NCBI RefSeq assembly: GCF_001999965.1
Contig: NZ_CP019646.1
Coordinates: forward strand, 372,001 to 436,000
Direction of reading: 5' to 3'
Source of the DNA: Limihaloglobus sulfuriphilus
Lineage (GTDB): Bacteria; Planctomycetota; Phycisphaerae; Sedimentisphaerales; Sedimentisphaeraceae
DNA: 64,000 nucleotides
A model generated the notes under the pieces. The model was not told where the DNA came from and searched no databases. It worked only from the letters and a program-made list of their open reading frames with translations. Shown here piece after piece: positions 1 to 64,000 of the stretch (its first letter is position 1; every line of letters starts with the position of its first letter). The position numbers and the translations under genes were made by a program.

Positions 1-2
1 AT

Positions 3-311
3 TCAACCGCAGAGATCGCCCGGCGGATGCAGGAGATTACCGACATCGCAGTTACGGGTTTGGGTAATTTTGTGCGGATTGATGAGGGCCTGGAAGCGAT
101 GGTCGAAGAGGCAAAGGGCTCGCTCGTATGCCCCTGGCCGCACCCGGGAACTTACGCAAAACGTGTAACGATACTTAGAGATACAAAAAACCAGAAGTTG
201 CTCCAATGGTCAGATTTGAATATCCACATGATCGCGGAGCACGGATTTTTCGAGGGCAGGGGCTCAACGTTTAGGTTGGAACCTGATGAGCTGGCAGATG
301 TGATATTTTGA
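3..311 (+). CDS. 3' end of a gene cut by the window edge, unrecognised
   Basis: The frame is open from the first bases of the window to a TGA at 309-311, so this is the C-terminal 102 residues of a longer protein. The visible part is a mixed soluble sequence with no signal peptide, membrane span or low complexity. It contains the segment CPWPHPGTY and ends in ELADVIF. The internal ATG at 27 has no convincing ribosome site, so it is not taken as the start. I do not recognise the family. The gene points toward the convergent lpxB cluster and is separated from it by a stretch of small palindromes. Confidence 0.6.
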   Translation, partial: STAEIARRMQEITDIAVTGLGNFVRIDEGLEAMVEEAKGSLVCPWPHPGTYAKRVTILRDTKNQKLLQWSDLNIHMIAEHGFFEGRGSTFRLEPDELADVIF

Positions 312-362
312 AAGTCTGCCGTTTTGTGGGAGACTGGATAACCCTGAATGTTTTTTTTAGTC

Positions 363-434
363 CAAGTTTCAGCTTGTTCTTAGAAAACGCACTAAAGTGC
401 GAACTCTTGCGTGGTGCGGATATTCCTTATCCGC
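363..434. repeat. cluster of three mini-palindromes
   Basis: Three short inverted repeats lie between convergent genes. An imperfect CAAG/CTTG element is at 363-376. CGCACT-AA-AGTGCG, a perfect 6-bp stem with a 2-nt centre, is at 388-401. GCGGATA/TATCCGC, a perfect 7-bp stem with a 5-nt loop, is at 416-434. Similar elements recur near 5.4, 7.0, 10.5 and 23.0 kb. They could help terminate both flanking genes, but none is followed by a clear T-run. Confidence 0.6.
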
Positions 435-457
435 TAATTATTCAAACAAATTTTTAA

Positions 458-1594
458 TCAAAGCAGATCACTTACAATCATATCAGCCACAGTATCGCTT
501 GTGTTGACTGCCGCCATTGGGCGGACGATCTCCAGCAATTCATGGTTTATCTGTTTCATGTCTTCAGGTTTTTTGAGCAGGTTTTCAGCCGCGGAGATTA
601 TCGGGTCAACCGAAGTAAAATACGGCATAAACTCTGGTACAAGCTTCCTGCCGGCAAGGATGTTGACAAGCGAAAGGTGCTTTATCCTTATCAGCCATCG
701 CCCTACAATGTGCCACAAAATTCGGTTCGACTGATACATCACAACCATTGGGCAGCCCGACGCGGCGACCTGAAGCGTAGCGCTGCCGCTGGCGACAAAC
801 GCCAGGTCAGCATTTCTGCACTGCTTAAAAAGGTCACCCGTACTGAACTCGCATTCGAGCCCGTCAATGCGCGAAGCCTTGAGTTTGTCCAGTTTTTCCG
901 TGTCGCAGGCAACCGCGTGTACCGAGATGTCAGGGAAGCTGCCGCGAAGATGCTTTGCTATTGTCTGCATCGGCTGCCAGAGGTGTTCGATCTCGGCATC
1001 ACGTGAGCCGGGCAGCAGCACAATCCTTGCTTTATCGGCTGAGAAATTTCCATAATCCCGCCGCATGGAATCGACGTTGAGATCCATATCGTCAAAGAGC
1101 GGATTTCCCACAAACCGGCAGTTTATGCCGCGGCTTCGAAACCACTGCTGTTCAAACGGCAGTATGCACGCCAGCGTATCGCAGCACCGCCGGAGTTTGT
1201 GAATTCGCCATGGCGCCCATGCCCACAGCTGCGGTGCTACATAGAAGAAGGTCGGAATATCAAAGCGTTTGGCGAGTTTTGCAACGTGAAAATTAAAAGC
1301 CGGAGAATCGCATACCACGATTTTGCTTATTTCGCTGCCTCTGAAATATTCTTTTACATCCTTGAGCAGGCGGCGGTAGTAGCCGATCTGTTTGAATGCG
1401 TTGTAAATCATCGCCGCGTTTTTGACGGTGTTTGCCAGAAGCTCGCATCCCGCCTCTGCCATCCGGTCGCCGCCTATGCCGACAAACCGCAGATGCGGCT
1501 CTCTGGCCCTGAGGCTGCGTATAAGATTGGCGCAGTGGGCGTCTCCGCTGGCTTCGCCGGCACTTAGGAATATAGTGTCGTGCCGGTTACTCAT
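458..1594 (-). CDS. lpxB: lipid-A-disaccharide synthase LpxB
   Basis: LpxB is a GT19 glycosyltransferase that joins UDP-2,3-diacylglucosamine to lipid X to make the lipid A disaccharide at the inner face of the inner membrane. The 378-residue length fits the family. The N-terminal signature SAGEASGD is at residues 11-18, followed by the typical ICDSPAFNF-like and YVAPQLWAW segments and a C-terminal GSATLQVA motif. The ATG overlaps the stop of the upstream gene in ATGAGTAA, which suggests translational coupling. With the msbA-like gene at 14.3 kb and the lptF/lptG pair at 59-62 kb, it shows that this organism makes and exports lipid A or LPS. Confidence 0.95.
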   Translation of the reverse strand: MSNRHDTIFLSAGEASGDAHCANLIRSLRAREPHLRFVGIGGDRMAEAGCELLANTVKNAAMIYNAFKQIGYYRRLLKDVKEYFRGSEISKIVVCDSPAFNFHVAKLAKRFDIPTFFYVAPQLWAWAPWRIHKLRRCCDTLACILPFEQQWFRSRGINCRFVGNPLFDDMDLNVDSMRRDYGNFSADKARIVLLPGSRDAEIEHLWQPMQTIAKHLRGSFPDISVHAVACDTEKLDKLKASRIDGLECEFSTGDLFKQCRNADLAFVASGSATLQVAASGCPMVVMYQSNRILWHIVGRWLIRIKHLSLVNILAGRKLVPEFMPYFTSVDPIISAAENLLKKPEDMKQINHELLEIVRPMAAVNTSDTVADMIVSDLL

Positions 1595-3359
1595 CTTCGT
1601 ACATCGTGTCGATTTCTTCTCGCTTTATACCGGCCTTTTTGAGGTGTCTCTCCGGCACGCTCTTTAGTATCTCGCGTGCCTGCTCGGCGTATATTGAGCC
1701 GCGGAATGTATCCATAACCTCGAGGCAGTCGCTGATGCATTTGTTCGAGCTGCCCAGACGCGTCAGGCTTTTGCGGTGCATGGTCGCGCTCTGTATCAGC
1801 CGCTCGGCCATTGCCTTGTGTTCTTCTGAGAGCTCTTTGTATTCAGGTTCTTCCTTTTTCTGTTCTCCGCCGGAATAATCACCGGGGCCGGCGTTGGGGT
1901 TCATCATTCCCATCATCGGATCGGCAGCCGGACCAAAGTTCATATCCTCAGAGTAGCCTGCCTGACCGCTTTTTCTCATACGTTCTATGTCATCTGGGTT
2001 GAAACGAGCAACCTGTTGGCGCATTTCCTCGGTTTCTTCCATTGACAGGTAATTCATGCAGTCGCCCTTCAACTGGTTAAGAATCATCGGGGCGGTTACA
2101 CCGTCGGCGCGGCCTGCGTATTTTAGTTTCTTATCAGCGCTGACAATGAGCATTAGTGATTTATCAAGCGTCTTGATGACCTCGAGCTCTTTGGGCAGCT
2201 CATCTGGATTGTCTATCGTGGCAAACTGTACGGTCAGCTTATTCTCTGTCATCAGCTCCGCCAGCGCATCTTCACCGTCGGGGGCGGTATTGATAACGGC
2301 AAACGCTATCTCATCAAGGCACTGGCACGACATCTCCATCCAGTCAATCACCCGCAGGGATTGTGCAACATCAGCAGTGTCCTCAAATCCAACGCCGCCG
2401 TATTCGCCGGGCATTCCGCCCATCATCGGATCCATCATGGCCGGCATTCCCATCTCGGGCATCGGCATTGATCCCATATCGTTATAGTCCTCAGATTTTG
2501 CGGCTTCTTTTTTTCTCGCTGCATCCCCAAAAACTCTCGCCCTGTCTTCTTTTGACTGGCGGGTCTGCTGTTCGTTATTCTCTTCGTTACTGTCGCCGCT
2601 GTCTGATTCCTCTTTGGAATCTTCTTCTTCGGGTTTTGCCACTGACGGCACAAACAGAGCGCAGACATACTCAAAATTCTTGTATTCGTCGGGAATCTTG
2701 ATTTTTGACGCGATATCAGAATCAAGATATTCCACGGTAAGCTCATCGGGGTAAATCTCTAAACGCGGCTGACTCATCTCAATGGAGAGGTCGATATCGC
2801 GGTCTCTTTGCATCCGCTCTTCACGGGTTGGCCTGCGTTTATCGATAACCGGCCGGGGCTGTTTTCCTTCGAGGATCGAGAAAAGCCACTGTGAGACATA
2901 GGCATCGCCGTTTTCGGGGTTGATCTGGTATGCGCGGGCGGAATTTTTCAAAGCGTTTTCAACGTTGTCTTTTTCGCCCTTGTAGAAATCGTACCAAGCT
3001 GAGAGCAGGTAATAATCGCTGATTTGAGAATCGTCGAAAAATTTCATGCCGCGGCGGGATTCTCTGATCTGCTCCCACCAGATCTCGAGGTCTTTATCGC
3101 TGAACCGGCGGTGATTGTTGACCGCGGAGATGACCGTTTCGAGAAAACGCCTGTTCTGCTCGGCGTATTCGTTGGCGGCGTCCTTCATCTTTTCGAGCCT
3201 GTCCTCGCGGCTCTGCATTGCGGCCTTTCGCCTGTCGCTGCTGTCGTTAGAGCCTTCCATGTCCGGCATTCCCATTCCAGGCATACCGTCAGCCGCCAGC
3301 GAGATGCCCGAAAATACGAGCAATATCGTCATAAATTTGTATATAATAGAGCTTTGCAA
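1587..3359 (-). CDS. secreted Met/Gly/Pro-rich protein of unknown function
   Basis: I prefer the TTG at 3357-3359 as start because AGAAAGG sits 7 nt upstream. An in-frame ATG at 3332 is an alternative, and the frame remains open to 3452. The TTG start gives an N-terminal signal peptide ending near ISLA-AD. Mature features are a charged helical region and three Met/Gly/Pro-rich tracts, with runs such as MPEMGMPAMM and DPMMGMMNP. There is a Lys/Glu-rich segment, and a middle part with a Cys-x-Cys pair followed by a thioredoxin-like pattern (VQFATIDNPDELP, then LIVSADKKL). Met-rich tracts often bind copper, but that is only a suggestion here. It is the first gene of a coupled pair with lpxB. Confidence 0.8.
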   Translation of the reverse strand: MQSSIIYKFMTILLVFSGISLAADGMPGMGMPDMEGSNDSSDRRKAAMQSREDRLEKMKDAANEYAEQNRRFLETVISAVNNHRRFSDKDLEIWWEQIRESRRGMKFFDDSQISDYYLLSAWYDFYKGEKDNVENALKNSARAYQINPENGDAYVSQWLFSILEGKQPRPVIDKRRPTREERMQRDRDIDLSIEMSQPRLEIYPDELTVEYLDSDIASKIKIPDEYKNFEYVCALFVPSVAKPEEEDSKEESDSGDSNEENNEQQTRQSKEDRARVFGDAARKKEAAKSEDYNDMGSMPMPEMGMPAMMDPMMGGMPGEYGGVGFEDTADVAQSLRVIDWMEMSCQCLDEIAFAVINTAPDGEDALAELMTENKLTVQFATIDNPDELPKELEVIKTLDKSLMLIVSADKKLKYAGRADGVTAPMILNQLKGDCMNYLSMEETEEMRQQVARFNPDDIERMRKSGQAGYSEDMNFGPAADPMMGMMNPNAGPGDYSGGEQKKEEPEYKELSEEHKAMAERLIQSATMHRKSLTRLGSSNKCISDCLEVMDTFRGSIYAEQAREILKSVPERHLKKAGIKREEIDTMYEDE

Positions 3360-3554
3360 TTGTTTGCCTTTCTGAATAAATATAGCAAAAGTACAATTAT
3401 CAATATTTAGCAATATTATATACACTTCGAGTGATATTTCAATAAAACACATAAAAATTGATATTGCCTTTGCGTGTTTTCAAAGTAAAATAGTTTTTCT
3501 GATTATTTGTAAATCAATGAAATTTCCGAATTTAAACTACAATAAAGAATTTAT

Positions 3555-5351
3555 ATGAAATATACGAAACCAGAAAACCTTGAAAACCGGCTTACTACTG
3601 AGCTTCTGCCGGCGGTTCGCTCGCCGGGGCGTTATATCGGCGGCGAATTCAACCAGATCGTTAAAGCGTTCAGGGCAGATGATCTGCATTTTGGACTCTG
3701 CTTTCCGGATATCTACGAAATCGGGATGAGCAATACCGCCGTCTCGATCATTTACGACCTTGTAAACACGCTGGATTACGCATCGTGTGAGCGGATATTC
3801 TGCCCGTGGACAGACGCCGCGGCAGTCATGCGGGATAAATCCCTGCCGCTGCATACTCTTGAGACGAAAACCGCGGCGTGTGAGCTTGATGTTTTGGGTT
3901 TCAGCGTTACCACAGAGCTCTGCAATACGAACATACTGCTGATGCTGGAGCTGGCGGGCATTCCGCTGCTAGCCGGCGAACGCGGCGAAGAAGACCCGCT
4001 GATACTCGGCGGCGGGCAGATTGCTAACTGCTGTGAACCGCTGGCGGACTTTTTTGATATGTTCATCGTCGGTGAGGCGGAGGATGCACTGCCGGAGCTG
4101 CTTGAACGTCTGCACATGCACAAAACCGCCGCCACTCCAAGAAAAGAAATACTGCTTGATCTGGCAAAACGCTTTGAATGGCTTTATGTCCCTTCGTTGT
4201 ACGAATTTGAATACGACGGTGAGGAAATAACCGCATTTAAGCCGCTTGTTGAGGGCCTTCGCTGCCGCTTTGAAAATGCTGTTGTAAAGGATTTCGAGAA
4301 CGCGCATCTGCCGCAAAAGCCGATTGTGCCGTTTGTCCAGGCGGTGCACGAGCGGGTGAGCATCGAGGTTATGCGGAGCTGCCCGGGCAGGTGCCGCTTC
4401 TGCCAGGCAAGTTTCAGCCGCCGGCCTGTCAGGGTTCGCAGCATCGAAAAAATTGTTGAGACTGCCAAAGCCAACTACCACGCGACGGGTTTTGATACGA
4501 TATCACTGCTGAGCCTCTCGACGGCGGATTATCCCTGGCTCAATGAGCTTGTTGACAGGCTCAATGAGTACTTCACCCCGCTCAAGGTCGGCCTCTCGCT
4601 GCCCAGCCTCAAGGTTGACAAGCAGCTTGAGCTGGTGCCGAAGATGGCGGCATCGGTACGCAAGGGCGGGCTGACGATCGCGGTAGAGGCGGCAAGCGAA
4701 AAACTCCGCCGCGTGATAAACAAACCGATCACCGACGAGAATCTTTTTAAAGCGATAGACCAGGCATACCAGAACGGCTACCAGCGTGTCAAGCTGTACT
4801 TCATGGCGGGTTTCCCCGGTGAGACCGAGGACGATATCCGCCGGATTGCCGACCTGTCAAATGATGTGGCGCAGCGTCGGCGCAGATTCGCCAAGGGAGC
4901 CGCAGAGGTTAGTGCCGCGGTAAGCTGGCTGATACCCAAGCCGCATACGCCGCTGGGGTGGATGGGTCAGAAGCCGGCCCAATATTTCGAAAACGTTAAA
5001 AAAATCATTCTCGACCGCAAATACGAGCTCAATGCCCGCAGCGTGCGGTTCAAGTTCCACGAGATCGAGGGCAGTTTGCTTGAGACTGTCATGGCCCGCG
5101 GCGACAGGCGGCTGGGCGGCGTGATTTTAAACGCTTACAAAGGGGGGGCGTGTTTTGATTTGTGGCGTGAGAATTTCGATTTCCAGCTGTGGAAGAATGC
5201 TTTCAGTGATGCGGGTATTGACCTGTACAAGCTCGCGCAGAAGCAGTACGGCGAAGATGATATTTTGCCCTGGCAGCACCTCGGCGGGCCGGAGAGGGAC
5301 TATCTGCTCAAGCACTACCGCGCCGCTCTCGAAGAAGCGAACGAATCGTAA
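3555..5351 (+). CDS. B12-binding-type radical SAM protein (TIGR03960-like)
   Basis: This is a radical SAM enzyme of the family with an N-terminal cobalamin-binding-like region and a central iron-sulfur domain. The cluster ligands are C276, C280 and C283 in CPGRCRFC. The N-terminal half carries HFGLCFPDIYEIGMSN and the LGGGQ and GEAED segments typical of this family. The C-terminal half contains the barrel strand SLPSLKVD. The 598-residue length matches the stand-alone version, with no C-terminal tRNA-modification-like extension. The substrate is not known to me. The ATG at 3555 has only a weak upstream ribosome site, and the gene is divergent from the lpxB pair. Confidence 0.85.
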   Translation: MKYTKPENLENRLTTELLPAVRSPGRYIGGEFNQIVKAFRADDLHFGLCFPDIYEIGMSNTAVSIIYDLVNTLDYASCERIFCPWTDAAAVMRDKSLPLHTLETKTAACELDVLGFSVTTELCNTNILLMLELAGIPLLAGERGEEDPLILGGGQIANCCEPLADFFDMFIVGEAEDALPELLERLHMHKTAATPRKEILLDLAKRFEWLYVPSLYEFEYDGEEITAFKPLVEGLRCRFENAVVKDFENAHLPQKPIVPFVQAVHERVSIEVMRSCPGRCRFCQASFSRRPVRVRSIEKIVETAKANYHATGFDTISLLSLSTADYPWLNELVDRLNEYFTPLKVGLSLPSLKVDKQLELVPKMAASVRKGGLTIAVEAASEKLRRVINKPITDENLFKAIDQAYQNGYQRVKLYFMAGFPGETEDDIRRIADLSNDVAQRRRRFAKGAAEVSAAVSWLIPKPHTPLGWMGQKPAQYFENVKKIILDRKYELNARSVRFKFHEIEGSLLETVMARGDRRLGGVILNAYKGGACFDLWRENFDFQLWKNAFSDAGIDLYKLAQKQYGEDDILPWQHLGGPERDYLLKHYRAALEEANES

Positions 5352-5389
5352 TAGCAGGGCTGGGCATTCTGCTCAACATCGTTAGAGTT

Positions 5390-5540
5390 CAGGCTTTAAC
5401 CTGTTCTAATAAGACACACTAAAGTGTTAACTCTAACTGTCATTAAAACGTAGGATAGGCTTCCAGCCTGTCACTAAAACGCAAGCCAGGCATCTCTGCT
5501 TATTTTTCAATGTCAAGCAAGATGCCTGACCTGCATTGGT
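5390..5540. repeat. intergenic mini-palindrome cluster with a 24-bp dispersed repeat
   Basis: Between two convergent genes lie CAGG-CTTTAA-CCTG (5390-5403), ACACT-AA-AGTGT (5416-5427) and a 24-bp unit at 5450-5473. That unit contains AGGCT-TCC-AGCCT and is repeated exactly at 6974-6997 and 7005-7028. It is followed by imperfect CAGGCATC/GATGCCTG-type inverted motifs around 5484-5540. I see no coding potential. Confidence 0.7.
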
Positions 5541-5549
5541 GTGAGCTGT

Positions 5550-6263
5550 TTATTGTCTTTTGCGTATTTTCGCTGCCAGCAGTCCGCCCGCCGCGAGAAT
5601 CAGCATAGAAGCCGGTTCTGGAACCGTAACGCTTAGATATGGTTTGGTCGGCCCTGAGCCGTCGTCGTAGTCAGTTTTCGGTCCGGCGATCACCATTACC
5701 CTGTTTATGTCTTGTGTTTGTGCGAATTTCGGGATGCTGAAAACCGCATAGCCGTAGCCGTTTGTGATGTCGGATTTAATCTGGTCGGTTACGTCGATAC
5801 TGTTCCAGCCGGATACAAATGTATCAGAAGCGGCGACTGCCGTATCGCCGGCGATCTGCTGTGCCGCGTCACCGGTGGGTGCGGCAGTCTGAGTTGTTAG
5901 ATGCATAAGGTTTGTCGGGCTGTCCGAGCTGTAGGATATAAGGTAAAAGTTCAACGCCGCGGACTGGATTTCCTGCCCGCTGACAGAGCTGATGTCTATC
6001 TGGAAAAACGCGTCCGCGCGATAGAAATACCTGTCGGAGCCGCCGTAGTACTGGTAGTCGTTGCGGGAGATTATATACCCGTTTGCGTCGCCGTAATTGA
6101 AACCGTCGTCGGTGTAGGTTGAGAATCCTGTTGTCCTCTGCCACCAGTAATAGCCGGCGTTTGTCTCGCCAAGTGTTATTTCAGCAGCGGAAACGGTTAA
6201 ACATTGAAATGCGAGAAACGCGGCGGCTATACAAACCGCACCTGATGATACTTTTTTCCTCAT
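5550..6263 (-). CDS. PEP-CTERM sorted extracellular protein
   Basis: This is an exported protein with an N-terminal signal peptide (KKVSSGAVCIAAAFLAF, cleavage after VSA) and a C-terminal sorting signal. The sorting signal is VPEPAS, then a hydrophobic span, then the basic tail KIRKRQ. PEP-CTERM proteins are processed by an exosortase and end up in the envelope or extracellular matrix. The 180-residue middle is beta-rich, with a repeated S-x-x-x-x-Y/F pattern resembling the DNRLRE carbohydrate-associated fold. That assignment is tentative. The ATG at 6263 is chosen because GAGAGG lies 5 nt upstream; a GTG two codons earlier overlaps that site. A good promoter lies upstream at 6326-6354. Confidence 0.85.
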   Translation of the reverse strand: MRKKVSSGAVCIAAAFLAFQCLTVSAAEITLGETNAGYYWWQRTTGFSTYTDDGFNYGDANGYIISRNDYQYYGGSDRYFYRADAFFQIDISSVSGQEIQSAALNFYLISYSSDSPTNLMHLTTQTAAPTGDAAQQIAGDTAVAASDTFVSGWNSIDVTDQIKSDITNGYGYAVFSIPKFAQTQDINRVMVIAGPKTDYDDGSGPTKPYLSVTVPEPASMLILAAGGLLAAKIRKRQ

Positions 6264-6325
6264 GGTCACCTCTCAAGTTAATTCATTGTACTTTAAAAAT
6301 ATTTTCACACTATTTCTTATTAACA

Positions 6326-6354
6326 ATTTTATTCCTGAGTTATTTAAATGTCAA
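6326..6354 (-). promoter_or_regulatory. sigma-70-type promoter for the PEP-CTERM gene
   Basis: On the minus strand TTGACA (6349-6354) is separated by 17 bp from TAAAAT (6326-6331). This places transcription start about 55 nt upstream of the ATG at 6263. The fit to consensus and spacing is good. Confidence 0.6.
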
Positions 6355-6495
6355 TCTTAATCTGTAAAAATCTTTGTGTGTGACATTTATTTGTGGTCTG
6401 CAAAAGAAAAAAAAGATTTTTTTTAAATATTTTAAAATATTTTCTACCTCTATATGTCGTTGTCTTTGTTGTCTGCACTCACTGTTTATAGAAGA

Positions 6496-6576
6496 TGCGA
6501 CCGTTTCTGTCATACCGTATTAAAACCGAATACGCCGTCGGCTGCGACCATATCTGTCATACCCCTGCGGTATAAT
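6496..6576 (+). promoter_or_regulatory. paired direct repeats and a -10-like box ahead of a small ORF
   Basis: A 21-bp unit of the form TGCGACC-4-CTGTCATACC occurs at 6496-6516 and again at 6543-6563, a 47-bp period with only three differences. A TATAAT lies at 6571-6576 just downstream, without a good -35. The arrangement would suit two binding sites of a regulator in front of the small ORF at 6625, but no protein can be named. Confidence 0.35.
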
Positions 6577-6624
6577 GCAGTCAATGAAAAACACTGATTA
6601 AAAACATGTACAGGACAGGACAGA

Positions 6625-6771
6625 ATGAGTTTAGATTTTTACAGACAGAATTACCTTACAAACACACGCCGCGGCCCCGCGCCGGCAGGGAACAAACAAA
6701 GCAAACCAACCCAGACACCTGCATTGCCCGAAAGCCCTGTTCCAATCAACACTGCCGGGCGCAAGGCCTGA
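6625..6771 (+). CDS. possible 48-residue small protein
   Basis: ATG at 6625 follows a purine-rich AGGACAGGACAGA stretch that can act as a ribosome site. It opens a 48-codon frame ending in TGA at 6769-6771. The product starts MSLDFYRQNYL and continues as a Pro/Ala/Lys-rich, probably disordered tail. It has no signal peptide or membrane span. The frame is preferred over the longer overlapping frame from 6606, which has no ribosome site. No homologue is recognised; it may be a gene remnant. Confidence 0.3.
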   Translation: MSLDFYRQNYLTNTRRGPAPAGNKQSKPTQTPALPESPVPINTAGRKA

Positions 6772-6915
6772 GTACGGGTGCACCTCTACCCGTTACAGAT
6801 GAAAGGGAACCTTAAAAGAGGAGGGTGATGAAATAAGCTGATTCTAACGGGTAGGTCGTTAGTTGTTGGTCACTCTTAGAAAGCCCCGGAGGATAACACC
6901 TTCGGGGCTGAAGTT
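6772..6915 (+). ncRNA. RNA-like region with competing stems and a terminator-like hairpin
   Basis: The segment ACGGGT (6774-6779) can pair with ACCCGT just downstream to form a hairpin. The same 3' arm, in CTACCCGTTA (about 6787-6796), is also a perfect complement of TAACGGGTAG further on (about 6845-6854). The two pairings exclude each other. A strong 11-bp hairpin follows at 6882-6909 (AGCCCCGGAGG with CCTTCGGGGCT, one wobble). This is the logic of an attenuator, but no T-run follows and no known riboswitch motif is recognised. Confidence 0.3.
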
Positions 6916-6973
6916 TGGGCGTATGGGCGTGTTTTTCGTTGACTATAAATGCCGCCGCGGATAAAATCGACAC

Positions 6974-7200
6974 GTAGGATAGGCTTCCAGCCTGTCAATA
7001 AAACGTAGGATAGGCTTCCAGCCTGTCATTAGACAATGTCAAGCAGGATGCTTGAGCTGCTTAAGTTTAGAGTACGCCGTTAGAGTTTGCCGTAAGAATC
7101 CACGCTTCAGCGTATTTATTTTCTTACTTAGCAAGCTAAAGCTTGTACTCTTACGCTTAATTTCTTATGCTTGAGCTCTTGCGAACATACTAACAAAAGA
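6974..7200. repeat. mini-palindrome array upstream of mcrB
   Basis: Two exact copies of the 24-bp unit also seen at 5450 lie at 6974-6997 and 7005-7028, 31 bp apart. After them come CAAG/CTTG-type, ACGCT-TC-AGCGT and GCAAGCT-AA-AGCTTG palindromes up to about 7145. The DNA looks non-coding and may simply be a landing area for this repeat family. Confidence 0.65.
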
Positions 7201-7213
7201 ATGAGGTAGCAGG

Positions 7214-9397
7214 ATGACAGAGACAGCAGAAAATAACCAGCAGCCGGAATATCTGAAATGGGCGGACTTTTACACAGAATTTTCGACAAAGCTGCTGCCG
7301 TACAGAAACAAACGAAAAGAGCTAATAGATGAGCTCAAAAGGCTTTCCGAAGAAATCCCTCTACTTACGTATCTTAATAAAGATCAGCTCTCTGACGGCA
7401 GCAAAGGTTTTGTACGGGATATCTGCCCATTTACTTTCATCGCCACCTTCAACAGAGGCGGTACAAACAAGAACCGCCTGGAGATTGCAGGCAGGCTCGC
7501 CGAATTTCTCGGAGTAACATCTGCTTTGCCGGATAATCTTGAAGTAGGTGTTCCTACATTGGATTCTCGAAGATCGTGGTTTTTCTCAAACGAGAAGTCT
7601 CGAAAACCAGATGATATCAATAGTCTTTGGAGCATATTCAGCAATGCAATAGAATTTGCCGACGGCGGCAGTGAAGAAAGCAGGCTTGAGTTTGTTGACG
7701 CTTATGAAAAGGCGCTTCAAGTCAGGAACACAGGCTGGAACCTGACCATGGGGCTTTTCTGGACGCGGCCGCAACATTTTGTGAACCTCGATACGCCGAA
7801 TCAAGAGTACATATTCAGTCGCCTGACTCCGGAAGGAAAAAAATCTAAATGGGAAAAACAACTCAAAACCGGCAAAGGGTATCTGGAGCTTAGAGACCTG
7901 CTTTTGGAACGATTCAAAGACTCCGATTTCCCCGCCCACTCATTCCCTGAACTGTCATACAAGGCATGGATAGCAAAAACCGAAAATCCCGAACCTCAAC
8001 CTTCGTATGACCGACCATATTGGTTTGTAGGTGCAGTTATTGATAATCAAGACTTTACAGATAAGTTTGTCAATGAAGGAATCTGGAGGCATGGTTTTAA
8101 CGAAGGTTCTAACATTGACAAAGTGTATTCTATTCAAGCCGGTGATAGAATAGCAATCAAATCTACTTATACTCGAAAGAACAATATACCTTTTGACAAT
8201 TATGGGCAAACTGTCTCCGTGATGGCAATAAAAGCCATTGGGACAGTTATCGAAAATATAGGAGACGGCCAAAACATAAAAGTTGATTGGACACCGGTTC
8301 AACCTGTTCGAGAATGGTACTTTTATACGTTCATGCCAACCATCTGGGAAGTTTATCCTCATAATTGGCACGCCAAGCAACTTATTGAGTTTACCTTTCA
8401 GTATAAAGAGCAAGATATAAAGAGGTTCAAAAATGATTCATACTGGAGAGACCGATTCGGTGATCATCTAAAAGATAAAATTTCTCCGGTTGAACCTTAC
8501 ACACTTGAGATGGCGATGGACGGGCTGTTTATGGGTGAGGATACGTTTACAAACATTGTCTCACTGCTTGAGGCGAAGAAAAACGTTATCCTTCAGGGTG
8601 CTCCGGGTGTCGGCAAGACGTTTATTGCCAGACGGCTGGCGTATTATCTGATGGGCGTTGAGGACGATAGCCGGGCCGCGATGATACAGTTTCACCAGTC
8701 GTACAGCTATGAGGATTTCATACAGGGCTACCGTCCTGACGAGGGTGGTAATTTTGTCTTGCAAAATGGTGTATTCTATAATTTCTGTGAGCGGGCAAGG
8801 CAGAGACCAGACCAAAAGCACGTGTTCATCATAGACGAGATAAACCGCGGCAACCTGAGCAAGATATTCGGCGAGCTGATGATGCTTATCGAAAGCGACA
8901 AACGCGGCGACAAATTCGCTATCCCGCTGACATACGGCAAAAACGGCGAGAAGTTCAGCATACCCGAAAATGTGTATCTGCTGGGGACGATGAACACCGC
9001 CGACCGCTCGCTTGCGATGGTGGACTATGCACTGCGGCGGCGGTTCGCGTTTATTACGCTTGAGCCGTATTTTACAAGTAAAAAGTTTGCAATATTCCTC
9101 GCCGGCAAGGGTGTTTCAGGAGCAATAACAGAGAGCATAAAACTGGCAATGCAGAGCCTCAACGAGGAAATAAGAAAGGAATCCCGGACACTGGGCGAGG
9201 GTTTCTGTATCGGGCACAGCTTTTTCTGCCCTGAACAGCCGCCCGCCGATGAAAAGCTCTGGCTTGAGCGGATATTCAACCATGAGATCAAACCGCTGAT
9301 TGATGAATACTGGTTTGACAACCCGGATAAGGCAGATAAAATGAAACAGCTTCTCAATCCAAAAAAAGGCAGCGTGCAAGATGGCCGGGCACAATGA
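7214..9397 (+). CDS. mcrB: McrB-like GTP/ATPase of a type IV restriction system
   Basis: This is the motor and recognition subunit of a modification-dependent restriction system. Three parts are visible. Residues 1-260 form an N-terminal domain common in McrB-like ATPases (ICPFTFIATFNRG, then GWNLTMGLFW). A PUA/EVE-like domain at about 265-400 opens with PYWFVGAV and is a plausible reader of modified bases. The AAA+ domain has Walker A GAPGVGKTF near 462, Walker B VFIIDEINRG near 537 and the GTMNTADRS sensor near 591. GAGG stands 7 nt before the ATG. It overlaps mcrC by 17 bp. The classic E. coli McrB DNA-binding domain is not seen. Confidence 0.9.
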   Translation: MTETAENNQQPEYLKWADFYTEFSTKLLPYRNKRKELIDELKRLSEEIPLLTYLNKDQLSDGSKGFVRDICPFTFIATFNRGGTNKNRLEIAGRLAEFLGVTSALPDNLEVGVPTLDSRRSWFFSNEKSRKPDDINSLWSIFSNAIEFADGGSEESRLEFVDAYEKALQVRNTGWNLTMGLFWTRPQHFVNLDTPNQEYIFSRLTPEGKKSKWEKQLKTGKGYLELRDLLLERFKDSDFPAHSFPELSYKAWIAKTENPEPQPSYDRPYWFVGAVIDNQDFTDKFVNEGIWRHGFNEGSNIDKVYSIQAGDRIAIKSTYTRKNNIPFDNYGQTVSVMAIKAIGTVIENIGDGQNIKVDWTPVQPVREWYFYTFMPTIWEVYPHNWHAKQLIEFTFQYKEQDIKRFKNDSYWRDRFGDHLKDKISPVEPYTLEMAMDGLFMGEDTFTNIVSLLEAKKNVILQGAPGVGKTFIARRLAYYLMGVEDDSRAAMIQFHQSYSYEDFIQGYRPDEGGNFVLQNGVFYNFCERARQRPDQKHVFIIDEINRGNLSKIFGELMMLIESDKRGDKFAIPLTYGKNGEKFSIPENVYLLGTMNTADRSLAMVDYALRRRFAFITLEPYFTSKKFAIFLAGKGVSGAITESIKLAMQSLNEEIRKESRTLGEGFCIGHSFFCPEQPPADEKLWLERIFNHEIKPLIDEYWFDNPDKADKMKQLLNPKKGSVQDGRAQ

Positions 9398-10427
9398 CCT
9401 GACAAAGATACCGGTCCTGAACCTCTACTACCTGCTAAGCTACGCATGGGATAAGCTCGAAGAGGCACAGCAGACCGATGTGTCGCAGAGCGATCATCAG
9501 GACAGCCTTTCGCTGTTTGCGCGTATCCTGTGCAGCGGCACCGAGAGACTGCTCAAACGCGGGCTTGACAGGGGTTATACAGAGCACAAAGAGCTTGTAA
9601 ACCGAATCCGCGGCAGTGTGGATTTTGCCGCGTCCATCAGCAGGACGTTTATGAAGATGCCGCGGCTGGTCTGCGATTTCGATGAATTTGAACGGGATAT
9701 ACTGCACAACCGGATACTAAAAACGACGATCCGCAACCTGTTGTTCTGTGAAGGCCTGGACAGGGCATACCACAATGAGCTGCGCCTGCTGCACGGCAGG
9801 CTGAGCGGCATAACGGAAATCGCACTGACAAAGCGGTCATTCTCAATGGTAAAGCTCAACCGAAACAACTGGTACTATGACTTTTTGATGAAGGTCTGCG
9901 AGCTGATTTTTGAATGCCTTACACCGAGCGAGAATGCCGGCAGGTATAAATACCAGGATTTCGTGCGAAACCACAGCAAAATGGCACAGCTCTTTGAGGC
10001 GTTTGTGCTTAACTTCTACAAAAAAGAACAGAATACATACTCTGTTAAAGGGGAAACCATTGAATGGGATATCACAGAAAACGCAAGGCCGGAGTCTCTC
10101 GCTGTTCTGCCCAGGATGAATACCGATATTTCACTGGAGTCTGACAAACACAAAATCATAATTGATACAAAATTCTACCACGATACTTTATCGCAGAATT
10201 ACGGCAAGGAACTTGCCAAATCGAGCAACCTCTACCAGATATTCGCATATTTGATGAATGACACGCACCCGAACAACGAGGGGATACTGCTCTATCCTGA
10301 GACATCAGCCGCCGCGGATTACAGCTGGTGTATAAAGGGGCGGCGAATTTCGGTCAGGACGATAAACCTCAACCGGCCTTGGCCGGTGATACACGAGGAT
10401 TTGCTGGGGATTATAGGGTTGGCATAG
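9381..10427 (+). CDS. mcrC: McrC-like nuclease subunit
   Basis: McrC supplies the PD-(D/E)xK nuclease and activates the McrB hexamer ring. The 348-residue protein starts IPVLNLYYLLSYAWD, the usual McrC opening. It carries the catalytic stretch IIIDTKF near residue 258, followed by NLYQIFAYLMN, which matches the conserved Q-x-x-x-Y helix of these nucleases. The start lies inside the 3' end of mcrB, so the two are co-translated. Together they should cut DNA bearing modified bases. Both key catalytic elements are intact. Confidence 0.9.
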   Translation: MAGHNDLTKIPVLNLYYLLSYAWDKLEEAQQTDVSQSDHQDSLSLFARILCSGTERLLKRGLDRGYTEHKELVNRIRGSVDFAASISRTFMKMPRLVCDFDEFERDILHNRILKTTIRNLLFCEGLDRAYHNELRLLHGRLSGITEIALTKRSFSMVKLNRNNWYYDFLMKVCELIFECLTPSENAGRYKYQDFVRNHSKMAQLFEAFVLNFYKKEQNTYSVKGETIEWDITENARPESLAVLPRMNTDISLESDKHKIIIDTKFYHDTLSQNYGKELAKSSNLYQIFAYLMNDTHPNNEGILLYPETSAAADYSWCIKGRRISVRTINLNRPWPVIHEDLLGIIGLA

Positions 10428-10475
10428 CCGCGAGGGGTACGGTTTCGAGTTGTGAAGTTGGTTTGAAGTTGTTAT

Positions 10476-10506
10476 CGGTTGGAGCAAATTCGTGAATTTG
10501 CTCTAC
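10476..10506. repeat. 31-bp dispersed palindromic repeat, copy 1
   Basis: A 31-bp sequence centred on AAATTCGTGAATTT is repeated exactly at 23139-23169. A related palindrome, AAAATTCACGAATTTT, is at about 23029-23046. The remaining bases of the mcrC-dgt gap (10428-10650) show no gene. Confidence 0.75.
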
Positions 10507-10650
10507 TGCGGCATTAAAACAGCTCAAGCGTCCCTCGTGTCATTAACCGGCGGCAGAGATGCAGCCAATGCCGCGTACGTTTTGGGGTGCGGGCTTATAT
10601 TCTTCTTGAAATGACAGTGTTTGAATGTAAAATTGATTTAAATTAAATTC

Positions 10651-11784
10651 TTGAGATTATTCGGAGCCGTGAATCTGAAAACCTTGTATGAACATCTTGG
10701 AGTTACCCGGGAAAAGAGCCGGGGCCGTGAGTACCCTGTTAAGGATCACCCGTACCGCTGCGCGTTCGACCGTGACCGTGACCGGATTATTCATGCCAGC
10801 TCGTTCCGCCGCCTTGAGGGCAAGACTCAGGTTTTCAGCCCGGGTATTGACGATAACTTCCGCACAAGACTGACTCATACCATTGAAGTCGCCCAAATCG
10901 GCCGCACTATCGCCCATGTTATGGGGCTCAACGAATCACTTACCGAGGCGATTTGCCTGGCTCATGATTTAGGGCACAGCCCGTTCGGCCATTGCGGCGA
11001 ATCGATACTTAACGAGCTGATGAGCGGGTTCGGCGGTTTCGAACATAACCGCCAGTCCCTTCGGCAGATAGAACTTCTTGAACATCCGTATCCCGAATAT
11101 ATGGGCCTGAATCTGATGTATGAGACGCGGCTGGGGCTTGGCAGGCACCATTCAACGTATGATCTGGCGATGGATGCCCGTTTCCCGGAGAAACATTGCT
11201 CGCTTGAGGGGCAGATAACCAACTGCGCCGACCGTATCGCTTACAACTGTCACGATCTTGAAGATGGGATGCGTTCCCGAATAATAAGACTTGACCAGGT
11301 AAAGGATATGGATCTTGTAAAAATGGCCTCGGATACACTTAAGGTGAATTTTTCAGGAGATTCTTTTGTCAAAAGCAGCCGTATCGTCAAAACCATGCTG
11401 GATTTTCTTGTGGGTGACCTTATTGAAACCACTTATAAGAACATCGAAAATTTCAATATAAAAACGCTTGAGGATGTATATTATGCCCAAGAGGATGTGG
11501 TTGGCCTTTCGGCGGCGACTGACAGCCGGTTGAGGGACATCGAGCATTTTCTCATGGAAAACCTTTATATGACCTCAAGCATGAAGACCGCCGTCGGCGA
11601 GGCCCGCGAGTGCCTGGAGTACATCTTTGCTCGGCTGGTAAAAGAGCCGGAGCTGATGCCGAAGTATTATCGCGGTTTTATCGAAAGAGACGGGCTGCAC
11701 AGGGCGGTTTGTGATTATATAAGCGGAATGACGGATAAATTCTGTCTGCAATACTACAATAAATTAAAAAATAATTCATTTTAG
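10651..11784 (+). CDS. dgt: dGTP triphosphohydrolase-like HD-domain protein
   Basis: This is an HD-superfamily dNTPase that hydrolyses dGTP or related dNTPs to the nucleoside and triphosphate, affecting nucleotide pools. RRLEGKTQVF is followed by RLTHTIEVAQ near residue 75 and the metal-binding HDLGHSPFGH near residue 105. The length of about 377 residues is that of the dgt-like family rather than the longer E. coli enzyme. The start is uncertain: TTG at 10651 or GTG at 10669, neither with a good ribosome site. It follows mcrBC on the same strand after 223 bp. Some dNTPases have antiviral roles, but a housekeeping role is equally likely. Confidence 0.88.
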   Translation: MRLFGAVNLKTLYEHLGVTREKSRGREYPVKDHPYRCAFDRDRDRIIHASSFRRLEGKTQVFSPGIDDNFRTRLTHTIEVAQIGRTIAHVMGLNESLTEAICLAHDLGHSPFGHCGESILNELMSGFGGFEHNRQSLRQIELLEHPYPEYMGLNLMYETRLGLGRHHSTYDLAMDARFPEKHCSLEGQITNCADRIAYNCHDLEDGMRSRIIRLDQVKDMDLVKMASDTLKVNFSGDSFVKSSRIVKTMLDFLVGDLIETTYKNIENFNIKTLEDVYYAQEDVVGLSAATDSRLRDIEHFLMENLYMTSSMKTAVGEARECLEYIFARLVKEPELMPKYYRGFIERDGLHRAVCDYISGMTDKFCLQYYNKLKNNSF

Positions 11785-11793
11785 GATGACAAT

Positions 11794-13161
11794 TTGAAAA
11801 GAATATTTACTTCCTGTTTTGGTCTGGGGTTTATGCCCGTCGCCTCCGGTACCTGGGGTTCTCTGCTTCCGGTAGTTGTTTTTATGGCAATGGGAACATT
11901 CGCCGCACCGGCGGCTGCGATAACAGCGGTTTTACTGCTGAGCGGCATTTTCTTTTCGTTTATTTGCGTTAGATACGGTACCCAGGTTGCCGACGAAATG
12001 CAGCTCAAGGACCCCGGCGAGATTGTCGCCGATGAATACGCCGGCCAGGCGTTAACGCTGATATTGGCGGTTCTCTTTGGCGGATATACTGCCGGCGAGC
12101 CTGTTTGCCTGATGGCGGGGGCTGCCTTTTTGCTGTTTCGGCTGTTTGATATCGTAAAACCCTGGCCAATAAGGAGTTTAGAGAAATATCCCGGCGGCTG
12201 GGGGGTGCTTTTAGATGACCTTCTGGCGGGTGTTTATGCCGGAGTTGTTTATATCATCGTGGCAAAAACCGGCATCATTGAGCGTCTGGACTGTTTAACC
12301 TGTTCGGGCTCTGCCTCCGGGGGGCTGACAGTGGATATGGCGGTCGTGCTGGGCATCGTTCAGGGGTTGACGGAATTTCTGCCGGTCTCGTCTTCGGGGC
12401 ATCTGGTGGTTTTTGAGGATCTTTTTGCAGGCCTCGATCCTGATACGGCAGAGATGCTGCTGTTTGACCTCTCGATTCATGTTGGAACTGTAATTGCAGT
12501 TATAGCTGTTTTTTATAAAGATATAATCAAGCTGGTTACCGGTTTTTTCAACTGGAAAGATACAGGTTTTAAGCCGCTTGCTCTGTACCGTGAGAACGAC
12601 AATGTGCATTTCGCCGCGGCGATGATTGTTACCATTATAACTACATTTATCTTTTACAAGATTTTTGAGGAGCCTCTGGACTCTGCCAGAAAGGTAAAGG
12701 TTGTCGTCGTTATGTGGCTGGTTACCGCGGCTTTGCTGTTTATAACCGACTTAAAGAAGGATACTACAAAAACTCTGCGGCAAATAGGTTTGTTTAGCGC
12801 TGCCATTATCGGTGCCGCCCAGGCCGCGGCGATTCTGCCGGGGATATCCCGCAGCGGTGCAACTATCTGCGCGGCGATATTACTGGGGCTAAAGCGTGAT
12901 AAGGCTGTTGAATACAGCTTTTTCGTGGCGATACCGGTGATACTCGGGGCATCAGTGTTAGAGTTTATTGATAAGTACGATTTAATCAGCGGCAGCCATA
13001 TTTCTCCGCTGATCTTCGCCGCTGGAATGGCCGCCTCGTTTCTAACCGGAATTGCGGCTCTTAAACTGCTTATCAATCTGAGCAGGCAGCGGCGGCTGAA
13101 ATGGTTCAGCATTTATTTATTTATCGTGGCGGCTCTTGTATTTTACTTTGAGATAATGTAG
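11794..13161 (+). CDS. PgpA-UppP fusion: lipid phosphate phosphatase
   Basis: Two membrane phosphatases are encoded as one protein. Residues 1-165 are phosphatidylglycerophosphatase A: GFMPVASGTWGS, DPGEIVADEYAGQ and FRLFDIVKPWPI, with several membrane spans. From about residue 180 to the end is undecaprenyl-diphosphatase (BacA type), with GIVQGLTEFLPVSSSGHLV and PGISRSGATI near residue 348. The first makes phosphatidylglycerol; the second recycles the cell-wall lipid carrier. There is no stop or frameshift between them, only a short Gly/Ser linker. The likely TTG start follows the dgt stop by 9 nt, with AGGATG upstream. No separate copy of either gene is in the window. Confidence 0.9.
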   Translation: MKRIFTSCFGLGFMPVASGTWGSLLPVVVFMAMGTFAAPAAAITAVLLLSGIFFSFICVRYGTQVADEMQLKDPGEIVADEYAGQALTLILAVLFGGYTAGEPVCLMAGAAFLLFRLFDIVKPWPIRSLEKYPGGWGVLLDDLLAGVYAGVVYIIVAKTGIIERLDCLTCSGSASGGLTVDMAVVLGIVQGLTEFLPVSSSGHLVVFEDLFAGLDPDTAEMLLFDLSIHVGTVIAVIAVFYKDIIKLVTGFFNWKDTGFKPLALYRENDNVHFAAAMIVTIITTFIFYKIFEEPLDSARKVKVVVVMWLVTAALLFITDLKKDTTKTLRQIGLFSAAIIGAAQAAAILPGISRSGATICAAILLGLKRDKAVEYSFFVAIPVILGASVLEFIDKYDLISGSHISPLIFAAGMAASFLTGIAALKLLINLSRQRRLKWFSIYLFIVAALVFYFEIM

Positions 13162-13211
13162 AATACTCCATAGTTCAAAAATTAATGACATGTAGAAAAC
13201 GAGGTTTAACT

Positions 13212-13664
13212 GTGGTAGAAGCTAAATATTCAAAACATAAACTCAATAATCTTTTGATTTACAGTGTTGTATGTTTAGTCGTGGCAGGCTGGTTCGCTTA
13301 TGACGGCTACATCAGCAAAGACTTTATTGAAAAGCATACAATTGAGGGGAAACCCGATACGACACTGGTTTTTAATCAGAAATCACCACCGGTTTTCGTT
13401 ATAGTCGGTGCGGCGTTTTTTGCTAATTTTCTGATTGCACGTAAAAGGCGGGTTTTGGCAGGCAACATGAGCCTTAGTGTGCCCGGCAAAGGCGAAATTA
13501 CTTACGAGAGTATGACAGAAATTTCTCATGATGACGGAAGCTATTTCATACAGTATGTAAAAGACGGTATTGAAAAAGAGATAGAGCTTTCAGCGCGAAA
13601 GTATGATGGGCTTTCAGATCTTATGCAGTTTGTTTCGGGAAAAGTTACGGATAAAATTGAATAA
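13212..13664 (+). CDS. small two-span membrane protein, unknown
   Basis: The protein has two hydrophobic segments: LIYSVVCLVVAGWFAYDG near the N terminus and PPVFVIVGAAFFANFLIA in the middle. A short linker joins them, and a soluble C-terminal domain of about 70 residues is rich in charged residues. I choose GTG at 13212 because GAGG lies 7 nt upstream; the ATG at 13185 lacks a site. It follows the PgpA-UppP gene and may be in its transcript. No family is recognised. Confidence 0.65.
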   Translation: MVEAKYSKHKLNNLLIYSVVCLVVAGWFAYDGYISKDFIEKHTIEGKPDTTLVFNQKSPPVFVIVGAAFFANFLIARKRRVLAGNMSLSVPGKGEITYESMTEISHDDGSYFIQYVKDGIEKEIELSARKYDGLSDLMQFVSGKVTDKIE

Positions 13665-13798
13665 TCCCAAATACAGCCTATGCAAAGAGGGTTGGCCTGA
13701 GAGGACGGCTGGTATAAGTTGTTGTCATCAATAGATTAAGTATTCTTGCGGCATATTTGCGCCGAGAACGTTTTATTTGATCCCGCAAACCGGTTTTG

Positions 13799-14173
13799 CT
13801 ATATGGAAAACGCGGACTTATCAACCTCACGGCCGCAGTAAATGCACGCCTTGTGGCGCGGGGCGACGGTTCTGCCGCATGATGTGCATTTCTTGACTGA
13901 CTGCTGGTGTTTGCCGTCGAGTGTCCCGTCGCGAAGGTCGATTTCCTCGAGTTTCTGTGTCAGTTTTTCGTCTGTCCAGCCGTGCTCGTCCCGCAGCAGC
14001 TCCCAGAGTGTCTCGCATAACAGCAGTGTCCTTGAGAGGTTGTCCTCGAGCCAGCGTATGTGCCGCTGATTGCTCGCGGCTTGTGACTGTGCGGAAATAT
14101 CAGAGCGGCCGCCGCTCTGGCGTGAGGTGAATCCGGAGGTTCGGAAACTTCCAATATTGCGATAGTTGAACAT
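13799..14173 (-). CDS. zinc-ribbon protein of unknown function
   Basis: The ATG at 14173 has AAAGG 7 nt upstream, so it is preferred to the in-frame start at 14188. The N terminus is polar and low in hydrophobics. A helical middle (HIRWLEDNLSRTLLLCETLWELL) is followed by a C-terminal zinc ribbon with four cysteines, CTSCG and CIYCG spaced 12-13 residues apart. Such ribbons bind nucleic acid or protein partners. The gene is single and divergent from the ABC exporter at 14341. Confidence 0.7.
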   Translation of the reverse strand: MFNYRNIGSFRTSGFTSRQSGGRSDISAQSQAASNQRHIRWLEDNLSRTLLLCETLWELLRDEHGWTDEKLTQKLEEIDLRDGTLDGKHQQSVKKCTSCGRTVAPRHKACIYCGREVDKSAFSI

Positions 14174-14340
14174 GTTAGAGCCTTTCAAAACAAAAAAGGT
14201 TTAAAGGTTCGGGCAAATGCCGCATCTGCCGTTTTGAGCTTAAAGCAGGGATTTTCTTAACTACTTTCGCTAATCCGTGCCGGCAGGCTTGACCTTTATT
14301 ATAATTCGTATATCATGTTTATCATACTGGATATAGAAAT

Positions 14341-16068
14341 ATGCTCAAGAGATTCATCAAATATTACCTTCCACATAAGCGGCTTCTGGCAGCGGCTATG
14401 GGTGCGGCTGTCCTTTCGTCGCTTTGTTCGATTATGATACCGGTGCTTACCCGCCATCTGCTCAGTGAGTATCTGCCCTCCGAGGGGGGGCGGGCGAACA
14501 TTAAAGGCATGAGCTGGGTTCTGGCGGCGATGTTCGCTCTGGTTTTTTTCTCCGCGGTTTTGAATTATATTCGGGTTCGCTGGGGGCATGTCCTTGGTGT
14601 CCGGATGGAATTTGACATGCGGGAGGATATCTTCAGGCATATCCAGAAGCTGAGCTTTACATACTTCGACAAGGTCAAAACCGGCCATATTATGAGCCGC
14701 ATATCAAACGACCTGAATATGATAGCCGAAATAGCCCACCACGCCCCGGAGGATATACTCATATCTGCCTGCATGATAACCGGCTCGTTTATTGCTATGT
14801 TTATCTTTTGCTGGCAGTTGGCTTTAGTGGCTTTGGTGCCGCTGGTGTGCATTGTTTCCTGGGGCATATACTACGGCGGGCCGATGCGGCAGGGATTCCG
14901 CAAGGTAAGGCGAAAAATCGCCGATATAAACAGCTCTGTCGAGAATTCCGTGATGGGGATACGCGAGGTTAAGGCATTTGCGAACGAAGATGAAGAGATC
15001 GACAAGTTCCGCCAGGTCAATACCAGTTTTCGGCTGGCAAAGGAGCGGATGTATCTTATCATGGCGAATTTCTTTACCGTCATGAACATGATGATCGAGA
15101 GCTATTTTCTGGTAATAGTAGGTGCCGGGGCGATTATGATAGGCAAAGGAATTATAAACGTAGCCGATCTTGTCGCGTTTCTTCTTTATGTGCATTTTAT
15201 ACTCAAGCCTCTGCAAAGGCTTGTGAATTTTACTGAACAGCTCCAGCAGGGCAGCGCATGTTTTGAGAGGTTTATTGAGGTGATGGATATCGAGCCGGAT
15301 ATCGTTGACAGACCCGGAGCTGTATGTCCAGGAAATGTTAAAGGTTACATAAAGATAAGCAATCTGAATTTCCGTTATGAGAAGTCACCGGATCTTGTGA
15401 TAAGAGATATAAATATGGAGATACCTGCAGGGCAAAGCGTAGCTATTGTGGGCGAATCAGGTGCCGGCAAATCTACGATAGTATCGCTTGTGCCGAGGTT
15501 TTATGAGCCGCTCTCGGGAGAGATTACGATAGACGGCTATAATATCATGGACTTACAGCAGCGGTTTTTGCGTGAGAAGATAGGTCTGGTGCAGCAAAGC
15601 CCGTTTCTCTTTGATACTACGGTGCGTGAGAATATTATGTACGGCAATCCCGACGCCGACGAGAGGCTGCTCTATGAAGCGGCTAAAAAAGCTAATATCT
15701 ACGATTTCATCATGTCGCTGCCGGAGGGTTTCGATTCCATGGTGGGCGAGAGGGGAGTTATGCTCTCGGGCGGACAGAAGCAGCGGATCTCCATAGCACG
15801 TGTCTTTCTCAAGGACCCGCCGATACTTATCTTTGATGAGGCTACCAGCTCGCTTGATTCAGAGTCCGAGTCGCTGATTCAGAAATCAATGGAGCTGTTG
15901 AGTAAAGGCCGCACGACAATAATTATTGCGCACAGGCTTTCAACTGTGAAAAATGTTGATAAAATATACGTGATGCGGTACGGCAGAATCATAGAACAGG
16001 GCTCGCATGAGGAGCTGATCGAAAAGGACGGCTATTACAAGAGTCTGTATATGATGAATATTTTTTGA
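14341..16068 (+). CDS. MsbA-type ABC exporter (membrane and ATPase fused)
   Basis: This is a half-size ABC exporter that works as a homodimer. Six membrane spans fill residues 1-310. The ATPase domain has Walker A GESGAGKST near 370, the Q-loop GLVQQSPF, the signature LSGGQKQR near 474, Walker B ILIFDEATSSLD near 496 and the H-loop AHR. The architecture and length (575) fit MsbA, which flips lipid A-core across the inner membrane. Given lpxB and lptFG in the window, that role is likely, but multidrug or other lipid exporters look the same at this level. The ribosome site is weak (GGAT, 8 nt upstream). Confidence 0.85.
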   Translation: MLKRFIKYYLPHKRLLAAAMGAAVLSSLCSIMIPVLTRHLLSEYLPSEGGRANIKGMSWVLAAMFALVFFSAVLNYIRVRWGHVLGVRMEFDMREDIFRHIQKLSFTYFDKVKTGHIMSRISNDLNMIAEIAHHAPEDILISACMITGSFIAMFIFCWQLALVALVPLVCIVSWGIYYGGPMRQGFRKVRRKIADINSSVENSVMGIREVKAFANEDEEIDKFRQVNTSFRLAKERMYLIMANFFTVMNMMIESYFLVIVGAGAIMIGKGIINVADLVAFLLYVHFILKPLQRLVNFTEQLQQGSACFERFIEVMDIEPDIVDRPGAVCPGNVKGYIKISNLNFRYEKSPDLVIRDINMEIPAGQSVAIVGESGAGKSTIVSLVPRFYEPLSGEITIDGYNIMDLQQRFLREKIGLVQQSPFLFDTTVRENIMYGNPDADERLLYEAAKKANIYDFIMSLPEGFDSMVGERGVMLSGGQKQRISIARVFLKDPPILIFDEATSSLDSESESLIQKSMELLSKGRTTIIIAHRLSTVKNVDKIYVMRYGRIIEQGSHEELIEKDGYYKSLYMMNIF

Positions 16069-16110
16069 GATAAAAAATATAATGAATAAAACTTACGGAA
16101 AGGATAAAAC

Positions 16111-16665
16111 ATGAGTAAAAGTGTACTTGTACCGATATCGGACGGCGTTGAGGAGCTCGAAGCCGTTACGATTATAGACGTTTTGCGTCGCTGCGGCGCT
16201 GATGTGACGGTTGCCGGCGTCGGCAGTGTCAGTGTGATTGCCAGCCGCGGGGTGAAATTATCAGCGGATGTATCGATCCACGGCTGTCTTGCACAGAGTT
16301 ATGATTTGATTGCCCTGCCGGGAGGTTTGCCCGGCGCAGAGCACCTGCGTGACTGCCCCGAGCTGATAGAAATGCTCAAGTCACAGGACGCCGCCGGCAG
16401 ACTCTACGCGGCTATTTGCGCTTCTCCGGCTGTAGTTCTCGAGCATCACGGGCTTCTGGAAGGCAAACGGGCTACCTGTTATCCGGCAATGCTGGATAAA
16501 CTCGGCGATAAAGGCGTTGATGAGCCGGTAGTTGAGGACGATAACTGCATTACCAGCCAGGGACCCGGTACTGCGATGGTCTTTGCGATGGCGCTGGCTG
16601 CCAGACTTTACGGAAAAGAAGAAGCGGATAAAGCGGCCAAAGCTCTGCTGTTTGATAAACGATAA
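16111..16665 (+). CDS. DJ-1/PfpI family protein
   Basis: A 184-residue DJ-1-type flavodoxin-like domain. The nucleophile elbow AAICASP places the reactive cysteine near residue 104, and the acidic partner lies in GVEELEA at the N terminus. DALPGG-like LIALPGGLPGAE and the CYP segment also fit. Bacterial relatives (YajL) act in oxidative or carbonyl stress, as proposed deglycases or chaperones. AAAGGA precedes the ATG. It lies 42 nt after the ABC exporter and just before mipA, all on the same strand. Confidence 0.88.
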   Translation: MSKSVLVPISDGVEELEAVTIIDVLRRCGADVTVAGVGSVSVIASRGVKLSADVSIHGCLAQSYDLIALPGGLPGAEHLRDCPELIEMLKSQDAAGRLYAAICASPAVVLEHHGLLEGKRATCYPAMLDKLGDKGVDEPVVEDDNCITSQGPGTAMVFAMALAARLYGKEEADKAAKALLFDKR

Positions 16666-16686
16666 TCATTTTTAAGGATGAAATAA

Positions 16687-17436
16687 GTGAAAAAAATCAT
16701 AATTCTCATGTTGTCGGCTGTTTGTTTGGCCGGGGCTTCGGCCCAGGAAAGAAACGGGGAATCAAGAGATATGCTGGCTCTTGGCGGCGGTGTTATGCTG
16801 CGTCAGGATCCCTATATCGGCTCCGAAATTGAAACTGACCCGATACCCTTTATAAACTTTGTAGAGGGTAATTTGTATGTTTACGGCCCGGTATTCGGCT
16901 ACCGGCTTTATGAGTGCCCGGACTGGATTTTTGACGCTGCCGGCCAGTTCAGGTTCCCCGTGCACAACGGTTCAAAAGACATACTTCTTGACGGCATGAA
17001 TGAAAGGCACGCCACGGTTGACCTCGGTGCCCGGCTTACTCGCAGGCTGGAATGGTTTGACCTCAAACTCGGCGTTCTGGCGGATGTATTGAATAACCAT
17101 AAAGGCTATGAAATCAATTTAGAAGCATCAAAACGGTATAATTTTGAATGGCTCAATCTTACCCCTGCCCTCGGGGCCCTGTACCACGATGATAATTTCA
17201 ACGAATTTTACTACGGTGTCAGGCCTGCTGAGGCGAGGCCGACGAGGTCGGTATATTATTCCGGAGATGCCGTAAACTGGTACGCTCAGCTGATGGCCAA
17301 CTTCATGATTACTGAAAACTGGACTTTCACAGCTTCCGTGCGGTATGAATGGCTTCCTGATGAAGTTACAAACAGCCCCATTGTCGGCAGAGATTATCAG
17401 GTGAGCACAATTGCGGGGGTATATTACAAGTTTTAG
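16687..17436 (+). CDS. MipA/OmpV family outer membrane protein
   Basis: A signal peptide (KKIIILMLSAVCLAGASA) leads to a mature domain of alternating beta strands ending in an aromatic residue (YKF), as in outer membrane barrels. The strands (LALGGGVMLRQDPYIGSE, TASVRYEWLP) match the MipA/OmpV family, whose E. coli member scaffolds murein synthesis and hydrolysis. The start is GTG with AAGGATG upstream. The last 373 bp are duplicated immediately downstream (18057-18429) as part of a 993-bp tandem duplication. The gene itself is intact. Confidence 0.85.
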   Translation: MKKIIILMLSAVCLAGASAQERNGESRDMLALGGGVMLRQDPYIGSEIETDPIPFINFVEGNLYVYGPVFGYRLYECPDWIFDAAGQFRFPVHNGSKDILLDGMNERHATVDLGARLTRRLEWFDLKLGVLADVLNNHKGYEINLEASKRYNFEWLNLTPALGALYHDDNFNEFYYGVRPAEARPTRSVYYSGDAVNWYAQLMANFMITENWTFTASVRYEWLPDEVTNSPIVGRDYQVSTIAGVYYKF

Positions 17437-17514
17437 TGTGCGGCATTTTTTATTGGCCAAGGATGAATATTTATAAACCTGTCCCTGTTTTTTAAAACTC
17501 AAATACCAAGCCCA

Positions 17515-17583
17515 GCCGGTCGCAACCTGTTCATATTCGCTGATCACGTTCCCCATCTTGTTATAAATGAACCAGGTTTCAAG
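17515..17583 (-). pseudogene. RHS fragment, inverted, copy 1
   Basis: On the minus strand, residues of the form LETWFIYNKMGNVISEYEQ match the RHS gene at 19.3 kb (TTWFVYDKMGNVISEYEQ). The match then runs into unrelated sequence, and no RHS core follows. It is debris of an RHS gene in the opposite orientation to the neighbouring RHS genes. The same fragment is at 18508-18576. Confidence 0.75.
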
Positions 17584-17676
17584 TGTGTAACACATTTAAA
17601 CTGCAAATATAAAACACTAACTTGCAAGGCTTTACAAAATAAAAACACCTTGCTTCTTTAATTTTCTCTTACCAAT

Positions 17677-17838
17677 ATGGATGACCTCGGCAACCGTGAC
17701 GGCGATATTACTATATGGGACGAATCAACATCAAGTTACGATGATATTGAATTTGCTGTAGATCCGGATAATAACCAGTATAATTCTATTGACAATGAGG
17801 GGATTTCGTGCCATAATGCCGGTGTTGTATTATTGTGA
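17677..17838 (+). pseudogene. RHS fragment, forward, copy 1
   Basis: An open stretch of 53 codons begins MDDLGNRDG and contains FAVDPDNNQYNSI, the typical LGNR and V-D-x-x-N-x-Y-N sequence of RHS/YD-repeat proteins. It ends in TGA at 17836-17838. With no signal peptide and no continuation it is a remnant. It is duplicated at 18670-18831. Confidence 0.7.
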
Positions 17839-17860
17839 CAATAAGGGGCGGATGCCCATA

Positions 17861-17940
17861 AGTTGGTCAACCGTCCTCGGTTGACATTGGAAAAGCGGAA
17901 ATTCCTCACCGCTGTGAATGATGAGCGGTAAAGACCAACT
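17861..17940. other. three-way-junction-like foldable segment
   Basis: AGTTGGTC (17861-17868) pairs perfectly with GACCAACT (17933-17940). Inside lie CAACCG-TCCT-CGGTTG and CCGCT/AGCGG hairpins, giving a three-way junction as RNA or single-stranded DNA. In copy 2 (18854-18933) a 2-nt insertion interrupts the 3' outer arm. No known RNA or element end is recognised. Confidence 0.4.
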
Positions 17941-18056
17941 GCAATTATATGAATAACACTTTAAAACATAGCCATAGTTTAGAACGTAATCGATTGTTAG
18001 TAAAGGGTATACATAATATATTTAACAAAAAGAGACTTCGACCCTTTAATTTTCCC

Positions 18057-18429
18057 CAAACTCGGCGTTCTGGCGGATGTATTGAATAATCATAAAGGCT
18101 ATGAAATCAACTTAGAAGCATCAAAACGGTATAATTTTGAATGGCTCAATCTTACCCCTGCCCTCGGGGCCCTGTACCACGATGATAATTTCAACGAATT
18201 TTACTACGGTGTCAGGCCTGCTGAGGCGAGGCCGACGAGGTCGGTATATTATTCCGGAGATGCCGTAAACTGGTACGCTCAGCTGATGGCCAACTTCATG
18301 ATTACTGAAAACTGGACTTTCACAGCTTCCGTGCGGTATGAATGGCTTCCTGATGAAGTTACAAACAGCCCCATTGTCGGCAGAGATTATCAGGTGAGCA
18401 CAATTGCGGGGGTATATTACAAGTTTTAG
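18057..18429 (+). pseudogene. 5'-truncated mipA copy
   Basis: This is the last 124 or so codons of mipA, in frame and ending at the same stop. It lacks the signal peptide and the first half of the barrel. It arose by the tandem duplication. The ATG at 18082 is internal and has no ribosome site, so a product is unlikely. Confidence 0.85.
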
Positions 18430-18507
18430 TGTGCGGCATTTTTTATTGGCCAAGGATGAATATTTATAAACCTGTCCTTGTTTTTTAAAACTCAAATACC
18501 AAGCCCA

Positions 18508-18576
18508 GCCGGTCGCAACCTGTTCATATTCGCTGATCACGTTCCCCATCTTGTTATAAATGAACCAGGTTTCAAG
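18508..18576 (-). pseudogene. RHS fragment, inverted, copy 2
   Basis: A duplicate of the inverted RHS remnant at 17515-17583, carried by the second copy of the 1-kb block. It is identical at the protein level. Confidence 0.75.
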
Positions 18577-18669
18577 TGTGTAACACATTTAAACTGCAAA
18601 TATAAAACACTAACTTGCAAGGCTTTACAAAATAAAAACACCTTGCTTCTTTAATTTTCTCTTACCAAT

Positions 18670-18831
18670 ATGGATGACCTCGGCAACCGTGACGGCGATA
18701 TCACTATATGGGACGAATCAACATCAAGTTACGATGATATTGAATTTGCTGTAGATCCGGATAATAACCAGTATAATTCTATTGACAATGAGGGGATTTC
18801 GTGCCATAATGCCGGTGTTGTATTATTGTGA
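18670..18831 (+). pseudogene. RHS fragment, forward, copy 2
   Basis: A duplicate of the 53-codon RHS remnant at 17677-17838, with the same stop codon. One silent change (GATATT to GATATC) separates the copies. Confidence 0.7.
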
Positions 18832-19082
18832 CAATAAGGGGCGGATGCCCATAAGTTGGTCAACCGTCCTCGGTTGACATTGGAAAAGCGGAAATTCCTC
18901 ACCGCTGTGAATGATGAGCGGTAAAGACCAAAACTGCAATTATATGAATAACACTTTAAAACATAGCCATAGTTTAGAACGTAATCGATTGTTAGTAAAG
19001 GGTATACATAATATATTTAACAAAAAGAGACTTCGACCCTTTAATTTTCCCTTTTTAATATAACTACCTTACCCGCAGAGCT

Positions 19083-20597
19083 TTGCCCGCTACGGACAGG
19101 CTCTATGATAACCTTGGCAAGCTCACCGGCGAGGCAAGCTCATCCTATACCAGCGATTACCTCGGCAACCCGACCAATGCCGCCGATGACGGGCTTTTCT
19201 ACGGCCTTGACGCTGAAAACAGGGTGGTTGACGTAGATGATTCTTACGGCGATATTGCAGGTTACTCCTATGACATGCTCGGCAGGCGGATAAAGAAAAC
19301 CGTCGGCTCGTTGACAACCTGGTTTGTCTATGATAAAATGGGCAACGTGATATCAGAGTATGAACAGATTGGAACTGGAAGTATAAACTGGGCTCGTGAC
19401 TACGTTTACGGAGCCGGTGGAGAGGCGGTATATATGCAGATGCCGCCGGACTCATATACTACCGTCTATGAGTGGTTCGCCGATTTCGCCGATGCGTGGC
19501 TCTGCTCTCCAGACTGCTCTTTAGAAGAGCTTGCCGCGTGGGATACCAACAATGACGATGAGATAGATTCCGACGACCTTGTTGAGTGGGTTCCTGTAAT
19601 AGCAGATGAAGTTTTTTACTCCCAGCGGTCATATCTCTTGACCGATTCCCGCGGCTCTGTGATAGCCAAGACAAACGACGTAGGCGGAATAGATGAGATA
19701 ATCTATGATGCCTGGGGCAATGCTTCAGTAGCCCAGGGCGTTGACCTGCAAGGCTTGAGCGTTTTGTGGAACGGTTATTATCTCGACTACGAAACCGGCA
19801 ACTATTATCTAAGAAACAGGTATTATTCCCCTGTTGAAAGAAGTTTCATAACAGAAGACCCGCACGGTGTTAATCCTGATGGGAACTGGAATAACTTCTT
19901 TGCTCCTCTTAATCAGTATAGAGACGGCTTTTCTTTAGCCGCATTTGCTCAACATGACCCTGTGAATGGCAGGGATGATTGGGGGCTGGAAGCACAATAT
20001 GCATTAGGAGCTAAAATATCAGATATATTTTTTACACGAGCAATAACTCCCGGCATGTTTGGGTTTATTAATCGCTTTTTCAGAAAAGATGAATATATGC
20101 TGGTTGATTCCGAACTTGAAATCATGAACAACAATTATGATATTAGAGAATCTATTAATAATTTTTACAGGTCTCAAGTTAGAGGAATAAGAGGAAAGGC
20201 TGTTTTTGATGAAAATAGAGTCAGTGGGAAATGGAAAATGCTTTCAGATGGTATAAAAGACATATTCACTTCTGGATGGTGGCTCGGCGGAGCTCACTGG
20301 GTTTCAAGTAAAGGTTCTTTTGATTATTGCCGTGGTGGTAATGGCAATATTTATTTGAGCAATGTTCAGGTCAGTTGGTGGTGGCACGACGATATCGACG
20401 CACATAATTTTAAAGAAGCCTTACAAGAGTATTATCAAAGCTCAAAGGATAGAGAAAAACTCGATAATAGTCTAGCGATTATTGGTTTGGCTGTGGAGGT
20501 CTTGGCTGACATCAGGATGGATAAAATACATGATTCAGATTTCAGGGTCAAGGTCAATTGGATGGAACCAAGGAATAAAATAAAAATTTTGGAGTAG
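19083..20597 (+). CDS. 5'-truncated RHS protein with unique C-terminal (tip) domain
   Basis: Only the last part of an RHS/YD-repeat shell is present: LYDNLGKLTGEASS, SYDMLGRRIKK, YDKMGNVISEYEQ. There is an EF-hand/dockerin-like insert (DTNNDDEIDSDDL), and the RHS core closes with YYLRNRYYSP and DPVNGRDDWGL near residues 290-301. After the core comes a 200-residue variable tip with FYRSQVRG and the notable WWHDDIDAHNF. In polymorphic toxins this position holds the toxin. The TTG start is nominal: no ribosome site or signal peptide exists, and the upstream sequence is the duplication border. The gene is therefore probably a displaced, silent tip unless expressed by recombination. Confidence 0.75.
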   Translation: MPATDRLYDNLGKLTGEASSSYTSDYLGNPTNAADDGLFYGLDAENRVVDVDDSYGDIAGYSYDMLGRRIKKTVGSLTTWFVYDKMGNVISEYEQIGTGSINWARDYVYGAGGEAVYMQMPPDSYTTVYEWFADFADAWLCSPDCSLEELAAWDTNNDDEIDSDDLVEWVPVIADEVFYSQRSYLLTDSRGSVIAKTNDVGGIDEIIYDAWGNASVAQGVDLQGLSVLWNGYYLDYETGNYYLRNRYYSPVERSFITEDPHGVNPDGNWNNFFAPLNQYRDGFSLAAFAQHDPVNGRDDWGLEAQYALGAKISDIFFTRAITPGMFGFINRFFRKDEYMLVDSELEIMNNNYDIRESINNFYRSQVRGIRGKAVFDENRVSGKWKMLSDGIKDIFTSGWWLGGAHWVSSKGSFDYCRGGNGNIYLSNVQVSWWWHDDIDAHNFKEALQEYYQSSKDREKLDNSLAIIGLAVEVLADIRMDKIHDSDFRVKVNWMEPRNKIKILE

Positions 20598-20601
20598 TAA
20601 T

Positions 20602-21168
20602 ATGGTGGCAAGAGTTCCTCTAAAGAAAATAGTTATATTCGTAATAGTTGGCGTTGCTTTGCTTCCTATAAGTGTATATATATATGTAGTTGTCTTTGGT
20701 TTCAGCAACAGTGGAATTGCTCAAGATATAGATGGCATCATTGTTAAGGATAAAAAAATAGAAGATGTTTTGTCTGGATTAGAGATAGATGGCCCTATTA
20801 AGTTTTACACACACAATTCAGCTTACTTTGGTGGTAGCTCTTATACTTTGCTGCTGCAATTTGAAACGGACAAAAAAAGATTTGTTGAGCTTTTTACTAA
20901 AGGGAGTGAATATAATAAAGATGGAGAAGACTACTTAGTTTATAATGGGGCAAGAATATACATGATAATGCCTGATAAGTATGAAAACATCGACTATGTA
21001 TATCATAAATTTGCCCTCAAGAAAAGTGTTCTGCCAGCCAAGAAATACAAAATTATAATAGAAACAATTGACAACGGTGATTTTTTTGCAGAATCTTCTT
21101 TATACATTGGTTTTTGGGATAAGAACACATCTGTCGCTTCAATAATAATTAGCAGTTACTATAGATAG
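20602..21168 (+). CDS. membrane-anchored partner of the RHS tip, candidate immunity protein
   Basis: The ATG lies 4 nt after the RHS stop, and GGAG in the RHS 3' end serves as ribosome site, so the two are coupled. The 188-residue product has one N-terminal membrane anchor (IVIFVIVGVALLPISVYIYVVV) and an external domain of alternating strands rich in Tyr and Lys. Base composition is lower in G+C than the housekeeping genes, as for the RHS tip. Position directly after an RHS tip is the usual place of an immunity gene. No family is recognised, so the role is inferred from context. Confidence 0.6.
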   Translation: MVARVPLKKIVIFVIVGVALLPISVYIYVVVFGFSNSGIAQDIDGIIVKDKKIEDVLSGLEIDGPIKFYTHNSAYFGGSSYTLLLQFETDKKRFVELFTKGSEYNKDGEDYLVYNGARIYMIMPDKYENIDYVYHKFALKKSVLPAKKYKIIIETIDNGDFFAESSLYIGFWDKNTSVASIIISSYYR

Positions 21169-21190
21169 ATATAAGATGATAGCCTTTTAA

Positions 21191-21427
21191 TTGAAAACGA
21201 AAAAAATGATTTATGATAAGATGGGCAATGTGATATCAGAGTATGAACAGATTGGAACAGGCAGTATAAACTGGTCTCTTGACTATGTTTACGGAGCCGG
21301 TGGAGAGGCGGTCTATATGCAGATGCCCTCTTCTACTGCTATGAATACAGCTTTCGATAACTATCTCGAATTCGCGGAGGTAATTAAAAGGGTTAAGTCT
21401 CTTTGTTTTGTAAGTTGCTTATTTTAA
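21191..21427 (+). pseudogene. orphan RHS module
   Basis: The segment MIYDKMGNVISEYEQIGTGS through GGEAVYMQMP is nearly identical to residues 80-125 of the RHS gene at 19083. It then diverges and stops. It has no start region and no core or tip, so it is the truncated recipient end of another RHS gene. Such orphan modules downstream of a tip/immunity pair are typical of loci that swap tips by recombination. Confidence 0.75.
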
Positions 21428-21594
21428 ATGATTTATATCTGCATTGTCAATGTATAGTTTTTCTGTGATGTTTTAATTTTTCACAGGGGAAATTAAAAGG
21501 GTTAAGTCTTTTTGTTTTGTAAGTTACTTATTTCAAATGATTTATATTTGTATTGTCAATGTATAGTTTTGCTGTGATGTTTTAATTTTTCACA
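21382..21594. repeat. tandem repeat, two copies of about 104 bp
   Basis: Copy 1 is at 21382-21485 and copy 2 at 21491-21594, a 109-bp period with few differences. Both open with AATTAAAAGGGTTAAGTCT. That sequence resembles the reverse complement of the border of the 1-kb duplication (AGACTTCGACCCTTTAATTTT at 18035-18055 and 19030-19050). It may be the end of a small mobile element, but no transposase or target duplication is seen. Confidence 0.75.
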
Positions 21595-21683
21595 TAAAGT
21601 ATCTATAAATATATAATTAGATAAATCTACGGCGGCGTAAATAACACTTTGGGGTAAGCGCCGCTCAACGGACAAAAAACGGC

Positions 21684-22908
21684 TCATCCGGTTAATGAGT
21701 AGTTTGATTTGTGTAGGTGGTATATTCTCAGCATTAGATATTCCTCATCTCTGTATCCGTATGCGTTACGTTGCAGGGTTCCAATTTTGCGGTTCGCTGC
21801 TTCTACTTTGCCTGTACTGATAGGATATTTGTACCAGTTGAGGATAAGCCGTCTCCAAATCCTCAATTGTCTTGCAGCTTCTTTGAGAATTCTGATACCA
21901 CTTGATTCGGCTTCTTTTATCCAGTTGTACAATTCGGTTCTGGCATTATTCTCACTGGCACACTCAAACAAAAGCCTAAGTCTCTCCTTCATGTAATATG
22001 CCGTTGCAAGAGGCTGATTTAACTCCAGAGCCTGCTGTAAACGATAGCGTTCATCTTTATTCTGTTGTGAATGTATCTTGAGATTTTCAGGACATTTAAG
22101 CAACAACCACCTTGAACCCTTCAAGATTTTTTTGCCAATCAGATCAGCTTCATTAAACATTTGCCTTCGCAGTCTTGTAAGCTTCTCATTGAACCATTTA
22201 ACCAGATGGAAGTGATCCAGTACAAGCTCTGCTTTGGGTAGATTATCCATCACAGCAAAAATATACCCGCTGGCCATATCTGTGGCGACTGCCTTGATTT
22301 TGGCCTTTGAAGTTTTCAGGCGTTTCCAGAATCCCTTTAGAGCATCCTTGCCCTTACCATTTCCAACATGTATTACCCTGCCCATATCCAGATCAAATAC
22401 TATGGTAATGAATTTACGTTTCTTGCCCAGGTACTTTTCATCGATCGCTATCCGGCGGACTGTTTTGAGGTTTATCGACTTGTACTTTTTCTGTAAGTAC
22501 TCTTTATGAATATCTTTAACCGTATCCCAGCTCAATCCCGTTATCTGTGCAACATCGCGGATAGAAGCTAACCTGCACAGGTCAATTACGTAACGCTTTA
22601 AGGCCCTGACGTAATGCTTTTTAGGATCAGCAAAGGGTAAATCGGGCTGGCGAATGCTGCCGCAATCATTGCAGTGCAGACGGGGAATGCTGACTGACAT
22701 TTCAACTTTTGTGTTGCCCACAGGAAGCATCTTGAAAGTTCTTGTTCTCTTACCGTAGTGTATAGTATTACGAGACTTGCAGTTAGAGCACCTCTCATAA
22801 TTAGGGTGCAGACGGCAATTGAGAACGGTTCTGTCGCAAAAAAAAAAAAGAACTAATGTGTTGAACTCCAGGTGTTTTGAAAGTATGATGCAAAAACGAT
22901 ATGGACAT
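21684..22908 (-). CDS. ISL3-family transposase, reading frame broken at a T12 run
   Basis: The intact part (348 residues from 22730) shows the ISL3 DDE core: RIAIDEKYLGKK, ATDMASGYI, LDHFHLVKWF and the C-terminal E region. The natural start is ATG at 22908, with GGAG 8 nt upstream, opening MSISFLHHTFKTPGVQ. That frame hits a stop at 22801, because the T12 run (A12 on the plus strand, 22838-22849) puts the zinc-finger and core in the next frame. Removing one T would join them into a 407-residue protein, the normal length. This is either a disabled gene, transcriptional slippage, or a homopolymer read error. Confidence 0.85.
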
Positions 22909-22963
22909 GGCTATATCTCCAAATATGTGGTTTTATTTTTTTCCACATATAATACAGCCATGT
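22905..22963. promoter_or_regulatory. large hairpin covering the transposase start
   Basis: ACATGGCTATAT (22905-22916) pairs with ATACAGCCATGT (22952-22963), one mismatch. The inner ATATGTGG (22923-22930) pairs perfectly with CCACATAT (22943-22950). The ribosome site GGAG lies between the two stems and the ATG is in the outer stem. RNA read in from outside would hide the start, a known way for insertion sequences to limit activation by outside promoters. Confidence 0.6.
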
Positions 22964-23011
22964 CTTTTTTTGTAAAGATACCTACTCATTAACCGGAAGA
23001 ACCCAAAAAAC

Positions 23012-23400
23012 GTTTAACCTTGAGTAGAGAAAATTCACGAATTTTCTAAGAACGCCAACTCCCCGTAACAACATTAAAATAACCAAAACCGGGCACCAGC
23101 GTTAGCCGGGGTTAATTGTGCGTTTATATGAGGTTGAACGGTTGGAGCAAATTCGTGAATTTGCTCTACAAATGCAAAACCGTCGCGCAGCGCAACCAGA
23201 ACCGCGGCACCGTGACAGGCAGGGCAGGCATCCCTGTTTGCCAGTGTGTTCGTATCGTAATTGTCGTGTATGTAAAGATTAAAAACGGCAAGCAGTATGC
23301 TTGCCCTGCGAATAGCCCACCCCGTCTCGCTTCGTTAGTTATCGCTCGAACTCCAGATCACCCCAGAAAAAAAAGCCAAACACAGTTTTAGGCCTTTGAT
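23012..23400. repeat. intergenic block of mini-palindromes
   Basis: After the insertion sequence comes AAAATTCACGAATTTT (about 23029-23046) and a 31-bp unit at 23139-23169 identical to 10476-10506. Two imperfect inverted motifs of the GCAGGCATCCCTG and GCAAGCAGTATGCTTGC type follow, near 23217-23310. An ORF can be drawn across it (23116-23391) but it is made of these repeats. No gene is supported. Confidence 0.65.
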
Positions 23401-23489
23401 TTTATTAGCTTTGACTTGGCGGCAGTTTTTTGTTATCCTGCCCAGCTGTATTATAATAAATTTAACGTGTGATTTACGAAAGGCCCCTT

Positions 23490-24464
23490 ATGGAGCGTGT
23501 GTTCATAAAAGACTTAAAGGCCGGCATGGACCTTGACCAGATATTCCTTGTAACTCAGCCGGTGCTTCGCAGTACCAGCCGCGGCGATCTCTACATAGCA
23601 ATGTTTCTTTCAGACAAGACCGGCAAGGTGAACTGCCGCGTCTGGAACGCCACCGAAGATCTGTATAACCAGATACCCAAAGAAGGGTTTATCCGTGTCA
23701 GGGCCAAAACAGAGCTCTACCAGGGTTCAATGCAGATTGTTGCCAACGGGGTTTTTCCTGTTGATCAGAGAGATGTTAAGATAATGGATTTCCTTCCCCG
23801 TACTGAGTACAACATCACTGAAATGTTTGAGGAGCTCAAGGGGTTTCTCTCAAAAATAAAACATCCGCATATAAAAGCACTTATAGATGAGTTTCTCACG
23901 GACAAAGACCTGATGAAACAATTCTGCATTGCGCCGGCAGCAGTAAAGATGCATCACGGTTACCTGGGCGGGCTTCTGGAACACACCCTTTCCATGATGC
24001 GGTCTGCGAATGCGCTTTTGCCTCTGTATCCTAATGTTCAGGCAGATATTGTTATTGCCGGGATATTTTTGCACGATATGGCAAAGACAGAAGAGCTTTC
24101 TTACGAGCTGGCGTTCAGCTATACACGTACAGGCCAGCTGCTCGGGCATATCATTCAGGGAACTATAATGGTTGATCAGAAGGCTGATATGCTGCTGGAT
24201 AAAGGGATTGAGATGGACAAAGAGATCCTGGACCAGATTCAGCATATACTTGTGGCGCATCACGGCAAGTACGAATTCGGCTCTCCAAAACTGCCGGCAA
24301 CTCCCGAGGCGATCTTTGTAAGCTATATTGACGATCTTGATGCTAAGCTGAATTTCATAGACGGCGCTATCGAGAACGAAGCGCAGGACGATGAATGGAC
24401 GGTCTGGAAGCCGAGTAATGTCAATCCGGGTACACGATTCTACCGCAAAAAGATTGAGGACTAA
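23490..24464 (+). CDS. YhaM-like 3'-5' exonuclease (OB fold plus HD domain)
   Basis: An N-terminal OB-fold nucleic-acid binding domain (residues 10-90, with [13 protein letters not shown]) is followed by an HD phosphohydrolase domain. HD motifs are [10 protein letters not shown] near 160, [10 protein letters not shown] near 195 and [13 protein letters not shown] near 255. Bacillus YhaM, the model, trims RNA and DNA 3' ends. I start at ATG 23490, with AAAGG 6-7 nt upstream; the GTG at 23469 is less likely. The gene converges on rho and shares a bidirectional terminator with it. Confidence 0.88.
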
Positions 24465-24507
24465 TAGCAGAAAGCAATCCGGGCAGGATTACCGGTTCAG
24501 CATATAC

Positions 24508-24550
24508 AAAAAAAGCGGCCGCAGGATTTATATCCCCGGCCGCTTTGGTA
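24508..24550. terminator. bidirectional terminator between yhaM-like gene and rho
   Basis: AAAGCGGCCG pairs with CGGCCGCTTT around a GGAT/ATCC inner stem. The hairpin has an A-run on its left and T-rich sequence on its right, so it can serve both convergent genes. Confidence 0.8.
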
Positions 24551-24570
24551 AAGTTTTTTCTGTTTTTACA

Positions 24571-26358
24571 TCAGCTTACGTGCATTGAGAGAAGGAATTC
24601 CGCGTTGCTATTGGTCTTGCTAAGACGGTTTTTGAGCAGTTCAATAGATTCTACGATGTTCATTTCACTCAGTACCTTGCGAAGGCGGTACGTCAGTTCA
24701 AGCTCCCTGTTGTCAAGGAGCAGTTCTTCACGGCGGGTACCCGACTTACTGATGTCGATTGCCGGATATGTACGCCGCTCAACAAGGCGTCTGTCGAGGT
24801 GCAGCTCCATGTTGCCTGTGGCTTTAAATTCCTCAAAGATAACCTCGTCCATCTTGGAACCGGTATCGACAAGCGCCGTAGCGAAGATAGACAGCGAGCC
24901 GCCTTCCTCGATATTACGTGCGGCACCGAAGAATCGCTTGGGCATCTGCATAGCGTTTGCGTCAACACCGCCGGTAAGTATCTTGCCGCTGTGAGGCATT
25001 TCTGTGTTGTATGCCCTGGCAAGACGGGTAATAGAGTCAAGCAGTATTACGACATCCTGGCCGTATTCGACCATACGTTTTGCCTTTTCTATTACCATCT
25101 CGGCAACCTGGCAGTGACGTGAAGTCGGCTCATCGAATGTAGAGCTGATAACCTCAACGCCGTTGCGAACTTTGCGTTTGAAGTCAGTAACCTCTTCAGG
25201 CCGCTCGTCTATAAGAAGAACAATCATATAGACATCCGGATGATTTGTGCTTATTGCATTTGTGAGCTTTTGCAGCAGAACAGTTTTTCCTGTACGCGGC
25301 GGAGCCACGAGCAGTCCTCTCTGGCCTTTGCCGACGGGCGTTACCAGATCAATTATTCTGGTGCTCATCTCCTGGCTTGTCGTTTCAAGTACAAACCGTT
25401 CCTCCGGATGAAGGGGAGTTAAGTCCCTGAAAAGAATCTTGTCGGCGAGTTTGTCAGGTTCCTGGAAGTTTATCGCCTCAACCTTTAGCAGGGCAAAGTA
25501 TTTCTCATTCTCCTTTGGCGGGCGAATCTGTCCCTGGACAATGTTGCCGCTGCGAAGCCCGAAACGGCGAATCTGAGACGGGGAAACATATATGTCGTTA
25601 GGGCTGGCCAGATAGTTGTCCTGAGGGTTTCTAAGGAAACCAAAGCCGTCCGGCAGTACTTCCAGGACGCCTTCGCCATATAAAAGGCCGCTTTCCTGTA
25701 TCCTGCTTTTGAGTATGTGGAATATAAGCTGCTGGCTTGACATGCCCTGATAATCAGTGACGCCAAACTCTCGAGCCATGTGCTGAAGTTGAGGAACGGT
25801 AAGTTTCTGAAGCTCGGTTATGTGCAAATCGTCCCGTTTGACCTTCTCATATTTATCGTGAAGCGGGTCGTCTTTTCCCTTTTTCTTCTTTTTCTTCTTT
25901 TTACCGTTATTCTGCTGCCGGTTTTGGGTTGGTTTCTGCTGATACTGCTTTTGCTGCTGTGGTTCTGATTTTTCCTCTTTTCCGGCTTCAGATTCTACCC
26001 GGGTGCCGGCTTCCGCTTCTTTAGAATCATTATTAACGTCTTTTTCAGGCTCAATTTGTGGTTTTTTATCAGCCGGACTCTCAGATGACGTTTCATCTTT
26101 GGCAGCCGGTTCGGGTTTTTTAGGTTGGGTATTTTCTGAATCAGCTTCTATGCCTTCAAAAAGATCGGCTTGGTCTGCAGTTTTTTTTGCAGCTGCCTTC
26201 TTGGCGGAAGTCTTCTTTTTTGTGGTTTTTTTCTTGGCAGTAGTTTTTTTCGCAGTTGTCTTCTTAGCAGTAGTTTTTTTCCGTGTGGTTTTCTTTACTG
26301 CGGCTTTTGTATCCGAAGATTCTGCCGTTTCGACTTCATTCTTTTCAGTCTCAGACAT
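24571..26358 (-). CDS. rho: transcription termination factor Rho with lysine-rich N-terminal extension
   Basis: Rho is the hexameric RNA helicase that ends transcription. The RNA-binding cold-shock-like domain ([13 protein letters not shown]) and the ATPase core (APPRTGKT near residue 350, then [14 protein letters not shown] and [10 protein letters not shown]) are complete. The first 160 residues are an extension dominated by KKTT/AKK repeats like histone H1 tails, then Glu/Gln-rich and poly-Lys stretches. It is 596 residues long against about 420 in E. coli. I prefer the second of two adjacent ATGs, which has AAGGAG at 5 nt. It is the last gene of a nptA-like, coaE, rho series. Confidence 0.95.
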
Positions 26359-26417
26359 CATAACTCCTTGTTGAATAAGGTTAAGTGATAATCGTTCAGG
26401 TTAATAATTTAATTTGA

Positions 26418-26436
26418 AATGGGTTTAATACCCATT
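26418..26436. promoter_or_regulatory. palindrome in the rho leader
   Basis: AATGGGT-TTAAT-ACCCATT, a perfect 7-bp inverted repeat about 60 nt upstream of rho. It could be an operator or a leader hairpin; no regulator is assigned. Confidence 0.35.
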
Positions 26437-26532
26437 CTTAACATATATGGTATTAGTTTCTCAATCTTGCAAAACCGTTTTATTATAAAATTCTGTTATC
26501 CAGTGATATAAGGGAAAATAGACAGAATAATA

Positions 26533-27141
26533 CTAATTGCCGCTGTCCAGGATCTCAGTGAAAATGGCGTACACCTGACGCCTTGCCTGCTCATATGAAG
26601 AATTTATTACTACATATTTAGCATTTTTTTTCTTAATGTCCAGTGAAATTTGATATTTTTCCCTTTTTTTCAATTGTTCTTCTGATTTTATGCCCCGTTT
26701 TTTAAGGCGTTCAAGCCGCAGCCGCAGCGGAGTCTCGACATATACCAGGAAGTCGCACATGGAATCCATACCCGTTTCGAGCAGTAGAGGCACATCGAAA
26801 ATGACGGCTTTTACAGAATTATCTTTCGATAAAAGTGAACTCAAACGCTTTGACTCTGAAATAACCAAAGGGTGAACAAGGGCGTTTAGCTGTTTGAGCT
26901 TCTCGGGTTTTTCGAATACTACAGAGGCTATGTGCTTTCTATTTATAGACTTATCATCGTTTACCGCCTCAGTGCCAAATAATTTCACCAAATCTGCGTT
27001 GAGTTGCCCGCTTTTGTAAAGATCAGAAACAATCCGGTCTGCATCTATTACACCGCAGCCAAGCTCGGCAAAAAGGGCGGCAACAAAACTTTTGCCCGAA
27101 CCTATCCCGCCTGTGATTCCAATATAAGGTTTTCCAGACAT
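26533..27141 (-). CDS. coaE: dephospho-CoA kinase
   Basis: CoaE phosphorylates dephospho-CoA with ATP in the last step of coenzyme A synthesis. The P-loop GGIGSGKS is at residues 11-18, followed by DADRIV, the central HPLV motif and VPLLLETG. The 202-residue length is normal. The start has AAGGTG upstream and follows the Na/Pi transporter stop by 8 nt, so they are co-transcribed. Confidence 0.95.
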   Translation of the reverse strand: MSGKPYIGITGGIGSGKSFVAALFAELGCGVIDADRIVSDLYKSGQLNADLVKLFGTEAVNDDKSINRKHIASVVFEKPEKLKQLNALVHPLVISESKRLSSLLSKDNSVKAVIFDVPLLLETGMDSMCDFLVYVETPLRLRLERLKKRGIKSEEQLKKREKYQISLDIKKKNAKYVVINSSYEQARRQVYAIFTEILDSGN

Positions 27142-27149
27142 TTCACACC

Positions 27150-28889
27150 TTATTCTTTTTGCATAGAGTTTAGCTCTAAACCCCTTTCTCTTTCCTGTTC
27201 ATCGATATTGTCCCACATCAGACCACCCTGAACGGCCTGGGCAATATTAGTCAGGTGGTCCCCGATTTTTTCAAGGTTGTCAATCATGTCTATATACAGG
27301 ATGCCCGTAACGGGTGAGCATTCTCCCCGTGTCATTCGTTTTACGTGCTTGCGGCGGTAATCAACCTGCATTTTATTTATTATCTTCTCGCTTGCAAGAG
27401 GCTCGATAGTGTCGGCAGGGTTGTTGGTCCTGAGCGACTTTATTATGCCGTCAAACATTGAGTCCAGCTCATCAATAAGCTCCCTGGTTTCCTGGGTTGC
27501 ATGTTCCGAGAATTCAAGTTTTTCTGAAAGTTTTCTTTCTGCCAGTTCGGTTATGTTTATTGCGTGATCACCGATTCTTTCCAGGTCATTTACTGTGTGA
27601 AGAAGCACCGGCGTTTCCTTTGCGACCTCGTCACTAAGCTGCTGGCCGGATAATTTTGTCAGATAAGCTGTAATTTGATGCTGAAAGTCATCGATCAGGT
27701 CTTCGAGTTTGAGGGCGAGTTTCCGCTGGTTCTTATCGCCGCTGAACATGAAATTAACCGCGTTTAGAACCGCGTGTTTGGCTTCTTTTGCCATCCGGAT
27801 TATTTCGCATCTTGACTGGTCAAGGGCCAGGGCGGGAGTGCCGAGAAGGTGTTCTTCGAGCACCACAGGCACAATTGCAACATCTCCTTTTCCGGCTGGG
27901 ACAATTTTGCAGACGATTCTTTCAATCACGCCGGCAAACGGCAAAAACAGCAGGGCAAAGAATGTGTTAAACAAAGTGTTAGTTACAGCTATAGTAAGCA
28001 TGATAGTGTTTTCCCCTATCTGCCACCATAGCTCACTGACATATATTACTATATTAGATATAACTCCCATATAAATAAATGGAAGCGTTATTACCGCACC
28101 TGCAATGTTGAAAAGTGAGTGTGACCAGGCAGCTCTCTTGCCGTACAAATTCGTTGTCAGAGATGCAAGCTGCGCGGTGATGGTGGTTCCTATACAGGCA
28201 CCAATAACGTACGGCACTGCTATATCAACTACGTGGTACCAGTCATTGCCGAATGCGCCTTTGAGCGCCATTATCTGCATGATAGCGATAGCGGCGGAGC
28301 TGCTCTGTACAAGCATTGTTATGACCATTCCCGCCAGAAGTGAAAGAATTGCCTTGTTGCCGATGCCAATAAGGATCTCCTGTACTTGCGGAGTCTCTCT
28401 GATAACTTCGAAGGCATCTTTCATAAAATCAATGCCGATAAAGAGTATGCCGAAACCTATTAAAATGGCGCCCAAGGCCTTCTTTTTCTGGGTTTTGCTG
28501 ATAATCTGAAGGAAAAACCCGATAGCAATAATCAGCAGGCTGTACGCCGATAGTTTGAATTTAAAACCCGTGAAAGATACTATCCAGGCAGTCGCTGTGG
28601 TTCCAACATTTGTGCCGAAAATCACACAAATTGCCTGCCGCAGGTTAAGCAGCCCGGCGTTTACCAGACCAATTATCATAACGGTTGTCGCCGAACTGCT
28701 CTGAACCATAGCAGTTGCAACTGCGCCTGTGGTAAAGGCAGCTAACGGGTTGCTTGTAATGGATCTGAGTATCTTACGAAGTTTTTGTCCGGCGTACTCT
28801 TTCAAGTTGGTTGTCATCATGTTCATGCCGAACAAAAACAAACTTAGTCCGCCAATAGTCATAAAGACAGATTGTATATCAAAACCCAT
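27150..28889 (-). CDS. Na+/phosphate cotransporter with PhoU-like C terminus
   Basis: An inner membrane phosphate transporter of the NptA/YjbB type. The inverted repeat motifs MVQSSSATTVMI near residue 62 and LVQSSSAAIAIM near 195 mark the two Na/Pi domains. About ten hydrophobic spans fill residues 1-320. The rest (350-560) is a soluble, four-helix PhoU-like region with two E/D-rich repeats (NDLERIGDHAINI and DNLEKIGDHLTNI). It may import or export phosphate; the sequence does not decide. It heads the coaE-rho series. Confidence 0.9.
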   Translation of the reverse strand: MGFDIQSVFMTIGGLSLFLFGMNMMTTNLKEYAGQKLRKILRSITSNPLAAFTTGAVATAMVQSSSATTVMIIGLVNAGLLNLRQAICVIFGTNVGTTATAWIVSFTGFKFKLSAYSLLIIAIGFFLQIISKTQKKKALGAILIGFGILFIGIDFMKDAFEVIRETPQVQEILIGIGNKAILSLLAGMVITMLVQSSSAAIAIMQIMALKGAFGNDWYHVVDIAVPYVIGACIGTTITAQLASLTTNLYGKRAAWSHSLFNIAGAVITLPFIYMGVISNIVIYVSELWWQIGENTIMLTIAVTNTLFNTFFALLFLPFAGVIERIVCKIVPAGKGDVAIVPVVLEEHLLGTPALALDQSRCEIIRMAKEAKHAVLNAVNFMFSGDKNQRKLALKLEDLIDDFQHQITAYLTKLSGQQLSDEVAKETPVLLHTVNDLERIGDHAINITELAERKLSEKLEFSEHATQETRELIDELDSMFDGIIKSLRTNNPADTIEPLASEKIINKMQVDYRRKHVKRMTRGECSPVTGILYIDMIDNLEKIGDHLTNIAQAVQGGLMWDNIDEQERERGLELNSMQKE

Positions 28890-28977
28890 ACATTAAATTT
28901 CTGTAAAAAATTAACTAATCTTATTTAACCGCAACTTTCCTGTCCGCGGCTGCCTGTGTTTATCTCTCGGCTAAGCG

Positions 28978-29361
28978 TCAGCCTTTATCAGCCTTGATGT
29001 CGTGATTGAGCCCGATAGACTTGTTGTATGTGTTAAACATACTCATCATAGAGGCAACTTCAACAGCGGCGGTTATTTCTTCCTCGGTTACTCCCGATCT
29101 TAACGCAAGTGCCCTGTGAGCTTCTACGCAGTAAGCGCATCCGTTTGCAGCACTGACAGCTATACAAATCAATTCTTTTGTCTTCGGGTCAAGGCCTTTT
29201 CCTGCTGCCTCGGAAAGTTTGGTCACACTCTCGAGAAAGTCACCATGCCTGCCCATAGCTTGAAATGTCTCGGGGATAAAACCGAATGCTTTTTCGATCT
29301 GCTTCTGGATTTCTACGGCTTTTTCATCGCCTGTTTTTTCATAGAGTTTTGTAATTGCCAT
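28978..29361 (-). CDS. AhpD-like carboxymuconolactone decarboxylase family protein
   Basis: A 127-residue all-helical protein with the redox motif C75-A-Y-C78 followed by H82 (CAYCVEAH), as in AhpD-type alkylhydroperoxidases. It probably reduces peroxides with a thiol partner, though many members have unknown substrates. It is the last gene of a clpX, PFK, XRE-S24, AhpD series, beginning 37 nt after the regulator gene. Confidence 0.88.
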   Translation of the reverse strand: MAITKLYEKTGDEKAVEIQKQIEKAFGFIPETFQAMGRHGDFLESVTKLSEAAGKGLDPKTKELICIAVSAANGCAYCVEAHRALALRSGVTEEEITAAVEVASMMSMFNTYNKSIGLNHDIKADKG

Positions 29362-29398
29362 GTTAATTCGTCCTTAATTGTACTGTTTTACTTTAATT

Positions 29399-30181
29399 TT
29401 AAAGAAGTTGATACTTCACAACTGCCTTGTAAATTCCTGTTACTCTTTGGGCCTCAACCACTATAGGGGCGTATGTTTCATTACGAGGCTGAAGCCTGAT
29501 TATATTGTCTGATTCAAAAAAAACACGTTTAAAAGTAGTTTCATGCGGATTATTAAGCCGAATGAAACAGTCGTCACCGTTATGCACGTCTCGTGCCGGA
29601 GAAACGATAACCAGATCGTTCTCACAGAATCGCGGCTCCATAGAGTCGCCCCATACCCTGAAGCAAAAAGCATTCGGGTCGTTGAGGCCCGGGCATTTAA
29701 TGTAATCTTCGGCAACACCGACCGGATATCCCATGTCGTCAAAGCCTGCCGGTTTGCCCGCCGGGACCCTGTTTATCACGGGAATCAGGCGTGCGTCTCT
29801 GTATTCATTCACAGATTTATCAACGGAAACATTGTTTTTTTGCAGCACTCCGCTGATCGCGTCTGTATTTATCGTATTGTTCAGAACTCCGGCAATAAGA
29901 TGTTTGAGCAGGGCGGATTCCTGTCTGTCCCGCTCAAAACTGAGTCTGATATCATTTGGCAGTCTGCACATCGCCGCGGCCTCGATGAGCTCGCCATCAT
30001 TAAATCTGAGTATCGCCTCAAGTTTTTTCAAAAGATCAGCGCTGGGCGGGTTTTTTACCTTGCCGTTCTCAATAGTCGAGAGATACGGTTTTGAGCATCC
30101 CGCTCTGCGGCCGAGTTCACCAAGGCTCATTCCGGCCTTGATGCGTTTTCGGCGAATCTTTATTCCCAGATTTATTTCCAT
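29399..30181 (-). CDS. XRE-S24 (LexA/CI-like) transcription regulator
   Basis: An N-terminal helix-turn-helix (residues 5-60: MSLGELGRRAGCSKPYLS) is joined by a linker to a LexA-type S24 serine protease domain. The catalytic pair is S180 in GDSMEP and K218 in TTFKR. Two Ala-Gly bonds lie upstream, at 141-142 and 145-146. The second is 35 residues before the serine, the spacing of the LexA cleavage site. It may therefore be a self-cleaving, stress-responsive repressor. No phage genes are nearby; it sits between PFK and an AhpD gene. Confidence 0.88.
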   Translation of the reverse strand: MEINLGIKIRRKRIKAGMSLGELGRRAGCSKPYLSTIENGKVKNPPSADLLKKLEAILRFNDGELIEAAAMCRLPNDIRLSFERDRQESALLKHLIAGVLNNTINTDAISGVLQKNNVSVDKSVNEYRDARLIPVINRVPAGKPAGFDDMGYPVGVAEDYIKCPGLNDPNAFCFRVWGDSMEPRFCENDLVIVSPARDVHNGDDCFIRLNNPHETTFKRVFFESDNIIRLQPRNETYAPIVVEAQRVTGIYKAVVKYQLL

Positions 30182-30209
30182 ATTGTCTGCTTTAGCTTAT
30201 TTAAGGCTC

Positions 30210-31556
30210 TCAGGCAAAAGGCGGAAGGTGGTTGTCATGTTCCACTGTAAATGTTTCAATTATACTTGCAAGCGAGCTGTGAAGCGTGCTGCCGAGAGTC
30301 AGTTTTTTCCGCTTCCCAAACACAATATCAAGCGGGACGTGAGTAAAACGGGAGTTCCAGTGTCCCACCATCAAGTTGGTTTTGCCCGCCATGGCTGCGT
30401 GGACGGCATTCTGACCCAGAAGCACGCAGAAAGAAGAATCGAATGCGTTTGCCGGGCAGCTGCGTATTGAGTAGCTCGGGTCGAGATATTTCAGGATTAC
30501 CGGATTGTCGATTTTTATAAAGTGTTCCTGTATCTTGTCTTTGAGAAACAGACCGATATCGTTAAATCGGACATTTCCGGATTTGTCCTTTTCTTTTTCA
30601 CCTTTAAACATTGACTGTCCGGCACCCTCGGCGACAACAATCACCGCATGTTTTTTATAGCTCAGTCTTTTTTCGAGCTTTTTGAGCAAGCCGTTTTTGC
30701 CATAGAGTTTGAATCCAACCTCTGGTATAAGGCAGTAATTAACATCACTGTTAGCCAGAGCTGCGCTGGCGGCTATGAATCCTGAATCCCTGCCCATCAG
30801 TTTTACAAGCCCGATTCCGTTTTCAACAGATTTGGCCTCTACATGTGCCGCGGCGATAACCTCTCTGGCGACTTCAACAGCGGTGGAAAAACCAAATGTA
30901 GTTTCACAGCAGTATATGTCATTGTCAATGGTTTTGGGCAGCCCTATAACGGAAATGTCAAGTCCCTGCTGCATTGCCTCGTCTGCCAGTTCATGGCCGC
31001 CTCTGAGGGTGCCGTCGCCGCCAACAACAAAGAGTACATTCACATTGTACTTTTTCAGGATTTCAATCTGATCCTTAACATCCTGCGGGCCTCTCGAGCT
31101 TCCCAGGATAGTGCCGCCTTTTTCGTGTATTTCATCGACAACCTCGGGCGTAAGCTCAATCGGTTCATGCGTCATTTTTGAGGAGACGCCTTTATAGCCG
31201 TAGCGAAACCCCAAAACTTTCTTAACCCCGTACTGCCAGATTGCCGCGAGGGTGATACTGCGTATGACATCGTTAAGCCCCGGGCAGAGACCGCCGCAGG
31301 TCACAATCCCGCAGGTAACCTCGGGCGGATTGTAAAAGAGTTTTTTTCTGGGGCCGGCCTTTTCAAAAAAAGGCAGCGGATCCCCTCTGCTTATACACTT
31401 AAGCATATCGGTTTTCTGGTTAAAACAGCTGACGCCTTCATCGTCATTGATATAGAAGTCAGGCAGTGTGAAGGTTTTAGAGTCGTATAATGCCGGACCA
31501 AATGCATCTATTGTCAGGTCAGCTGTATCTTCCGGTCGTATCTCGGCGTCAAACAT
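30210..31556 (-). CDS. 6-phosphofructokinase, ATP-type motif
   Basis: This enzyme phosphorylates fructose 6-phosphate in glycolysis. The 448-residue length, the N-terminal extension before VTCGGLCPGLND, and PKTIDND with a lysine place it in the long PFK group of plants, trypanosomes and spirochaetes. GGDGT near residue 180, rather than GGDDT, points to ATP rather than pyrophosphate as donor. Other family motifs, MGRDSGFIA and PE(V/I)GF, are intact. It lies 27 nt after clpX and 28 nt before the regulator, so the genes are probably one transcript. Confidence 0.9.
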   Translation of the reverse strand: MFDAEIRPEDTADLTIDAFGPALYDSKTFTLPDFYINDDEGVSCFNQKTDMLKCISRGDPLPFFEKAGPRKKLFYNPPEVTCGIVTCGGLCPGLNDVIRSITLAAIWQYGVKKVLGFRYGYKGVSSKMTHEPIELTPEVVDEIHEKGGTILGSSRGPQDVKDQIEILKKYNVNVLFVVGGDGTLRGGHELADEAMQQGLDISVIGLPKTIDNDIYCCETTFGFSTAVEVAREVIAAAHVEAKSVENGIGLVKLMGRDSGFIAASAALANSDVNYCLIPEVGFKLYGKNGLLKKLEKRLSYKKHAVIVVAEGAGQSMFKGEKEKDKSGNVRFNDIGLFLKDKIQEHFIKIDNPVILKYLDPSYSIRSCPANAFDSSFCVLLGQNAVHAAMAGKTNLMVGHWNSRFTHVPLDIVFGKRKKLTLGSTLHSSLASIIETFTVEHDNHLPPFA

Positions 31557-31583
31557 TATCTGGTGTCCTCAAGAACAATTTTG

Positions 31584-32867
31584 TTAAGCTGATTTTGCGG
31601 TAGATGTTTTAGGATTTTTCTTTTGAGTCTTTTTTTTCGCCGGTTTTGAGAAAAGGTCTTTACCCTCTACCACATCGGCGGTTATCGTATAATCCCCGGG
31701 CTTTGGTTCGTCGGGCAGCCTGTACATCAGGTCGATCATCAGCTCTTCGGTAACAGCCCGCAGGGCCCTTGCACCCGTGTCGCGTTTAAGTGCTTTCTCT
31801 GCCAGCTTGCGAAGGGCGGCGTTTTCAAATCTAAGCGTAGCCTCTTCCATTTCGAAGAATTTCTGATATTGCTTAATCAGGGCGTTTTTAGGCTGTGTTA
31901 AAATGTTGACAAGGGCATTTATATCAAGTGATTCGAGAGTTGCTATAACCGGAAGCCTGCCGACAAGCTCGGGTATCATGCCGAAGTGGATGATATCTTC
32001 AGCGGTAACCTTGCTTATTATTTCACTGTATTCAGACTGTTTGTTGTCTGAGGATGCGTTTTCTGAGTCAAAACCAATTGTCTGCCTGCCGATACGCTGC
32101 TTGATTATAGTCTCAAGCCCGACAAATGTGCCGCCGCAGATAAAAAGTATCTGGGATGTATCTAATTGAATATATGCCTGTTCGGGGTGCTTGCGGCCTC
32201 CCTGGGGCGGGATATTGGCGGTTGTGCCCTCGAGCATTTTGAGCAGTGCCTGCTGTACACCTTCGCCTGAAACGTCGCGGGTAATGGATACATTCTGGCT
32301 GGTCTTGCCGACCTTGTCTATCTCATCGATATAGACAATCCCGCGTTCGGCCGCCGATATGTCATAGTCGGCAGACTGGACGAGCCGCAGCAGAAAGTTC
32401 TCAACGTCTTCGCCAACGTAACCGGCTTCTGTTACAGTAGTTGCATCACATATCGCAAACGGTACGTTCAATTCACTCGCCAGGGTCTTGGCCAGCAGGG
32501 TTTTACCCGAACCGGTCGGCCCGATCAGCAGGACGTTTGACTTGTCAATTTCTATCTCACGTTTGCTGTCATCGAAATGTATCAACCGTTTGTAATGGTT
32601 GTGAACCGCAACAGAGAGATACTTTTTAGCGTTGTCCTGGCCGATAATGTACTGATCCAGATATTCCTTTATTTCACGGGGTTTAGGGATAGTGTCCAGG
32701 CCCAAACCGGATTTCTGCTGTCTTTTGCGTGTCTGGTTGATGATATCTTTGCATATGTCAACACAGTCAGCGCAGATGCATATACCGTCGGGGCCCTGAA
32801 CTATGGGGCTCTCCTTGGACGAGTTCACTCCGCAAAAACTGCATTTTTCAGTCTTTTTCTTTGCCAT
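31584..32867 (-). CDS. clpX: ClpX, ATPase subunit of the Clp protease
   Basis: ClpX unfolds tagged proteins and feeds them to ClpP. It has an N-terminal zinc-binding domain (CSFCG, later CADC), Walker A GPTGSGKT near residue 117, Walker [10 protein letters not shown], the pore loop GYVGEDVE and the arginine-finger region [10 protein letters not shown]. The C terminus ends in a lysine-rich tail of about 20 residues not found in E. coli ClpX. clpP is not in the window, although clpP and clpX are often adjacent. It is the first gene of the series toward AhpD. Confidence 0.96.
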
Positions 32868-33039
32868 ATAAATATAATTCTCCGGGAAATTTTTCGTTTA
32901 ACTCTACGTATTGTATTTGTTATTAACGATATAACAAGTGAAAATTACAGTTGCCGGCTCATTTCCTGCGATTTAAATTGAAAAAATCAGACATGATTAA
33001 ATTTTTTTAATCTTTTATAAAAAACTTTTTCTTAAAATG

Positions 33040-33067
33040 TTGACATCTCTCCGATATTCGCTAAATT
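33040..33067 (+). promoter_or_regulatory. promoter of tRNA-Val
   Basis: TTGACA (33040-33045), a 16-bp spacer and TAAATT (33062-33067), ending 15 bp before the tRNA. Confidence 0.6.
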
Positions 33068-33082
33068 TGTTCTCTCCATTCA

Positions 33083-33156
33083 GGGCGGTTAGCTCAGTTG
33101 GCTAGAGCACCTGCCTTACAAGCAGGGGGTCACAGGTTCAAGTCCTGTACCGCCCA
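33083..33156 (+). tRNA. tRNA-Val (anticodon TAC)
   Basis: A 74-nt cloverleaf: acceptor GGGCGGT/ACCGCCC, D-arm GCTC/GAGC, anticodon stem CCTGC/GCAGG with loop CTTACAA, and T-arm ACAGG/CCTGT with TTCAAGT. The discriminator is A and CCA is not encoded. A promoter precedes it and a terminator follows. Confidence 0.97.
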
Positions 33157-33163
33157 TTCTCCT

Positions 33164-33199
33164 AAAGCCCCTTAAATTAGTAGTTTACGGGGCTTTTTT
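33164..33199 (+). terminator. Rho-independent terminator after tRNA-Val
   Basis: AAAGCCCC and GGGGCTTTTTT close a 17-nt loop and end in a run of six Ts. Confidence 0.85.
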
Positions 33200-33255
33200 C
33201 TTGCAAAGACACATACAAACCGCCGACAACTGCCCAGACCCGCAAAACCACCAGA

Positions 33256-33620
33256 GCCGCGGCAGTAATGGAGCGGTTACGCAAACACACTGTGTCACGC
33301 AAAACACCAGAATAACCGCAGGCAACTGTAAACGGTAGAAACTACATACAGTTATTCGGCTGCCAACCCCGCGCCGGGTTGCCGACATTACCGCTCATTC
33401 ACATTCACGGCTCGGATTGCTACGAAATACACCATCACAGCCGCGGCAGTAATGGATCGGTTACGCAAACACTCTGCATCACGCAAAACACCAGAATAAC
33501 CGCTGGCAACTGTAAACGATAAAACTACATACAGTTATTCGGCTGCCAACCCCGCGCCGGGTTGCCGGCATTACCGCTCATTCACATTCGCGGCTCGGAT
33601 TGCTACGAAATACACCATCC
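33256..33620. repeat. 184-bp tandem repeat, two copies
   Basis: Copy 1 (33256-33439) and copy 2 (33440-33620) are adjacent and about 93% alike. Each contains a hairpin-forming CAACCC...GGGTTG core and ends TACGAAATACACCATC. ORFs crossing them are short and different in the two copies, so the block is non-coding. Confidence 0.85.
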
Positions 33621-33628
33621 GCTAAATA

Positions 33629-33873
33629 GGGGACAGTTACCTTTTAGAAGCGATTTGCCGCGTTTTTTATTGACACGGGCCGCGGGCGTGGTATTCTAAG
33701 TATAGGTTTATAAAGTATTAGAATTGCAGTGGTGAGTTTGTGACGCAAATGCAGGATTGTCTCAGATTCGTTTAATAGTAAAATGGAAAAGCAGGCAGGC
33801 CAAAGACATTTAAAAAGAAAGGCAAGGATGCAAAAAAAGAATAAAAATACAAATTTAATAGGTAACTGTCCCC
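33629..33873. mobile_element. MITE-like element with 13-bp inverted repeats
   Basis: GGGGACAGTTACC at 33629-33641 is exactly repeated in inverse at 33861-33873. The 245-bp interval has no transposase and no convincing gene. I see no clear target duplication. Its right end is 11 bp before the start codon of the lipoprotein gene, so it could supply that gene's upstream region. Confidence 0.6.
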
Positions 33874-33884
33874 TGTTTTGGCAG

Positions 33885-34769
33885 ATGAAATTAATATTCA
33901 TTACGCTTTTATTAGGCATGCTTTGGGGATGCCACCTTGGCGACACCCCCATTCCGCAGGAAACCTTTACCACTTGTGACATGTATCATTACCAGCCACT
34001 CTGTAAACCGACGTTTGAAGTTGTCGGAATACTTGAAGAAAAGCATTCCCGTCCACTAATGCAACTATACACTCTTGGTTACAAAAAAGTAGACTTGCTT
34101 TGGAAGGTTGATAACATAAAAAGATACAGTTCAAATGATATTATAATAGAGTCCGATACTTTTCTAAAAGACGATTCAAGCAGCAGACCTTCATTTGATA
34201 TGGTTAAAATACCTGAAGACAAGCTGCCAAATAACAAAAGCTATCCTTGGTTACGCTACAGAAATGCTATTGACCAGAGAGAAGTCATCGTTGACACTCA
34301 GACATATGAAAAAGATGGGTTAACATATACAACATCCCAAACGGAAACCGAAAATTATTTAAGGAGTGATGGTTATTTTTATATTAAAACTATTTGTTGC
34401 TTAAACCCATTAGTAGTAATCATATCTGAAGGTACTATTCTTCATTTTCCAACAAGCCAATTAATCAATATTAATCAAAATGATGAAAATCTACCATTTT
34501 TAAGGGAAGCTATCATAGAGAAACGCACTAACCATATATATCCCAGTAATATTGAAATGGCCAATGGAATAATACTTAAGAATGGCTATGCCTACGGTAC
34601 CCGTATTCCCTATGCAGAATCTCCGCAGTGGTTTTCACCGGACATGAATATACCACCCACTCCGGTTAAAATTGACGATGAAGAAATTGGGCATATTTCG
34701 GTTCCATGGGGAGAGCTTTTAATGACCAGAGAGGGTGATGGCTGGGTAGTCTCAGCAAAAGCGAAATAG
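33885..34769 (+). CDS. predicted lipoprotein of unknown function
   Basis: I place the start at ATG 33885, giving a lipoprotein signal (KLIFITLLLGMLWGC, lipobox LWGC). The open frame extends to 33783, but the extra residues lie in the inverted-repeat element. The mature part of about 275 residues is beta-rich, with many Tyr, Ile and Asn and a paired CC in ICCLNPLV. Its lower G+C compared with the neighbours suggests acquisition or relaxed selection. No family is recognised. Confidence 0.6.
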   Translation: MKLIFITLLLGMLWGCHLGDTPIPQETFTTCDMYHYQPLCKPTFEVVGILEEKHSRPLMQLYTLGYKKVDLLWKVDNIKRYSSNDIIIESDTFLKDDSSSRPSFDMVKIPEDKLPNNKSYPWLRYRNAIDQREVIVDTQTYEKDGLTYTTSQTETENYLRSDGYFYIKTICCLNPLVVIISEGTILHFPTSQLININQNDENLPFLREAIIEKRTNHIYPSNIEMANGIILKNGYAYGTRIPYAESPQWFSPDMNIPPTPVKIDDEEIGHISVPWGELLMTREGDGWVVSAKAK

Positions 34770-34792
34770 CAGACAATGGAAAAAAGTTTATT

Positions 34793-35860
34793 TTAATTCT
34801 TGTCATCCATTTTAGAAATATCTAAAACTGATTTTCGGATAACGAGTTCCGGCTCAACAATATAATTGTTTCTGGTGCAGATGGCGTTGCTGTCCTCTGC
34901 ATCGCCTAATAAGAGATTTACCGCTTCAAAAGCAACCAGTCTGTCCGGCTGTTTAATAACTGTTATAGGCGGGCTGCTCCAGTGGCTCACAGCGGGCGAA
35001 TCATCAAAGCCGATAATAGATAAATCTTCCGGAACACGATAGTTATTCTGTTGTAAAATCTTTAAAATACCCGCAGCGAGATAGTCATCATAGGCAAATA
35101 TTGCGGTATAGTCTTGTATCTTATCTAAAATAACTTCAAAGTTTTCTTCTGAGAATGGCCGGCATGGTTGAGCATCAATGTATATAACAGAATCTTCATC
35201 GATATATGTATCGTGAATTTTCAGCTCATTTCTCATGCCTTTATAGCGTTCGTTCGAGAAGTGGGTCATGCTGTAAGAACTGCTTTTTGCCTGGTTGTAT
35301 GTGATATAGCATATTTTTTTATGCCCGTTTTCAACCAGATATCTGCCCGCTATCGCTCCGCCGTGAATATTGTTAACCATTACTGAAGACGCCTGGCATT
35401 TGTACCTGTCAAGCAGGCATACAACTTTGATATTATTATCAATAAGCTCCTGAAGTTTCTTTACGACTTTTGGGGCCCCCTGTGACTTGATTATAATGCC
35501 GTCTACGTTTTTGTTCCGCATGAATTCAAGCTGCTTAAGTTCTGTTTCAGGGTCCCACTGAGTTAAACCAAGAATAACCCCATGGTCGTGTAATTGTGCG
35601 TAATCCTGAATATGGGTGACCAATTCGTCGATTTGATAGGAAAAGAAGCTCGGGACGATCAATCCCAGCAGGAAGCTGGCGTTCGTCCTGAGCGCACGTG
35701 CTGCCGTATTGGGGCTGTACCCTACTCTCCGAGCCTCAGTTATAACTTTAGCTCTAAGGGAGGCACTCACCCTTCCGGGATTGCTCAAGGCTCTGGAAAC
35801 AGATATAGGTGATACCCCTAAATTGCCGGCGATATCTACTATTGTTGGAGCTTTTGCCAA
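34793..35860 (-). CDS. LacI/GalR family transcription regulator
   Basis: The N-terminal helix-turn-helix and hinge (TIVDIAGNLGVSPISVSRALSNPGRVS to ARAL) are followed by a periplasmic-binding-protein-like sensor domain (LGLIVPSFFS, DGIIIKSQG, IIGFDDSP). Length is 355. LacI regulators usually sense a sugar and control a nearby catabolic gene. The closest sugar-related gene is the putative secreted glycosidase at 37.1-39.3 kb, but a link is only a guess. It is separated from it by tRNA-Arg and a permease gene. Confidence 0.92.
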   Translation of the reverse strand: MAKAPTIVDIAGNLGVSPISVSRALSNPGRVSASLRAKVITEARRVGYSPNTAARALRTNASFLLGLIVPSFFSYQIDELVTHIQDYAQLHDHGVILGLTQWDPETELKQLEFMRNKNVDGIIIKSQGAPKVVKKLQELIDNNIKVVCLLDRYKCQASSVMVNNIHGGAIAGRYLVENGHKKICYITYNQAKSSSYSMTHFSNERYKGMRNELKIHDTYIDEDSVIYIDAQPCRPFSEENFEVILDKIQDYTAIFAYDDYLAAGILKILQQNNYRVPEDLSIIGFDDSPAVSHWSSPPITVIKQPDRLVAFEAVNLLLGDAEDSNAICTRNNYIVEPELVIRKSVLDISKMDDKN

Positions 35861-35956
35861 TTATAAATCCTTTTTTTAACAATGAACGTAAGCCTGAATA
35901 TAGAAAGCAAAACAGTTTTCAAGCCTAAGCGTTTAAAAATAAAGAACTTAAAGAAA

Positions 35957-36030
35957 TACGCCCGGCAGGATTCGAACCTGCGACCTTCGGATTAGGAATC
36001 CGACGCTCTATCCAGCTGAGCTACGAGCGC
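35957..36030 (-). tRNA. tRNA-Arg (anticodon CCT)
   Basis: A 74-nt cloverleaf on the minus strand: acceptor GCGCTCG with CGGGCGT (two G-U pairs), anticodon stem around the loop TTCCTAA, T-arm GCAGG/CCTGC with TTCGAAT. The discriminator is A and CCA is not encoded. No integrase or attachment-site repeat is seen beside it. Confidence 0.95.
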
Positions 36031-36209
36031 GTAAGCATATGGCTTTTTGTTTAAGGGGTTGGATTATAGATATTTCAGCGATAAAGTAAATAAAAGAATC
36101 CGAAAAATCTTCGAAACTGCCGGTGGAAGTAATGCAAGCAGAGATTTGTCAATTCATTTAGCGTATGTTGTTTCTTTTATTAGCTTTATATACCGCAGGG
36201 CAGCTTGTG

Positions 36210-37094
36210 TTACTGCCAGATGAGAGAATAGAGCTTGAAACCCACCATAGCTATCGCCGCCGCGATTACAAAGACGAAGTAAAATCTTATTTTATCCTCA
36301 CGCAGTGCAAGGCCTATCTTGGTTCCCAATACCGTGCCGAAAAAGCCGCCTGCGAACAGCAGGACAAATAGGACCAGGCTTACATCTCCACATAACGTTT
36401 TCGGGACAACACTTACGATCGATGCTATCCACACCAGAAGCAGGCTTGTGCCGGCGGCTTCTTTGCCGTCCTGGCCCACTAAGTATATTAGCATCGGCAG
36501 CAATACTACGCCGCCGCCAATTCCGAGAAGCCCTGTCATTAGGCCTGCCGCCAACCCGAGTACCAGCAATCCTGGAACAGATAATATACGGTTATCCAGA
36601 GTTTCAAAGTGGGCGTAAGGGGGGATTCTTACTTTATCCAGCAGGCCGCGTTGAACTGCTTCCCGTCCGGGATTTTGAAAATAGCTTACCAGAAAATTAA
36701 CCCCTATGAATATCAGCAAAGCCATAAACATCAGCAAAAGAAAAAGCTGCACAGCCGGAATATGGTGGCCGTTTATGGTTACCGGTGCTACACCCTTGAG
36801 GTTTTCAAGGATTGCAGAGCCAATCAGAGCGCCGGCAATACAGCCGCCTGACATTAAGCCGGCGACCTTTACATCGACTGAGCCCGAGCCCTTACGCTTT
36901 ATAAGGCCGATTGTGCTGTTAGCCAGTATCGTTGCGATGCCTGTACCTACTGCTGCCCCGCCGGGGACACCGAGCAGTATCATTAAAGCAGGGGTCAAAA
37001 TAAACCCGCCGCCGACGCCGAAAATTCCTGTAAGAATACCTATTATCAGGCCTAAAAGAATTGATCCTGTTATTATAAAAGCATTAAAATCCAT
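36210..37094 (-). CDS. TauE/SafE family permease
   Basis: An inner membrane protein with about eight spans in two halves, each opening with a Gly-rich segment (GILTGIFGVGGGFILTPALM and LMTGLLGIGGGVVLLPMLI). That is the hallmark of the sulfite/organosulfur exporter family. The substrate could be sulfite, sulfoacetate, taurine-derived sulfonate or another anion. It starts 20 nt after the putative glycosidase, so the two are probably one transcript. If the glycosidase acts on sulfated glycans, sulfur-compound export would make sense, but that is speculation. Confidence 0.88.
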   Translation of the reverse strand: MDFNAFIITGSILLGLIIGILTGIFGVGGGFILTPALMILLGVPGGAAVGTGIATILANSTIGLIKRKGSGSVDVKVAGLMSGGCIAGALIGSAILENLKGVAPVTINGHHIPAVQLFLLLMFMALLIFIGVNFLVSYFQNPGREAVQRGLLDKVRIPPYAHFETLDNRILSVPGLLVLGLAAGLMTGLLGIGGGVVLLPMLIYLVGQDGKEAAGTSLLLVWIASIVSVVPKTLCGDVSLVLFVLLFAGGFFGTVLGTKIGLALREDKIRFYFVFVIAAAIAMVGFKLYSLIWQ

Positions 37095-37114
37095 GATGTT
37101 ATCTATAAGATTGG

Positions 37115-39304
37115 TTACCAGTTGATTTCTATTGATTGTCTTGGTTTGTCCGGAGATTCAAAAAAGAGGGTTGAGCTTTTTTCATCCCACTTATAATCAG
37201 AAAAAGCCATATCGTCGATGCTCATCTTAACCGGTTTTGCGGGCAGATAAATACGTGTTACAATTTTTGCATTTTCTGGACAGCTAAGTTTGAAAATAAC
37301 GTTGCTGCCGGATTGTTCCCAGCTCTCAAATCTCGCGGCAGAAGCTATTGGCTCGGCTTTGTCTTTCTTGATTTTGTTAATGTCGAACAGCCATGAGTGG
37401 CTGCCTGGCTTTATTTTCACCCTCTCCAGCACCGGCAGTTCGTGGTGGAAGATGTCAACAAACAATCCTTCCAATTCAAGCGGTTTGTCGCTGACAGACT
37501 CGTCAAGGCAGGCGGCTATAATGTATGGGCCGCGGCGGAGCTGTATGAAATTATTTTCATGCCACTCAAGACCTGCGGCCTTGCAAGCCGGCTTGATTAT
37601 ATTTATATATTTTTCGCCGGCTGCCGCAGAATGGGTGAAATGTGCCGGATGGCAACGTTCAATAAACACTGTTCCTTTGCCGTATTCATATTCACCAGTT
37701 GGCGCATCCTTGTCAAGTCCGAGCTGCTGCATCAGATGCTGGGAGGGGGCTTTATAACTGTTTTCTCCGGAATTCCACCAGCTGGAAACCTGATTGAATG
37801 GATCTGTGTCACCGCCGACATATACAAGAGAGCCTCCATTGGCTACCCATTGGGCAACAGCCTGATTCAAAGCTGGATTTTGCGGCTTGAAAAACTCGTA
37901 GCTTAAAACAAGAACTTTGTAATCATTTAGATATCCTGCAAATCTGGCTGCATTGTCAAGCTGTACCGGCATAACTGGTATTCCGAGTTTAACAAGCGGC
38001 ACTGTCAGGCCGTAAAATCCTGAAAAGTGTTCAATGTCTTTTCTGCCGGCCTTGGAAGGGTCTTTTTCATTTATTTGGGCCAGGCTTTCAGCCGGTTCTG
38101 CACGTTGAAACATGCTTGAATCGGCAATAAACACTCCTATGCCCTTAGTGGCGTTTGTCCAGGTAATCTCCTGCTGGTTCATATCGCGAAGCTGGTTGAA
38201 AACTATGCAAAGCGTCGTAAGGTAATCATCGGGTATGTATGAAGCGTTTTGGGAGTTGCTTGGGTATTTTCGGGTTAGTATTCGGGATGGCCATGGGCAT
38301 ATTTCGTATCGCCAGATATGCGGGTGAAGCAGGGAAGCTATGAGAGTTTCTTTGTAGTTAAAACGATAATCTTGCCAGTCATGTTTTGGGTTATCTTCGA
38401 TAGGGTCGTGCAGAAACCACATTTTGCGCCCCGTACCTCTCACGAGTTCCTGCATAACTCCGTATTCGAGAAAAGCCGTTTCGAATGTCCTCTCCGCAAG
38501 CCTGCCTTGATAAACGTTAGGGGTACGGGCAGTTCCCGTCCATATCTGAGCGATGCATCCGTCAACCACATTTGAGTCAATCAGTGAAGATTGAGGCGAG
38601 ACGATTCCCCACTGTGTATAGTTGATAAGGCTGTGCGTCGGCACGTATATCTTTAGTTCTCGCCCATATTTATGCAGAGCGTATTCTTTTGATTTTTCTG
38701 CAACTCTGCGTATAGCCCGCTGATACAAATAGTACTTCAGGCGGTTGGTCTTGTATTGAGCATCAACCGAGCTGCCAGGTCTTTCGTAGGGTTCATCGTA
38801 GAAAAGCCGCCACTCCCTCTTGAACGCATCAGAAAAGCCTGCGTTTGCCCAGAATTCCGGTTCTTCAAGGTAGATTGCCTTAACTCCGGAGTCGATTATA
38901 GGCTCGAGTTTATCGCAAATATAATCAGCGAACTCGACTGACGGCACAATATAAGGAGTCATTTTTCCGTGCAGCCATTGCGTTCCGTCAGCTCTGGTCT
39001 GCGCGAGTGACATTATGTTGTTCCCATTTAAATCTTTGAAATCCTGGTAGCCGCCCCAGGCTATCCCTGTCATAAAATGAGGCACATAGCCTTTTTCCAC
39101 CCAGGATTTTATGTAGTCAGGACGGTCATCGCCCGTGCCGTAAACCATGACAAAATCGTTTCTGAAATCACAAACCGGCTTGAAGGCGGCAGCCTCCTGG
39201 AAGCCTGTAAGCTCGAGCTCTCTGTCGGTTACGAGCCGCGTTGCCTCACTAATATTTATTTGTCCAGCCATAATTATACCTGCTATAACAATCAGCCTGT
39301 GCAT
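37115..39304 (-). CDS. secreted glycoside-hydrolase-like protein, family not assigned
   Basis: A signal peptide (HRLIVIAGIIMAGQINISEA) precedes a 700-residue protein. The first half looks like a TIM barrel: HFMTGIAWGGYQDF, then VKAIYLEEPEFW with paired glutamates, a typical place for a catalytic acid. A middle part with LGIPVMPVQLDN and KVLVLSYEFF resembles the trimerisation domain of beta-galactosidase-like enzymes. The C-terminal 150 residues are beta-rich. I cannot name the family or substrate. It heads a two-gene unit with the TauE-like permease. Confidence 0.72.
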   Translation of the reverse strand: MHRLIVIAGIIMAGQINISEATRLVTDRELELTGFQEAAAFKPVCDFRNDFVMVYGTGDDRPDYIKSWVEKGYVPHFMTGIAWGGYQDFKDLNGNNIMSLAQTRADGTQWLHGKMTPYIVPSVEFADYICDKLEPIIDSGVKAIYLEEPEFWANAGFSDAFKREWRLFYDEPYERPGSSVDAQYKTNRLKYYLYQRAIRRVAEKSKEYALHKYGRELKIYVPTHSLINYTQWGIVSPQSSLIDSNVVDGCIAQIWTGTARTPNVYQGRLAERTFETAFLEYGVMQELVRGTGRKMWFLHDPIEDNPKHDWQDYRFNYKETLIASLLHPHIWRYEICPWPSRILTRKYPSNSQNASYIPDDYLTTLCIVFNQLRDMNQQEITWTNATKGIGVFIADSSMFQRAEPAESLAQINEKDPSKAGRKDIEHFSGFYGLTVPLVKLGIPVMPVQLDNAARFAGYLNDYKVLVLSYEFFKPQNPALNQAVAQWVANGGSLVYVGGDTDPFNQVSSWWNSGENSYKAPSQHLMQQLGLDKDAPTGEYEYGKGTVFIERCHPAHFTHSAAAGEKYINIIKPACKAAGLEWHENNFIQLRRGPYIIAACLDESVSDKPLELEGLFVDIFHHELPVLERVKIKPGSHSWLFDINKIKKDKAEPIASAARFESWEQSGSNVIFKLSCPENAKIVTRIYLPAKPVKMSIDDMAFSDYKWDEKSSTLFFESPDKPRQSIEINW

Positions 39305-39426
39305 TTAATAACCTCTTAAAATAATTTATCTGCTATGACAGCAATTCATCTATATGATTTAATTCGAGTTCAATCCCAGCATTATAACGGCTGGCACATT
39401 TTTGCATACACTTAATCATAAAAGTC

Positions 39427-40209
39427 TCATTTTGTCATCGTGTTAAGCCCGCTGAGTATTTTGATAGCCTCGTTTGCCAGAATAAGGCCGAAAATACCCG
39501 GTACGGTTGGCAGGCTTCCCATTATATCTCTTGGCCTGCCTTTTTTGCCGCCAACTGTGAGCGGGTTTTGCTGCTTGTTTTTCTTTATCGAAGTCTTATA
39601 TGTGGGTTCCTTCGAATATACACATGTGATATTGGTGTCAGCGCCTCGACGTCTGAGCCTTTTTCGCACCAGTCTTGCCAGCGGACAGTATTTTGTATCA
39701 TTAAGTGAAGCGATTTGAATTTCAGAGACATCTAAACGCAGTGCCGCTCCCATGCTCGAGAGAATTGTCAGGCCGGCTGCACGCCCCTGAGCTAACAGTT
39801 CGACTTTTGGGTTGAGTGAATCTATCGCATCAATAATGATATCCGGATGACCATCAAGTATTTTTGGTATAGTCTGCGGCTCTGTAAACAGGGTGAGCGG
39901 CTCAACGCGGCAGCAAGGGTTTATCTGACTTATTCGCTCGGCCGCGACTTCGGCTTTGTGCCTGCCGATCGTAGAGTGAAGTGCGTATATCTGGCGGTTT
40001 ATATTCGTTTCGCAGACAGTGTCAAAATCTACCACTCTAATTCTACCCACGCCGCTGCGAGCCAGTGCTTCTGCCGCATATCCGCCTACTGCGCCAAGGC
40101 CTACAACTACAACAAATGAATTGTTGAGTTCCTTAAAGTTTTCGTCTCCAATCAGAAGCCGTGTCCGCCTGAACTGAGGGCGGTTTATGTAGTTTTGCTC
40201 ATTGTTCAT
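39427..40209 (-). CDS. tcdA: tRNA t6A dehydratase TcdA (ThiF/MoeB superfamily)
   Basis: TcdA uses ATP to cyclise N6-threonylcarbamoyl-adenosine at position 37 of tRNAs to ct6A. The nucleotide loop GLGAVGGYAAEALARSG is near residue 37, then DFDTVCETNINRQ, the E1-type core (IDAIDSLNPK) and the C-terminal TVPGIFGL segment. The 260-residue length fits. It starts 33 nt after tatD and the two probably share a transcript. Confidence 0.9.
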   Translation of the reverse strand: MNNEQNYINRPQFRRTRLLIGDENFKELNNSFVVVVGLGAVGGYAAEALARSGVGRIRVVDFDTVCETNINRQIYALHSTIGRHKAEVAAERISQINPCCRVEPLTLFTEPQTIPKILDGHPDIIIDAIDSLNPKVELLAQGRAAGLTILSSMGAALRLDVSEIQIASLNDTKYCPLARLVRKRLRRRGADTNITCVYSKEPTYKTSIKKNKQQNPLTVGGKKGRPRDIMGSLPTVPGIFGLILANEAIKILSGLNTMTK

Positions 40210-40242
40210 GGGGCTGATATCATAGCAAAAACAGAAAAACTG

Positions 40243-41094
40243 TCAAAGAGAGTGTTTAGATGTCTCGGCAAGATTGTTTTTCATTGCTTTAAGGAGCTCA
40301 GAAGCGTTTTTTGCGATCTGTGCCTTTAATTTTTCTGCACATATTCCTCTTATCTCTGCAATACCGGCTAAAATAGCCGGCAGATTACAGGGTTCATTTC
40401 TTGGAAGTCCGTTTTTACGCAGGACTTTGCGGCTAAGATATTCGGCAGGGGGGATTAGCTCCGGTGAATCTGTTTCTATATAAAATTTGTCAGATGGGAT
40501 AAATCGTATCAGCCGGCGGGCTTTTAATTTTTTCGGAGAAAGGCAATTGCCCGCGAATGAAAAAACGCATCCAATATCCAGAAGCTGTCGGGTTAGCTCT
40601 AAAGATCCGTTATAGGCATGGATTACAATAAACGGCGGTAACTTCTTTTGTGATTTAATGATATTAACAAGCCGGCCCCACGCCTTTATGCAGTGAATGA
40701 AAACCGGCCGTTCAAGCTCCGCCGCCAGTTTTAGCTGTGTGTCTAGAAGATATTGCTGAACGTCCGCGTCAAATGGTTTTTTCCACCTGTCAAGACCTAT
40801 CTCTCCGACACCGGAAGCGGTCATTGTGAGGTATTGGCGTAGTTTATTCTGCCAGTCTTCGAGGTGTGAACTTGTGGACCACGGATGGAAGCCGAAACAT
40901 GGAACTACCGTGTCATACTTCAGCGAATAGTTATACACGGTTTCCCAGTCTAACGGACCGGTTGAGTTGCACAGCATGTGTGTAACGCCGTTTTCAGCCG
41001 CCATAGATACAATCTCATCGCGGCAGCCGTCAAACTCTGGAAGCTGCAAGTGCATGTGACAGTCGATGTAGTTTATTTCATTTGTTTTAAACAT
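40243..41094 (-). CDS. tatD: TatD family metal-dependent hydrolase
   Basis: TatD proteins are TIM-barrel, metal-dependent DNases or related hydrolases. The metal site is seen in DCHMH (H13, H15), GEIGLDRW, FIHCIKAW and the C-terminal ETDSPEL. The length of 283 is slightly above the usual 260. An insertion near NCLSPKKLKARR falls where the helix layer varies. It follows the 6S-like RNA terminator, so it must have its own start or depend on read-through. Confidence 0.9.
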   Translation of the reverse strand: MFKTNEINYIDCHMHLQLPEFDGCRDEIVSMAAENGVTHMLCNSTGPLDWETVYNYSLKYDTVVPCFGFHPWSTSSHLEDWQNKLRQYLTMTASGVGEIGLDRWKKPFDADVQQYLLDTQLKLAAELERPVFIHCIKAWGRLVNIIKSQKKLPPFIVIHAYNGSLELTRQLLDIGCVFSFAGNCLSPKKLKARRLIRFIPSDKFYIETDSPELIPPAEYLSRKVLRKNGLPRNEPCNLPAILAGIAEIRGICAEKLKAQIAKNASELLKAMKNNLAETSKHSL

Positions 41095-41126
41095 AAATCT
41101 TTTAGAAATATATTCTTAACGCAAAT

Positions 41127-41154
41127 AAAAAGGGCTTGATGAAATCAAGCCCTT
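41127..41154 (-). terminator. Rho-independent terminator of the 6S-like RNA
   Basis: On the minus strand AAGGGCTTGAT, a 3-nt loop and ATCAAGCCCTT form an 11-bp stem followed by TTTTATTT. It ends the small RNA just before tatD. Confidence 0.9.
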
Positions 41155-41158
41155 AGAA

Positions 41159-41342
41159 GGTATACCGCCTGTGCCGTGTAGGAGAGAATTTGCGAGAACC
41201 CTAAATTTTAGGTGGGCAGCCATTACCAGAGTCCATAAGTCCCGTCTTGCGGGCATGTACGAGCCTTTGGGATTTGGCTTCCCTGTGTTCTCTCATCGGT
41301 TCTGCCATATAGTCTGCTATCACGAACACCGCAGTTAATACC
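41159..41342 (-). ncRNA. 6S-like small RNA
   Basis: A 184-nt RNA with its own promoter and terminator. The ends pair (GGTAT...ATACC, then CGTG/CACG). Further in, GAGAAC pairs with GTTCTC and GGGAAGCC with GGCTGCCC. A bubble between these has on its 3' side a small hairpin CCTAAA/TTTAGG, and the apex holds CCCG-CAAGA-CGGG. A long bulged rod with a central bubble and a small 3'-side hairpin is the shape of 6S RNA, which binds RNA polymerase in stationary phase. Length fits. tmRNA, SRP RNA and RNase P signatures are absent. The small-RNA call is firmer than the 6S name. Confidence 0.65.
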
Positions 41343-41349
41343 GTATATT

Positions 41350-41377
41350 ATTATAACATTACTGCTTATTATTTCAA
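41350..41377 (-). promoter_or_regulatory. promoter of the 6S-like RNA
   Basis: On the minus strand TTGAAA (41372-41377), a 16-bp spacer and a perfect TATAAT (41350-41355), 7 bp before the GG that opens the RNA. Confidence 0.8.
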
Positions 41378-41503
41378 ACACAAAAGGGCTTTTAACTGAT
41401 TTTCAACCTGATTATCGTTGTAAAATAAGTGTTATCAGTGCTATACAAATGGGCATTTTTTATATTGCCGCTTTTTGAATTAATTTTCAAAGGTTGATTT
41501 GTC

Positions 41504-41531
41504 TTGACTTAAGAAAGTATCGGATTTAAAT
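41504..41531 (+). promoter_or_regulatory. probable promoter of the lipoprotein gene at 41565
   Basis: TTGACT (41504-41509), a 16-bp spacer and TTAAAT (41526-41531), about 35 bp before the ATG. Confidence 0.45.
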
Positions 41532-41564
41532 TCAAATTATCTTATCAATTTAACGGAGATATAA

Positions 41565-42242
41565 ATGAATCATAAAGTTATAGTAACAATTTTAATTGGC
41601 TGCGTTTTGCTTCCATTATCCGGCTGTCAGCTTCTAAGTGTAATCCTTTCTCCCGGCTCAAGTGATGCCAGGGTAGAACCCGACTTTGATCTGATGGCTG
41701 CCAACAAGGAATCCCAGGACATCCTTCGGGTAGCAGTAGTTGTTGACCAGGCCTCTTACATTCGTTCCGAGCTTAACCTCCGCTATAATCTGACGAATGC
41801 TGTAAATGCGTTGTTGACTGCGAAGTTAAAGTTGGATGATCAACAGCTCATAGATTACAAGGAAATCGCCATGATAAGAAACTCCGAACCGGATTTTTCA
41901 CGGTTTTCTCCAGTCGAAGCCGGCAAACGCCTGGGCTGTGATTATGTTATATTTGCTTCAATTGTTCATTACGATCTTCATCCTCTGCCTGAAAAAGAGT
42001 ATTACGCTGCAACCGCAAAGACAATCTTTTCTTTTCACGGAGTTAATGAAAACAAAAGGCTTATGCCGCTTGAAAAGCAGAGCAAAACAGCCGAGATTGA
42101 AATAGAACTTGAAAAAGGGCTCCAGCAGAGTGTCTCACGTATCTGTAGATCTACGGCGTATTGTATCGTCAGAGATCTTTATCCAGTTCCTCGTAATGAA
42201 TATGACATAATGGATGAAAAACGAAAAATGGCTTGGGATTAG
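41565..42242 (+). CDS. predicted lipoprotein of unknown function
   Basis: A lipoprotein signal (KVIVTILIGCVLLPLSGC, lipobox LSGC) leads to a 205-residue domain of alternating strands and helices. It contains LRVAVVVDQ, LGCDYVIFASIVHYDL and C-terminal SRICRSTAYCIVRDLYPVP. The pattern of a stranded start, a middle VIFA strand and a long amphipathic C-terminal helix recalls small periplasmic proteins that report copies of a conserved envelope complex, but no family can be named. It stands alone between the divergent small-RNA/tatD unit and a convergent transporter gene. Confidence 0.75.
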   Translation: MNHKVIVTILIGCVLLPLSGCQLLSVILSPGSSDARVEPDFDLMAANKESQDILRVAVVVDQASYIRSELNLRYNLTNAVNALLTAKLKLDDQQLIDYKEIAMIRNSEPDFSRFSPVEAGKRLGCDYVIFASIVHYDLHPLPEKEYYAATAKTIFSFHGVNENKRLMPLEKQSKTAEIEIELEKGLQQSVSRICRSTAYCIVRDLYPVPRNEYDIMDEKRKMAWD

Positions 42243-42273
42243 AATTAGTCCATTTTTTCTAAATCAAATAAAA

Positions 42274-43152
42274 TCAAGAACTTGAATTAGATTTATGTCT
42301 CTGTTTGAATTCTGTTATTAAGAATTTGAACTGTCGGATTCTGTTCGGGTGTATCATAAGTATAAAGATACCACCCAGAATATTGCCTATTGTAACCGGA
42401 AGAATATTTTTGAACATTATCCCCTGTTCAAGTATCGGAGTACCTTTTGCCAGCAGACCTATTGGTATCAGGTACATATTTGCCACACAGTGTTCAAATC
42501 CGCAGGCGACAAATGCCATGATCGGGAATATGCAGCAGACGATTTTTGAGATAATATCACGAGACATGGTAGCCATTATTATCGCAAGAATTACCAGCAT
42601 ATTACAGAAAAAACCTCGAATCAGGCATTCCATGAAGGGCAGACTGATTTTGGCTTCAGCTATCTTTACGGCTATTTCACCTGCCTGGGTAAGTTGGGCA
42701 GAATTACCCATCAAACCGGACTGCCATATCAAAACAGCTGTTAAGACAGAGCCTATGAAGTTGCCGGCGTAAACACCTATCCAGTTTCTGATAAGTTTTT
42801 TTACGGCAAACAGATGCGTCAGTGTCCCGACCAGCATGATTATATTGCCGGTAAACAGCTCTGCGCCGGCTATAAGTACAAATACCAACCCTAAGCTAAA
42901 TAAAGCACCTCCAACAACCTTGCTGTGTCCCTGGGCGAGTGCCGCGATAAAGAGCTGGCTGCCCAGACTTATATAAAGGCCTGCAAGAACTCCCAGAAGC
43001 AGAAGCTGCCAGGTACGTGTGTTAGCCTTTTTAATACCAAGTTTGGATATAGCTGATGAAAGCTCTTTGAGTGATAGTTTCGGGTCGTATTTGCCGGTAG
43101 CCAAAGTCGTGTGTGCTGCTCGTGCGTTTTCTTTTGAGTTTTGCTCTTCCAT
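42274..43152 (-). CDS. formate/nitrite transporter family channel
   Basis: A six-span pentameric anion channel of the FocA/NirC family. GAELFTGNIIMLVG in span 2/3 holds the family signature, and the second half has the CNMLVILAI and FVACGFEHCVANMYLIP motifs with the pore histidine. An N-terminal soluble extension of about 45 residues ends in a Lys-rich segment. The substrate (formate, nitrite or hydrosulfide) is undecided. It is the last gene of a capD-like, lipB, FNT series, 49 nt after lipB. Confidence 0.92.
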   Translation of the reverse strand: MEEQNSKENARAAHTTLATGKYDPKLSLKELSSAISKLGIKKANTRTWQLLLLGVLAGLYISLGSQLFIAALAQGHSKVVGGALFSLGLVFVLIAGAELFTGNIIMLVGTLTHLFAVKKLIRNWIGVYAGNFIGSVLTAVLIWQSGLMGNSAQLTQAGEIAVKIAEAKISLPFMECLIRGFFCNMLVILAIIMATMSRDIISKIVCCIFPIMAFVACGFEHCVANMYLIPIGLLAKGTPILEQGIMFKNILPVTIGNILGGIFILMIHPNRIRQFKFLITEFKQRHKSNSSS

Positions 43153-43201
43153 CCTGTTTAACTCCTTTCAGGATTCCTTATACGATTACAGAAAATTGCG
43201 G

Positions 43202-43846
43202 TTACAAGAATGTTCTTTTTAATATTTTGCTTATTGCATTTTTTGCAGTTTCAATTGCTGCATCAGAGCCCAGGCTTTGAGCTGAGACCATTTTTACATT
43301 ATCTATCCCGCATGGGATTATCATTTCAAAAATGCTTAGATCGTTGCAAATATTTATGGCCATCCCATGGTAAGTTGTTCCCTGAGACACCTTTACGCCT
43401 ATCGAAGCAATTTTACCGCTGTTAGTCCATATTCCGGGGAACCCTTTTTTTCTGCCGGCATGAATGCCCATAGTTTCAAGAAGTTCTATGCCTGTCTGCT
43501 CAAGGGCCCTGATATATTCATTTATTCCAAGTTTGATACTCCTGAGATCTATAATCGGATAAATCACAAGCTGGCCGGGATTGTGTGCCGTCGTTCCACC
43601 GCCTCGCCTCACAGGGTAAATACTTATTCCGGCTTCTTCTATCCGTTCAGGGGCTGCAACAAGTTTATTTTCAGATTCACGGGCACCAAGCGTTATAACC
43701 GGATTATGTTCAGTTATCATAACGGTGTTGGGTATTTCACCTAAAATCCTGCGCGAAAGCATTGTTTTCTGAAGCTCAAGTGCTTTTCCATAATCTGTTA
43801 TGCCAAGATCTCTTATGGATAATACTGATGAGCCGTCTTTTTGCAT
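43202..43846 (-). CDS. lipB: octanoyltransferase LipB
   Basis: LipB moves octanoyl from acyl carrier protein to lipoyl domains, the first step of lipoate synthesis. RRGGGTTAHNPGQLVIYPI, GKIASIGVKVSQGTTYHG with the catalytic lysine, and the nucleophile cysteine in IPCGID are all intact. lipA is not in the window. It begins 20 nt after the FlaA1-like gene and lies before the FNT channel. Confidence 0.95.
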   Translation of the reverse strand: MQKDGSSVLSIRDLGITDYGKALELQKTMLSRRILGEIPNTVMITEHNPVITLGARESENKLVAAPERIEEAGISIYPVRRGGGTTAHNPGQLVIYPIIDLRSIKLGINEYIRALEQTGIELLETMGIHAGRKKGFPGIWTNSGKIASIGVKVSQGTTYHGMAINICNDLSIFEMIIPCGIDNVKMVSAQSLGSDAAIETAKNAISKILKRTFL

Positions 43847-43866
43847 CTTTTCAGCCGTAAAGTTGC

Positions 43867-45807
43867 TTAGTTGTAAACCGTTTCGCCGATATATTCTGGA
43901 ACCAGGATTTTTATCCCCTTGACTATCTCGTCGTGATTTTGCCTTTTGGCTATATCGGCGATTTTCTCAATACCTTCCAAGAGCACCTCTCTGTCAACGG
44001 CTTTATTCTGCCATATACTGATTTTTGGATGCCGTGTAGCTTTCATGTCTTCGCCCTCAATAGATAGTTCTTCAAACAGCTTTTCTCCGGGACGAAGGCC
44101 TGTGAAAATCACGTCTATATCCTCGCCGGGCCGATAGCCGCTAAGCGTTATCAGCTCTCTTGCCAAATCAACTATCTTGACAGGTTCACCCATATCCAGA
44201 ACGAATATCTCCCCGCCGTTGCCCATTGTGGCGGCCTGGAGAACAAGTTTGCTCGCTTCAGGAATTGTCATAAAATAGCGTCTCATATCAGGATGGGTTA
44301 CTGTGACAGGGCCTCCTTCTTCGATTTGTTTCTTGAAAATCGGTATTACAGAGCCGTTTGAGCCCAATACATTTCCAAATCGGACAGTAACAAAATGAGT
44401 TTTACTGTTTTTATTCAGACTCTGGATATACATTTCCGCGATTCTCTTTGACGTTCCCATCAGGCTCGTTGGGTTAACCGCTTTGTCAGTGCTGATCATG
44501 ACGAATGATTTTGCGCCGTATTCGTCCGAAGCGTTGGCGATATTAACGGTGCCTAAGACATTGTTCTTTATAGGCTCTCCGGGATTGGTTTCCATCAGCG
44601 GCACATGCTTGTGGGCGGCAGCGTGTATCACTACATCGGGCCTGTAGTTGGCAAATAAATAACTTACACGCTCTCTGTCAGTAATGTTACAGATTAAAGC
44701 ACGTGTTTGGACATGAGGATGTTTGTGCTTAAGTTCTCTGTCTATAAAGAATAACGGGTTTTCCGCCTGCTCAAGCAAAAGCAGAAGTTTGGGTTTGAAA
44801 GGGCAAATCTGCCGGCACATTTCCGAGCCAATGGAGCCGCCGGCACCGGTAACCAGAATGGTTTTTCCGGTGAGGAATTCTTCGATCTTATCCAGTTCAA
44901 GCTGAACCTCTTCTCTGCCGAGAAGGTCGGCTATGTCCACCTCTCTTGTTTGCGAGACGCTGAGTTTGCCGGACGTTATATCGGTAAGGGAAGGAACTGT
45001 AGAGAATTTTATTTTATGTCCTTCTGAAACCTGGATAATGCGTCTGAGCTGAGTTTGAGGGGCACTTGGCATTGCCACAGCTATTTCTTCAACATCGTAT
45101 TCCTCACAAATCAGGTCAAGGTCGTCAATAGTTCCAATAACCGGTATGCCGTGTATGCTGACCTTTCTCTTGGCCGGGTCATCATCTATCAGGCCTATTA
45201 CGTTGTACTTTTGGACACGCATACGGAGTACCTCGCGAAGGAGTGTCTCGCCCGCATCACCAGCTCCGACAATAAGCAGATTGGTTATTTTTATTGCTTT
45301 CTCTGACCGCATTTCCTCATAATAAAGCCTTACTACAAGCCGTAATCCGGAAAGCAGCATTATCGTGGTGAACAGATCAAGAATTATGATGCCCTGGTCA
45401 AAGGAGAGGATTGGGTTAAGCGTTGATTCCATTCCAGGGAAGTAGCTTACAAGGGTATTGCACCCCATCCAGCTTAGATATATGATTACTGTGCTGATAA
45501 AAGCCGCAGTAGAAAGGGTTTGGAGGTCAAGTATTCCAACGTACCGCCACCAGCCCTGAAATTGCTTAAAGGCGGCAAATACGATCATTTTTATGACCAG
45601 CGAAAAAGCAAGCAGAACAGGAAAATCTGTAGTCATCCAGTAAAGCTGAAACCGCATGTCATTCTTCAGCAGAAAAGCCAGCACTAAAGAAGCCGCAAAT
45701 ACAAATATGTGGGCAGCGATAATAAAAAGAGTGCGGTATTTGATAACCATCGCCTCAAATGTTTTCAGTATTTTATCGCGTTTTCTTGCCCGCTTTTTTC
45801 TAATCAT
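43867..45807 (-). CDS. membrane-bound nucleotide-sugar 4,6-dehydratase (FlaA1/CapD/WbpM type)
   Basis: Four membrane spans in residues 15-150 are followed by a first Rossmann region (LLIVGAGDAGETLLRE) and the catalytic SDR domain with VTGAGGSIGSEMCRQI. The active site is STDKAVNPTSLMGTSK, where Met replaces the usual Tyr. This Met-Lys pair is typical of the long UDP-GlcNAc dehydratases that start synthesis of diamino- or QuiNAc-type sugars for surface polysaccharides. The full length of 646 fits. It is the first gene of the series to lipB and the FNT channel. Confidence 0.92.
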   Translation of the reverse strand: MIRKKRARKRDKILKTFEAMVIKYRTLFIIAAHIFVFAASLVLAFLLKNDMRFQLYWMTTDFPVLLAFSLVIKMIVFAAFKQFQGWWRYVGILDLQTLSTAAFISTVIIYLSWMGCNTLVSYFPGMESTLNPILSFDQGIIILDLFTTIMLLSGLRLVVRLYYEEMRSEKAIKITNLLIVGAGDAGETLLREVLRMRVQKYNVIGLIDDDPAKRKVSIHGIPVIGTIDDLDLICEEYDVEEIAVAMPSAPQTQLRRIIQVSEGHKIKFSTVPSLTDITSGKLSVSQTREVDIADLLGREEVQLELDKIEEFLTGKTILVTGAGGSIGSEMCRQICPFKPKLLLLLEQAENPLFFIDRELKHKHPHVQTRALICNITDRERVSYLFANYRPDVVIHAAAHKHVPLMETNPGEPIKNNVLGTVNIANASDEYGAKSFVMISTDKAVNPTSLMGTSKRIAEMYIQSLNKNSKTHFVTVRFGNVLGSNGSVIPIFKKQIEEGGPVTVTHPDMRRYFMTIPEASKLVLQAATMGNGGEIFVLDMGEPVKIVDLARELITLSGYRPGEDIDVIFTGLRPGEKLFEELSIEGEDMKATRHPKISIWQNKAVDREVLLEGIEKIADIAKRQNHDEIVKGIKILVPEYIGETVYN

Positions 45808-45935
45808 GTACTTTTGTTACCTCGTTTAAAAATCAAAGAAAAGCATTTTAGTCACCTGAATGTAAATCGTCAACCTTTAATACCGATTTCAAACTAACTT
45901 ATTTTATCTTTCAACGCCGGATTTATTTTGTAAAC

Positions 45936-46115
45936 GGCAGAAGGGAAGGTGCTTCAAATCTGCCGGTTAATATAATTGAGCCGCGTACATTAAACTGAGC
46001 TTTTGCGTGACAAGTCTTTGATTGTAAAGGGGTAACCAGCCATAGCCCGGTGTTGCTTTGACTAAAATACCCTGTAAATAATATACCTGTCCGGCAGCAG
46101 GCGGGTTGTGCCTGC
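45936..46115. other. intergenic stretch with two small hairpins
   Basis: The 45.8-46.27 kb gap between divergent genes holds GGCAGA/TCTGCC (45936-45941 with 45959-45964) and GCAGGC/GCCTGC (46097-46102 with 46110-46115). No T-run or gene follows either, and no RNA family is recognised. Confidence 0.35.
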
Positions 46116-46270
46116 GTATCAAAACAAGAAAAATGACTAACATTGGATTCTGCCGTGCTAAATGTCTTTCATAAGAATAAATTATGTGTTATAATATTTT
46201 TAAACGTATTTTTAAGATTATTTATGATAACAAGCTTGCATTGGCGAATAAAAGCCTTAGGATAAACACA

Positions 46271-47032
46271 TTGGCTAAGTTAAGATTACAAAAGATATTA
46301 GCAAACTCCGGGATTGATTCGAGACGGAACTGCGAAGAGCTCATTCGTGACGGCAAGGTAAGAGTCAACCGCAGGGTGGTACATGAGCTTCCGGCATTTG
46401 CTGACCCGGACACTGACGTCATCACCGTTCATGGCAAACGTATAGAGTCCACGGCTAAGGTTTATTTTCTTCTTAATAAGCCGCGGGGGGTAATATGCAC
46501 AAATAAAGACCCTCACGGCAGAAAGAAAGCTGTTGATTTTGTGCCGTGTTCCCAACGCATTTTTTGTGTCGGCCGGTTAGATGCCGACACCACAGGAGCG
46601 ATAATCCTTACCAATGACAGTGAGCTTGTCAATCGTCTTACACACCCAAAGTATAAAATAGCAAAGACTTACGAAGTTGTCTTGAAGGGGCGGCTGGATA
46701 CCAAAGCCATAGAGAAAATCCAGAAAGGCGTTTGGCTCTCAGACGGCAAGACAGAGCCGGCTAAGATACGGTTTATCAAACGCGGCCCAGACGAGAACGT
46801 TTTAGAGGTAACAATAACTCAGGGTATGAACCGACAGGTGCGGCGGATTTTTTCCCGTTTTGGCCTGAAAGTCAAACGGCTCAAAAGAACCCAGATAGGT
46901 TCTTTGACACTCAAAGGCGTAGGGCCGGGAAATTTTAAGCCTTTAACAAAAAAGCAGATTAACTATCTTATAAAGCCTTTAGTTAAAAGAAAGCCGGCTG
47001 TTAAGAAGAGTTCTGTGAAAAAAGAAAATTAA
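46271..47032 (+). CDS. RluB/RluF-type rRNA pseudouridine synthase
   Basis: An S4 RNA-binding domain (LRLQKILANSGIDSRRNCEE) is followed by the RsuA/RluB catalytic domain with GRLDADTTGAIILTND, the aspartate being catalytic. RKAAVDF-like and GMNRQVRRIF motifs are also present. It modifies rRNA uridines; RluB-type enzymes act on the large subunit. The C terminus is a Lys-rich tail. I start at TTG 46271 with AGGA 8 nt upstream. The frame is open to ATG 46184, but that extension is unlike the family. Confidence 0.88.
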   Translation: MAKLRLQKILANSGIDSRRNCEELIRDGKVRVNRRVVHELPAFADPDTDVITVHGKRIESTAKVYFLLNKPRGVICTNKDPHGRKKAVDFVPCSQRIFCVGRLDADTTGAIILTNDSELVNRLTHPKYKIAKTYEVVLKGRLDTKAIEKIQKGVWLSDGKTEPAKIRFIKRGPDENVLEVTITQGMNRQVRRIFSRFGLKVKRLKRTQIGSLTLKGVGPGNFKPLTKKQINYLIKPLVKRKPAVKKSSVKKEN

Positions 47033-47082
47033 TTAGCATGAATTTAAGCAAGTAATTTAGATAAAAACAAGAAGGAATTATC

Positions 47083-48039
47083 ATGTCAGGAAATAAATAT
47101 CCTATGACTCCACAGAAAATGGCGAGCTTAATCATATTTATATTCGTCATCATTTTGGTGTTAAGTTCAATATCGACGGTATATTACACTGTCAATACAG
47201 ACGAAAACGCCGTAGTTACATTTTTAGGCAAGTTCAACCGTGTTACAGGCCCGGGCCTCCATTTTAAGCTGCCTTTTGGCATTGAGAGGGCCGAAAAGGT
47301 TAAGGTAACAACAATTTTCAAAGAGGAATTTGGTTACAAGACCATTAAGCCCGGAGTTCAAAGCACGTTTGACGAGCAAAAACAATTTGATACATCTCTT
47401 ATGCTTTGCGGTGACCTTAGTGTCGCAGAGGTTCAATGGATTGTCCAGTACAGAGTAAAAGATCCAAAGAAATATTTATTTAACATAAGAGACCCGCAAA
47501 AAATAATTCGTGACACATCCGAATCGGTAATGCGAATGATTGTTGGTGATTCTTCTGTGGACGAAGTGCTTACAGAACGCAGGATTGAAATCAACGATGA
47601 GGTGCACCAGATGATGCAGACAGTGTTGGACTCGTACGAATCCGGCATAAGTGTTGAAGCGGTAAGGCTTCAGGATGTAAATCCCCCTGAAGAAGTTCGC
47701 TCGGCTTTTAATGAGGTTAATGCCGCCCAGCAGGATAAAGAAAAAATGATCAACCAGGCCGCCAAGGAGTACAACCAGATTATTCCAAAAGTCAAAGGCC
47801 AGGCTCAGCAGATGATAAAACAGGCCGAGGCCTATGCGGTAGAACGGGTTAATGAAGCAGAAGGTAATGCTTCGCGTTTTGTAGCAACATGGCAGGAGTA
47901 CAAGTTGAGTCCGGATGTGACTCGTCGCAGGCTCTATCTTGAGGCTATGAATGAAGTGCTGCCCGGTATAGAAAAGAAATATATAATAGATAATGAAGTG
48001 CAGAGTGTTCTTCCACTTATGCAGCTGGGAGGTAAATAA
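47083..48039 (+). CDS. hflK: HflK, SPFH-domain membrane protein
   Basis: HflK and HflC form a large cage in the inner membrane around the FtsH protease and modulate it. One N-terminal span (LIIFIFVIILVLSSISTVYY) is followed by the SPFH/band 7 domain (VVTFLGKFNRVTGPGLHFKLPFG) and a long coiled region (EVRSAFNEVNAAQQDKEKMINQAA). It lacks the Gly/Asp-rich N terminus of E. coli HflK. The stop and the hflC ATG are 2 nt apart. Confidence 0.92.
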   Translation: MSGNKYPMTPQKMASLIIFIFVIILVLSSISTVYYTVNTDENAVVTFLGKFNRVTGPGLHFKLPFGIERAEKVKVTTIFKEEFGYKTIKPGVQSTFDEQKQFDTSLMLCGDLSVAEVQWIVQYRVKDPKKYLFNIRDPQKIIRDTSESVMRMIVGDSSVDEVLTERRIEINDEVHQMMQTVLDSYESGISVEAVRLQDVNPPEEVRSAFNEVNAAQQDKEKMINQAAKEYNQIIPKVKGQAQQMIKQAEAYAVERVNEAEGNASRFVATWQEYKLSPDVTRRRLYLEAMNEVLPGIEKKYIIDNEVQSVLPLMQLGGK

Positions 48040-48041
48040 TC

Positions 48042-48986
48042 ATGCAGAATAAACTATTAATAACCATAGCAGTAATAATTTTCGCCGCGGCACTGCTTGC
48101 CAAATCTTTCTTTTATGTTGTCAATGAGCGCGAACAGGCTGTTGTGACTAAGTTTGGCGAGTTCAAAAGAGCGGCTACTACAGCCGGTCTGCACTTTAAA
48201 GTTCCAATAATCGAGGATATCAGATTCTTTGATAAACGAATTCTTGAATGGGACGGCAATCCGACACAGGTTCCTACTCTTGAGAAGCGGTATATTTGGG
48301 TTGATGCCTTTGCCCGCTGGCGTATTGAGGACCCTCTGATGTTTTATCAGACCCTTGGAAACGAGACTCTGGCGCACGGCAAGCTGGATGATGTCATCAA
48401 CTCTGCCGTACGTAATAAGATTAGTAACCAGAAACTTATAGAGACGGTTCGTAACACCAACAGAGAGATGTTGATGAAGATTGATATTGAGGGTGAACGC
48501 AGCCAGGAGCTTACCGCCGTTGAACTTGGCAGGGCAAAACTGCAGCAGAGAATTATAGAAGAGGCAAGTACATCAGCAACTAAATTCGGAATCGAGATTG
48601 TCGATATCCGTATAAAACGTCTTAACTACGTAGAACAAGTCCGTACAAGGGTTTATGACCGTATGATTGAAGAGCGTCTCCGCGTGGCGGAAAAGTACCG
48701 CTCTGAAGGCGAGGGTGAGATGATGCGAATCCAGGGCGAACGAGAAAACGATGAGAAACGAATTCTATCTGAAGCCTACCGAACATCTCAAGAGATAAAG
48801 GGTAAGGCCGACGCAGAGGCTATCAATATTTATGCCGATGCTTACTCAAATGACCCTGAATTCTACAGTTTTCTGAAAACACTCGACAGCTATAAAGAAA
48901 ACTTAGGTGCTAAAAGTACTGTCATTCTATCTACTGAGAGTGAATACTTTAAATACCTTAATCCCGAAATTATGATGAGTGAATAA
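48042..48986 (+). CDS. hflC: HflC, SPFH-domain membrane protein
   Basis: The partner of HflK. An N-terminal span (LITIAVIIFAAALLAKSFFYVV) precedes the SPFH domain (AVVTKFGEFKRAATTAGLHFKVP) and a charged coiled segment ending AYSNDPEFYSFLKTLDSY, the typical HflC tail. Length is 314. Its start 2 nt after hflK indicates co-translation. ftsH is not in the window. Confidence 0.93.
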   Translation: MQNKLLITIAVIIFAAALLAKSFFYVVNEREQAVVTKFGEFKRAATTAGLHFKVPIIEDIRFFDKRILEWDGNPTQVPTLEKRYIWVDAFARWRIEDPLMFYQTLGNETLAHGKLDDVINSAVRNKISNQKLIETVRNTNREMLMKIDIEGERSQELTAVELGRAKLQQRIIEEASTSATKFGIEIVDIRIKRLNYVEQVRTRVYDRMIEERLRVAEKYRSEGEGEMMRIQGERENDEKRILSEAYRTSQEIKGKADAEAINIYADAYSNDPEFYSFLKTLDSYKENLGAKSTVILSTESEYFKYLNPEIMMSE

Positions 48987-48998
48987 GTATAAGCGAAC

Positions 48999-49208
48999 AT
49001 GACGGCAATAGCCGCTGCTTGTACAAAGCGGCGGTTACTGTCATGCAGGCAAACGAAACCTCTGCGGCTGGACAATAGGCAGACTCACCGCCAGGCCAAT
49101 ATGATAAAGAGACCCTGTCTGACCGAAAAGAGATGTAGTTCACCGCATGTAACCAAAGAAAGATTAGCAGGGCTTATTTTATTTCCGTCGCAGGTGCTTT
49201 TACCTGCG
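48999..49208. other. intergenic hairpins between hflC and spoVG
   Basis: CCGCTGCTT pairs with AAGCGGCGG (about 49011-49036), and CGCAGGT pairs with ACCTGCG (about 49189-49208). Either may stop transcription of the convergent genes, but no clear T-run follows. An ORF across 48999-49211 has no supporting features. Confidence 0.35.
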
Positions 49209-49241
49209 TGAAAGCCTGAATAAAGCGGCAGCTGCTAAAAA

Positions 49242-49661
49242 TCAATAATCCGGCGTGTCGAAATCTTGCGGCTTGTAGCCGGGTTCGCCGGATCGCATGA
49301 CTTCTTCGTTGAAGGCTTTGATTATGGCATGGTGGATCATATCTCTACAATCAGAATCAATGGGATGGGCAATGTCTGCATGGAGCTTAACCCGCCCATG
49401 ATCTCCTCTTGGATTGCGGTTTTCGTCAAGTTTTGTTCCGCAATTTGAACAGAATCTCGCTCGAAGATAGTTTTTACCGCCGCAATTATCGCAGTGGTCG
49501 CTCATCTTCCTGGACGGCATTGCCACGAACAGACCGTTAGCTCCTTCTATAATCTTTATGTCTCTGACAACAAAGCAGTTGTCGAAAGTCATAGAGCAAA
49601 AAGCCTTCAGACGGTCATCCTTATTCGTTACTAATTTCACCCGAACCTCGGTAATCTCCAT
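49242..49661 (-). CDS. spoVG: SpoVG-family protein with an inserted zinc ribbon
   Basis: SpoVG is a small nucleic-acid-binding regulator of septation and gene expression. The family core is clear: EITEVRVKLV, FVVRDIKIIEGANGLFVAMPSRK and, later, DIAHPI. Between MPSRK and the AHPI strand lies an insert of about 40 residues with a C-x2-C...C-x2-C zinc ribbon (CDNCGG, CSNCGT). Ordinary SpoVG has only a short loop there and is 85-100 residues long. ATG 49661 has GGAG 7-8 nt upstream and is preferred to GTG 49670. It follows ispE closely, the same gene order neighbourhood as in Bacillus. Confidence 0.88.
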   Translation of the reverse strand: MEITEVRVKLVTNKDDRLKAFCSMTFDNCFVVRDIKIIEGANGLFVAMPSRKMSDHCDNCGGKNYLRARFCSNCGTKLDENRNPRGDHGRVKLHADIAHPIDSDCRDMIHHAIIKAFNEEVMRSGEPGYKPQDFDTPDY

Positions 49662-49683
49662 AGAATCCACTCCAAAGTAGAAT

Positions 49684-50601
49684 TTACCATTTGTTGTTAT
49701 TCACTATTACGCCTTTGCATTTGCAGTGCTCAAAGACATTCGTAATTATTTCGTTATCAAACACTGCTTTTTTACCAGGCAAAGAGAACATTGCAGAGCC
49801 GCTGCCTGTCACCATCATCTCAAAGCCGGTTTTCTGCTCAATGCATTCTTTTAAATGTTTCAATTGCGGCTCAATCATGAAACACACATTCTCAAGCATA
49901 TTTGCGCACATACTGGGCCGCAAATCAAGAAATTTTTCAGAAATTTCAGGAATTATTCGCTTTCTTAGCGTCTCGTATCTTGTTTTGTCAAAAACAAAAT
50001 TCTTGTAAGCCTCTTTGGTGGAAACTTTTACATCTGGAATTGCCAGCAATGTTTTAAACCCGGAAATATCTATATTTCTGATTATTATTTCGCCTCTGCC
50101 CCCGCAAATTGAAGAAGGCTCTCCAATAAAAAACGCAATATCGCTGCCGAGCTGTGAGCAGTAATCCTGCATTTCAGAATCACTCATGCCCAGTTCAAAC
50201 ATCCTGTTGATCCCTAAAAAAGTAGAAGCGCAGTCACTGCTGGCACTTCCCAGGCCGGTTCCGGCAGGAATGTTCTTAACAAGAGTAAGTTTTACACCAT
50301 GACGCAATTTGCCTTGTTCCCGGAGCAGTTCAGCTGCACGATAGACAAGGTTTGTGTCATCATCCGGAGCCCAGCAGTCGCCGGCGCATATCAACTCGAT
50401 ATCGTTTTTATTGGTCTTCTCAATAATTATCTGATCATACCATGAAATCTTGGTCATTAAGGTTTCGACACCGTGGAAACCATCGGGGCGGCGGGGTGTA
50501 ATCAAAAGAAATATGTTTATTTTTGCAGGGGCGTTTACAATCAGTTTCTTGCCGTCCTCTTCAAATTGAGGTTTGTGACCGGAAGTTGTTAAAAAATCCA
50601 T
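49684..50601 (-). CDS. ispE: 4-diphosphocytidyl-2-C-methyl-D-erythritol kinase
   Basis: IspE phosphorylates CDP-methylerythritol in the non-mevalonate isoprenoid pathway. It is a GHMP kinase: NAPAKINIFLLI, the ATP loop PAGTGLGSASSD, and the C-terminal VTGSGSAMFSL. The start at ATG 50601 gives a normal 305 residues. The frame is open to 50727, but the extra residues do not resemble the family. It is followed by spoVG within 25 nt. Confidence 0.92.
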   Translation of the reverse strand: MDFLTTSGHKPQFEEDGKKLIVNAPAKINIFLLITPRRPDGFHGVETLMTKISWYDQIIIEKTNKNDIELICAGDCWAPDDDTNLVYRAAELLREQGKLRHGVKLTLVKNIPAGTGLGSASSDCASTFLGINRMFELGMSDSEMQDYCSQLGSDIAFFIGEPSSICGGRGEIIIRNIDISGFKTLLAIPDVKVSTKEAYKNFVFDKTRYETLRKRIIPEISEKFLDLRPSMCANMLENVCFMIEPQLKHLKECIEQKTGFEMMVTGSGSAMFSLPGKKAVFDNEIITNVFEHCKCKGVIVNNNKW

Positions 50602-50753
50602 TATCAGCAGACTTTCGTTGACTAAAATACTATATGATTTAGAATTAACGCCCAGAATACGGGGCAGCTTTCCTGCTTTCGTCTCTGGTAATTTAATTAG
50701 TGATCCATAATTACAGTATTTAACCATTAAACATTGTCTGTGTCGAGAAATTT

Positions 50754-51428
50754 ATGAATGATATGAGTGAAGCTGAGTTAACCTCACAAAAACAAAGCCT
50801 TCCCGGCCAAATAAAACCCTGGCAGCTGCACAAAAGGCTTTATAACTGGGTACTGAGCTGGGCGCAGACAAAGTATGGAGTCCTGGCACTTGTTTTAATC
50901 GCCTTTACCGAGCCGATATGCGTACCTATACCCGCAGATGTGATGGTACTGGGTATGGGCTTCGGTAAGCCCAGAAAAGCAATACGCTATTCGCTTATCT
51001 GCTCGTTTTTTTCAGTGCTGGGCGGTACTACCGCTCTGCTGCTTGGAATATGGATCGGGGGTGAAAGGATTACCGCTTTTATTCAACAATACTCTTGGGG
51101 GCCTCTGCACCTGGCGGAAAAAGCTCAAAAGGCACTCGAACTTTATCAGGAATATGACTTTTGGGCGATAGCGATCTCAGCTTTGACGCCGGTACCTTAC
51201 ATGCTCTTCAGCTGGCTTGGAGGTTTTGCAGGGGTGTCGGTGGTAAAGTTTATACTCATAAGCGTAGTCTTTCGAACTCTGCGTTTCGGCACAGAGGGGG
51301 TTCTGATTTATCTCTTTGGAGAAAAGGCAAGAGGGTTCATAGAGAAACACTTTAACACAGTAACTGTTTTTGTTATAATACTTCTGATACTTGCCGCGGC
51401 TGTCATTAAACATTTTCGCGGCGGTTGA
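50754..51428 (+). CDS. YqaA-like VTT/DedA-type membrane protein
   Basis: A polytopic inner membrane protein with about five hydrophobic segments. ALVLIAFTEPICVPIPADVM and GGTTALLLGIWIGG are family-typical, with ISALTPVPYMLFSWLGGFAG in the second half holding the conserved Pro and Gly positions. DedA/VTT relatives are implicated in moving lipids, including the undecaprenyl carrier, across membranes. The E. coli YqaA branch is poorly studied. It stands next to an AMMECR1 gene on the same strand. Confidence 0.85.
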   Translation: MNDMSEAELTSQKQSLPGQIKPWQLHKRLYNWVLSWAQTKYGVLALVLIAFTEPICVPIPADVMVLGMGFGKPRKAIRYSLICSFFSVLGGTTALLLGIWIGGERITAFIQQYSWGPLHLAEKAQKALELYQEYDFWAIAISALTPVPYMLFSWLGGFAGVSVVKFILISVVFRTLRFGTEGVLIYLFGEKARGFIEKHFNTVTVFVIILLILAAAVIKHFRGG

Positions 51429-51462
51429 TAATATGTAGTTACTATTTATCAGGAGAGCTGCC

Positions 51463-52020
51463 ATGCTAACAGAAAACAGTAAGCGTATTCTTCTCAAAGC
51501 GGCCAAAGAAGCTGTCATTTCTGCTGTAAACGGCGATAAATTCAACCGGATTGAGACGAACGAGCCCGAGCTGCTTGAAAAATGCGGTTGTTTTGTAACT
51601 ATTAAGAATAAAGGACGTTTACGGGGGTGTCTTGGTGTTTTTACTGCATCAAAACCATTGATTGATATGGTTACTGAAATGGCGGCATCATCGGCAACAA
51701 ACGACCCGAGATTCTACAACGACCCAATAACACCCGAGGAGCTGGAAGAGCTTGATATCGAGATTTCAGTGCTCTCACCTTTGAGGCAAACTGACGACCC
51801 CGCTTCACTGAGGATAGGGCAGGAAGGAATATATATCCGACGCGGCATGAGGAGCGGCTGTTTTCTGCCGCAAGTTGCAGAAGAGACCGGATGGAGCGTA
51901 GAGGAGTTTCTTGGAAATTGCTGCACGGGCAAGGCAGGACTTGATTATTATTCATGGAAAGATCCAGATACAAAAGTATATCTCTTTACGGTAGAGATAG
52001 TTAAAGACAGTTTTAAGTAA
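51463..52020 (+). CDS. AMMECR1-domain protein (AmmA family)
   Basis: The conserved core LRGCLG is present in GRLRGCLGVFTASKPL, together with AASSATNDPRF and IEISVLSPLR, and C-terminal FLPQVAEETGWSVEEFL, which completes the domain. The protein is 185 residues, a single domain. In bacteria this family is often linked with Memo and radical SAM proteins. No Memo gene is in the window. A role in modification of an unknown substrate is likely but not shown. Confidence 0.92.
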   Translation: MLTENSKRILLKAAKEAVISAVNGDKFNRIETNEPELLEKCGCFVTIKNKGRLRGCLGVFTASKPLIDMVTEMAASSATNDPRFYNDPITPEELEELDIEISVLSPLRQTDDPASLRIGQEGIYIRRGMRSGCFLPQVAEETGWSVEEFLGNCCTGKAGLDYYSWKDPDTKVYLFTVEIVKDSFK

Positions 52021-52080
52021 TTCTTCCGCAAAAACGCACCTCGTAAAATTACTGGTTTTTAATTTTTTTTAAAACAATGC

Positions 52081-52108
52081 TTGCATCGCCGCGTAATGAT
52101 AGTAAAAT
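52081..52108 (+). promoter_or_regulatory. promoter of the microprotein unit
   Basis: TTGCAT (52081-52086), a 16-bp spacer and TAAAAT (52103-52108). Transcription from about 52115 would include the structured leader at 52180-52265 and the small ORF at 52316. Confidence 0.55.
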
Positions 52109-52179
52109 ACAATCAAATTAAAAAGTTAATAACACAGCACATCGCGGATAACATCTTTTGAATATGCTTAAGGAGTGTT

Positions 52180-52265
52180 TGCTGCACTTAATCTATTACC
52201 GTCTCAGTACCGGCTTGAACTGAGGGTGATGAAATGCCGGATAGACGTAATAGATGAGTGCGGCA
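52180..52265 (+). ncRNA. structured leader RNA with a long stem and possible pseudoknot
   Basis: TGCTGCACT (52180-52188) pairs with AGTGCGGCA (52257-52265, one wobble). ATCTATTAC (52191-52199) pairs perfectly with GTAATAGAT (52247-52255), and GTCT pairs with AGAC (52243-52246). At the top CCGGC (52210-52214) can pair with GCCGG (52236-52240), and CAGT (52205-52208) with ACTG (52219-52222). The last two are interleaved, the layout of an H-type pseudoknot. It does not match the riboswitch or ribozyme consensus motifs I know. It lies 50 nt before a secreted microprotein gene. Confidence 0.6.
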
Positions 52266-52315
52266 GCGTTTTAAAAATCCGCTTGTGCTCAAATTGAATA
52301 TGAAAGGACATTAAA

Positions 52316-52534
52316 ATGAATGCTTCAGTATATGTAAAGATGATGTTCGCAGCGGCAATAGCAATGTTTGTAATATCAGCACCTTCCGTAGCTGATTATG
52401 ACGTGTCAGACTATATCGGATCGGAGATGCAGCTTTGTGATAGCGGCCAAGACGACTCCCATAATATGGGATGCAAGGCACGCTGCGGCGACGACGAAAA
52501 GAAATGTAATCCTGGTGATCCTCCAAAGAAATAA
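52316..52534 (+). CDS. secreted Cys-rich microprotein, 72 residues
   Basis: AAAGGA lies 7 nt upstream of the ATG. A clear signal peptide (VYVKMMFAAAIAMFVISAPSVA) leaves a mature peptide of about 46 residues, acidic in the middle, with four cysteines spaced C-x11-C-x3-C-x6-C and a PPKK end. The even number and spacing suggest two disulfide bonds or a metal site. It forms a unit with its own promoter, a structured leader and a terminator. No homologue is recognised; function unknown. Confidence 0.65.
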   Translation: MNASVYVKMMFAAAIAMFVISAPSVADYDVSDYIGSEMQLCDSGQDDSHNMGCKARCGDDEKKCNPGDPPKK

Positions 52535-52613
52535 CACTAACTCCTTTTAACTACTAATTACTACTACAAACCTCCATAAAACAGACTATATGTCCCCAAA
52601 ACCCTTAAATTAA

Positions 52614-52652
52614 GGAAAGTTGCTCGCACTGGGCAGCTTTCCTTTCTTTTTT
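52614..52652 (+). terminator. Rho-independent terminator after the microprotein gene
   Basis: GGAAAG-TT-GC pairs with GC-AG-CTTTCC over a short loop and is followed by TTTCTTTTTT. The rest of the gap to 52952 is AT-rich and shows no gene. Confidence 0.85.
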
Positions 52653-52952
52653 GGAATAATCGTCTTTCACGCTTATTGCAGAGTATATGCCTCCCATGAT
52701 ATTTACCTGGAAATGCCGTACAAAGGTTCTGTTCCTGCAAAGTTTTATCTAAATCTCAAATGAAATAGCCTGAATTCTTATTGAATAAAGATTTTTAGCA
52801 GATATAATTAGAGATTATGTAATTACAGCATATAACTGGCCTTTGGCGGCCGTTTTTATATTTTGAATTTGGCAGTCTGCTTAGATTTAGATACGGTTTA
52901 TTGAGTACCACGCTTCAGTTATTTGTAAACTTTGTTTCATTAGGGTTTTAGT

Positions 52953-53612
52953 TTGCAAAAAATTTTTTTTACAGGCAAGTTTATAGTATTGGATGGGCCT
53001 GACGGATGCGGCAAAAGCACACAGGCAGCACTATTGAGAGAAAAACTCATTTCAACAGGCCTCGAAGTGGTGAGCTACAGAGACCCAGGTACTACCAGGA
53101 TCGGTGAAGCCATACGGGAGATACTTCTCGCAACAGAATACGCCGGCATGGGCGATAATGTTGAGGTGCTTTTGTATATGGCGGCACGGGCTCAGCTTTG
53201 GCGGGAGAAAATATCCTCTGACCTTGAAAATGGCAAGTGTGTCATAATGGACAGGTGGCTCTCCAGTACCTGCGCTTATCAGGGCAAAGCCGGCGGTTTT
53301 GGTATTGACAAGGTGATAAATATTGCCCGGGACAGCCTCGAAAGACTCTGGCCGGACATAACCATTATACTTGATATCGACAGCAGCCTCGCGGCGAAAA
53401 GAATCCGGCGTGAACTTGACCGCATGGAACTCAAAGGATGCGGCTACCACAAAATGGTGCGGCAGGGATATCTTGAGCTGGCGGACAAAATGGAAAATGA
53501 AACCGGGGACGTATCAGCTTTATTTAAATTGATCAACGCAGACGATACCCCGGAGTCAATACATTCGAAAATTGTTGAAATACTCATAAATAATTTGGGA
53601 AAAGGTATTTAG
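52953..53612 (+). CDS. tmk: thymidylate kinase
   Basis: Tmk phosphorylates dTMP to dTDP. The P-loop is GPDGCGKST at residues 15-23, the DRW segment is DRWLSSTCAYQGKAGG, and the LID-like Arg region is RRELDRMELKG. The TTG start at 52953 has AGGG 8 nt upstream and gives a protein beginning QKIFFTGKFIVLDG, the normal family opening. The 219-residue length fits. It is followed by rnc. Confidence 0.93.
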   Translation: MQKIFFTGKFIVLDGPDGCGKSTQAALLREKLISTGLEVVSYRDPGTTRIGEAIREILLATEYAGMGDNVEVLLYMAARAQLWREKISSDLENGKCVIMDRWLSSTCAYQGKAGGFGIDKVINIARDSLERLWPDITIILDIDSSLAAKRIRRELDRMELKGCGYHKMVRQGYLELADKMENETGDVSALFKLINADDTPESIHSKIVEILINNLGKGI

Positions 53613-53701
53613 AGTCTTGGTTATATTTAAAATTTATAATCGGACTCAAAACCCTGAAACCCTGTAGTACTATTTAGATAATAATAAGTCACAGTTTTAA
53701 T

Positions 53702-54400
53702 ATGGAACAGGCAAAATTAGATGAATTGCAAGAGCTGATTGGATACCGCTTTAAGGATCAGCAGTTGCTGTCTCTGACCTTGACACACACATCGTCAGTT
53801 TCAGACCGAATTGAAAGTAACGAACGCCATGAATTTTTTGGGGATGCAGTTTTAGACCTGGTTATCTGCCAGGAGCTTTTTGAGAAATACCCCGACTATT
53901 CGGAGGGCGATTTGACCAAAATAAAAAGCCGCCTTGTCTCTCGTGAGACCTGTGCGGAGGTCGCTGAGAAAATAAATCTTGTTGACTATCTTTACGTAGG
54001 CCGCGGTACGGGCAGCCGAGGTTTAAAGGGTTCAATCGTTGCCGGCACCCTCGAGGCGCTGATAGCAGGTATTTATATTGACGGCGGACTAAAGCCCGCT
54101 GCGGAATTCATAAACAAACTCTTTGGTGAGCTTGTTGACAGTGCCGACGCCGATGAACACCAGGATAACTATAAATCATTGCTTCAACAGTATTCACAAC
54201 AAAATTTATCGGAATTGCCCATTTATGAGGTAATAGATGAGCAGGGGCCCGAGCATAATAAATGTTTCGAGGTTGAGGTTTCAATCGGCAATGTGCATTA
54301 TTCAAGTGCATGGGGTATCAGCAAAAAGATAGCCGAACAGGCCGCCGCCAAAAAGGTGCTTGAGGAGTTGGGCGTAATAGAAGTACAAAATAAACCTTAA
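53702..54400 (+). CDS. rnc: ribonuclease III
   Basis: Rnc cuts double-stranded RNA in rRNA and mRNA maturation. The endonuclease signature NERHEFFGDAVLDLVI is near residue 40, with the second acidic site in GTLEALIAGIYIDGG. A double-stranded RNA-binding domain fills the last 70 residues (NYKSLLQQYSQQNL to AAKKVLEELG). The 232-residue length is typical. It runs in the same direction as tmk and the phosphoesterase. Confidence 0.96.
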   Translation: MEQAKLDELQELIGYRFKDQQLLSLTLTHTSSVSDRIESNERHEFFGDAVLDLVICQELFEKYPDYSEGDLTKIKSRLVSRETCAEVAEKINLVDYLYVGRGTGSRGLKGSIVAGTLEALIAGIYIDGGLKPAAEFINKLFGELVDSADADEHQDNYKSLLQQYSQQNLSELPIYEVIDEQGPEHNKCFEVEVSIGNVHYSSAWGISKKIAEQAAAKKVLEELGVIEVQNKP

Positions 54401-54428
54401 GTCAAATATTAAATTAAGGAAGGTCAAT

Positions 54429-56534
54429 ATGGACAGACGCTGCTTTATGAAAGTCTATGGGGCCGGTATGGCCGCGGCATTACTGCCGTCAGGAGCCTGG
54501 GCCATGGCAGGCAAACAAAGTGACGTTTTGCGGGGTTTTATTGTTTCAGACGCTCATTTTGGCTGGGACGGTGGTGATCAGCCGCGAATCAGCGAGCAGC
54601 GGGAGGCAATGAGGAATATCGTCTCCACATTTGGGAAACTGGACTTGATGATTGACACCGGCGATGCCTACCACGGCAATCTAAAAGGAGATGTCAGGGG
54701 TAAATCCGCAGGAGACTGGACTGATATCATATCAGGTGAGACTGGTTCGTTGCCGATGCTTTATGTGCCGGGCAATCATGAAATTATGGGCTGGAGAGAA
54801 GGGGACCCTGAGTGGAGGTGCAATCGGCTTGGAAGCCTTCCGTGCCGCCCGTATTACAGCTTTGATATAAAGGGCATACATTTTGTTTCTGTACCAGAGC
54901 TTATGATGGCTGTCTATGTCAACAAGGAAACTATTGAGTGGCTTAAGCTCGACCTTGAGGTGAATCGTGACAAGACGGTTATTTTGCTCTCGCACAATAA
55001 TATAAGCGGAACCACGACTCCTGACGAAGAGGGCTATCGCGGTCTTGTCAACAGCGCAGAGCTGTATGATATTATAAAGGCCAACCCGAATATTATAGCC
55101 TGGATGCACGGTCATAACCATAATTATCAGATTGTTCAAAAGGACAACTGTATGTATGTTTCCAACGGCCGGATTGGCGGTTTTGACCCCAGCAATGGCC
55201 AATATGGAATCGGAGGGATCTATTTTGAGCTATCAAACAACCTCCTTGATGTAAAATGTTACAGTGCACAGTTTAAACGCTTCCTTGGGCCGGACGACGG
55301 GCCTCAGCTCGCAGGCAGGATGAAGGCAAAGACATCTCTGGATCCGGCAAAACCGATGGCATACAGTTTTGGTACCGGCGGCGCAAGAGATACCGAGCGT
55401 ATCCCGATGGTTAATCACTATACCTCGAAATCTGAGTCGGCCAAACTGTACATTACCGGAGCCGACGACGAAATAATAAATGAAGATACAACGCTGAGTT
55501 ATTATCAGTGTCGGCCCAGTAATACTCACATGCAGCTGTTTGGTTTTATCGTTCGGGACCCTCAAAAGCTGTGGCGATGGGACGATCCGGGCATTACGCT
55601 TTTTAAACGCAGTGACGGTAAGGATATACGTGTTACTGCTCCTCATTACGGTGCAGGCATGTGCAGTTACTACCGCTGTCCACCCGATCAGGAATACGAG
55701 GTTACGCTTGAGCTTGAAGGAAGCGGGCAAGGGCCAAAACTTGACATAGAGTTTATGTATTTTGACCGAACGGGAAAATATCTGGAATCAAAACACGCTC
55801 CGCTTTACGATATAAAGGCCGGTAAGCAGAAAGTGGTTTACAGCGGCATAGCCTCTAAACCGACAAAGGCTGTTACTATATATGATGATCCGGATGAGCA
55901 TAATATACTCAACTTCATAGTGCAGTGTATTTTTACCGATATGACAAGCGAAGTGAAAGTTAAGTCTTTTGAACTTCGTTTTAAAGGTGCTCATGGGGCT
56001 ACCGTCGATCCGGCAGTTATTATTGACGGCAGAAGATATTCCCGTAAAGGAACTTTGAAGCAGGGTGAGTTGGCCGAGTTTGATATTCCATTGCTCAAGA
56101 ATAAATCACAGCAGACATATCAGCTCAGTGCCGGCGGCAACAGACGGCTAAGCTGGCTTATTAAGTATGACCATCTTGACTGGCAGCTGCGTAACGCAGC
56201 CGCGGCAGATATGGGAGAGTATATACAGATTGACGGACTGAGAAATCAGTGGAGTCATGAAAAAGAAATTTTATTTGCTCCAATGGCGGCTACTGACGAA
56301 CCGTTTGTGAGCAGGCTCCGCGGAATAACAAAAGCCAGGATTTACCCGGTTGACAGGGGCAGCAAAAACCTGAAAGTAAAAATAGAAGAGTGTTATCCAG
56401 GCATTAAACCAATTGTTTTTGTTCGCAGCGATAATAAGCCGGCTTCTGTGTCTGCCTCTGAAGGTTTCTCTTATAAAAACGGTATAATTGAGATAACCGT
56501 TAAAAAGGGCGAAACAATAGATGTTATTTTATAG
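54429..56534 (+). CDS. exported metallophosphoesterase
   Basis: A calcineurin-like phosphoesterase with the metal ligands in VSDAHFGWDGG, DTGDAYHG, GNHEIMG, LSHNNIS and HGHNHNY (residues 40-240). The N terminus DRRCFMKVYGAGMAAALLPSGAWA looks like a twin-arginine-type leader (RR then hydrophobic, A-x-A cut). The last 400 residues are beta-rich, an accessory region of unknown role. The substrate, perhaps a phosphoester of the cell surface or a polysaccharide, is not known. It is convergent with the PQQ-propeller gene. Confidence 0.88.
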   Translation: MDRRCFMKVYGAGMAAALLPSGAWAMAGKQSDVLRGFIVSDAHFGWDGGDQPRISEQREAMRNIVSTFGKLDLMIDTGDAYHGNLKGDVRGKSAGDWTDIISGETGSLPMLYVPGNHEIMGWREGDPEWRCNRLGSLPCRPYYSFDIKGIHFVSVPELMMAVYVNKETIEWLKLDLEVNRDKTVILLSHNNISGTTTPDEEGYRGLVNSAELYDIIKANPNIIAWMHGHNHNYQIVQKDNCMYVSNGRIGGFDPSNGQYGIGGIYFELSNNLLDVKCYSAQFKRFLGPDDGPQLAGRMKAKTSLDPAKPMAYSFGTGGARDTERIPMVNHYTSKSESAKLYITGADDEIINEDTTLSYYQCRPSNTHMQLFGFIVRDPQKLWRWDDPGITLFKRSDGKDIRVTAPHYGAGMCSYYRCPPDQEYEVTLELEGSGQGPKLDIEFMYFDRTGKYLESKHAPLYDIKAGKQKVVYSGIASKPTKAVTIYDDPDEHNILNFIVQCIFTDMTSEVKVKSFELRFKGAHGATVDPAVIIDGRRYSRKGTLKQGELAEFDIPLLKNKSQQTYQLSAGGNRRLSWLIKYDHLDWQLRNAAAADMGEYIQIDGLRNQWSHEKEILFAPMAATDEPFVSRLRGITKARIYPVDRGSKNLKVKIEECYPGIKPIVFVRSDNKPASVSASEGFSYKNGIIEITVKKGETIDVIL

Positions 56535-56559
56535 CATTCGGATTGCCGCTTGTGGGCAT

Positions 56560-59013
56560 CTATAGGCCTTCGCTAATGTTATATACCATAAGAACATCGC
56601 CGTGGCGTATGTAAAGTCTGCCGCCGCAGATGACCGGATGTGCCCAATGGTGATCTTCGCCCATAGTTACCTTAAATGAGCTGACGACTTCAAATTTATC
56701 CGGGCCTGCTTTTACAAGAGCTACTGTTCCTTCTTTTTCTTCGTAGCAGTATAGCATTCCGTCAGCATATGTCAAACAGCCTTTGCCGATCCATGAATGG
56801 TCATACATTACCTTGCCGCTGTCCCATTCGAGGCATACCCAGTTGCCGTTTGAATTGCCGCGCCAGCTTGAACCGTAAATGTAGCCATCTACGAGAACAA
56901 CTCCGCCGTGATGAGTGTCGAGCGTTTCGTCTTCCCATTTGACCTTTATGCTGCTGCCGTCATCATTAAGTTCAACCATTACTCCGCCGTCATCATAGCC
57001 GCTGGTGGCATAGACCATTGAATCTGAATATACGGGCGTAATGGGGTTTATATCTTTCTTCCCGTGTTTATGTTTCCAGAGAATTTCGCCGTTAGATGCA
57101 TCAATACCGACAAGTGACTCAAGCATTGTAATGATGACTTTTCTGCCGCCGCGTTCCACAAGTATAGGCGAGCAGTAAGCGCTTTTCTCATCAATTGATT
57201 TGCTTGCCCAGATTACTCTGCCGGTCTTTTTGTCCAGCGCTACAACGGAAGCCTTTTTGCCGCCGGGGGTAACAATAACCTTATCGTCAACGATCAGCGG
57301 CGACTCTGCAATGCCCCAGTTGCCGTATTCTCCTTCGAAATCCTGAAATACATTCTTTGCCCAGAGAGGTTCTCCTTTGGCTGCTTCAAAACATGCAATA
57401 GAACCCTTGCCGCTTATAACATAAACATTGCCGTCATTGACTGTTGGGGTTGAGCGGCTGCTCTCGTATGACCTGTCCCATTCGGGCCCGTAATTTCTTT
57501 TCCAGGCGAGTTTTCCGTCCATATCAAAGGCGAAGAGCACGCCTCTTTTGCCTATCATTCCGGTTGTGTATATCAATCCTTCAGCAATTGATACCGTAGA
57601 ATAGCCCTTGCCCAGACCTTTAGCCGACCAGATTATTTCGGGGCCGCTTTCGGGCCATTTTTTCATCAGGCCCGTTTCTTTGGATATACCGTCGCGGTTA
57701 TGGCCTCTCCATTGCGGCCAGTCGGGTTTATCTGTAGTTTCAGCCGCTGACGAAGCAGCGGGGGAGTCTTTTTCATCTGCCGCCACGTCCAGGCAGACCA
57801 TCTCGCCGCCGGCGTTGCGGGCGTATATCCTTCCGTTTGCCAGAACCGGAACACTCCAGCATCGGCTGCCGGAGAGAATTTGAGCTCCAGATATCTGTTT
57901 GAAACCGTCAGCAGAAGCCTCGGCGATAACGAGGTTGCCTTTTTCTCCCAGTACAATAAGTTTGCCGTCAGCAATCATCAGGCTGCCCATGCCGAAGCCG
58001 CCCTGGGCCCAGATAATTTCCCCTGTTTCCAGGTTGATACAGCGGAGCTCGCCGCCTTCGTCAACACCGTAAATATGCCCCTCATATAAAACCGAAGGGT
58101 TCATTTTGTTACGCATGTTTCTATTTTGCCAAAGTTTAGATGCTTTTTCGCCCTCTACTTTCAGCAGGGCACAGCCAGTTCCGTAGCCGGAAGAAATAAA
58201 AACTCTATCGCCCGTGATTATCGGGTCTGCCGCGTTCACATCATGTCTGGTTTTCCACGGATATGTCCAGATTATCTCGCCGTAAGCAGTTTCAAGGCCC
58301 GCAACGTTGTCGAAACCAAAGTTTACTAACTGCTCTTTTCCGTTGAGTTTACTCATAACAGCGGTTGCATATCCGCCGGGTTTGTCACTGGGCGACCAGA
58401 GCAGTTTGCCGTTTGCTTTATCCAGAGCAGTTGCCTGGTAGCCGACATTATAAACGGCCATGCTGCCAACAATCAATGGTGAGCCTGCCAGGCCCCAGGT
58501 TGTATTTTCGGCACCGGTTACTTCAAGAATATTAGTTTGCCAGATAAGTTTTCCGGTGTCGGCTTCAAGACAAAGGGCATCTCCGGTTTTACTCAGTGTG
58601 TAAACCCTGTCATCAGATACTGTTGGAGTAGCAGATGTGCCGCCTTCGTAATATTTGGGATCCAGGGGTTCGGGGTAGCTGTATGTCCATATCTGTTTGC
58701 CTGTAGCCGCGTCAAAACAGAACACAACGTCTTTATGCTCGGATTCGTCAATATCTTTTGAGCCGGTGTTTCCGAAAGTGTAGGCTTTTCCCCGGGAGAC
58801 CGATATAGTGGAAAAACCTGTGCCGATGTTTGCTTTCCAAAGGGGGGCGGCGTCTTCTTTTATTTTTTCTGGGCTCCACTCGGATTCATGTGATATTCCG
58901 TTGTAATCGGGCCCGCGCCAGTGCGGCCAGTCAGCGGCAAATGATAAACCGCAAACGCACAATAGAAGAACGGCTAAAAACGCTGATTTTCCAGCAGACA
59001 GGGTATTTTTCAT
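56560..59013 (-). CDS. exported PQQ-like beta-propeller protein, duplicated
   Basis: A signal peptide (SAFLAVLLLCVCGLSFA) precedes two successive PQQ-repeat propellers. Each opens with a related tryptophan motif, WPHWRGPDYNGIS near residue 30 and WPQWRGHNRDGIS near 430, and then repeated A-x-D/E-x-x-T/K-G-x-x-x-W units. The linker is Ala/Ser/Thr-rich. Such WxxWRG proteins are common in planctomycetes and lack the dehydrogenase active site, so it is probably a scaffold or binding protein. ATG 59013 has AGGA 7 nt upstream. Confidence 0.9.
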   Translation of the reverse strand: MKNTLSAGKSAFLAVLLLCVCGLSFAADWPHWRGPDYNGISHESEWSPEKIKEDAAPLWKANIGTGFSTISVSRGKAYTFGNTGSKDIDESEHKDVVFCFDAATGKQIWTYSYPEPLDPKYYEGGTSATPTVSDDRVYTLSKTGDALCLEADTGKLIWQTNILEVTGAENTTWGLAGSPLIVGSMAVYNVGYQATALDKANGKLLWSPSDKPGGYATAVMSKLNGKEQLVNFGFDNVAGLETAYGEIIWTYPWKTRHDVNAADPIITGDRVFISSGYGTGCALLKVEGEKASKLWQNRNMRNKMNPSVLYEGHIYGVDEGGELRCINLETGEIIWAQGGFGMGSLMIADGKLIVLGEKGNLVIAEASADGFKQISGAQILSGSRCWSVPVLANGRIYARNAGGEMVCLDVAADEKDSPAASSAAETTDKPDWPQWRGHNRDGISKETGLMKKWPESGPEIIWSAKGLGKGYSTVSIAEGLIYTTGMIGKRGVLFAFDMDGKLAWKRNYGPEWDRSYESSRSTPTVNDGNVYVISGKGSIACFEAAKGEPLWAKNVFQDFEGEYGNWGIAESPLIVDDKVIVTPGGKKASVVALDKKTGRVIWASKSIDEKSAYCSPILVERGGRKVIITMLESLVGIDASNGEILWKHKHGKKDINPITPVYSDSMVYATSGYDDGGVMVELNDDGSSIKVKWEDETLDTHHGGVVLVDGYIYGSSWRGNSNGNWVCLEWDSGKVMYDHSWIGKGCLTYADGMLYCYEEKEGTVALVKAGPDKFEVVSSFKVTMGEDHHWAHPVICGGRLYIRHGDVLMVYNISEGL

Positions 59014-59199
59014 AAGCAAATCCTTTATATTTTTTTACTGATATTTAAAATTTATTATACAATACTAATAGGAATTGTCAAATACTATTATTAAAGTACA
59101 GTTAAACCCTCTACTTTGTTTTGCCGGTACCGGGGGAGTATTTGACATACTTTGAAATTTGAGATTTGAGATTTTGTGCCTTTCTGCTAAAATGCCTGC

Positions 59200-60780
59200 A
59201 TGACGCGGATTATACACAGGTATATTTTCAGGGACCTCTTTAAGGTCTTTATACTTACGACACTGTCGATGACACTTATCTTCAGTATCAGCCAGATGTT
59301 GCGCCCAATCCAAAAATACGGCGTCGCCCCTGAACAGGTTTTCAAACTGCTTTGGTATTTTTCGCCGGTGATGCTCTCTTTTGTAATGCCTATCGCGGCG
59401 GTATTCGCCGCGAGTATAACCTACGGCCGCTTTGCCAGTGACAACGAGTTTGACGCATGCCGTGCATCGGGTATCAGCCCTCATTCTCTGGCAATGCCCG
59501 GTCTGGTGCTGGCGGTCTTTGTTGCTGTATGCAATCTGCTGCTTAATTTTTATATCTCTCCTGTTTATATAGACAAAGCCGAGAGAAGCATACAGGCTAA
59601 CGCCAGGGAGATAATCTTTCGAAGCCTTGAAAGAAACGGTTATTACGAGAACAAAAACGGCAGATTCAAGATTATGTCAGATGTTGTACTGCCGGAGGAA
59701 AACCGTCTTCTTGGGGTGAATATCCTGGAACAGCGTAAAAATAAGAGCGGCTGGCTTGTAACAACACCCGAGGCCCAGGTTGAGATTGATACGCACCGCC
59801 ATTACAACAATATAGTCGCTGTTGCTCATGATGCCTATTACATTGACGGCAAAACCCAGGGTTATTCCAGAAGATTGCCCGTTATGGGCAGATTTGGCTC
59901 TTTATTAGGCGAGAAAGTGAAATTTCTTAAATATGATGAGCTCACGGAAGTGAAAGACAATCCTTACCTTTTTAACCCTGTCCGCGAGAAAGTGCTTGAA
60001 GTGTCTGACCAGCTTTCTGCGGAGCTTTTTTCAGAATACATTTCCCGTTCATTATCCGATAACGGCAGATTCGAGCTCTTTACTCCCGCCCGCAGGCTTG
60101 TGGTTCATTGCGGCGGCGCAGAAGCTCAAAACAAGAGTACAATCAGACTTCTGGGCGAGGTCAAGACTGTCGAATACGATAAACTGCTGGCCGAGAGGAT
60201 GATAAAGACCTGGGCCGGCCGGGAGGCTTTTCTACGTCTTGATGCTGATAGAAGCTGGGTTTTGAGTATGCCCAGTGCTGTCTGGAAGAGTCCCGACGGC
60301 ATAGAAGGTCTCGCAGCAGACCACAATATGCGCGGGATTTCCATGCCGGCCGAGCTGGAAGATCTGTTCAGTGAAGAAAACATTCTCCATACAGTTATGA
60401 ACGAACATCCCGATGAGCCAACCGAGGAGCTTAAAACCCTGCATACAAGGGTAAAGGACAAAATAGTGGATGTTTATGCCAATATCCACGCTGAAATACA
60501 TTTTCGCATTGTATTTGCGATTGGCTGTATCAGCCTTGTGATTACCGGTATGGCACTTGGTATAATATACAAGGGCGGCCACGTATTAACAGCGTTTGGT
60601 TTGAGCTCAATACCGGCAGGATTCCTTATCGTAGTTATAGCCGCGGGAGAAAATATAACTAAAAATGTACCCAGCGGTGCCGAGAGTTTCTCATACAACG
60701 GAATTTACCTGATGTGGGCAGGTCTCGGTGTATTGATGCTTATATCGGGGCTGGTTTATAGAAGAATAAATCATGCATAG
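59200..60780 (+). CDS. LptF/LptG-type permease of LPS transport
   Basis: A YjgP/YjgQ-family protein that forms the membrane core of the LPS extractor LptB2FG. Three N-terminal spans (residues 10-120, with FDACRASGISPHSL just after span 2) and three C-terminal spans flank a large periplasmic domain of about 330 residues, longer than in E. coli. The family segment RxIxRYIFRDLFKVF opens the protein. It is paired with a second permease 28 nt downstream. lptB is not in the window. Confidence 0.88.
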   Translation: MTRIIHRYIFRDLFKVFILTTLSMTLIFSISQMLRPIQKYGVAPEQVFKLLWYFSPVMLSFVMPIAAVFAASITYGRFASDNEFDACRASGISPHSLAMPGLVLAVFVAVCNLLLNFYISPVYIDKAERSIQANAREIIFRSLERNGYYENKNGRFKIMSDVVLPEENRLLGVNILEQRKNKSGWLVTTPEAQVEIDTHRHYNNIVAVAHDAYYIDGKTQGYSRRLPVMGRFGSLLGEKVKFLKYDELTEVKDNPYLFNPVREKVLEVSDQLSAELFSEYISRSLSDNGRFELFTPARRLVVHCGGAEAQNKSTIRLLGEVKTVEYDKLLAERMIKTWAGREAFLRLDADRSWVLSMPSAVWKSPDGIEGLAADHNMRGISMPAELEDLFSEENILHTVMNEHPDEPTEELKTLHTRVKDKIVDVYANIHAEIHFRIVFAIGCISLVITGMALGIIYKGGHVLTAFGLSSIPAGFLIVVIAAGENITKNVPSGAESFSYNGIYLMWAGLGVLMLISGLVYRRINHA

Positions 60781-60808
60781 AAGTTAGTAAAATATTTCTG
60801 TAGATTAT

Positions 60809-61963
60809 ATGCGGACATTAGATAGATACATAGTTAGAAACTTCCTCACGGGGTACCTTATAGCGTTTTTCGTGCTTATGGGGCTGCGAATCATAATTGA
60901 TATGTTTATCAATCTTGACGAGTTCAGCAAACACTCAGAGCTCGGCGTTGTTCAGGTTATGGCTAACATCTGTAATTTTTACATGATTCAGAGCAGTGTC
61001 TATTTCCGCGATTTTGCCGGTCCGATCAATGTTGTCGCGGCAGTTTTCGCTCTTGGCCGAATGACCAAAAAGAATGAGCTTGTAGCGATGATGGCATCGG
61101 GTATCAGCCTCAAGCGGGTTATCATGCCGATAATCTTTTTCTCGGCATTACTTTCAGGTCTGTTGATAGTTGACCAGGAATATATCATTCCTTCGCTTGC
61201 CGGCAGTATTGTTCGTGACCATGATGAGTTGCCCGGACAGCAGAACTACAGTGTTTCATGTCTGATTGACAAGAACGGCTCAATAATCAATGCGTCTCAA
61301 TATAGCGAAGGCGCCCAGACGATGACAGGAGCGTCTATCATTCTGCGAAAGCCGACTGATGAGGGGTTGTGGCAGACGATAGGCTGGATCAGGGCTGACA
61401 GGGCGGTATATAACCCTGTAAAAGATGTCTGGGAGCTTTACACAGAAACAGAAAATCCAGACGGAACTGTTGATACAACGCCCGGCGGCGACCTACAGAA
61501 TATAATTCCTTATGCCAGCACTGAAGATATCCCCGCTCACAGGGTTGTGCTTTCGTATAAGACCGATCTGACACCCGAAATCATACCGGTTCGGAGGAAA
61601 CAGCAGTCAGTTACTTTGCTTAGTTTTTCTCAGCTTCGAGAGTTTTCCAAAACCACTCCCCGAAGCCATGACCGGGCAAGGATGCTGCTGGAGCGGAATA
61701 CACGGATGACAGACCCGATAATCAATCTGATTATGCTTGTCATTTCGCTGACGGTTCTTACCTGCCGTGATAACAAGCAAATGAAGTCTGCTATTATGGT
61801 CAGCTTTGGCATAACGGTGGGCTGTCTTATATTTACGTTTGTATGTAAAATGTTCGGAACCGAGCAGGTTTTTGAAAAGGTAAGGCCGAACTTGTGGGCA
61901 TGGCTGCCGGTGGTGGTATTTTTGCCTGTTGCGGCTTTTATGTATGACTCTATGAAAACATAG
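60809..61963 (+). CDS. LptF/LptG-type permease, second subunit
   Basis: The second YjgP/YjgQ protein, 384 residues. It opens LDRYIVRNFLTGYLIAFFVLMG, has the family loop MASGISLKRVIMPI between spans, a 180-residue periplasmic domain, and three final spans. With the gene at 59200 it gives both membrane halves of the LPS transporter. In closely paired permeases the first is usually LptF and the second LptG, but the sequence alone does not decide. Both are on the same strand and 28 nt apart. Confidence 0.9.
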   Translation: MRTLDRYIVRNFLTGYLIAFFVLMGLRIIIDMFINLDEFSKHSELGVVQVMANICNFYMIQSSVYFRDFAGPINVVAAVFALGRMTKKNELVAMMASGISLKRVIMPIIFFSALLSGLLIVDQEYIIPSLAGSIVRDHDELPGQQNYSVSCLIDKNGSIINASQYSEGAQTMTGASIILRKPTDEGLWQTIGWIRADRAVYNPVKDVWELYTETENPDGTVDTTPGGDLQNIIPYASTEDIPAHRVVLSYKTDLTPEIIPVRRKQQSVTLLSFSQLREFSKTTPRSHDRARMLLERNTRMTDPIINLIMLVISLTVLTCRDNKQMKSAIMVSFGITVGCLIFTFVCKMFGTEQVFEKVRPNLWAWLPVVVFLPVAAFMYDSMKT

Positions 61964-62045
61964 TTTTCAGTGAGAGATACAAGTATCCAGCCCGATAGTG
62001 CTATTTGAGATACTTTTAGAATTGCGGTTTTTAAAGGAAGATAAT

Positions 62046-63995
62046 ATGCGATACGACATTTCAGATTTAGGATGGCATTTGAGCGGTTTTGAGCCGTTTG
62101 AGTGGGAACTTGAGAAAAGTGCTGAAATCGGTATAGCTCTTCAGCCTGAGATTGGACCTGTGCCTGCCAAAATCCCAGGTTCTGTGCAGCGAAGCCTTCA
62201 CGATGCAGGTCTGATAGAGAACTGGGAAGTTGGGCACAATTGCCGCAATATAGAGTGGATAGAAAACAGACACTGGGTTTATAACGCGACACTGCCGGCA
62301 GATAAAACTCCCGGGGGCTTGCGGCACAGTCTTGTTTTTGAAGGCCTTGACGGCCAGGGCCGCATATTTGTCAACGGCAAGTGCGTGCATCACTTTGCAA
62401 ACGGTTTCGTCCGGCACAGTATTGATATTACAGACGCTTTGGAAGATGGCGACAATCAGCTTGCAATGGTTTTTGAATGCAGTCCGAGGTGGCTGGGGCA
62501 GTTCGGAAGGACTTCGCAGATACGAGACCTGAAGGCGCGTTTCAACTACGGCTGGGACTGGAGCAAACGGCTGATGCAGATAGGCGTTTACGGCGGTGCC
62601 TGGCTTGAAAGCCGCCCGGATGAAGGACGCTTCGACGCGTTTTTTTATACCGACTATGACCTTGAGACAAGAGAGGGCAGCCTTTTTATCTGCCCTGAGC
62701 TGAGCGGGCTTTATTCGGCCGTCGTTGAGGTTGAAATCGACGGAGGTGTTCATTCCTCCACAATCGAGATAGACTTCGGCTGTGATGAATACATAATTGA
62801 CGAGCTCGAAGTTGAGCCCTGGCATCCTAACGGCTGCGGAGACCAGAAGCTCTACCAGCTGGAAATAAAAGCTCTCGCTCCTGATGGAAAGCTGCTGTGG
62901 CAGGCATCACAGAAAATCGGCTTTAAGAATATTCAGTGGAAACAGTGCCGGGACGCACCAAAAGATTCTGATCCCTGGCTGTGCTGCGTAAACGGCAAAG
63001 ATATTTTTCTCCAGGGTGCCAACTGGACGCCGATACGGCCCAACTTCGCCGACCTTGAAAGAAAAGATTATCAGCAGCGTATAAAGCTCTATGCCGACCT
63101 GGGTTTCAATATATTTAGAGTGTGGGGCGGCGGATTCCTCGAGTCACGCGATTTCTACGAGCTGTGTGATGAATACGGGATTATGGTCTGGCAGGAGTTT
63201 CCGCTCTCTTCCTCAGGTGTGGACAACAAAACACCCGATGACGATGAAACAATAGAACTGATGTGCCGGACCGTGCGTTCGTATGTTCGCCGCCGAAGCA
63301 GTTATGTCAGCCTTCTTATGTGGTGCGGCGGCAATGAGCTGCAGAAAAAGGGCCCGCACGGCACGATTAACGGAATACCGCTTGACGAATCGGACAGGAT
63401 GCTTGGCAGGATGGGACGAGTTTGCAGAGATATGGATCCAATCCGCAGGTTTATCGCGACATCTTCGCTGGGGCCGAGATTTTTTGCTCTTGAGAGCGAA
63501 TTTGGCCAGGGACTTCACTGGGACGTACACGGCCCGTGGAAGGCTAATGAAATGGACCTGGAAAAATGGAAAAGCTACTGGAGCCATGATGATTCACTTT
63601 TCAGGTCAGAAACGGGATGCCCGGGCCCGAGTGATGCGTCTTTGATACGCAGGTACCTCGGCGAGCAGAAGCCCGAGCCGTTTTCAGTTGAAAATCCGCT
63701 ATGGGGCGATTATGACTGGTGGTTTGAGGGCGATATTTTCGAACGTGAAATGGGCAGAAAACCCGCAAAACTTGAAGAGTACGCAGCATGGGGACAGAGC
63801 AGGCAGGCCAAGCTGCTCTCTATCGCCGTATCTGAATGTAAACGCCGGTTCCCCGAGTGCGGCGGCATTATAATATGGATGGGCCATGATTCCTGGCCAT
63901 GTTCGGCCAACACGTCATTGATTGATTTTGAAGGACAGCCAAAACAAGCTGCTCTTGAGCTGAAAAAAATATTCAAAGAACAACAGGATACATAA
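62046..63995 (+). CDS. GH2 beta-mannosidase-like glycosidase, short form
   Basis: A GH2 enzyme of the beta-mannosidase branch. The sugar-binding N-terminal domain (WIENRHWVYNATL, NYGWDWSKRL) is followed by a TIM barrel with the acid/base in WCGGNE and the nucleophile in RSETGCPGPS. The 649 residues end soon after the barrel, so the C-terminal Ig-like domains of full enzymes (about 800-850 residues) are missing. There is no signal peptide, suggesting cytoplasmic use of imported manno-oligosaccharides. ATG 62046 with GGAAG upstream is preferred to 61998. A natural stop is at 63993-63995. Confidence 0.88.
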   Translation: MRYDISDLGWHLSGFEPFEWELEKSAEIGIALQPEIGPVPAKIPGSVQRSLHDAGLIENWEVGHNCRNIEWIENRHWVYNATLPADKTPGGLRHSLVFEGLDGQGRIFVNGKCVHHFANGFVRHSIDITDALEDGDNQLAMVFECSPRWLGQFGRTSQIRDLKARFNYGWDWSKRLMQIGVYGGAWLESRPDEGRFDAFFYTDYDLETREGSLFICPELSGLYSAVVEVEIDGGVHSSTIEIDFGCDEYIIDELEVEPWHPNGCGDQKLYQLEIKALAPDGKLLWQASQKIGFKNIQWKQCRDAPKDSDPWLCCVNGKDIFLQGANWTPIRPNFADLERKDYQQRIKLYADLGFNIFRVWGGGFLESRDFYELCDEYGIMVWQEFPLSSSGVDNKTPDDDETIELMCRTVRSYVRRRSSYVSLLMWCGGNELQKKGPHGTINGIPLDESDRMLGRMGRVCRDMDPIRRFIATSSLGPRFFALESEFGQGLHWDVHGPWKANEMDLEKWKSYWSHDDSLFRSETGCPGPSDASLIRRYLGEQKPEPFSVENPLWGDYDWWFEGDIFEREMGRKPAKLEEYAAWGQSRQAKLLSIAVSECKRRFPECGGIIIWMGHDSWPCSANTSLIDFEGQPKQAALELKKIFKEQQDT

Positions 63996-64000
63996 AATTG

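Follow-up and report, generated by a model that had tools for sequence, protein, structure and literature searches.

We found that a long hairpin, a 72-codon ORF and an intrinsic terminator follow one another, in that order, in the genome of Limihaloglobus sulfuriphilus, and we tentatively propose that the hairpin belongs to a structured, lineage-specific 5'UTR which may act in cis on an orphan secreted peptide by altering its translation or its stability. In the window (the whole stretch of 64,000 nucleotides that was analysed), this unit is flanked on its 5' side by an AMMECR1-like gene (51463-52020), on the same strand as the hairpin, and on its 3' side by a thymidylate kinase-like gene (tmk, 52953-53612), both being named from their translations. 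As a unit of these three parts it looks real.

The folding results showed that the hairpin (52179-52266, + strand) contains 31 nested pairs with small bulges, running from 52179/52266 to 52214/52236 and made up of an outer helix and the pairing CCGGC/GCCGG. The energy of the fold of positions 52172-52270 was -39.2 kcal/mol, compared with -24.2 +/- 3.0 kcal/mol for shuffled sequences (z -5.0). Because bulge-rich hairpins of at least 24 pairs are common in this genome, a stricter but simple stem score was adopted, and on both strands of 464 kb of the source genome (a 400-kb sample of genome stretches plus the 64-kb window) the hairpin ranked as the fifth best stem. The four stems that outranked it were the two copies of a hairpin adjacent to an IS21-like element, one dispersed repeat and one stem within a long ORF. 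The preliminary description had given a leader of 86 nt with more than 20 base pairs; its stem was borne out, while 86 to 88 nt is the length of the hairpin alone, and the leader would measure about 200 nt if the promoter-like pair at 52081-52108 is in use.

The tip of the hairpin may form an H-type pseudoknot (52203-52240, + strand), in which S1 pairs CUCAGU (52203-52208) with ACUGAG (52219-52224) over 6 bp and S2 pairs CCGGC (52210-52214) with GCCGG (52236-52240) over 5 bp, interleaved with S1. The two interleaved pairings, first described as CCGGC/GCCGG and CAGT/ACTG, are thus both present, and the second extends to the six pairs of S1. The loops of the tip are A, UUGA and GGUGAUGAAAU (1, 4 and 11 nt, the last being L3 at 52225-52235), and these lengths suit the geometry of an H-type pseudoknot. 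An interleaved pairing as good or better was obtained in 1 of 20,000 dinucleotide shuffles, in 11 of 20,000 mononucleotide shuffles and in 76 of 66,177 genomic 42-mers (0.11%), the dinucleotide and genomic figures having been computed after the feature had been seen. The nested fold that includes CCGGC/GCCGG had an energy of -39.2, and that in which CUCAGU/ACUGAG was forced instead had an energy of -33.8, both energies being those of nested folds. Since these nested alternatives exist, the simultaneous formation of both pairings is plausible rather than proven.

The 72-aa ORF (52316-52534, + strand) is preceded by the ribosome-binding site AAAGGA (52303-52308, + strand), located 7 nt before its ATG. 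Its translation starts with MNASVYVKMMFAAAIAMFVISAPSVA, which resembles a signal peptide by eye, and continues past the signal with a short acidic part of 46 residues in which four cysteines are arranged as C-x11-C-x3-C-x6-C. The codon score of the ORF was +0.10 bits per codon, which is in the top 7% for its size (the median of ORFs of that size is -0.12, and the 5-95% range of long ORFs is 0.04-0.29), while the codon scores of the remaining five frames over it were clearly negative. The ribosome site, signal peptide and cysteine pattern that had been read from the sequence at the outset were therefore found again, with codon usage like that of a gene, and the ORF is probably a real gene. The peptide had no match to a known secreted Cys-rich family in Pfam, NCBIfam or the PDB, and its only match in PHROGs was at chance level (E 0.19). 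No relatives were found in the order, in the class sample, in the phylum-level genome samples, or among GTDB contigs, viral contigs and plasmids. The structure predicted from the single sequence was unreliable (mean pLDDT 55).

The two ends of the unit differed in strength. The promoter announced in the preliminary description, TTGCAT-16-TAAAAT (52081-52108, + strand), is a weak promoter-like pair that scores 8/12 by eye, falls under the cut-off of the scan and is absent from its output; the scan itself calls sites at the same rate in shuffled sequences. The strong terminator, in contrast, was confirmed by the scan and by fold energy (52612-52650, + strand): a stem of 15 pairs at 52612-52644 is followed by a T-run, and the fold of 52600-52650 has an energy of -20.7 kcal/mol (z -4.9). 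Further downstream, at 52781-52857 and upstream of tmk, we noted another promoter-like site, TTGAAT-16-TATAAT, which scores 10/12, better than the pair at 52081-52108, and which has a terminator-like hairpin, TGGCCTTTGGCGGCCG followed by TTTTT, within about 30 nt; an attenuator or a very short RNA is possible there. Elsewhere in the window, a full-length 6S (SsrS) RNA was detected on the - strand at 41158-41340 (69.8 bits), followed by the terminator GGGCTTGAT...ATCAAGCCC-TTTTT.

New in this analysis is a possible upstream ORF of 22 codons, MKCRIDVIDECGSVLKIRLCSN (52229-52297, + strand), a candidate read from its reading frame and starting inside the putative pseudoknot. A GAGGG motif lies just 5' of its start, and this motif and the ATGs at 52229 and 52234 (the latter an alternative start, giving MPDRRNR) fall in the 3' strand of S1 and in loop L3. 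Its stop codon, TGA at 52295-52297, is located 18 nt before the ATG of the peptide. The codon score of this ORF is about zero, it contains no regulatory codon run, and ORFs of such lengths are common by chance.

We then searched for homologues of the leader with two single-sequence covariance models, one built on the whole hairpin (R1) and the other on the tip with S1 (R2). Only the locus itself was returned above chance from 159 genomes of the order (R1), 397 of the class (R1 and R2) and 392 of the phylum (R1), one-sequence models being weak and the large scans strictly filtered, such that a diverged homologue could be missed. The search in related genomes that the preliminary description had proposed gave its own locus alone, and no related peptide was found in them; nor did either model reveal, in the samples of the order, class and phylum, the recurrence of a conserved core that is seen with riboswitches. 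Among the contigs, plasmids and phages searched, no homologous leader was found, and a search of viral contigs with the pseudoknot pattern returned none. The leader had been said to match no known RNA motif, and this held for Rfam 15 at the gathering threshold; with E values up to 10, Rfam gave two chance matches only (E 0.67 and 2.4), both outside the tip.

Several candidate matches were rejected. Short DNA matches, such as GCGGCAGCG..AAATCCGC, were obtained in several genomes of the order, and the hairpin was kept at none of the loci examined. Covariance matches with E values of 0.03-0.5 per genome, found in hundreds of genomes, occurred at the rate expected by chance and mostly overlapped long ORFs, while those in genomes G014 and G791 skipped the core of the hairpin. 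The phage matches were only 37-41 nt long. An integron attC site was also discarded, the RYYYAAC/GTTRRRY ends being absent by eye.

The source genome is a single contig of 3.87 Mb, 99.97% complete, and its family is covered in our genome set by four other genomes from two genera, the source genome being the only one of its genus. Judged from the adjacent AMMECR1-like gene, the closest named relatives are MAGs of the Sedimentisphaerales and Phycisphaerae. The order spoVG-ispE-DedA-AMMECR1 upstream of the unit is present, whole or in part, in several related loci, and tmk was not seen adjoining AMMECR1 in the family genomes examined. The unit is thus located at the point where the conserved gene order stops, a position that fits a segment newly arisen or recently acquired.

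Other strong stems were observed in this genome. Two copies of an IS21-like element, encoding proteins of 499 and 255 aa, are located at L136:7669-10125 and L141:15311-17767, and both end in a hairpin which is nearly the same in the two copies and very strong, at about -90 kcal/mol. In the window, at 23024-23169 and 23211-23360, there is an inverted repeat of 24 nt whose arms are 92% complementary and 98 nt apart; a second strong hairpin adjoins it. Members of a foldback family, CRGGCTGGAAGCCYG, are present at 5456-5470, 6980-6994, 7011-7025 and 38081-38095, and this family has 50 matches in the genome with at most two mismatches, compared with 1 for the reversed control. The hairpin of the leader resembles these foldbacks in being intergenic and in having a long near-perfect stem, whereas it differs from them in its unrelated sequence, its single copy and its long structured tip.

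The hairpin could instead be an inert foldback, perhaps the remnant of a mobile element, lying by chance 5' of a young ORF and with a coincidental pseudoknot; we consider this unlikely, although it is the most serious of the alternatives. It agrees with the abundance in this genome of foldback repeats (about 50 places for one family) and of strong hairpins that are not leaders, with the location of the unit at the end of the conserved gene order and with its lack of conservation. However, the interleaved pairing of the tip is rare, and the hairpin lies outside the dispersed family: the DNA search and the covariance model both showed the leader to be single-copy in the source genome, contrary to the dispersed repeat that had been named beforehand as the alternative.

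It is improbable that the AMMECR1 transcript ends in this hairpin, as a terminator or stabilising structure, with the peptide gene transcribed from its own promoter further down. The same-strand AMMECR1 gene has its stop codon 160 nt upstream of the hairpin, the scan shows no terminator-like site between them, and TTTT follows the 3' arm of the hairpin; these four T, however, are succeeded by AAAAA, the stem and tip far exceed those of usual terminators, and no better promoter was seen at 52270-52316. When an intrinsic terminator is defined by a compact GC-rich stem, a short loop and at least five T in eight, the hairpin does not qualify as that of the upstream gene, the scan being silent and only TTTT following it. 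Quite improbable is a separate trans-acting small RNA unrelated to the ORF: the fold is compact and stable, but there is no clear promoter, no good terminator directly behind and no Rfam match. Least probable of all is a preQ1-I-like metabolite riboswitch whose H-type pseudoknot would occlude a ribosome-binding site, for which the H-type geometry enclosing the ribosome-binding-like GAGGG and the burial of ribosome-binding sequences in 5'UTR pseudoknots of preQ1-I (PMC11625349) can be cited, whereas riboswitch classes recur and keep a conserved core, no such core was found in the order, class or phylum samples or in Rfam, and the occluded site is that of the short upstream ORF and not that of the peptide. 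The leader is like preQ1-I in its possible H-type pseudoknot holding a ribosome-binding-like stretch and unlike it in the long helix below, which exceeds 20 pairs, the orphan secreted-peptide gene downstream and the absence of an Rfam match and of recurrence.

Control in cis by a structured leader agrees with the hairpin at z -5, the rarity of the stem and of the tip pairing, the gene-like ORF downstream, the strong terminator, the single copy of the hairpin and the geometry of the upstream ORF. Against it we counted the weak promoter, the codon score near zero of the upstream ORF and the frequency by chance of 22-codon ORFs, the many long-stem hairpins of other origin in the source genome, and the lack of RNA or peptide homologues in the genome samples, which gives no covariation in either direction and nothing to gauge selection by. 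That the peptide is secreted and regulated, as first suggested, is reasonable, its parts standing in the matching order, while the suggestion that the leader senses something has no support beyond the fold.

Under such cis control, the 5'UTR of the peptide gene would contain the long hairpin, which could be capped by the H-type pseudoknot, and hairpin and ORF would be transcribed as one unit. In the most concrete version of this reading, the pseudoknot would form and hold the GAGGG and the upstream start codon. Translation of the upstream ORF would bring a ribosome through the 3' arm of the helix, melting it, and this ribosome would stop 18 nt before the start of the peptide, within reach of its ribosome-binding site, such that the two ORFs could be coupled. 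With the pseudoknot intact, the helix would persist as a stable 5' structure, possibly sensitive to RNase III. That the pseudoknot gates a leader ORF which opens the long helix and couples to the secreted Cys peptide is, as a complete scheme, highly speculative; if true, it would be an RNA gate of a new kind.

Leader ORFs can couple to downstream genes, as in ermC-type and amino-acid leader peptides. The candidate ORF is similar to these in that it overlaps a structured leader and stops a short distance ahead of the main ORF, but it has no regulatory codon run (only three Cys codons out of 22) and is unconserved. In the rnc leader of E. coli, a hairpin is processed by RNase III; the helix described here also exceeds 20 pairs, and an RNase III-like gene (named from its translation) is located after tmk, 1.4 kb downstream (53702-54400), but the strong terminator and tmk intervene, and processing is conjectural.

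Surveys of bacterial genomes lead to the expectation that many rare RNA classes are yet to come (PMC11109978). Those surveys rest on recurrence, which is absent for this leader, and as it stands the leader is a well-formed candidate from a single genome and not evidence for a new RNA class. If the proposed control in cis is true, this would be an RNA control element invisible to comparative discovery because it is confined to a single lineage.
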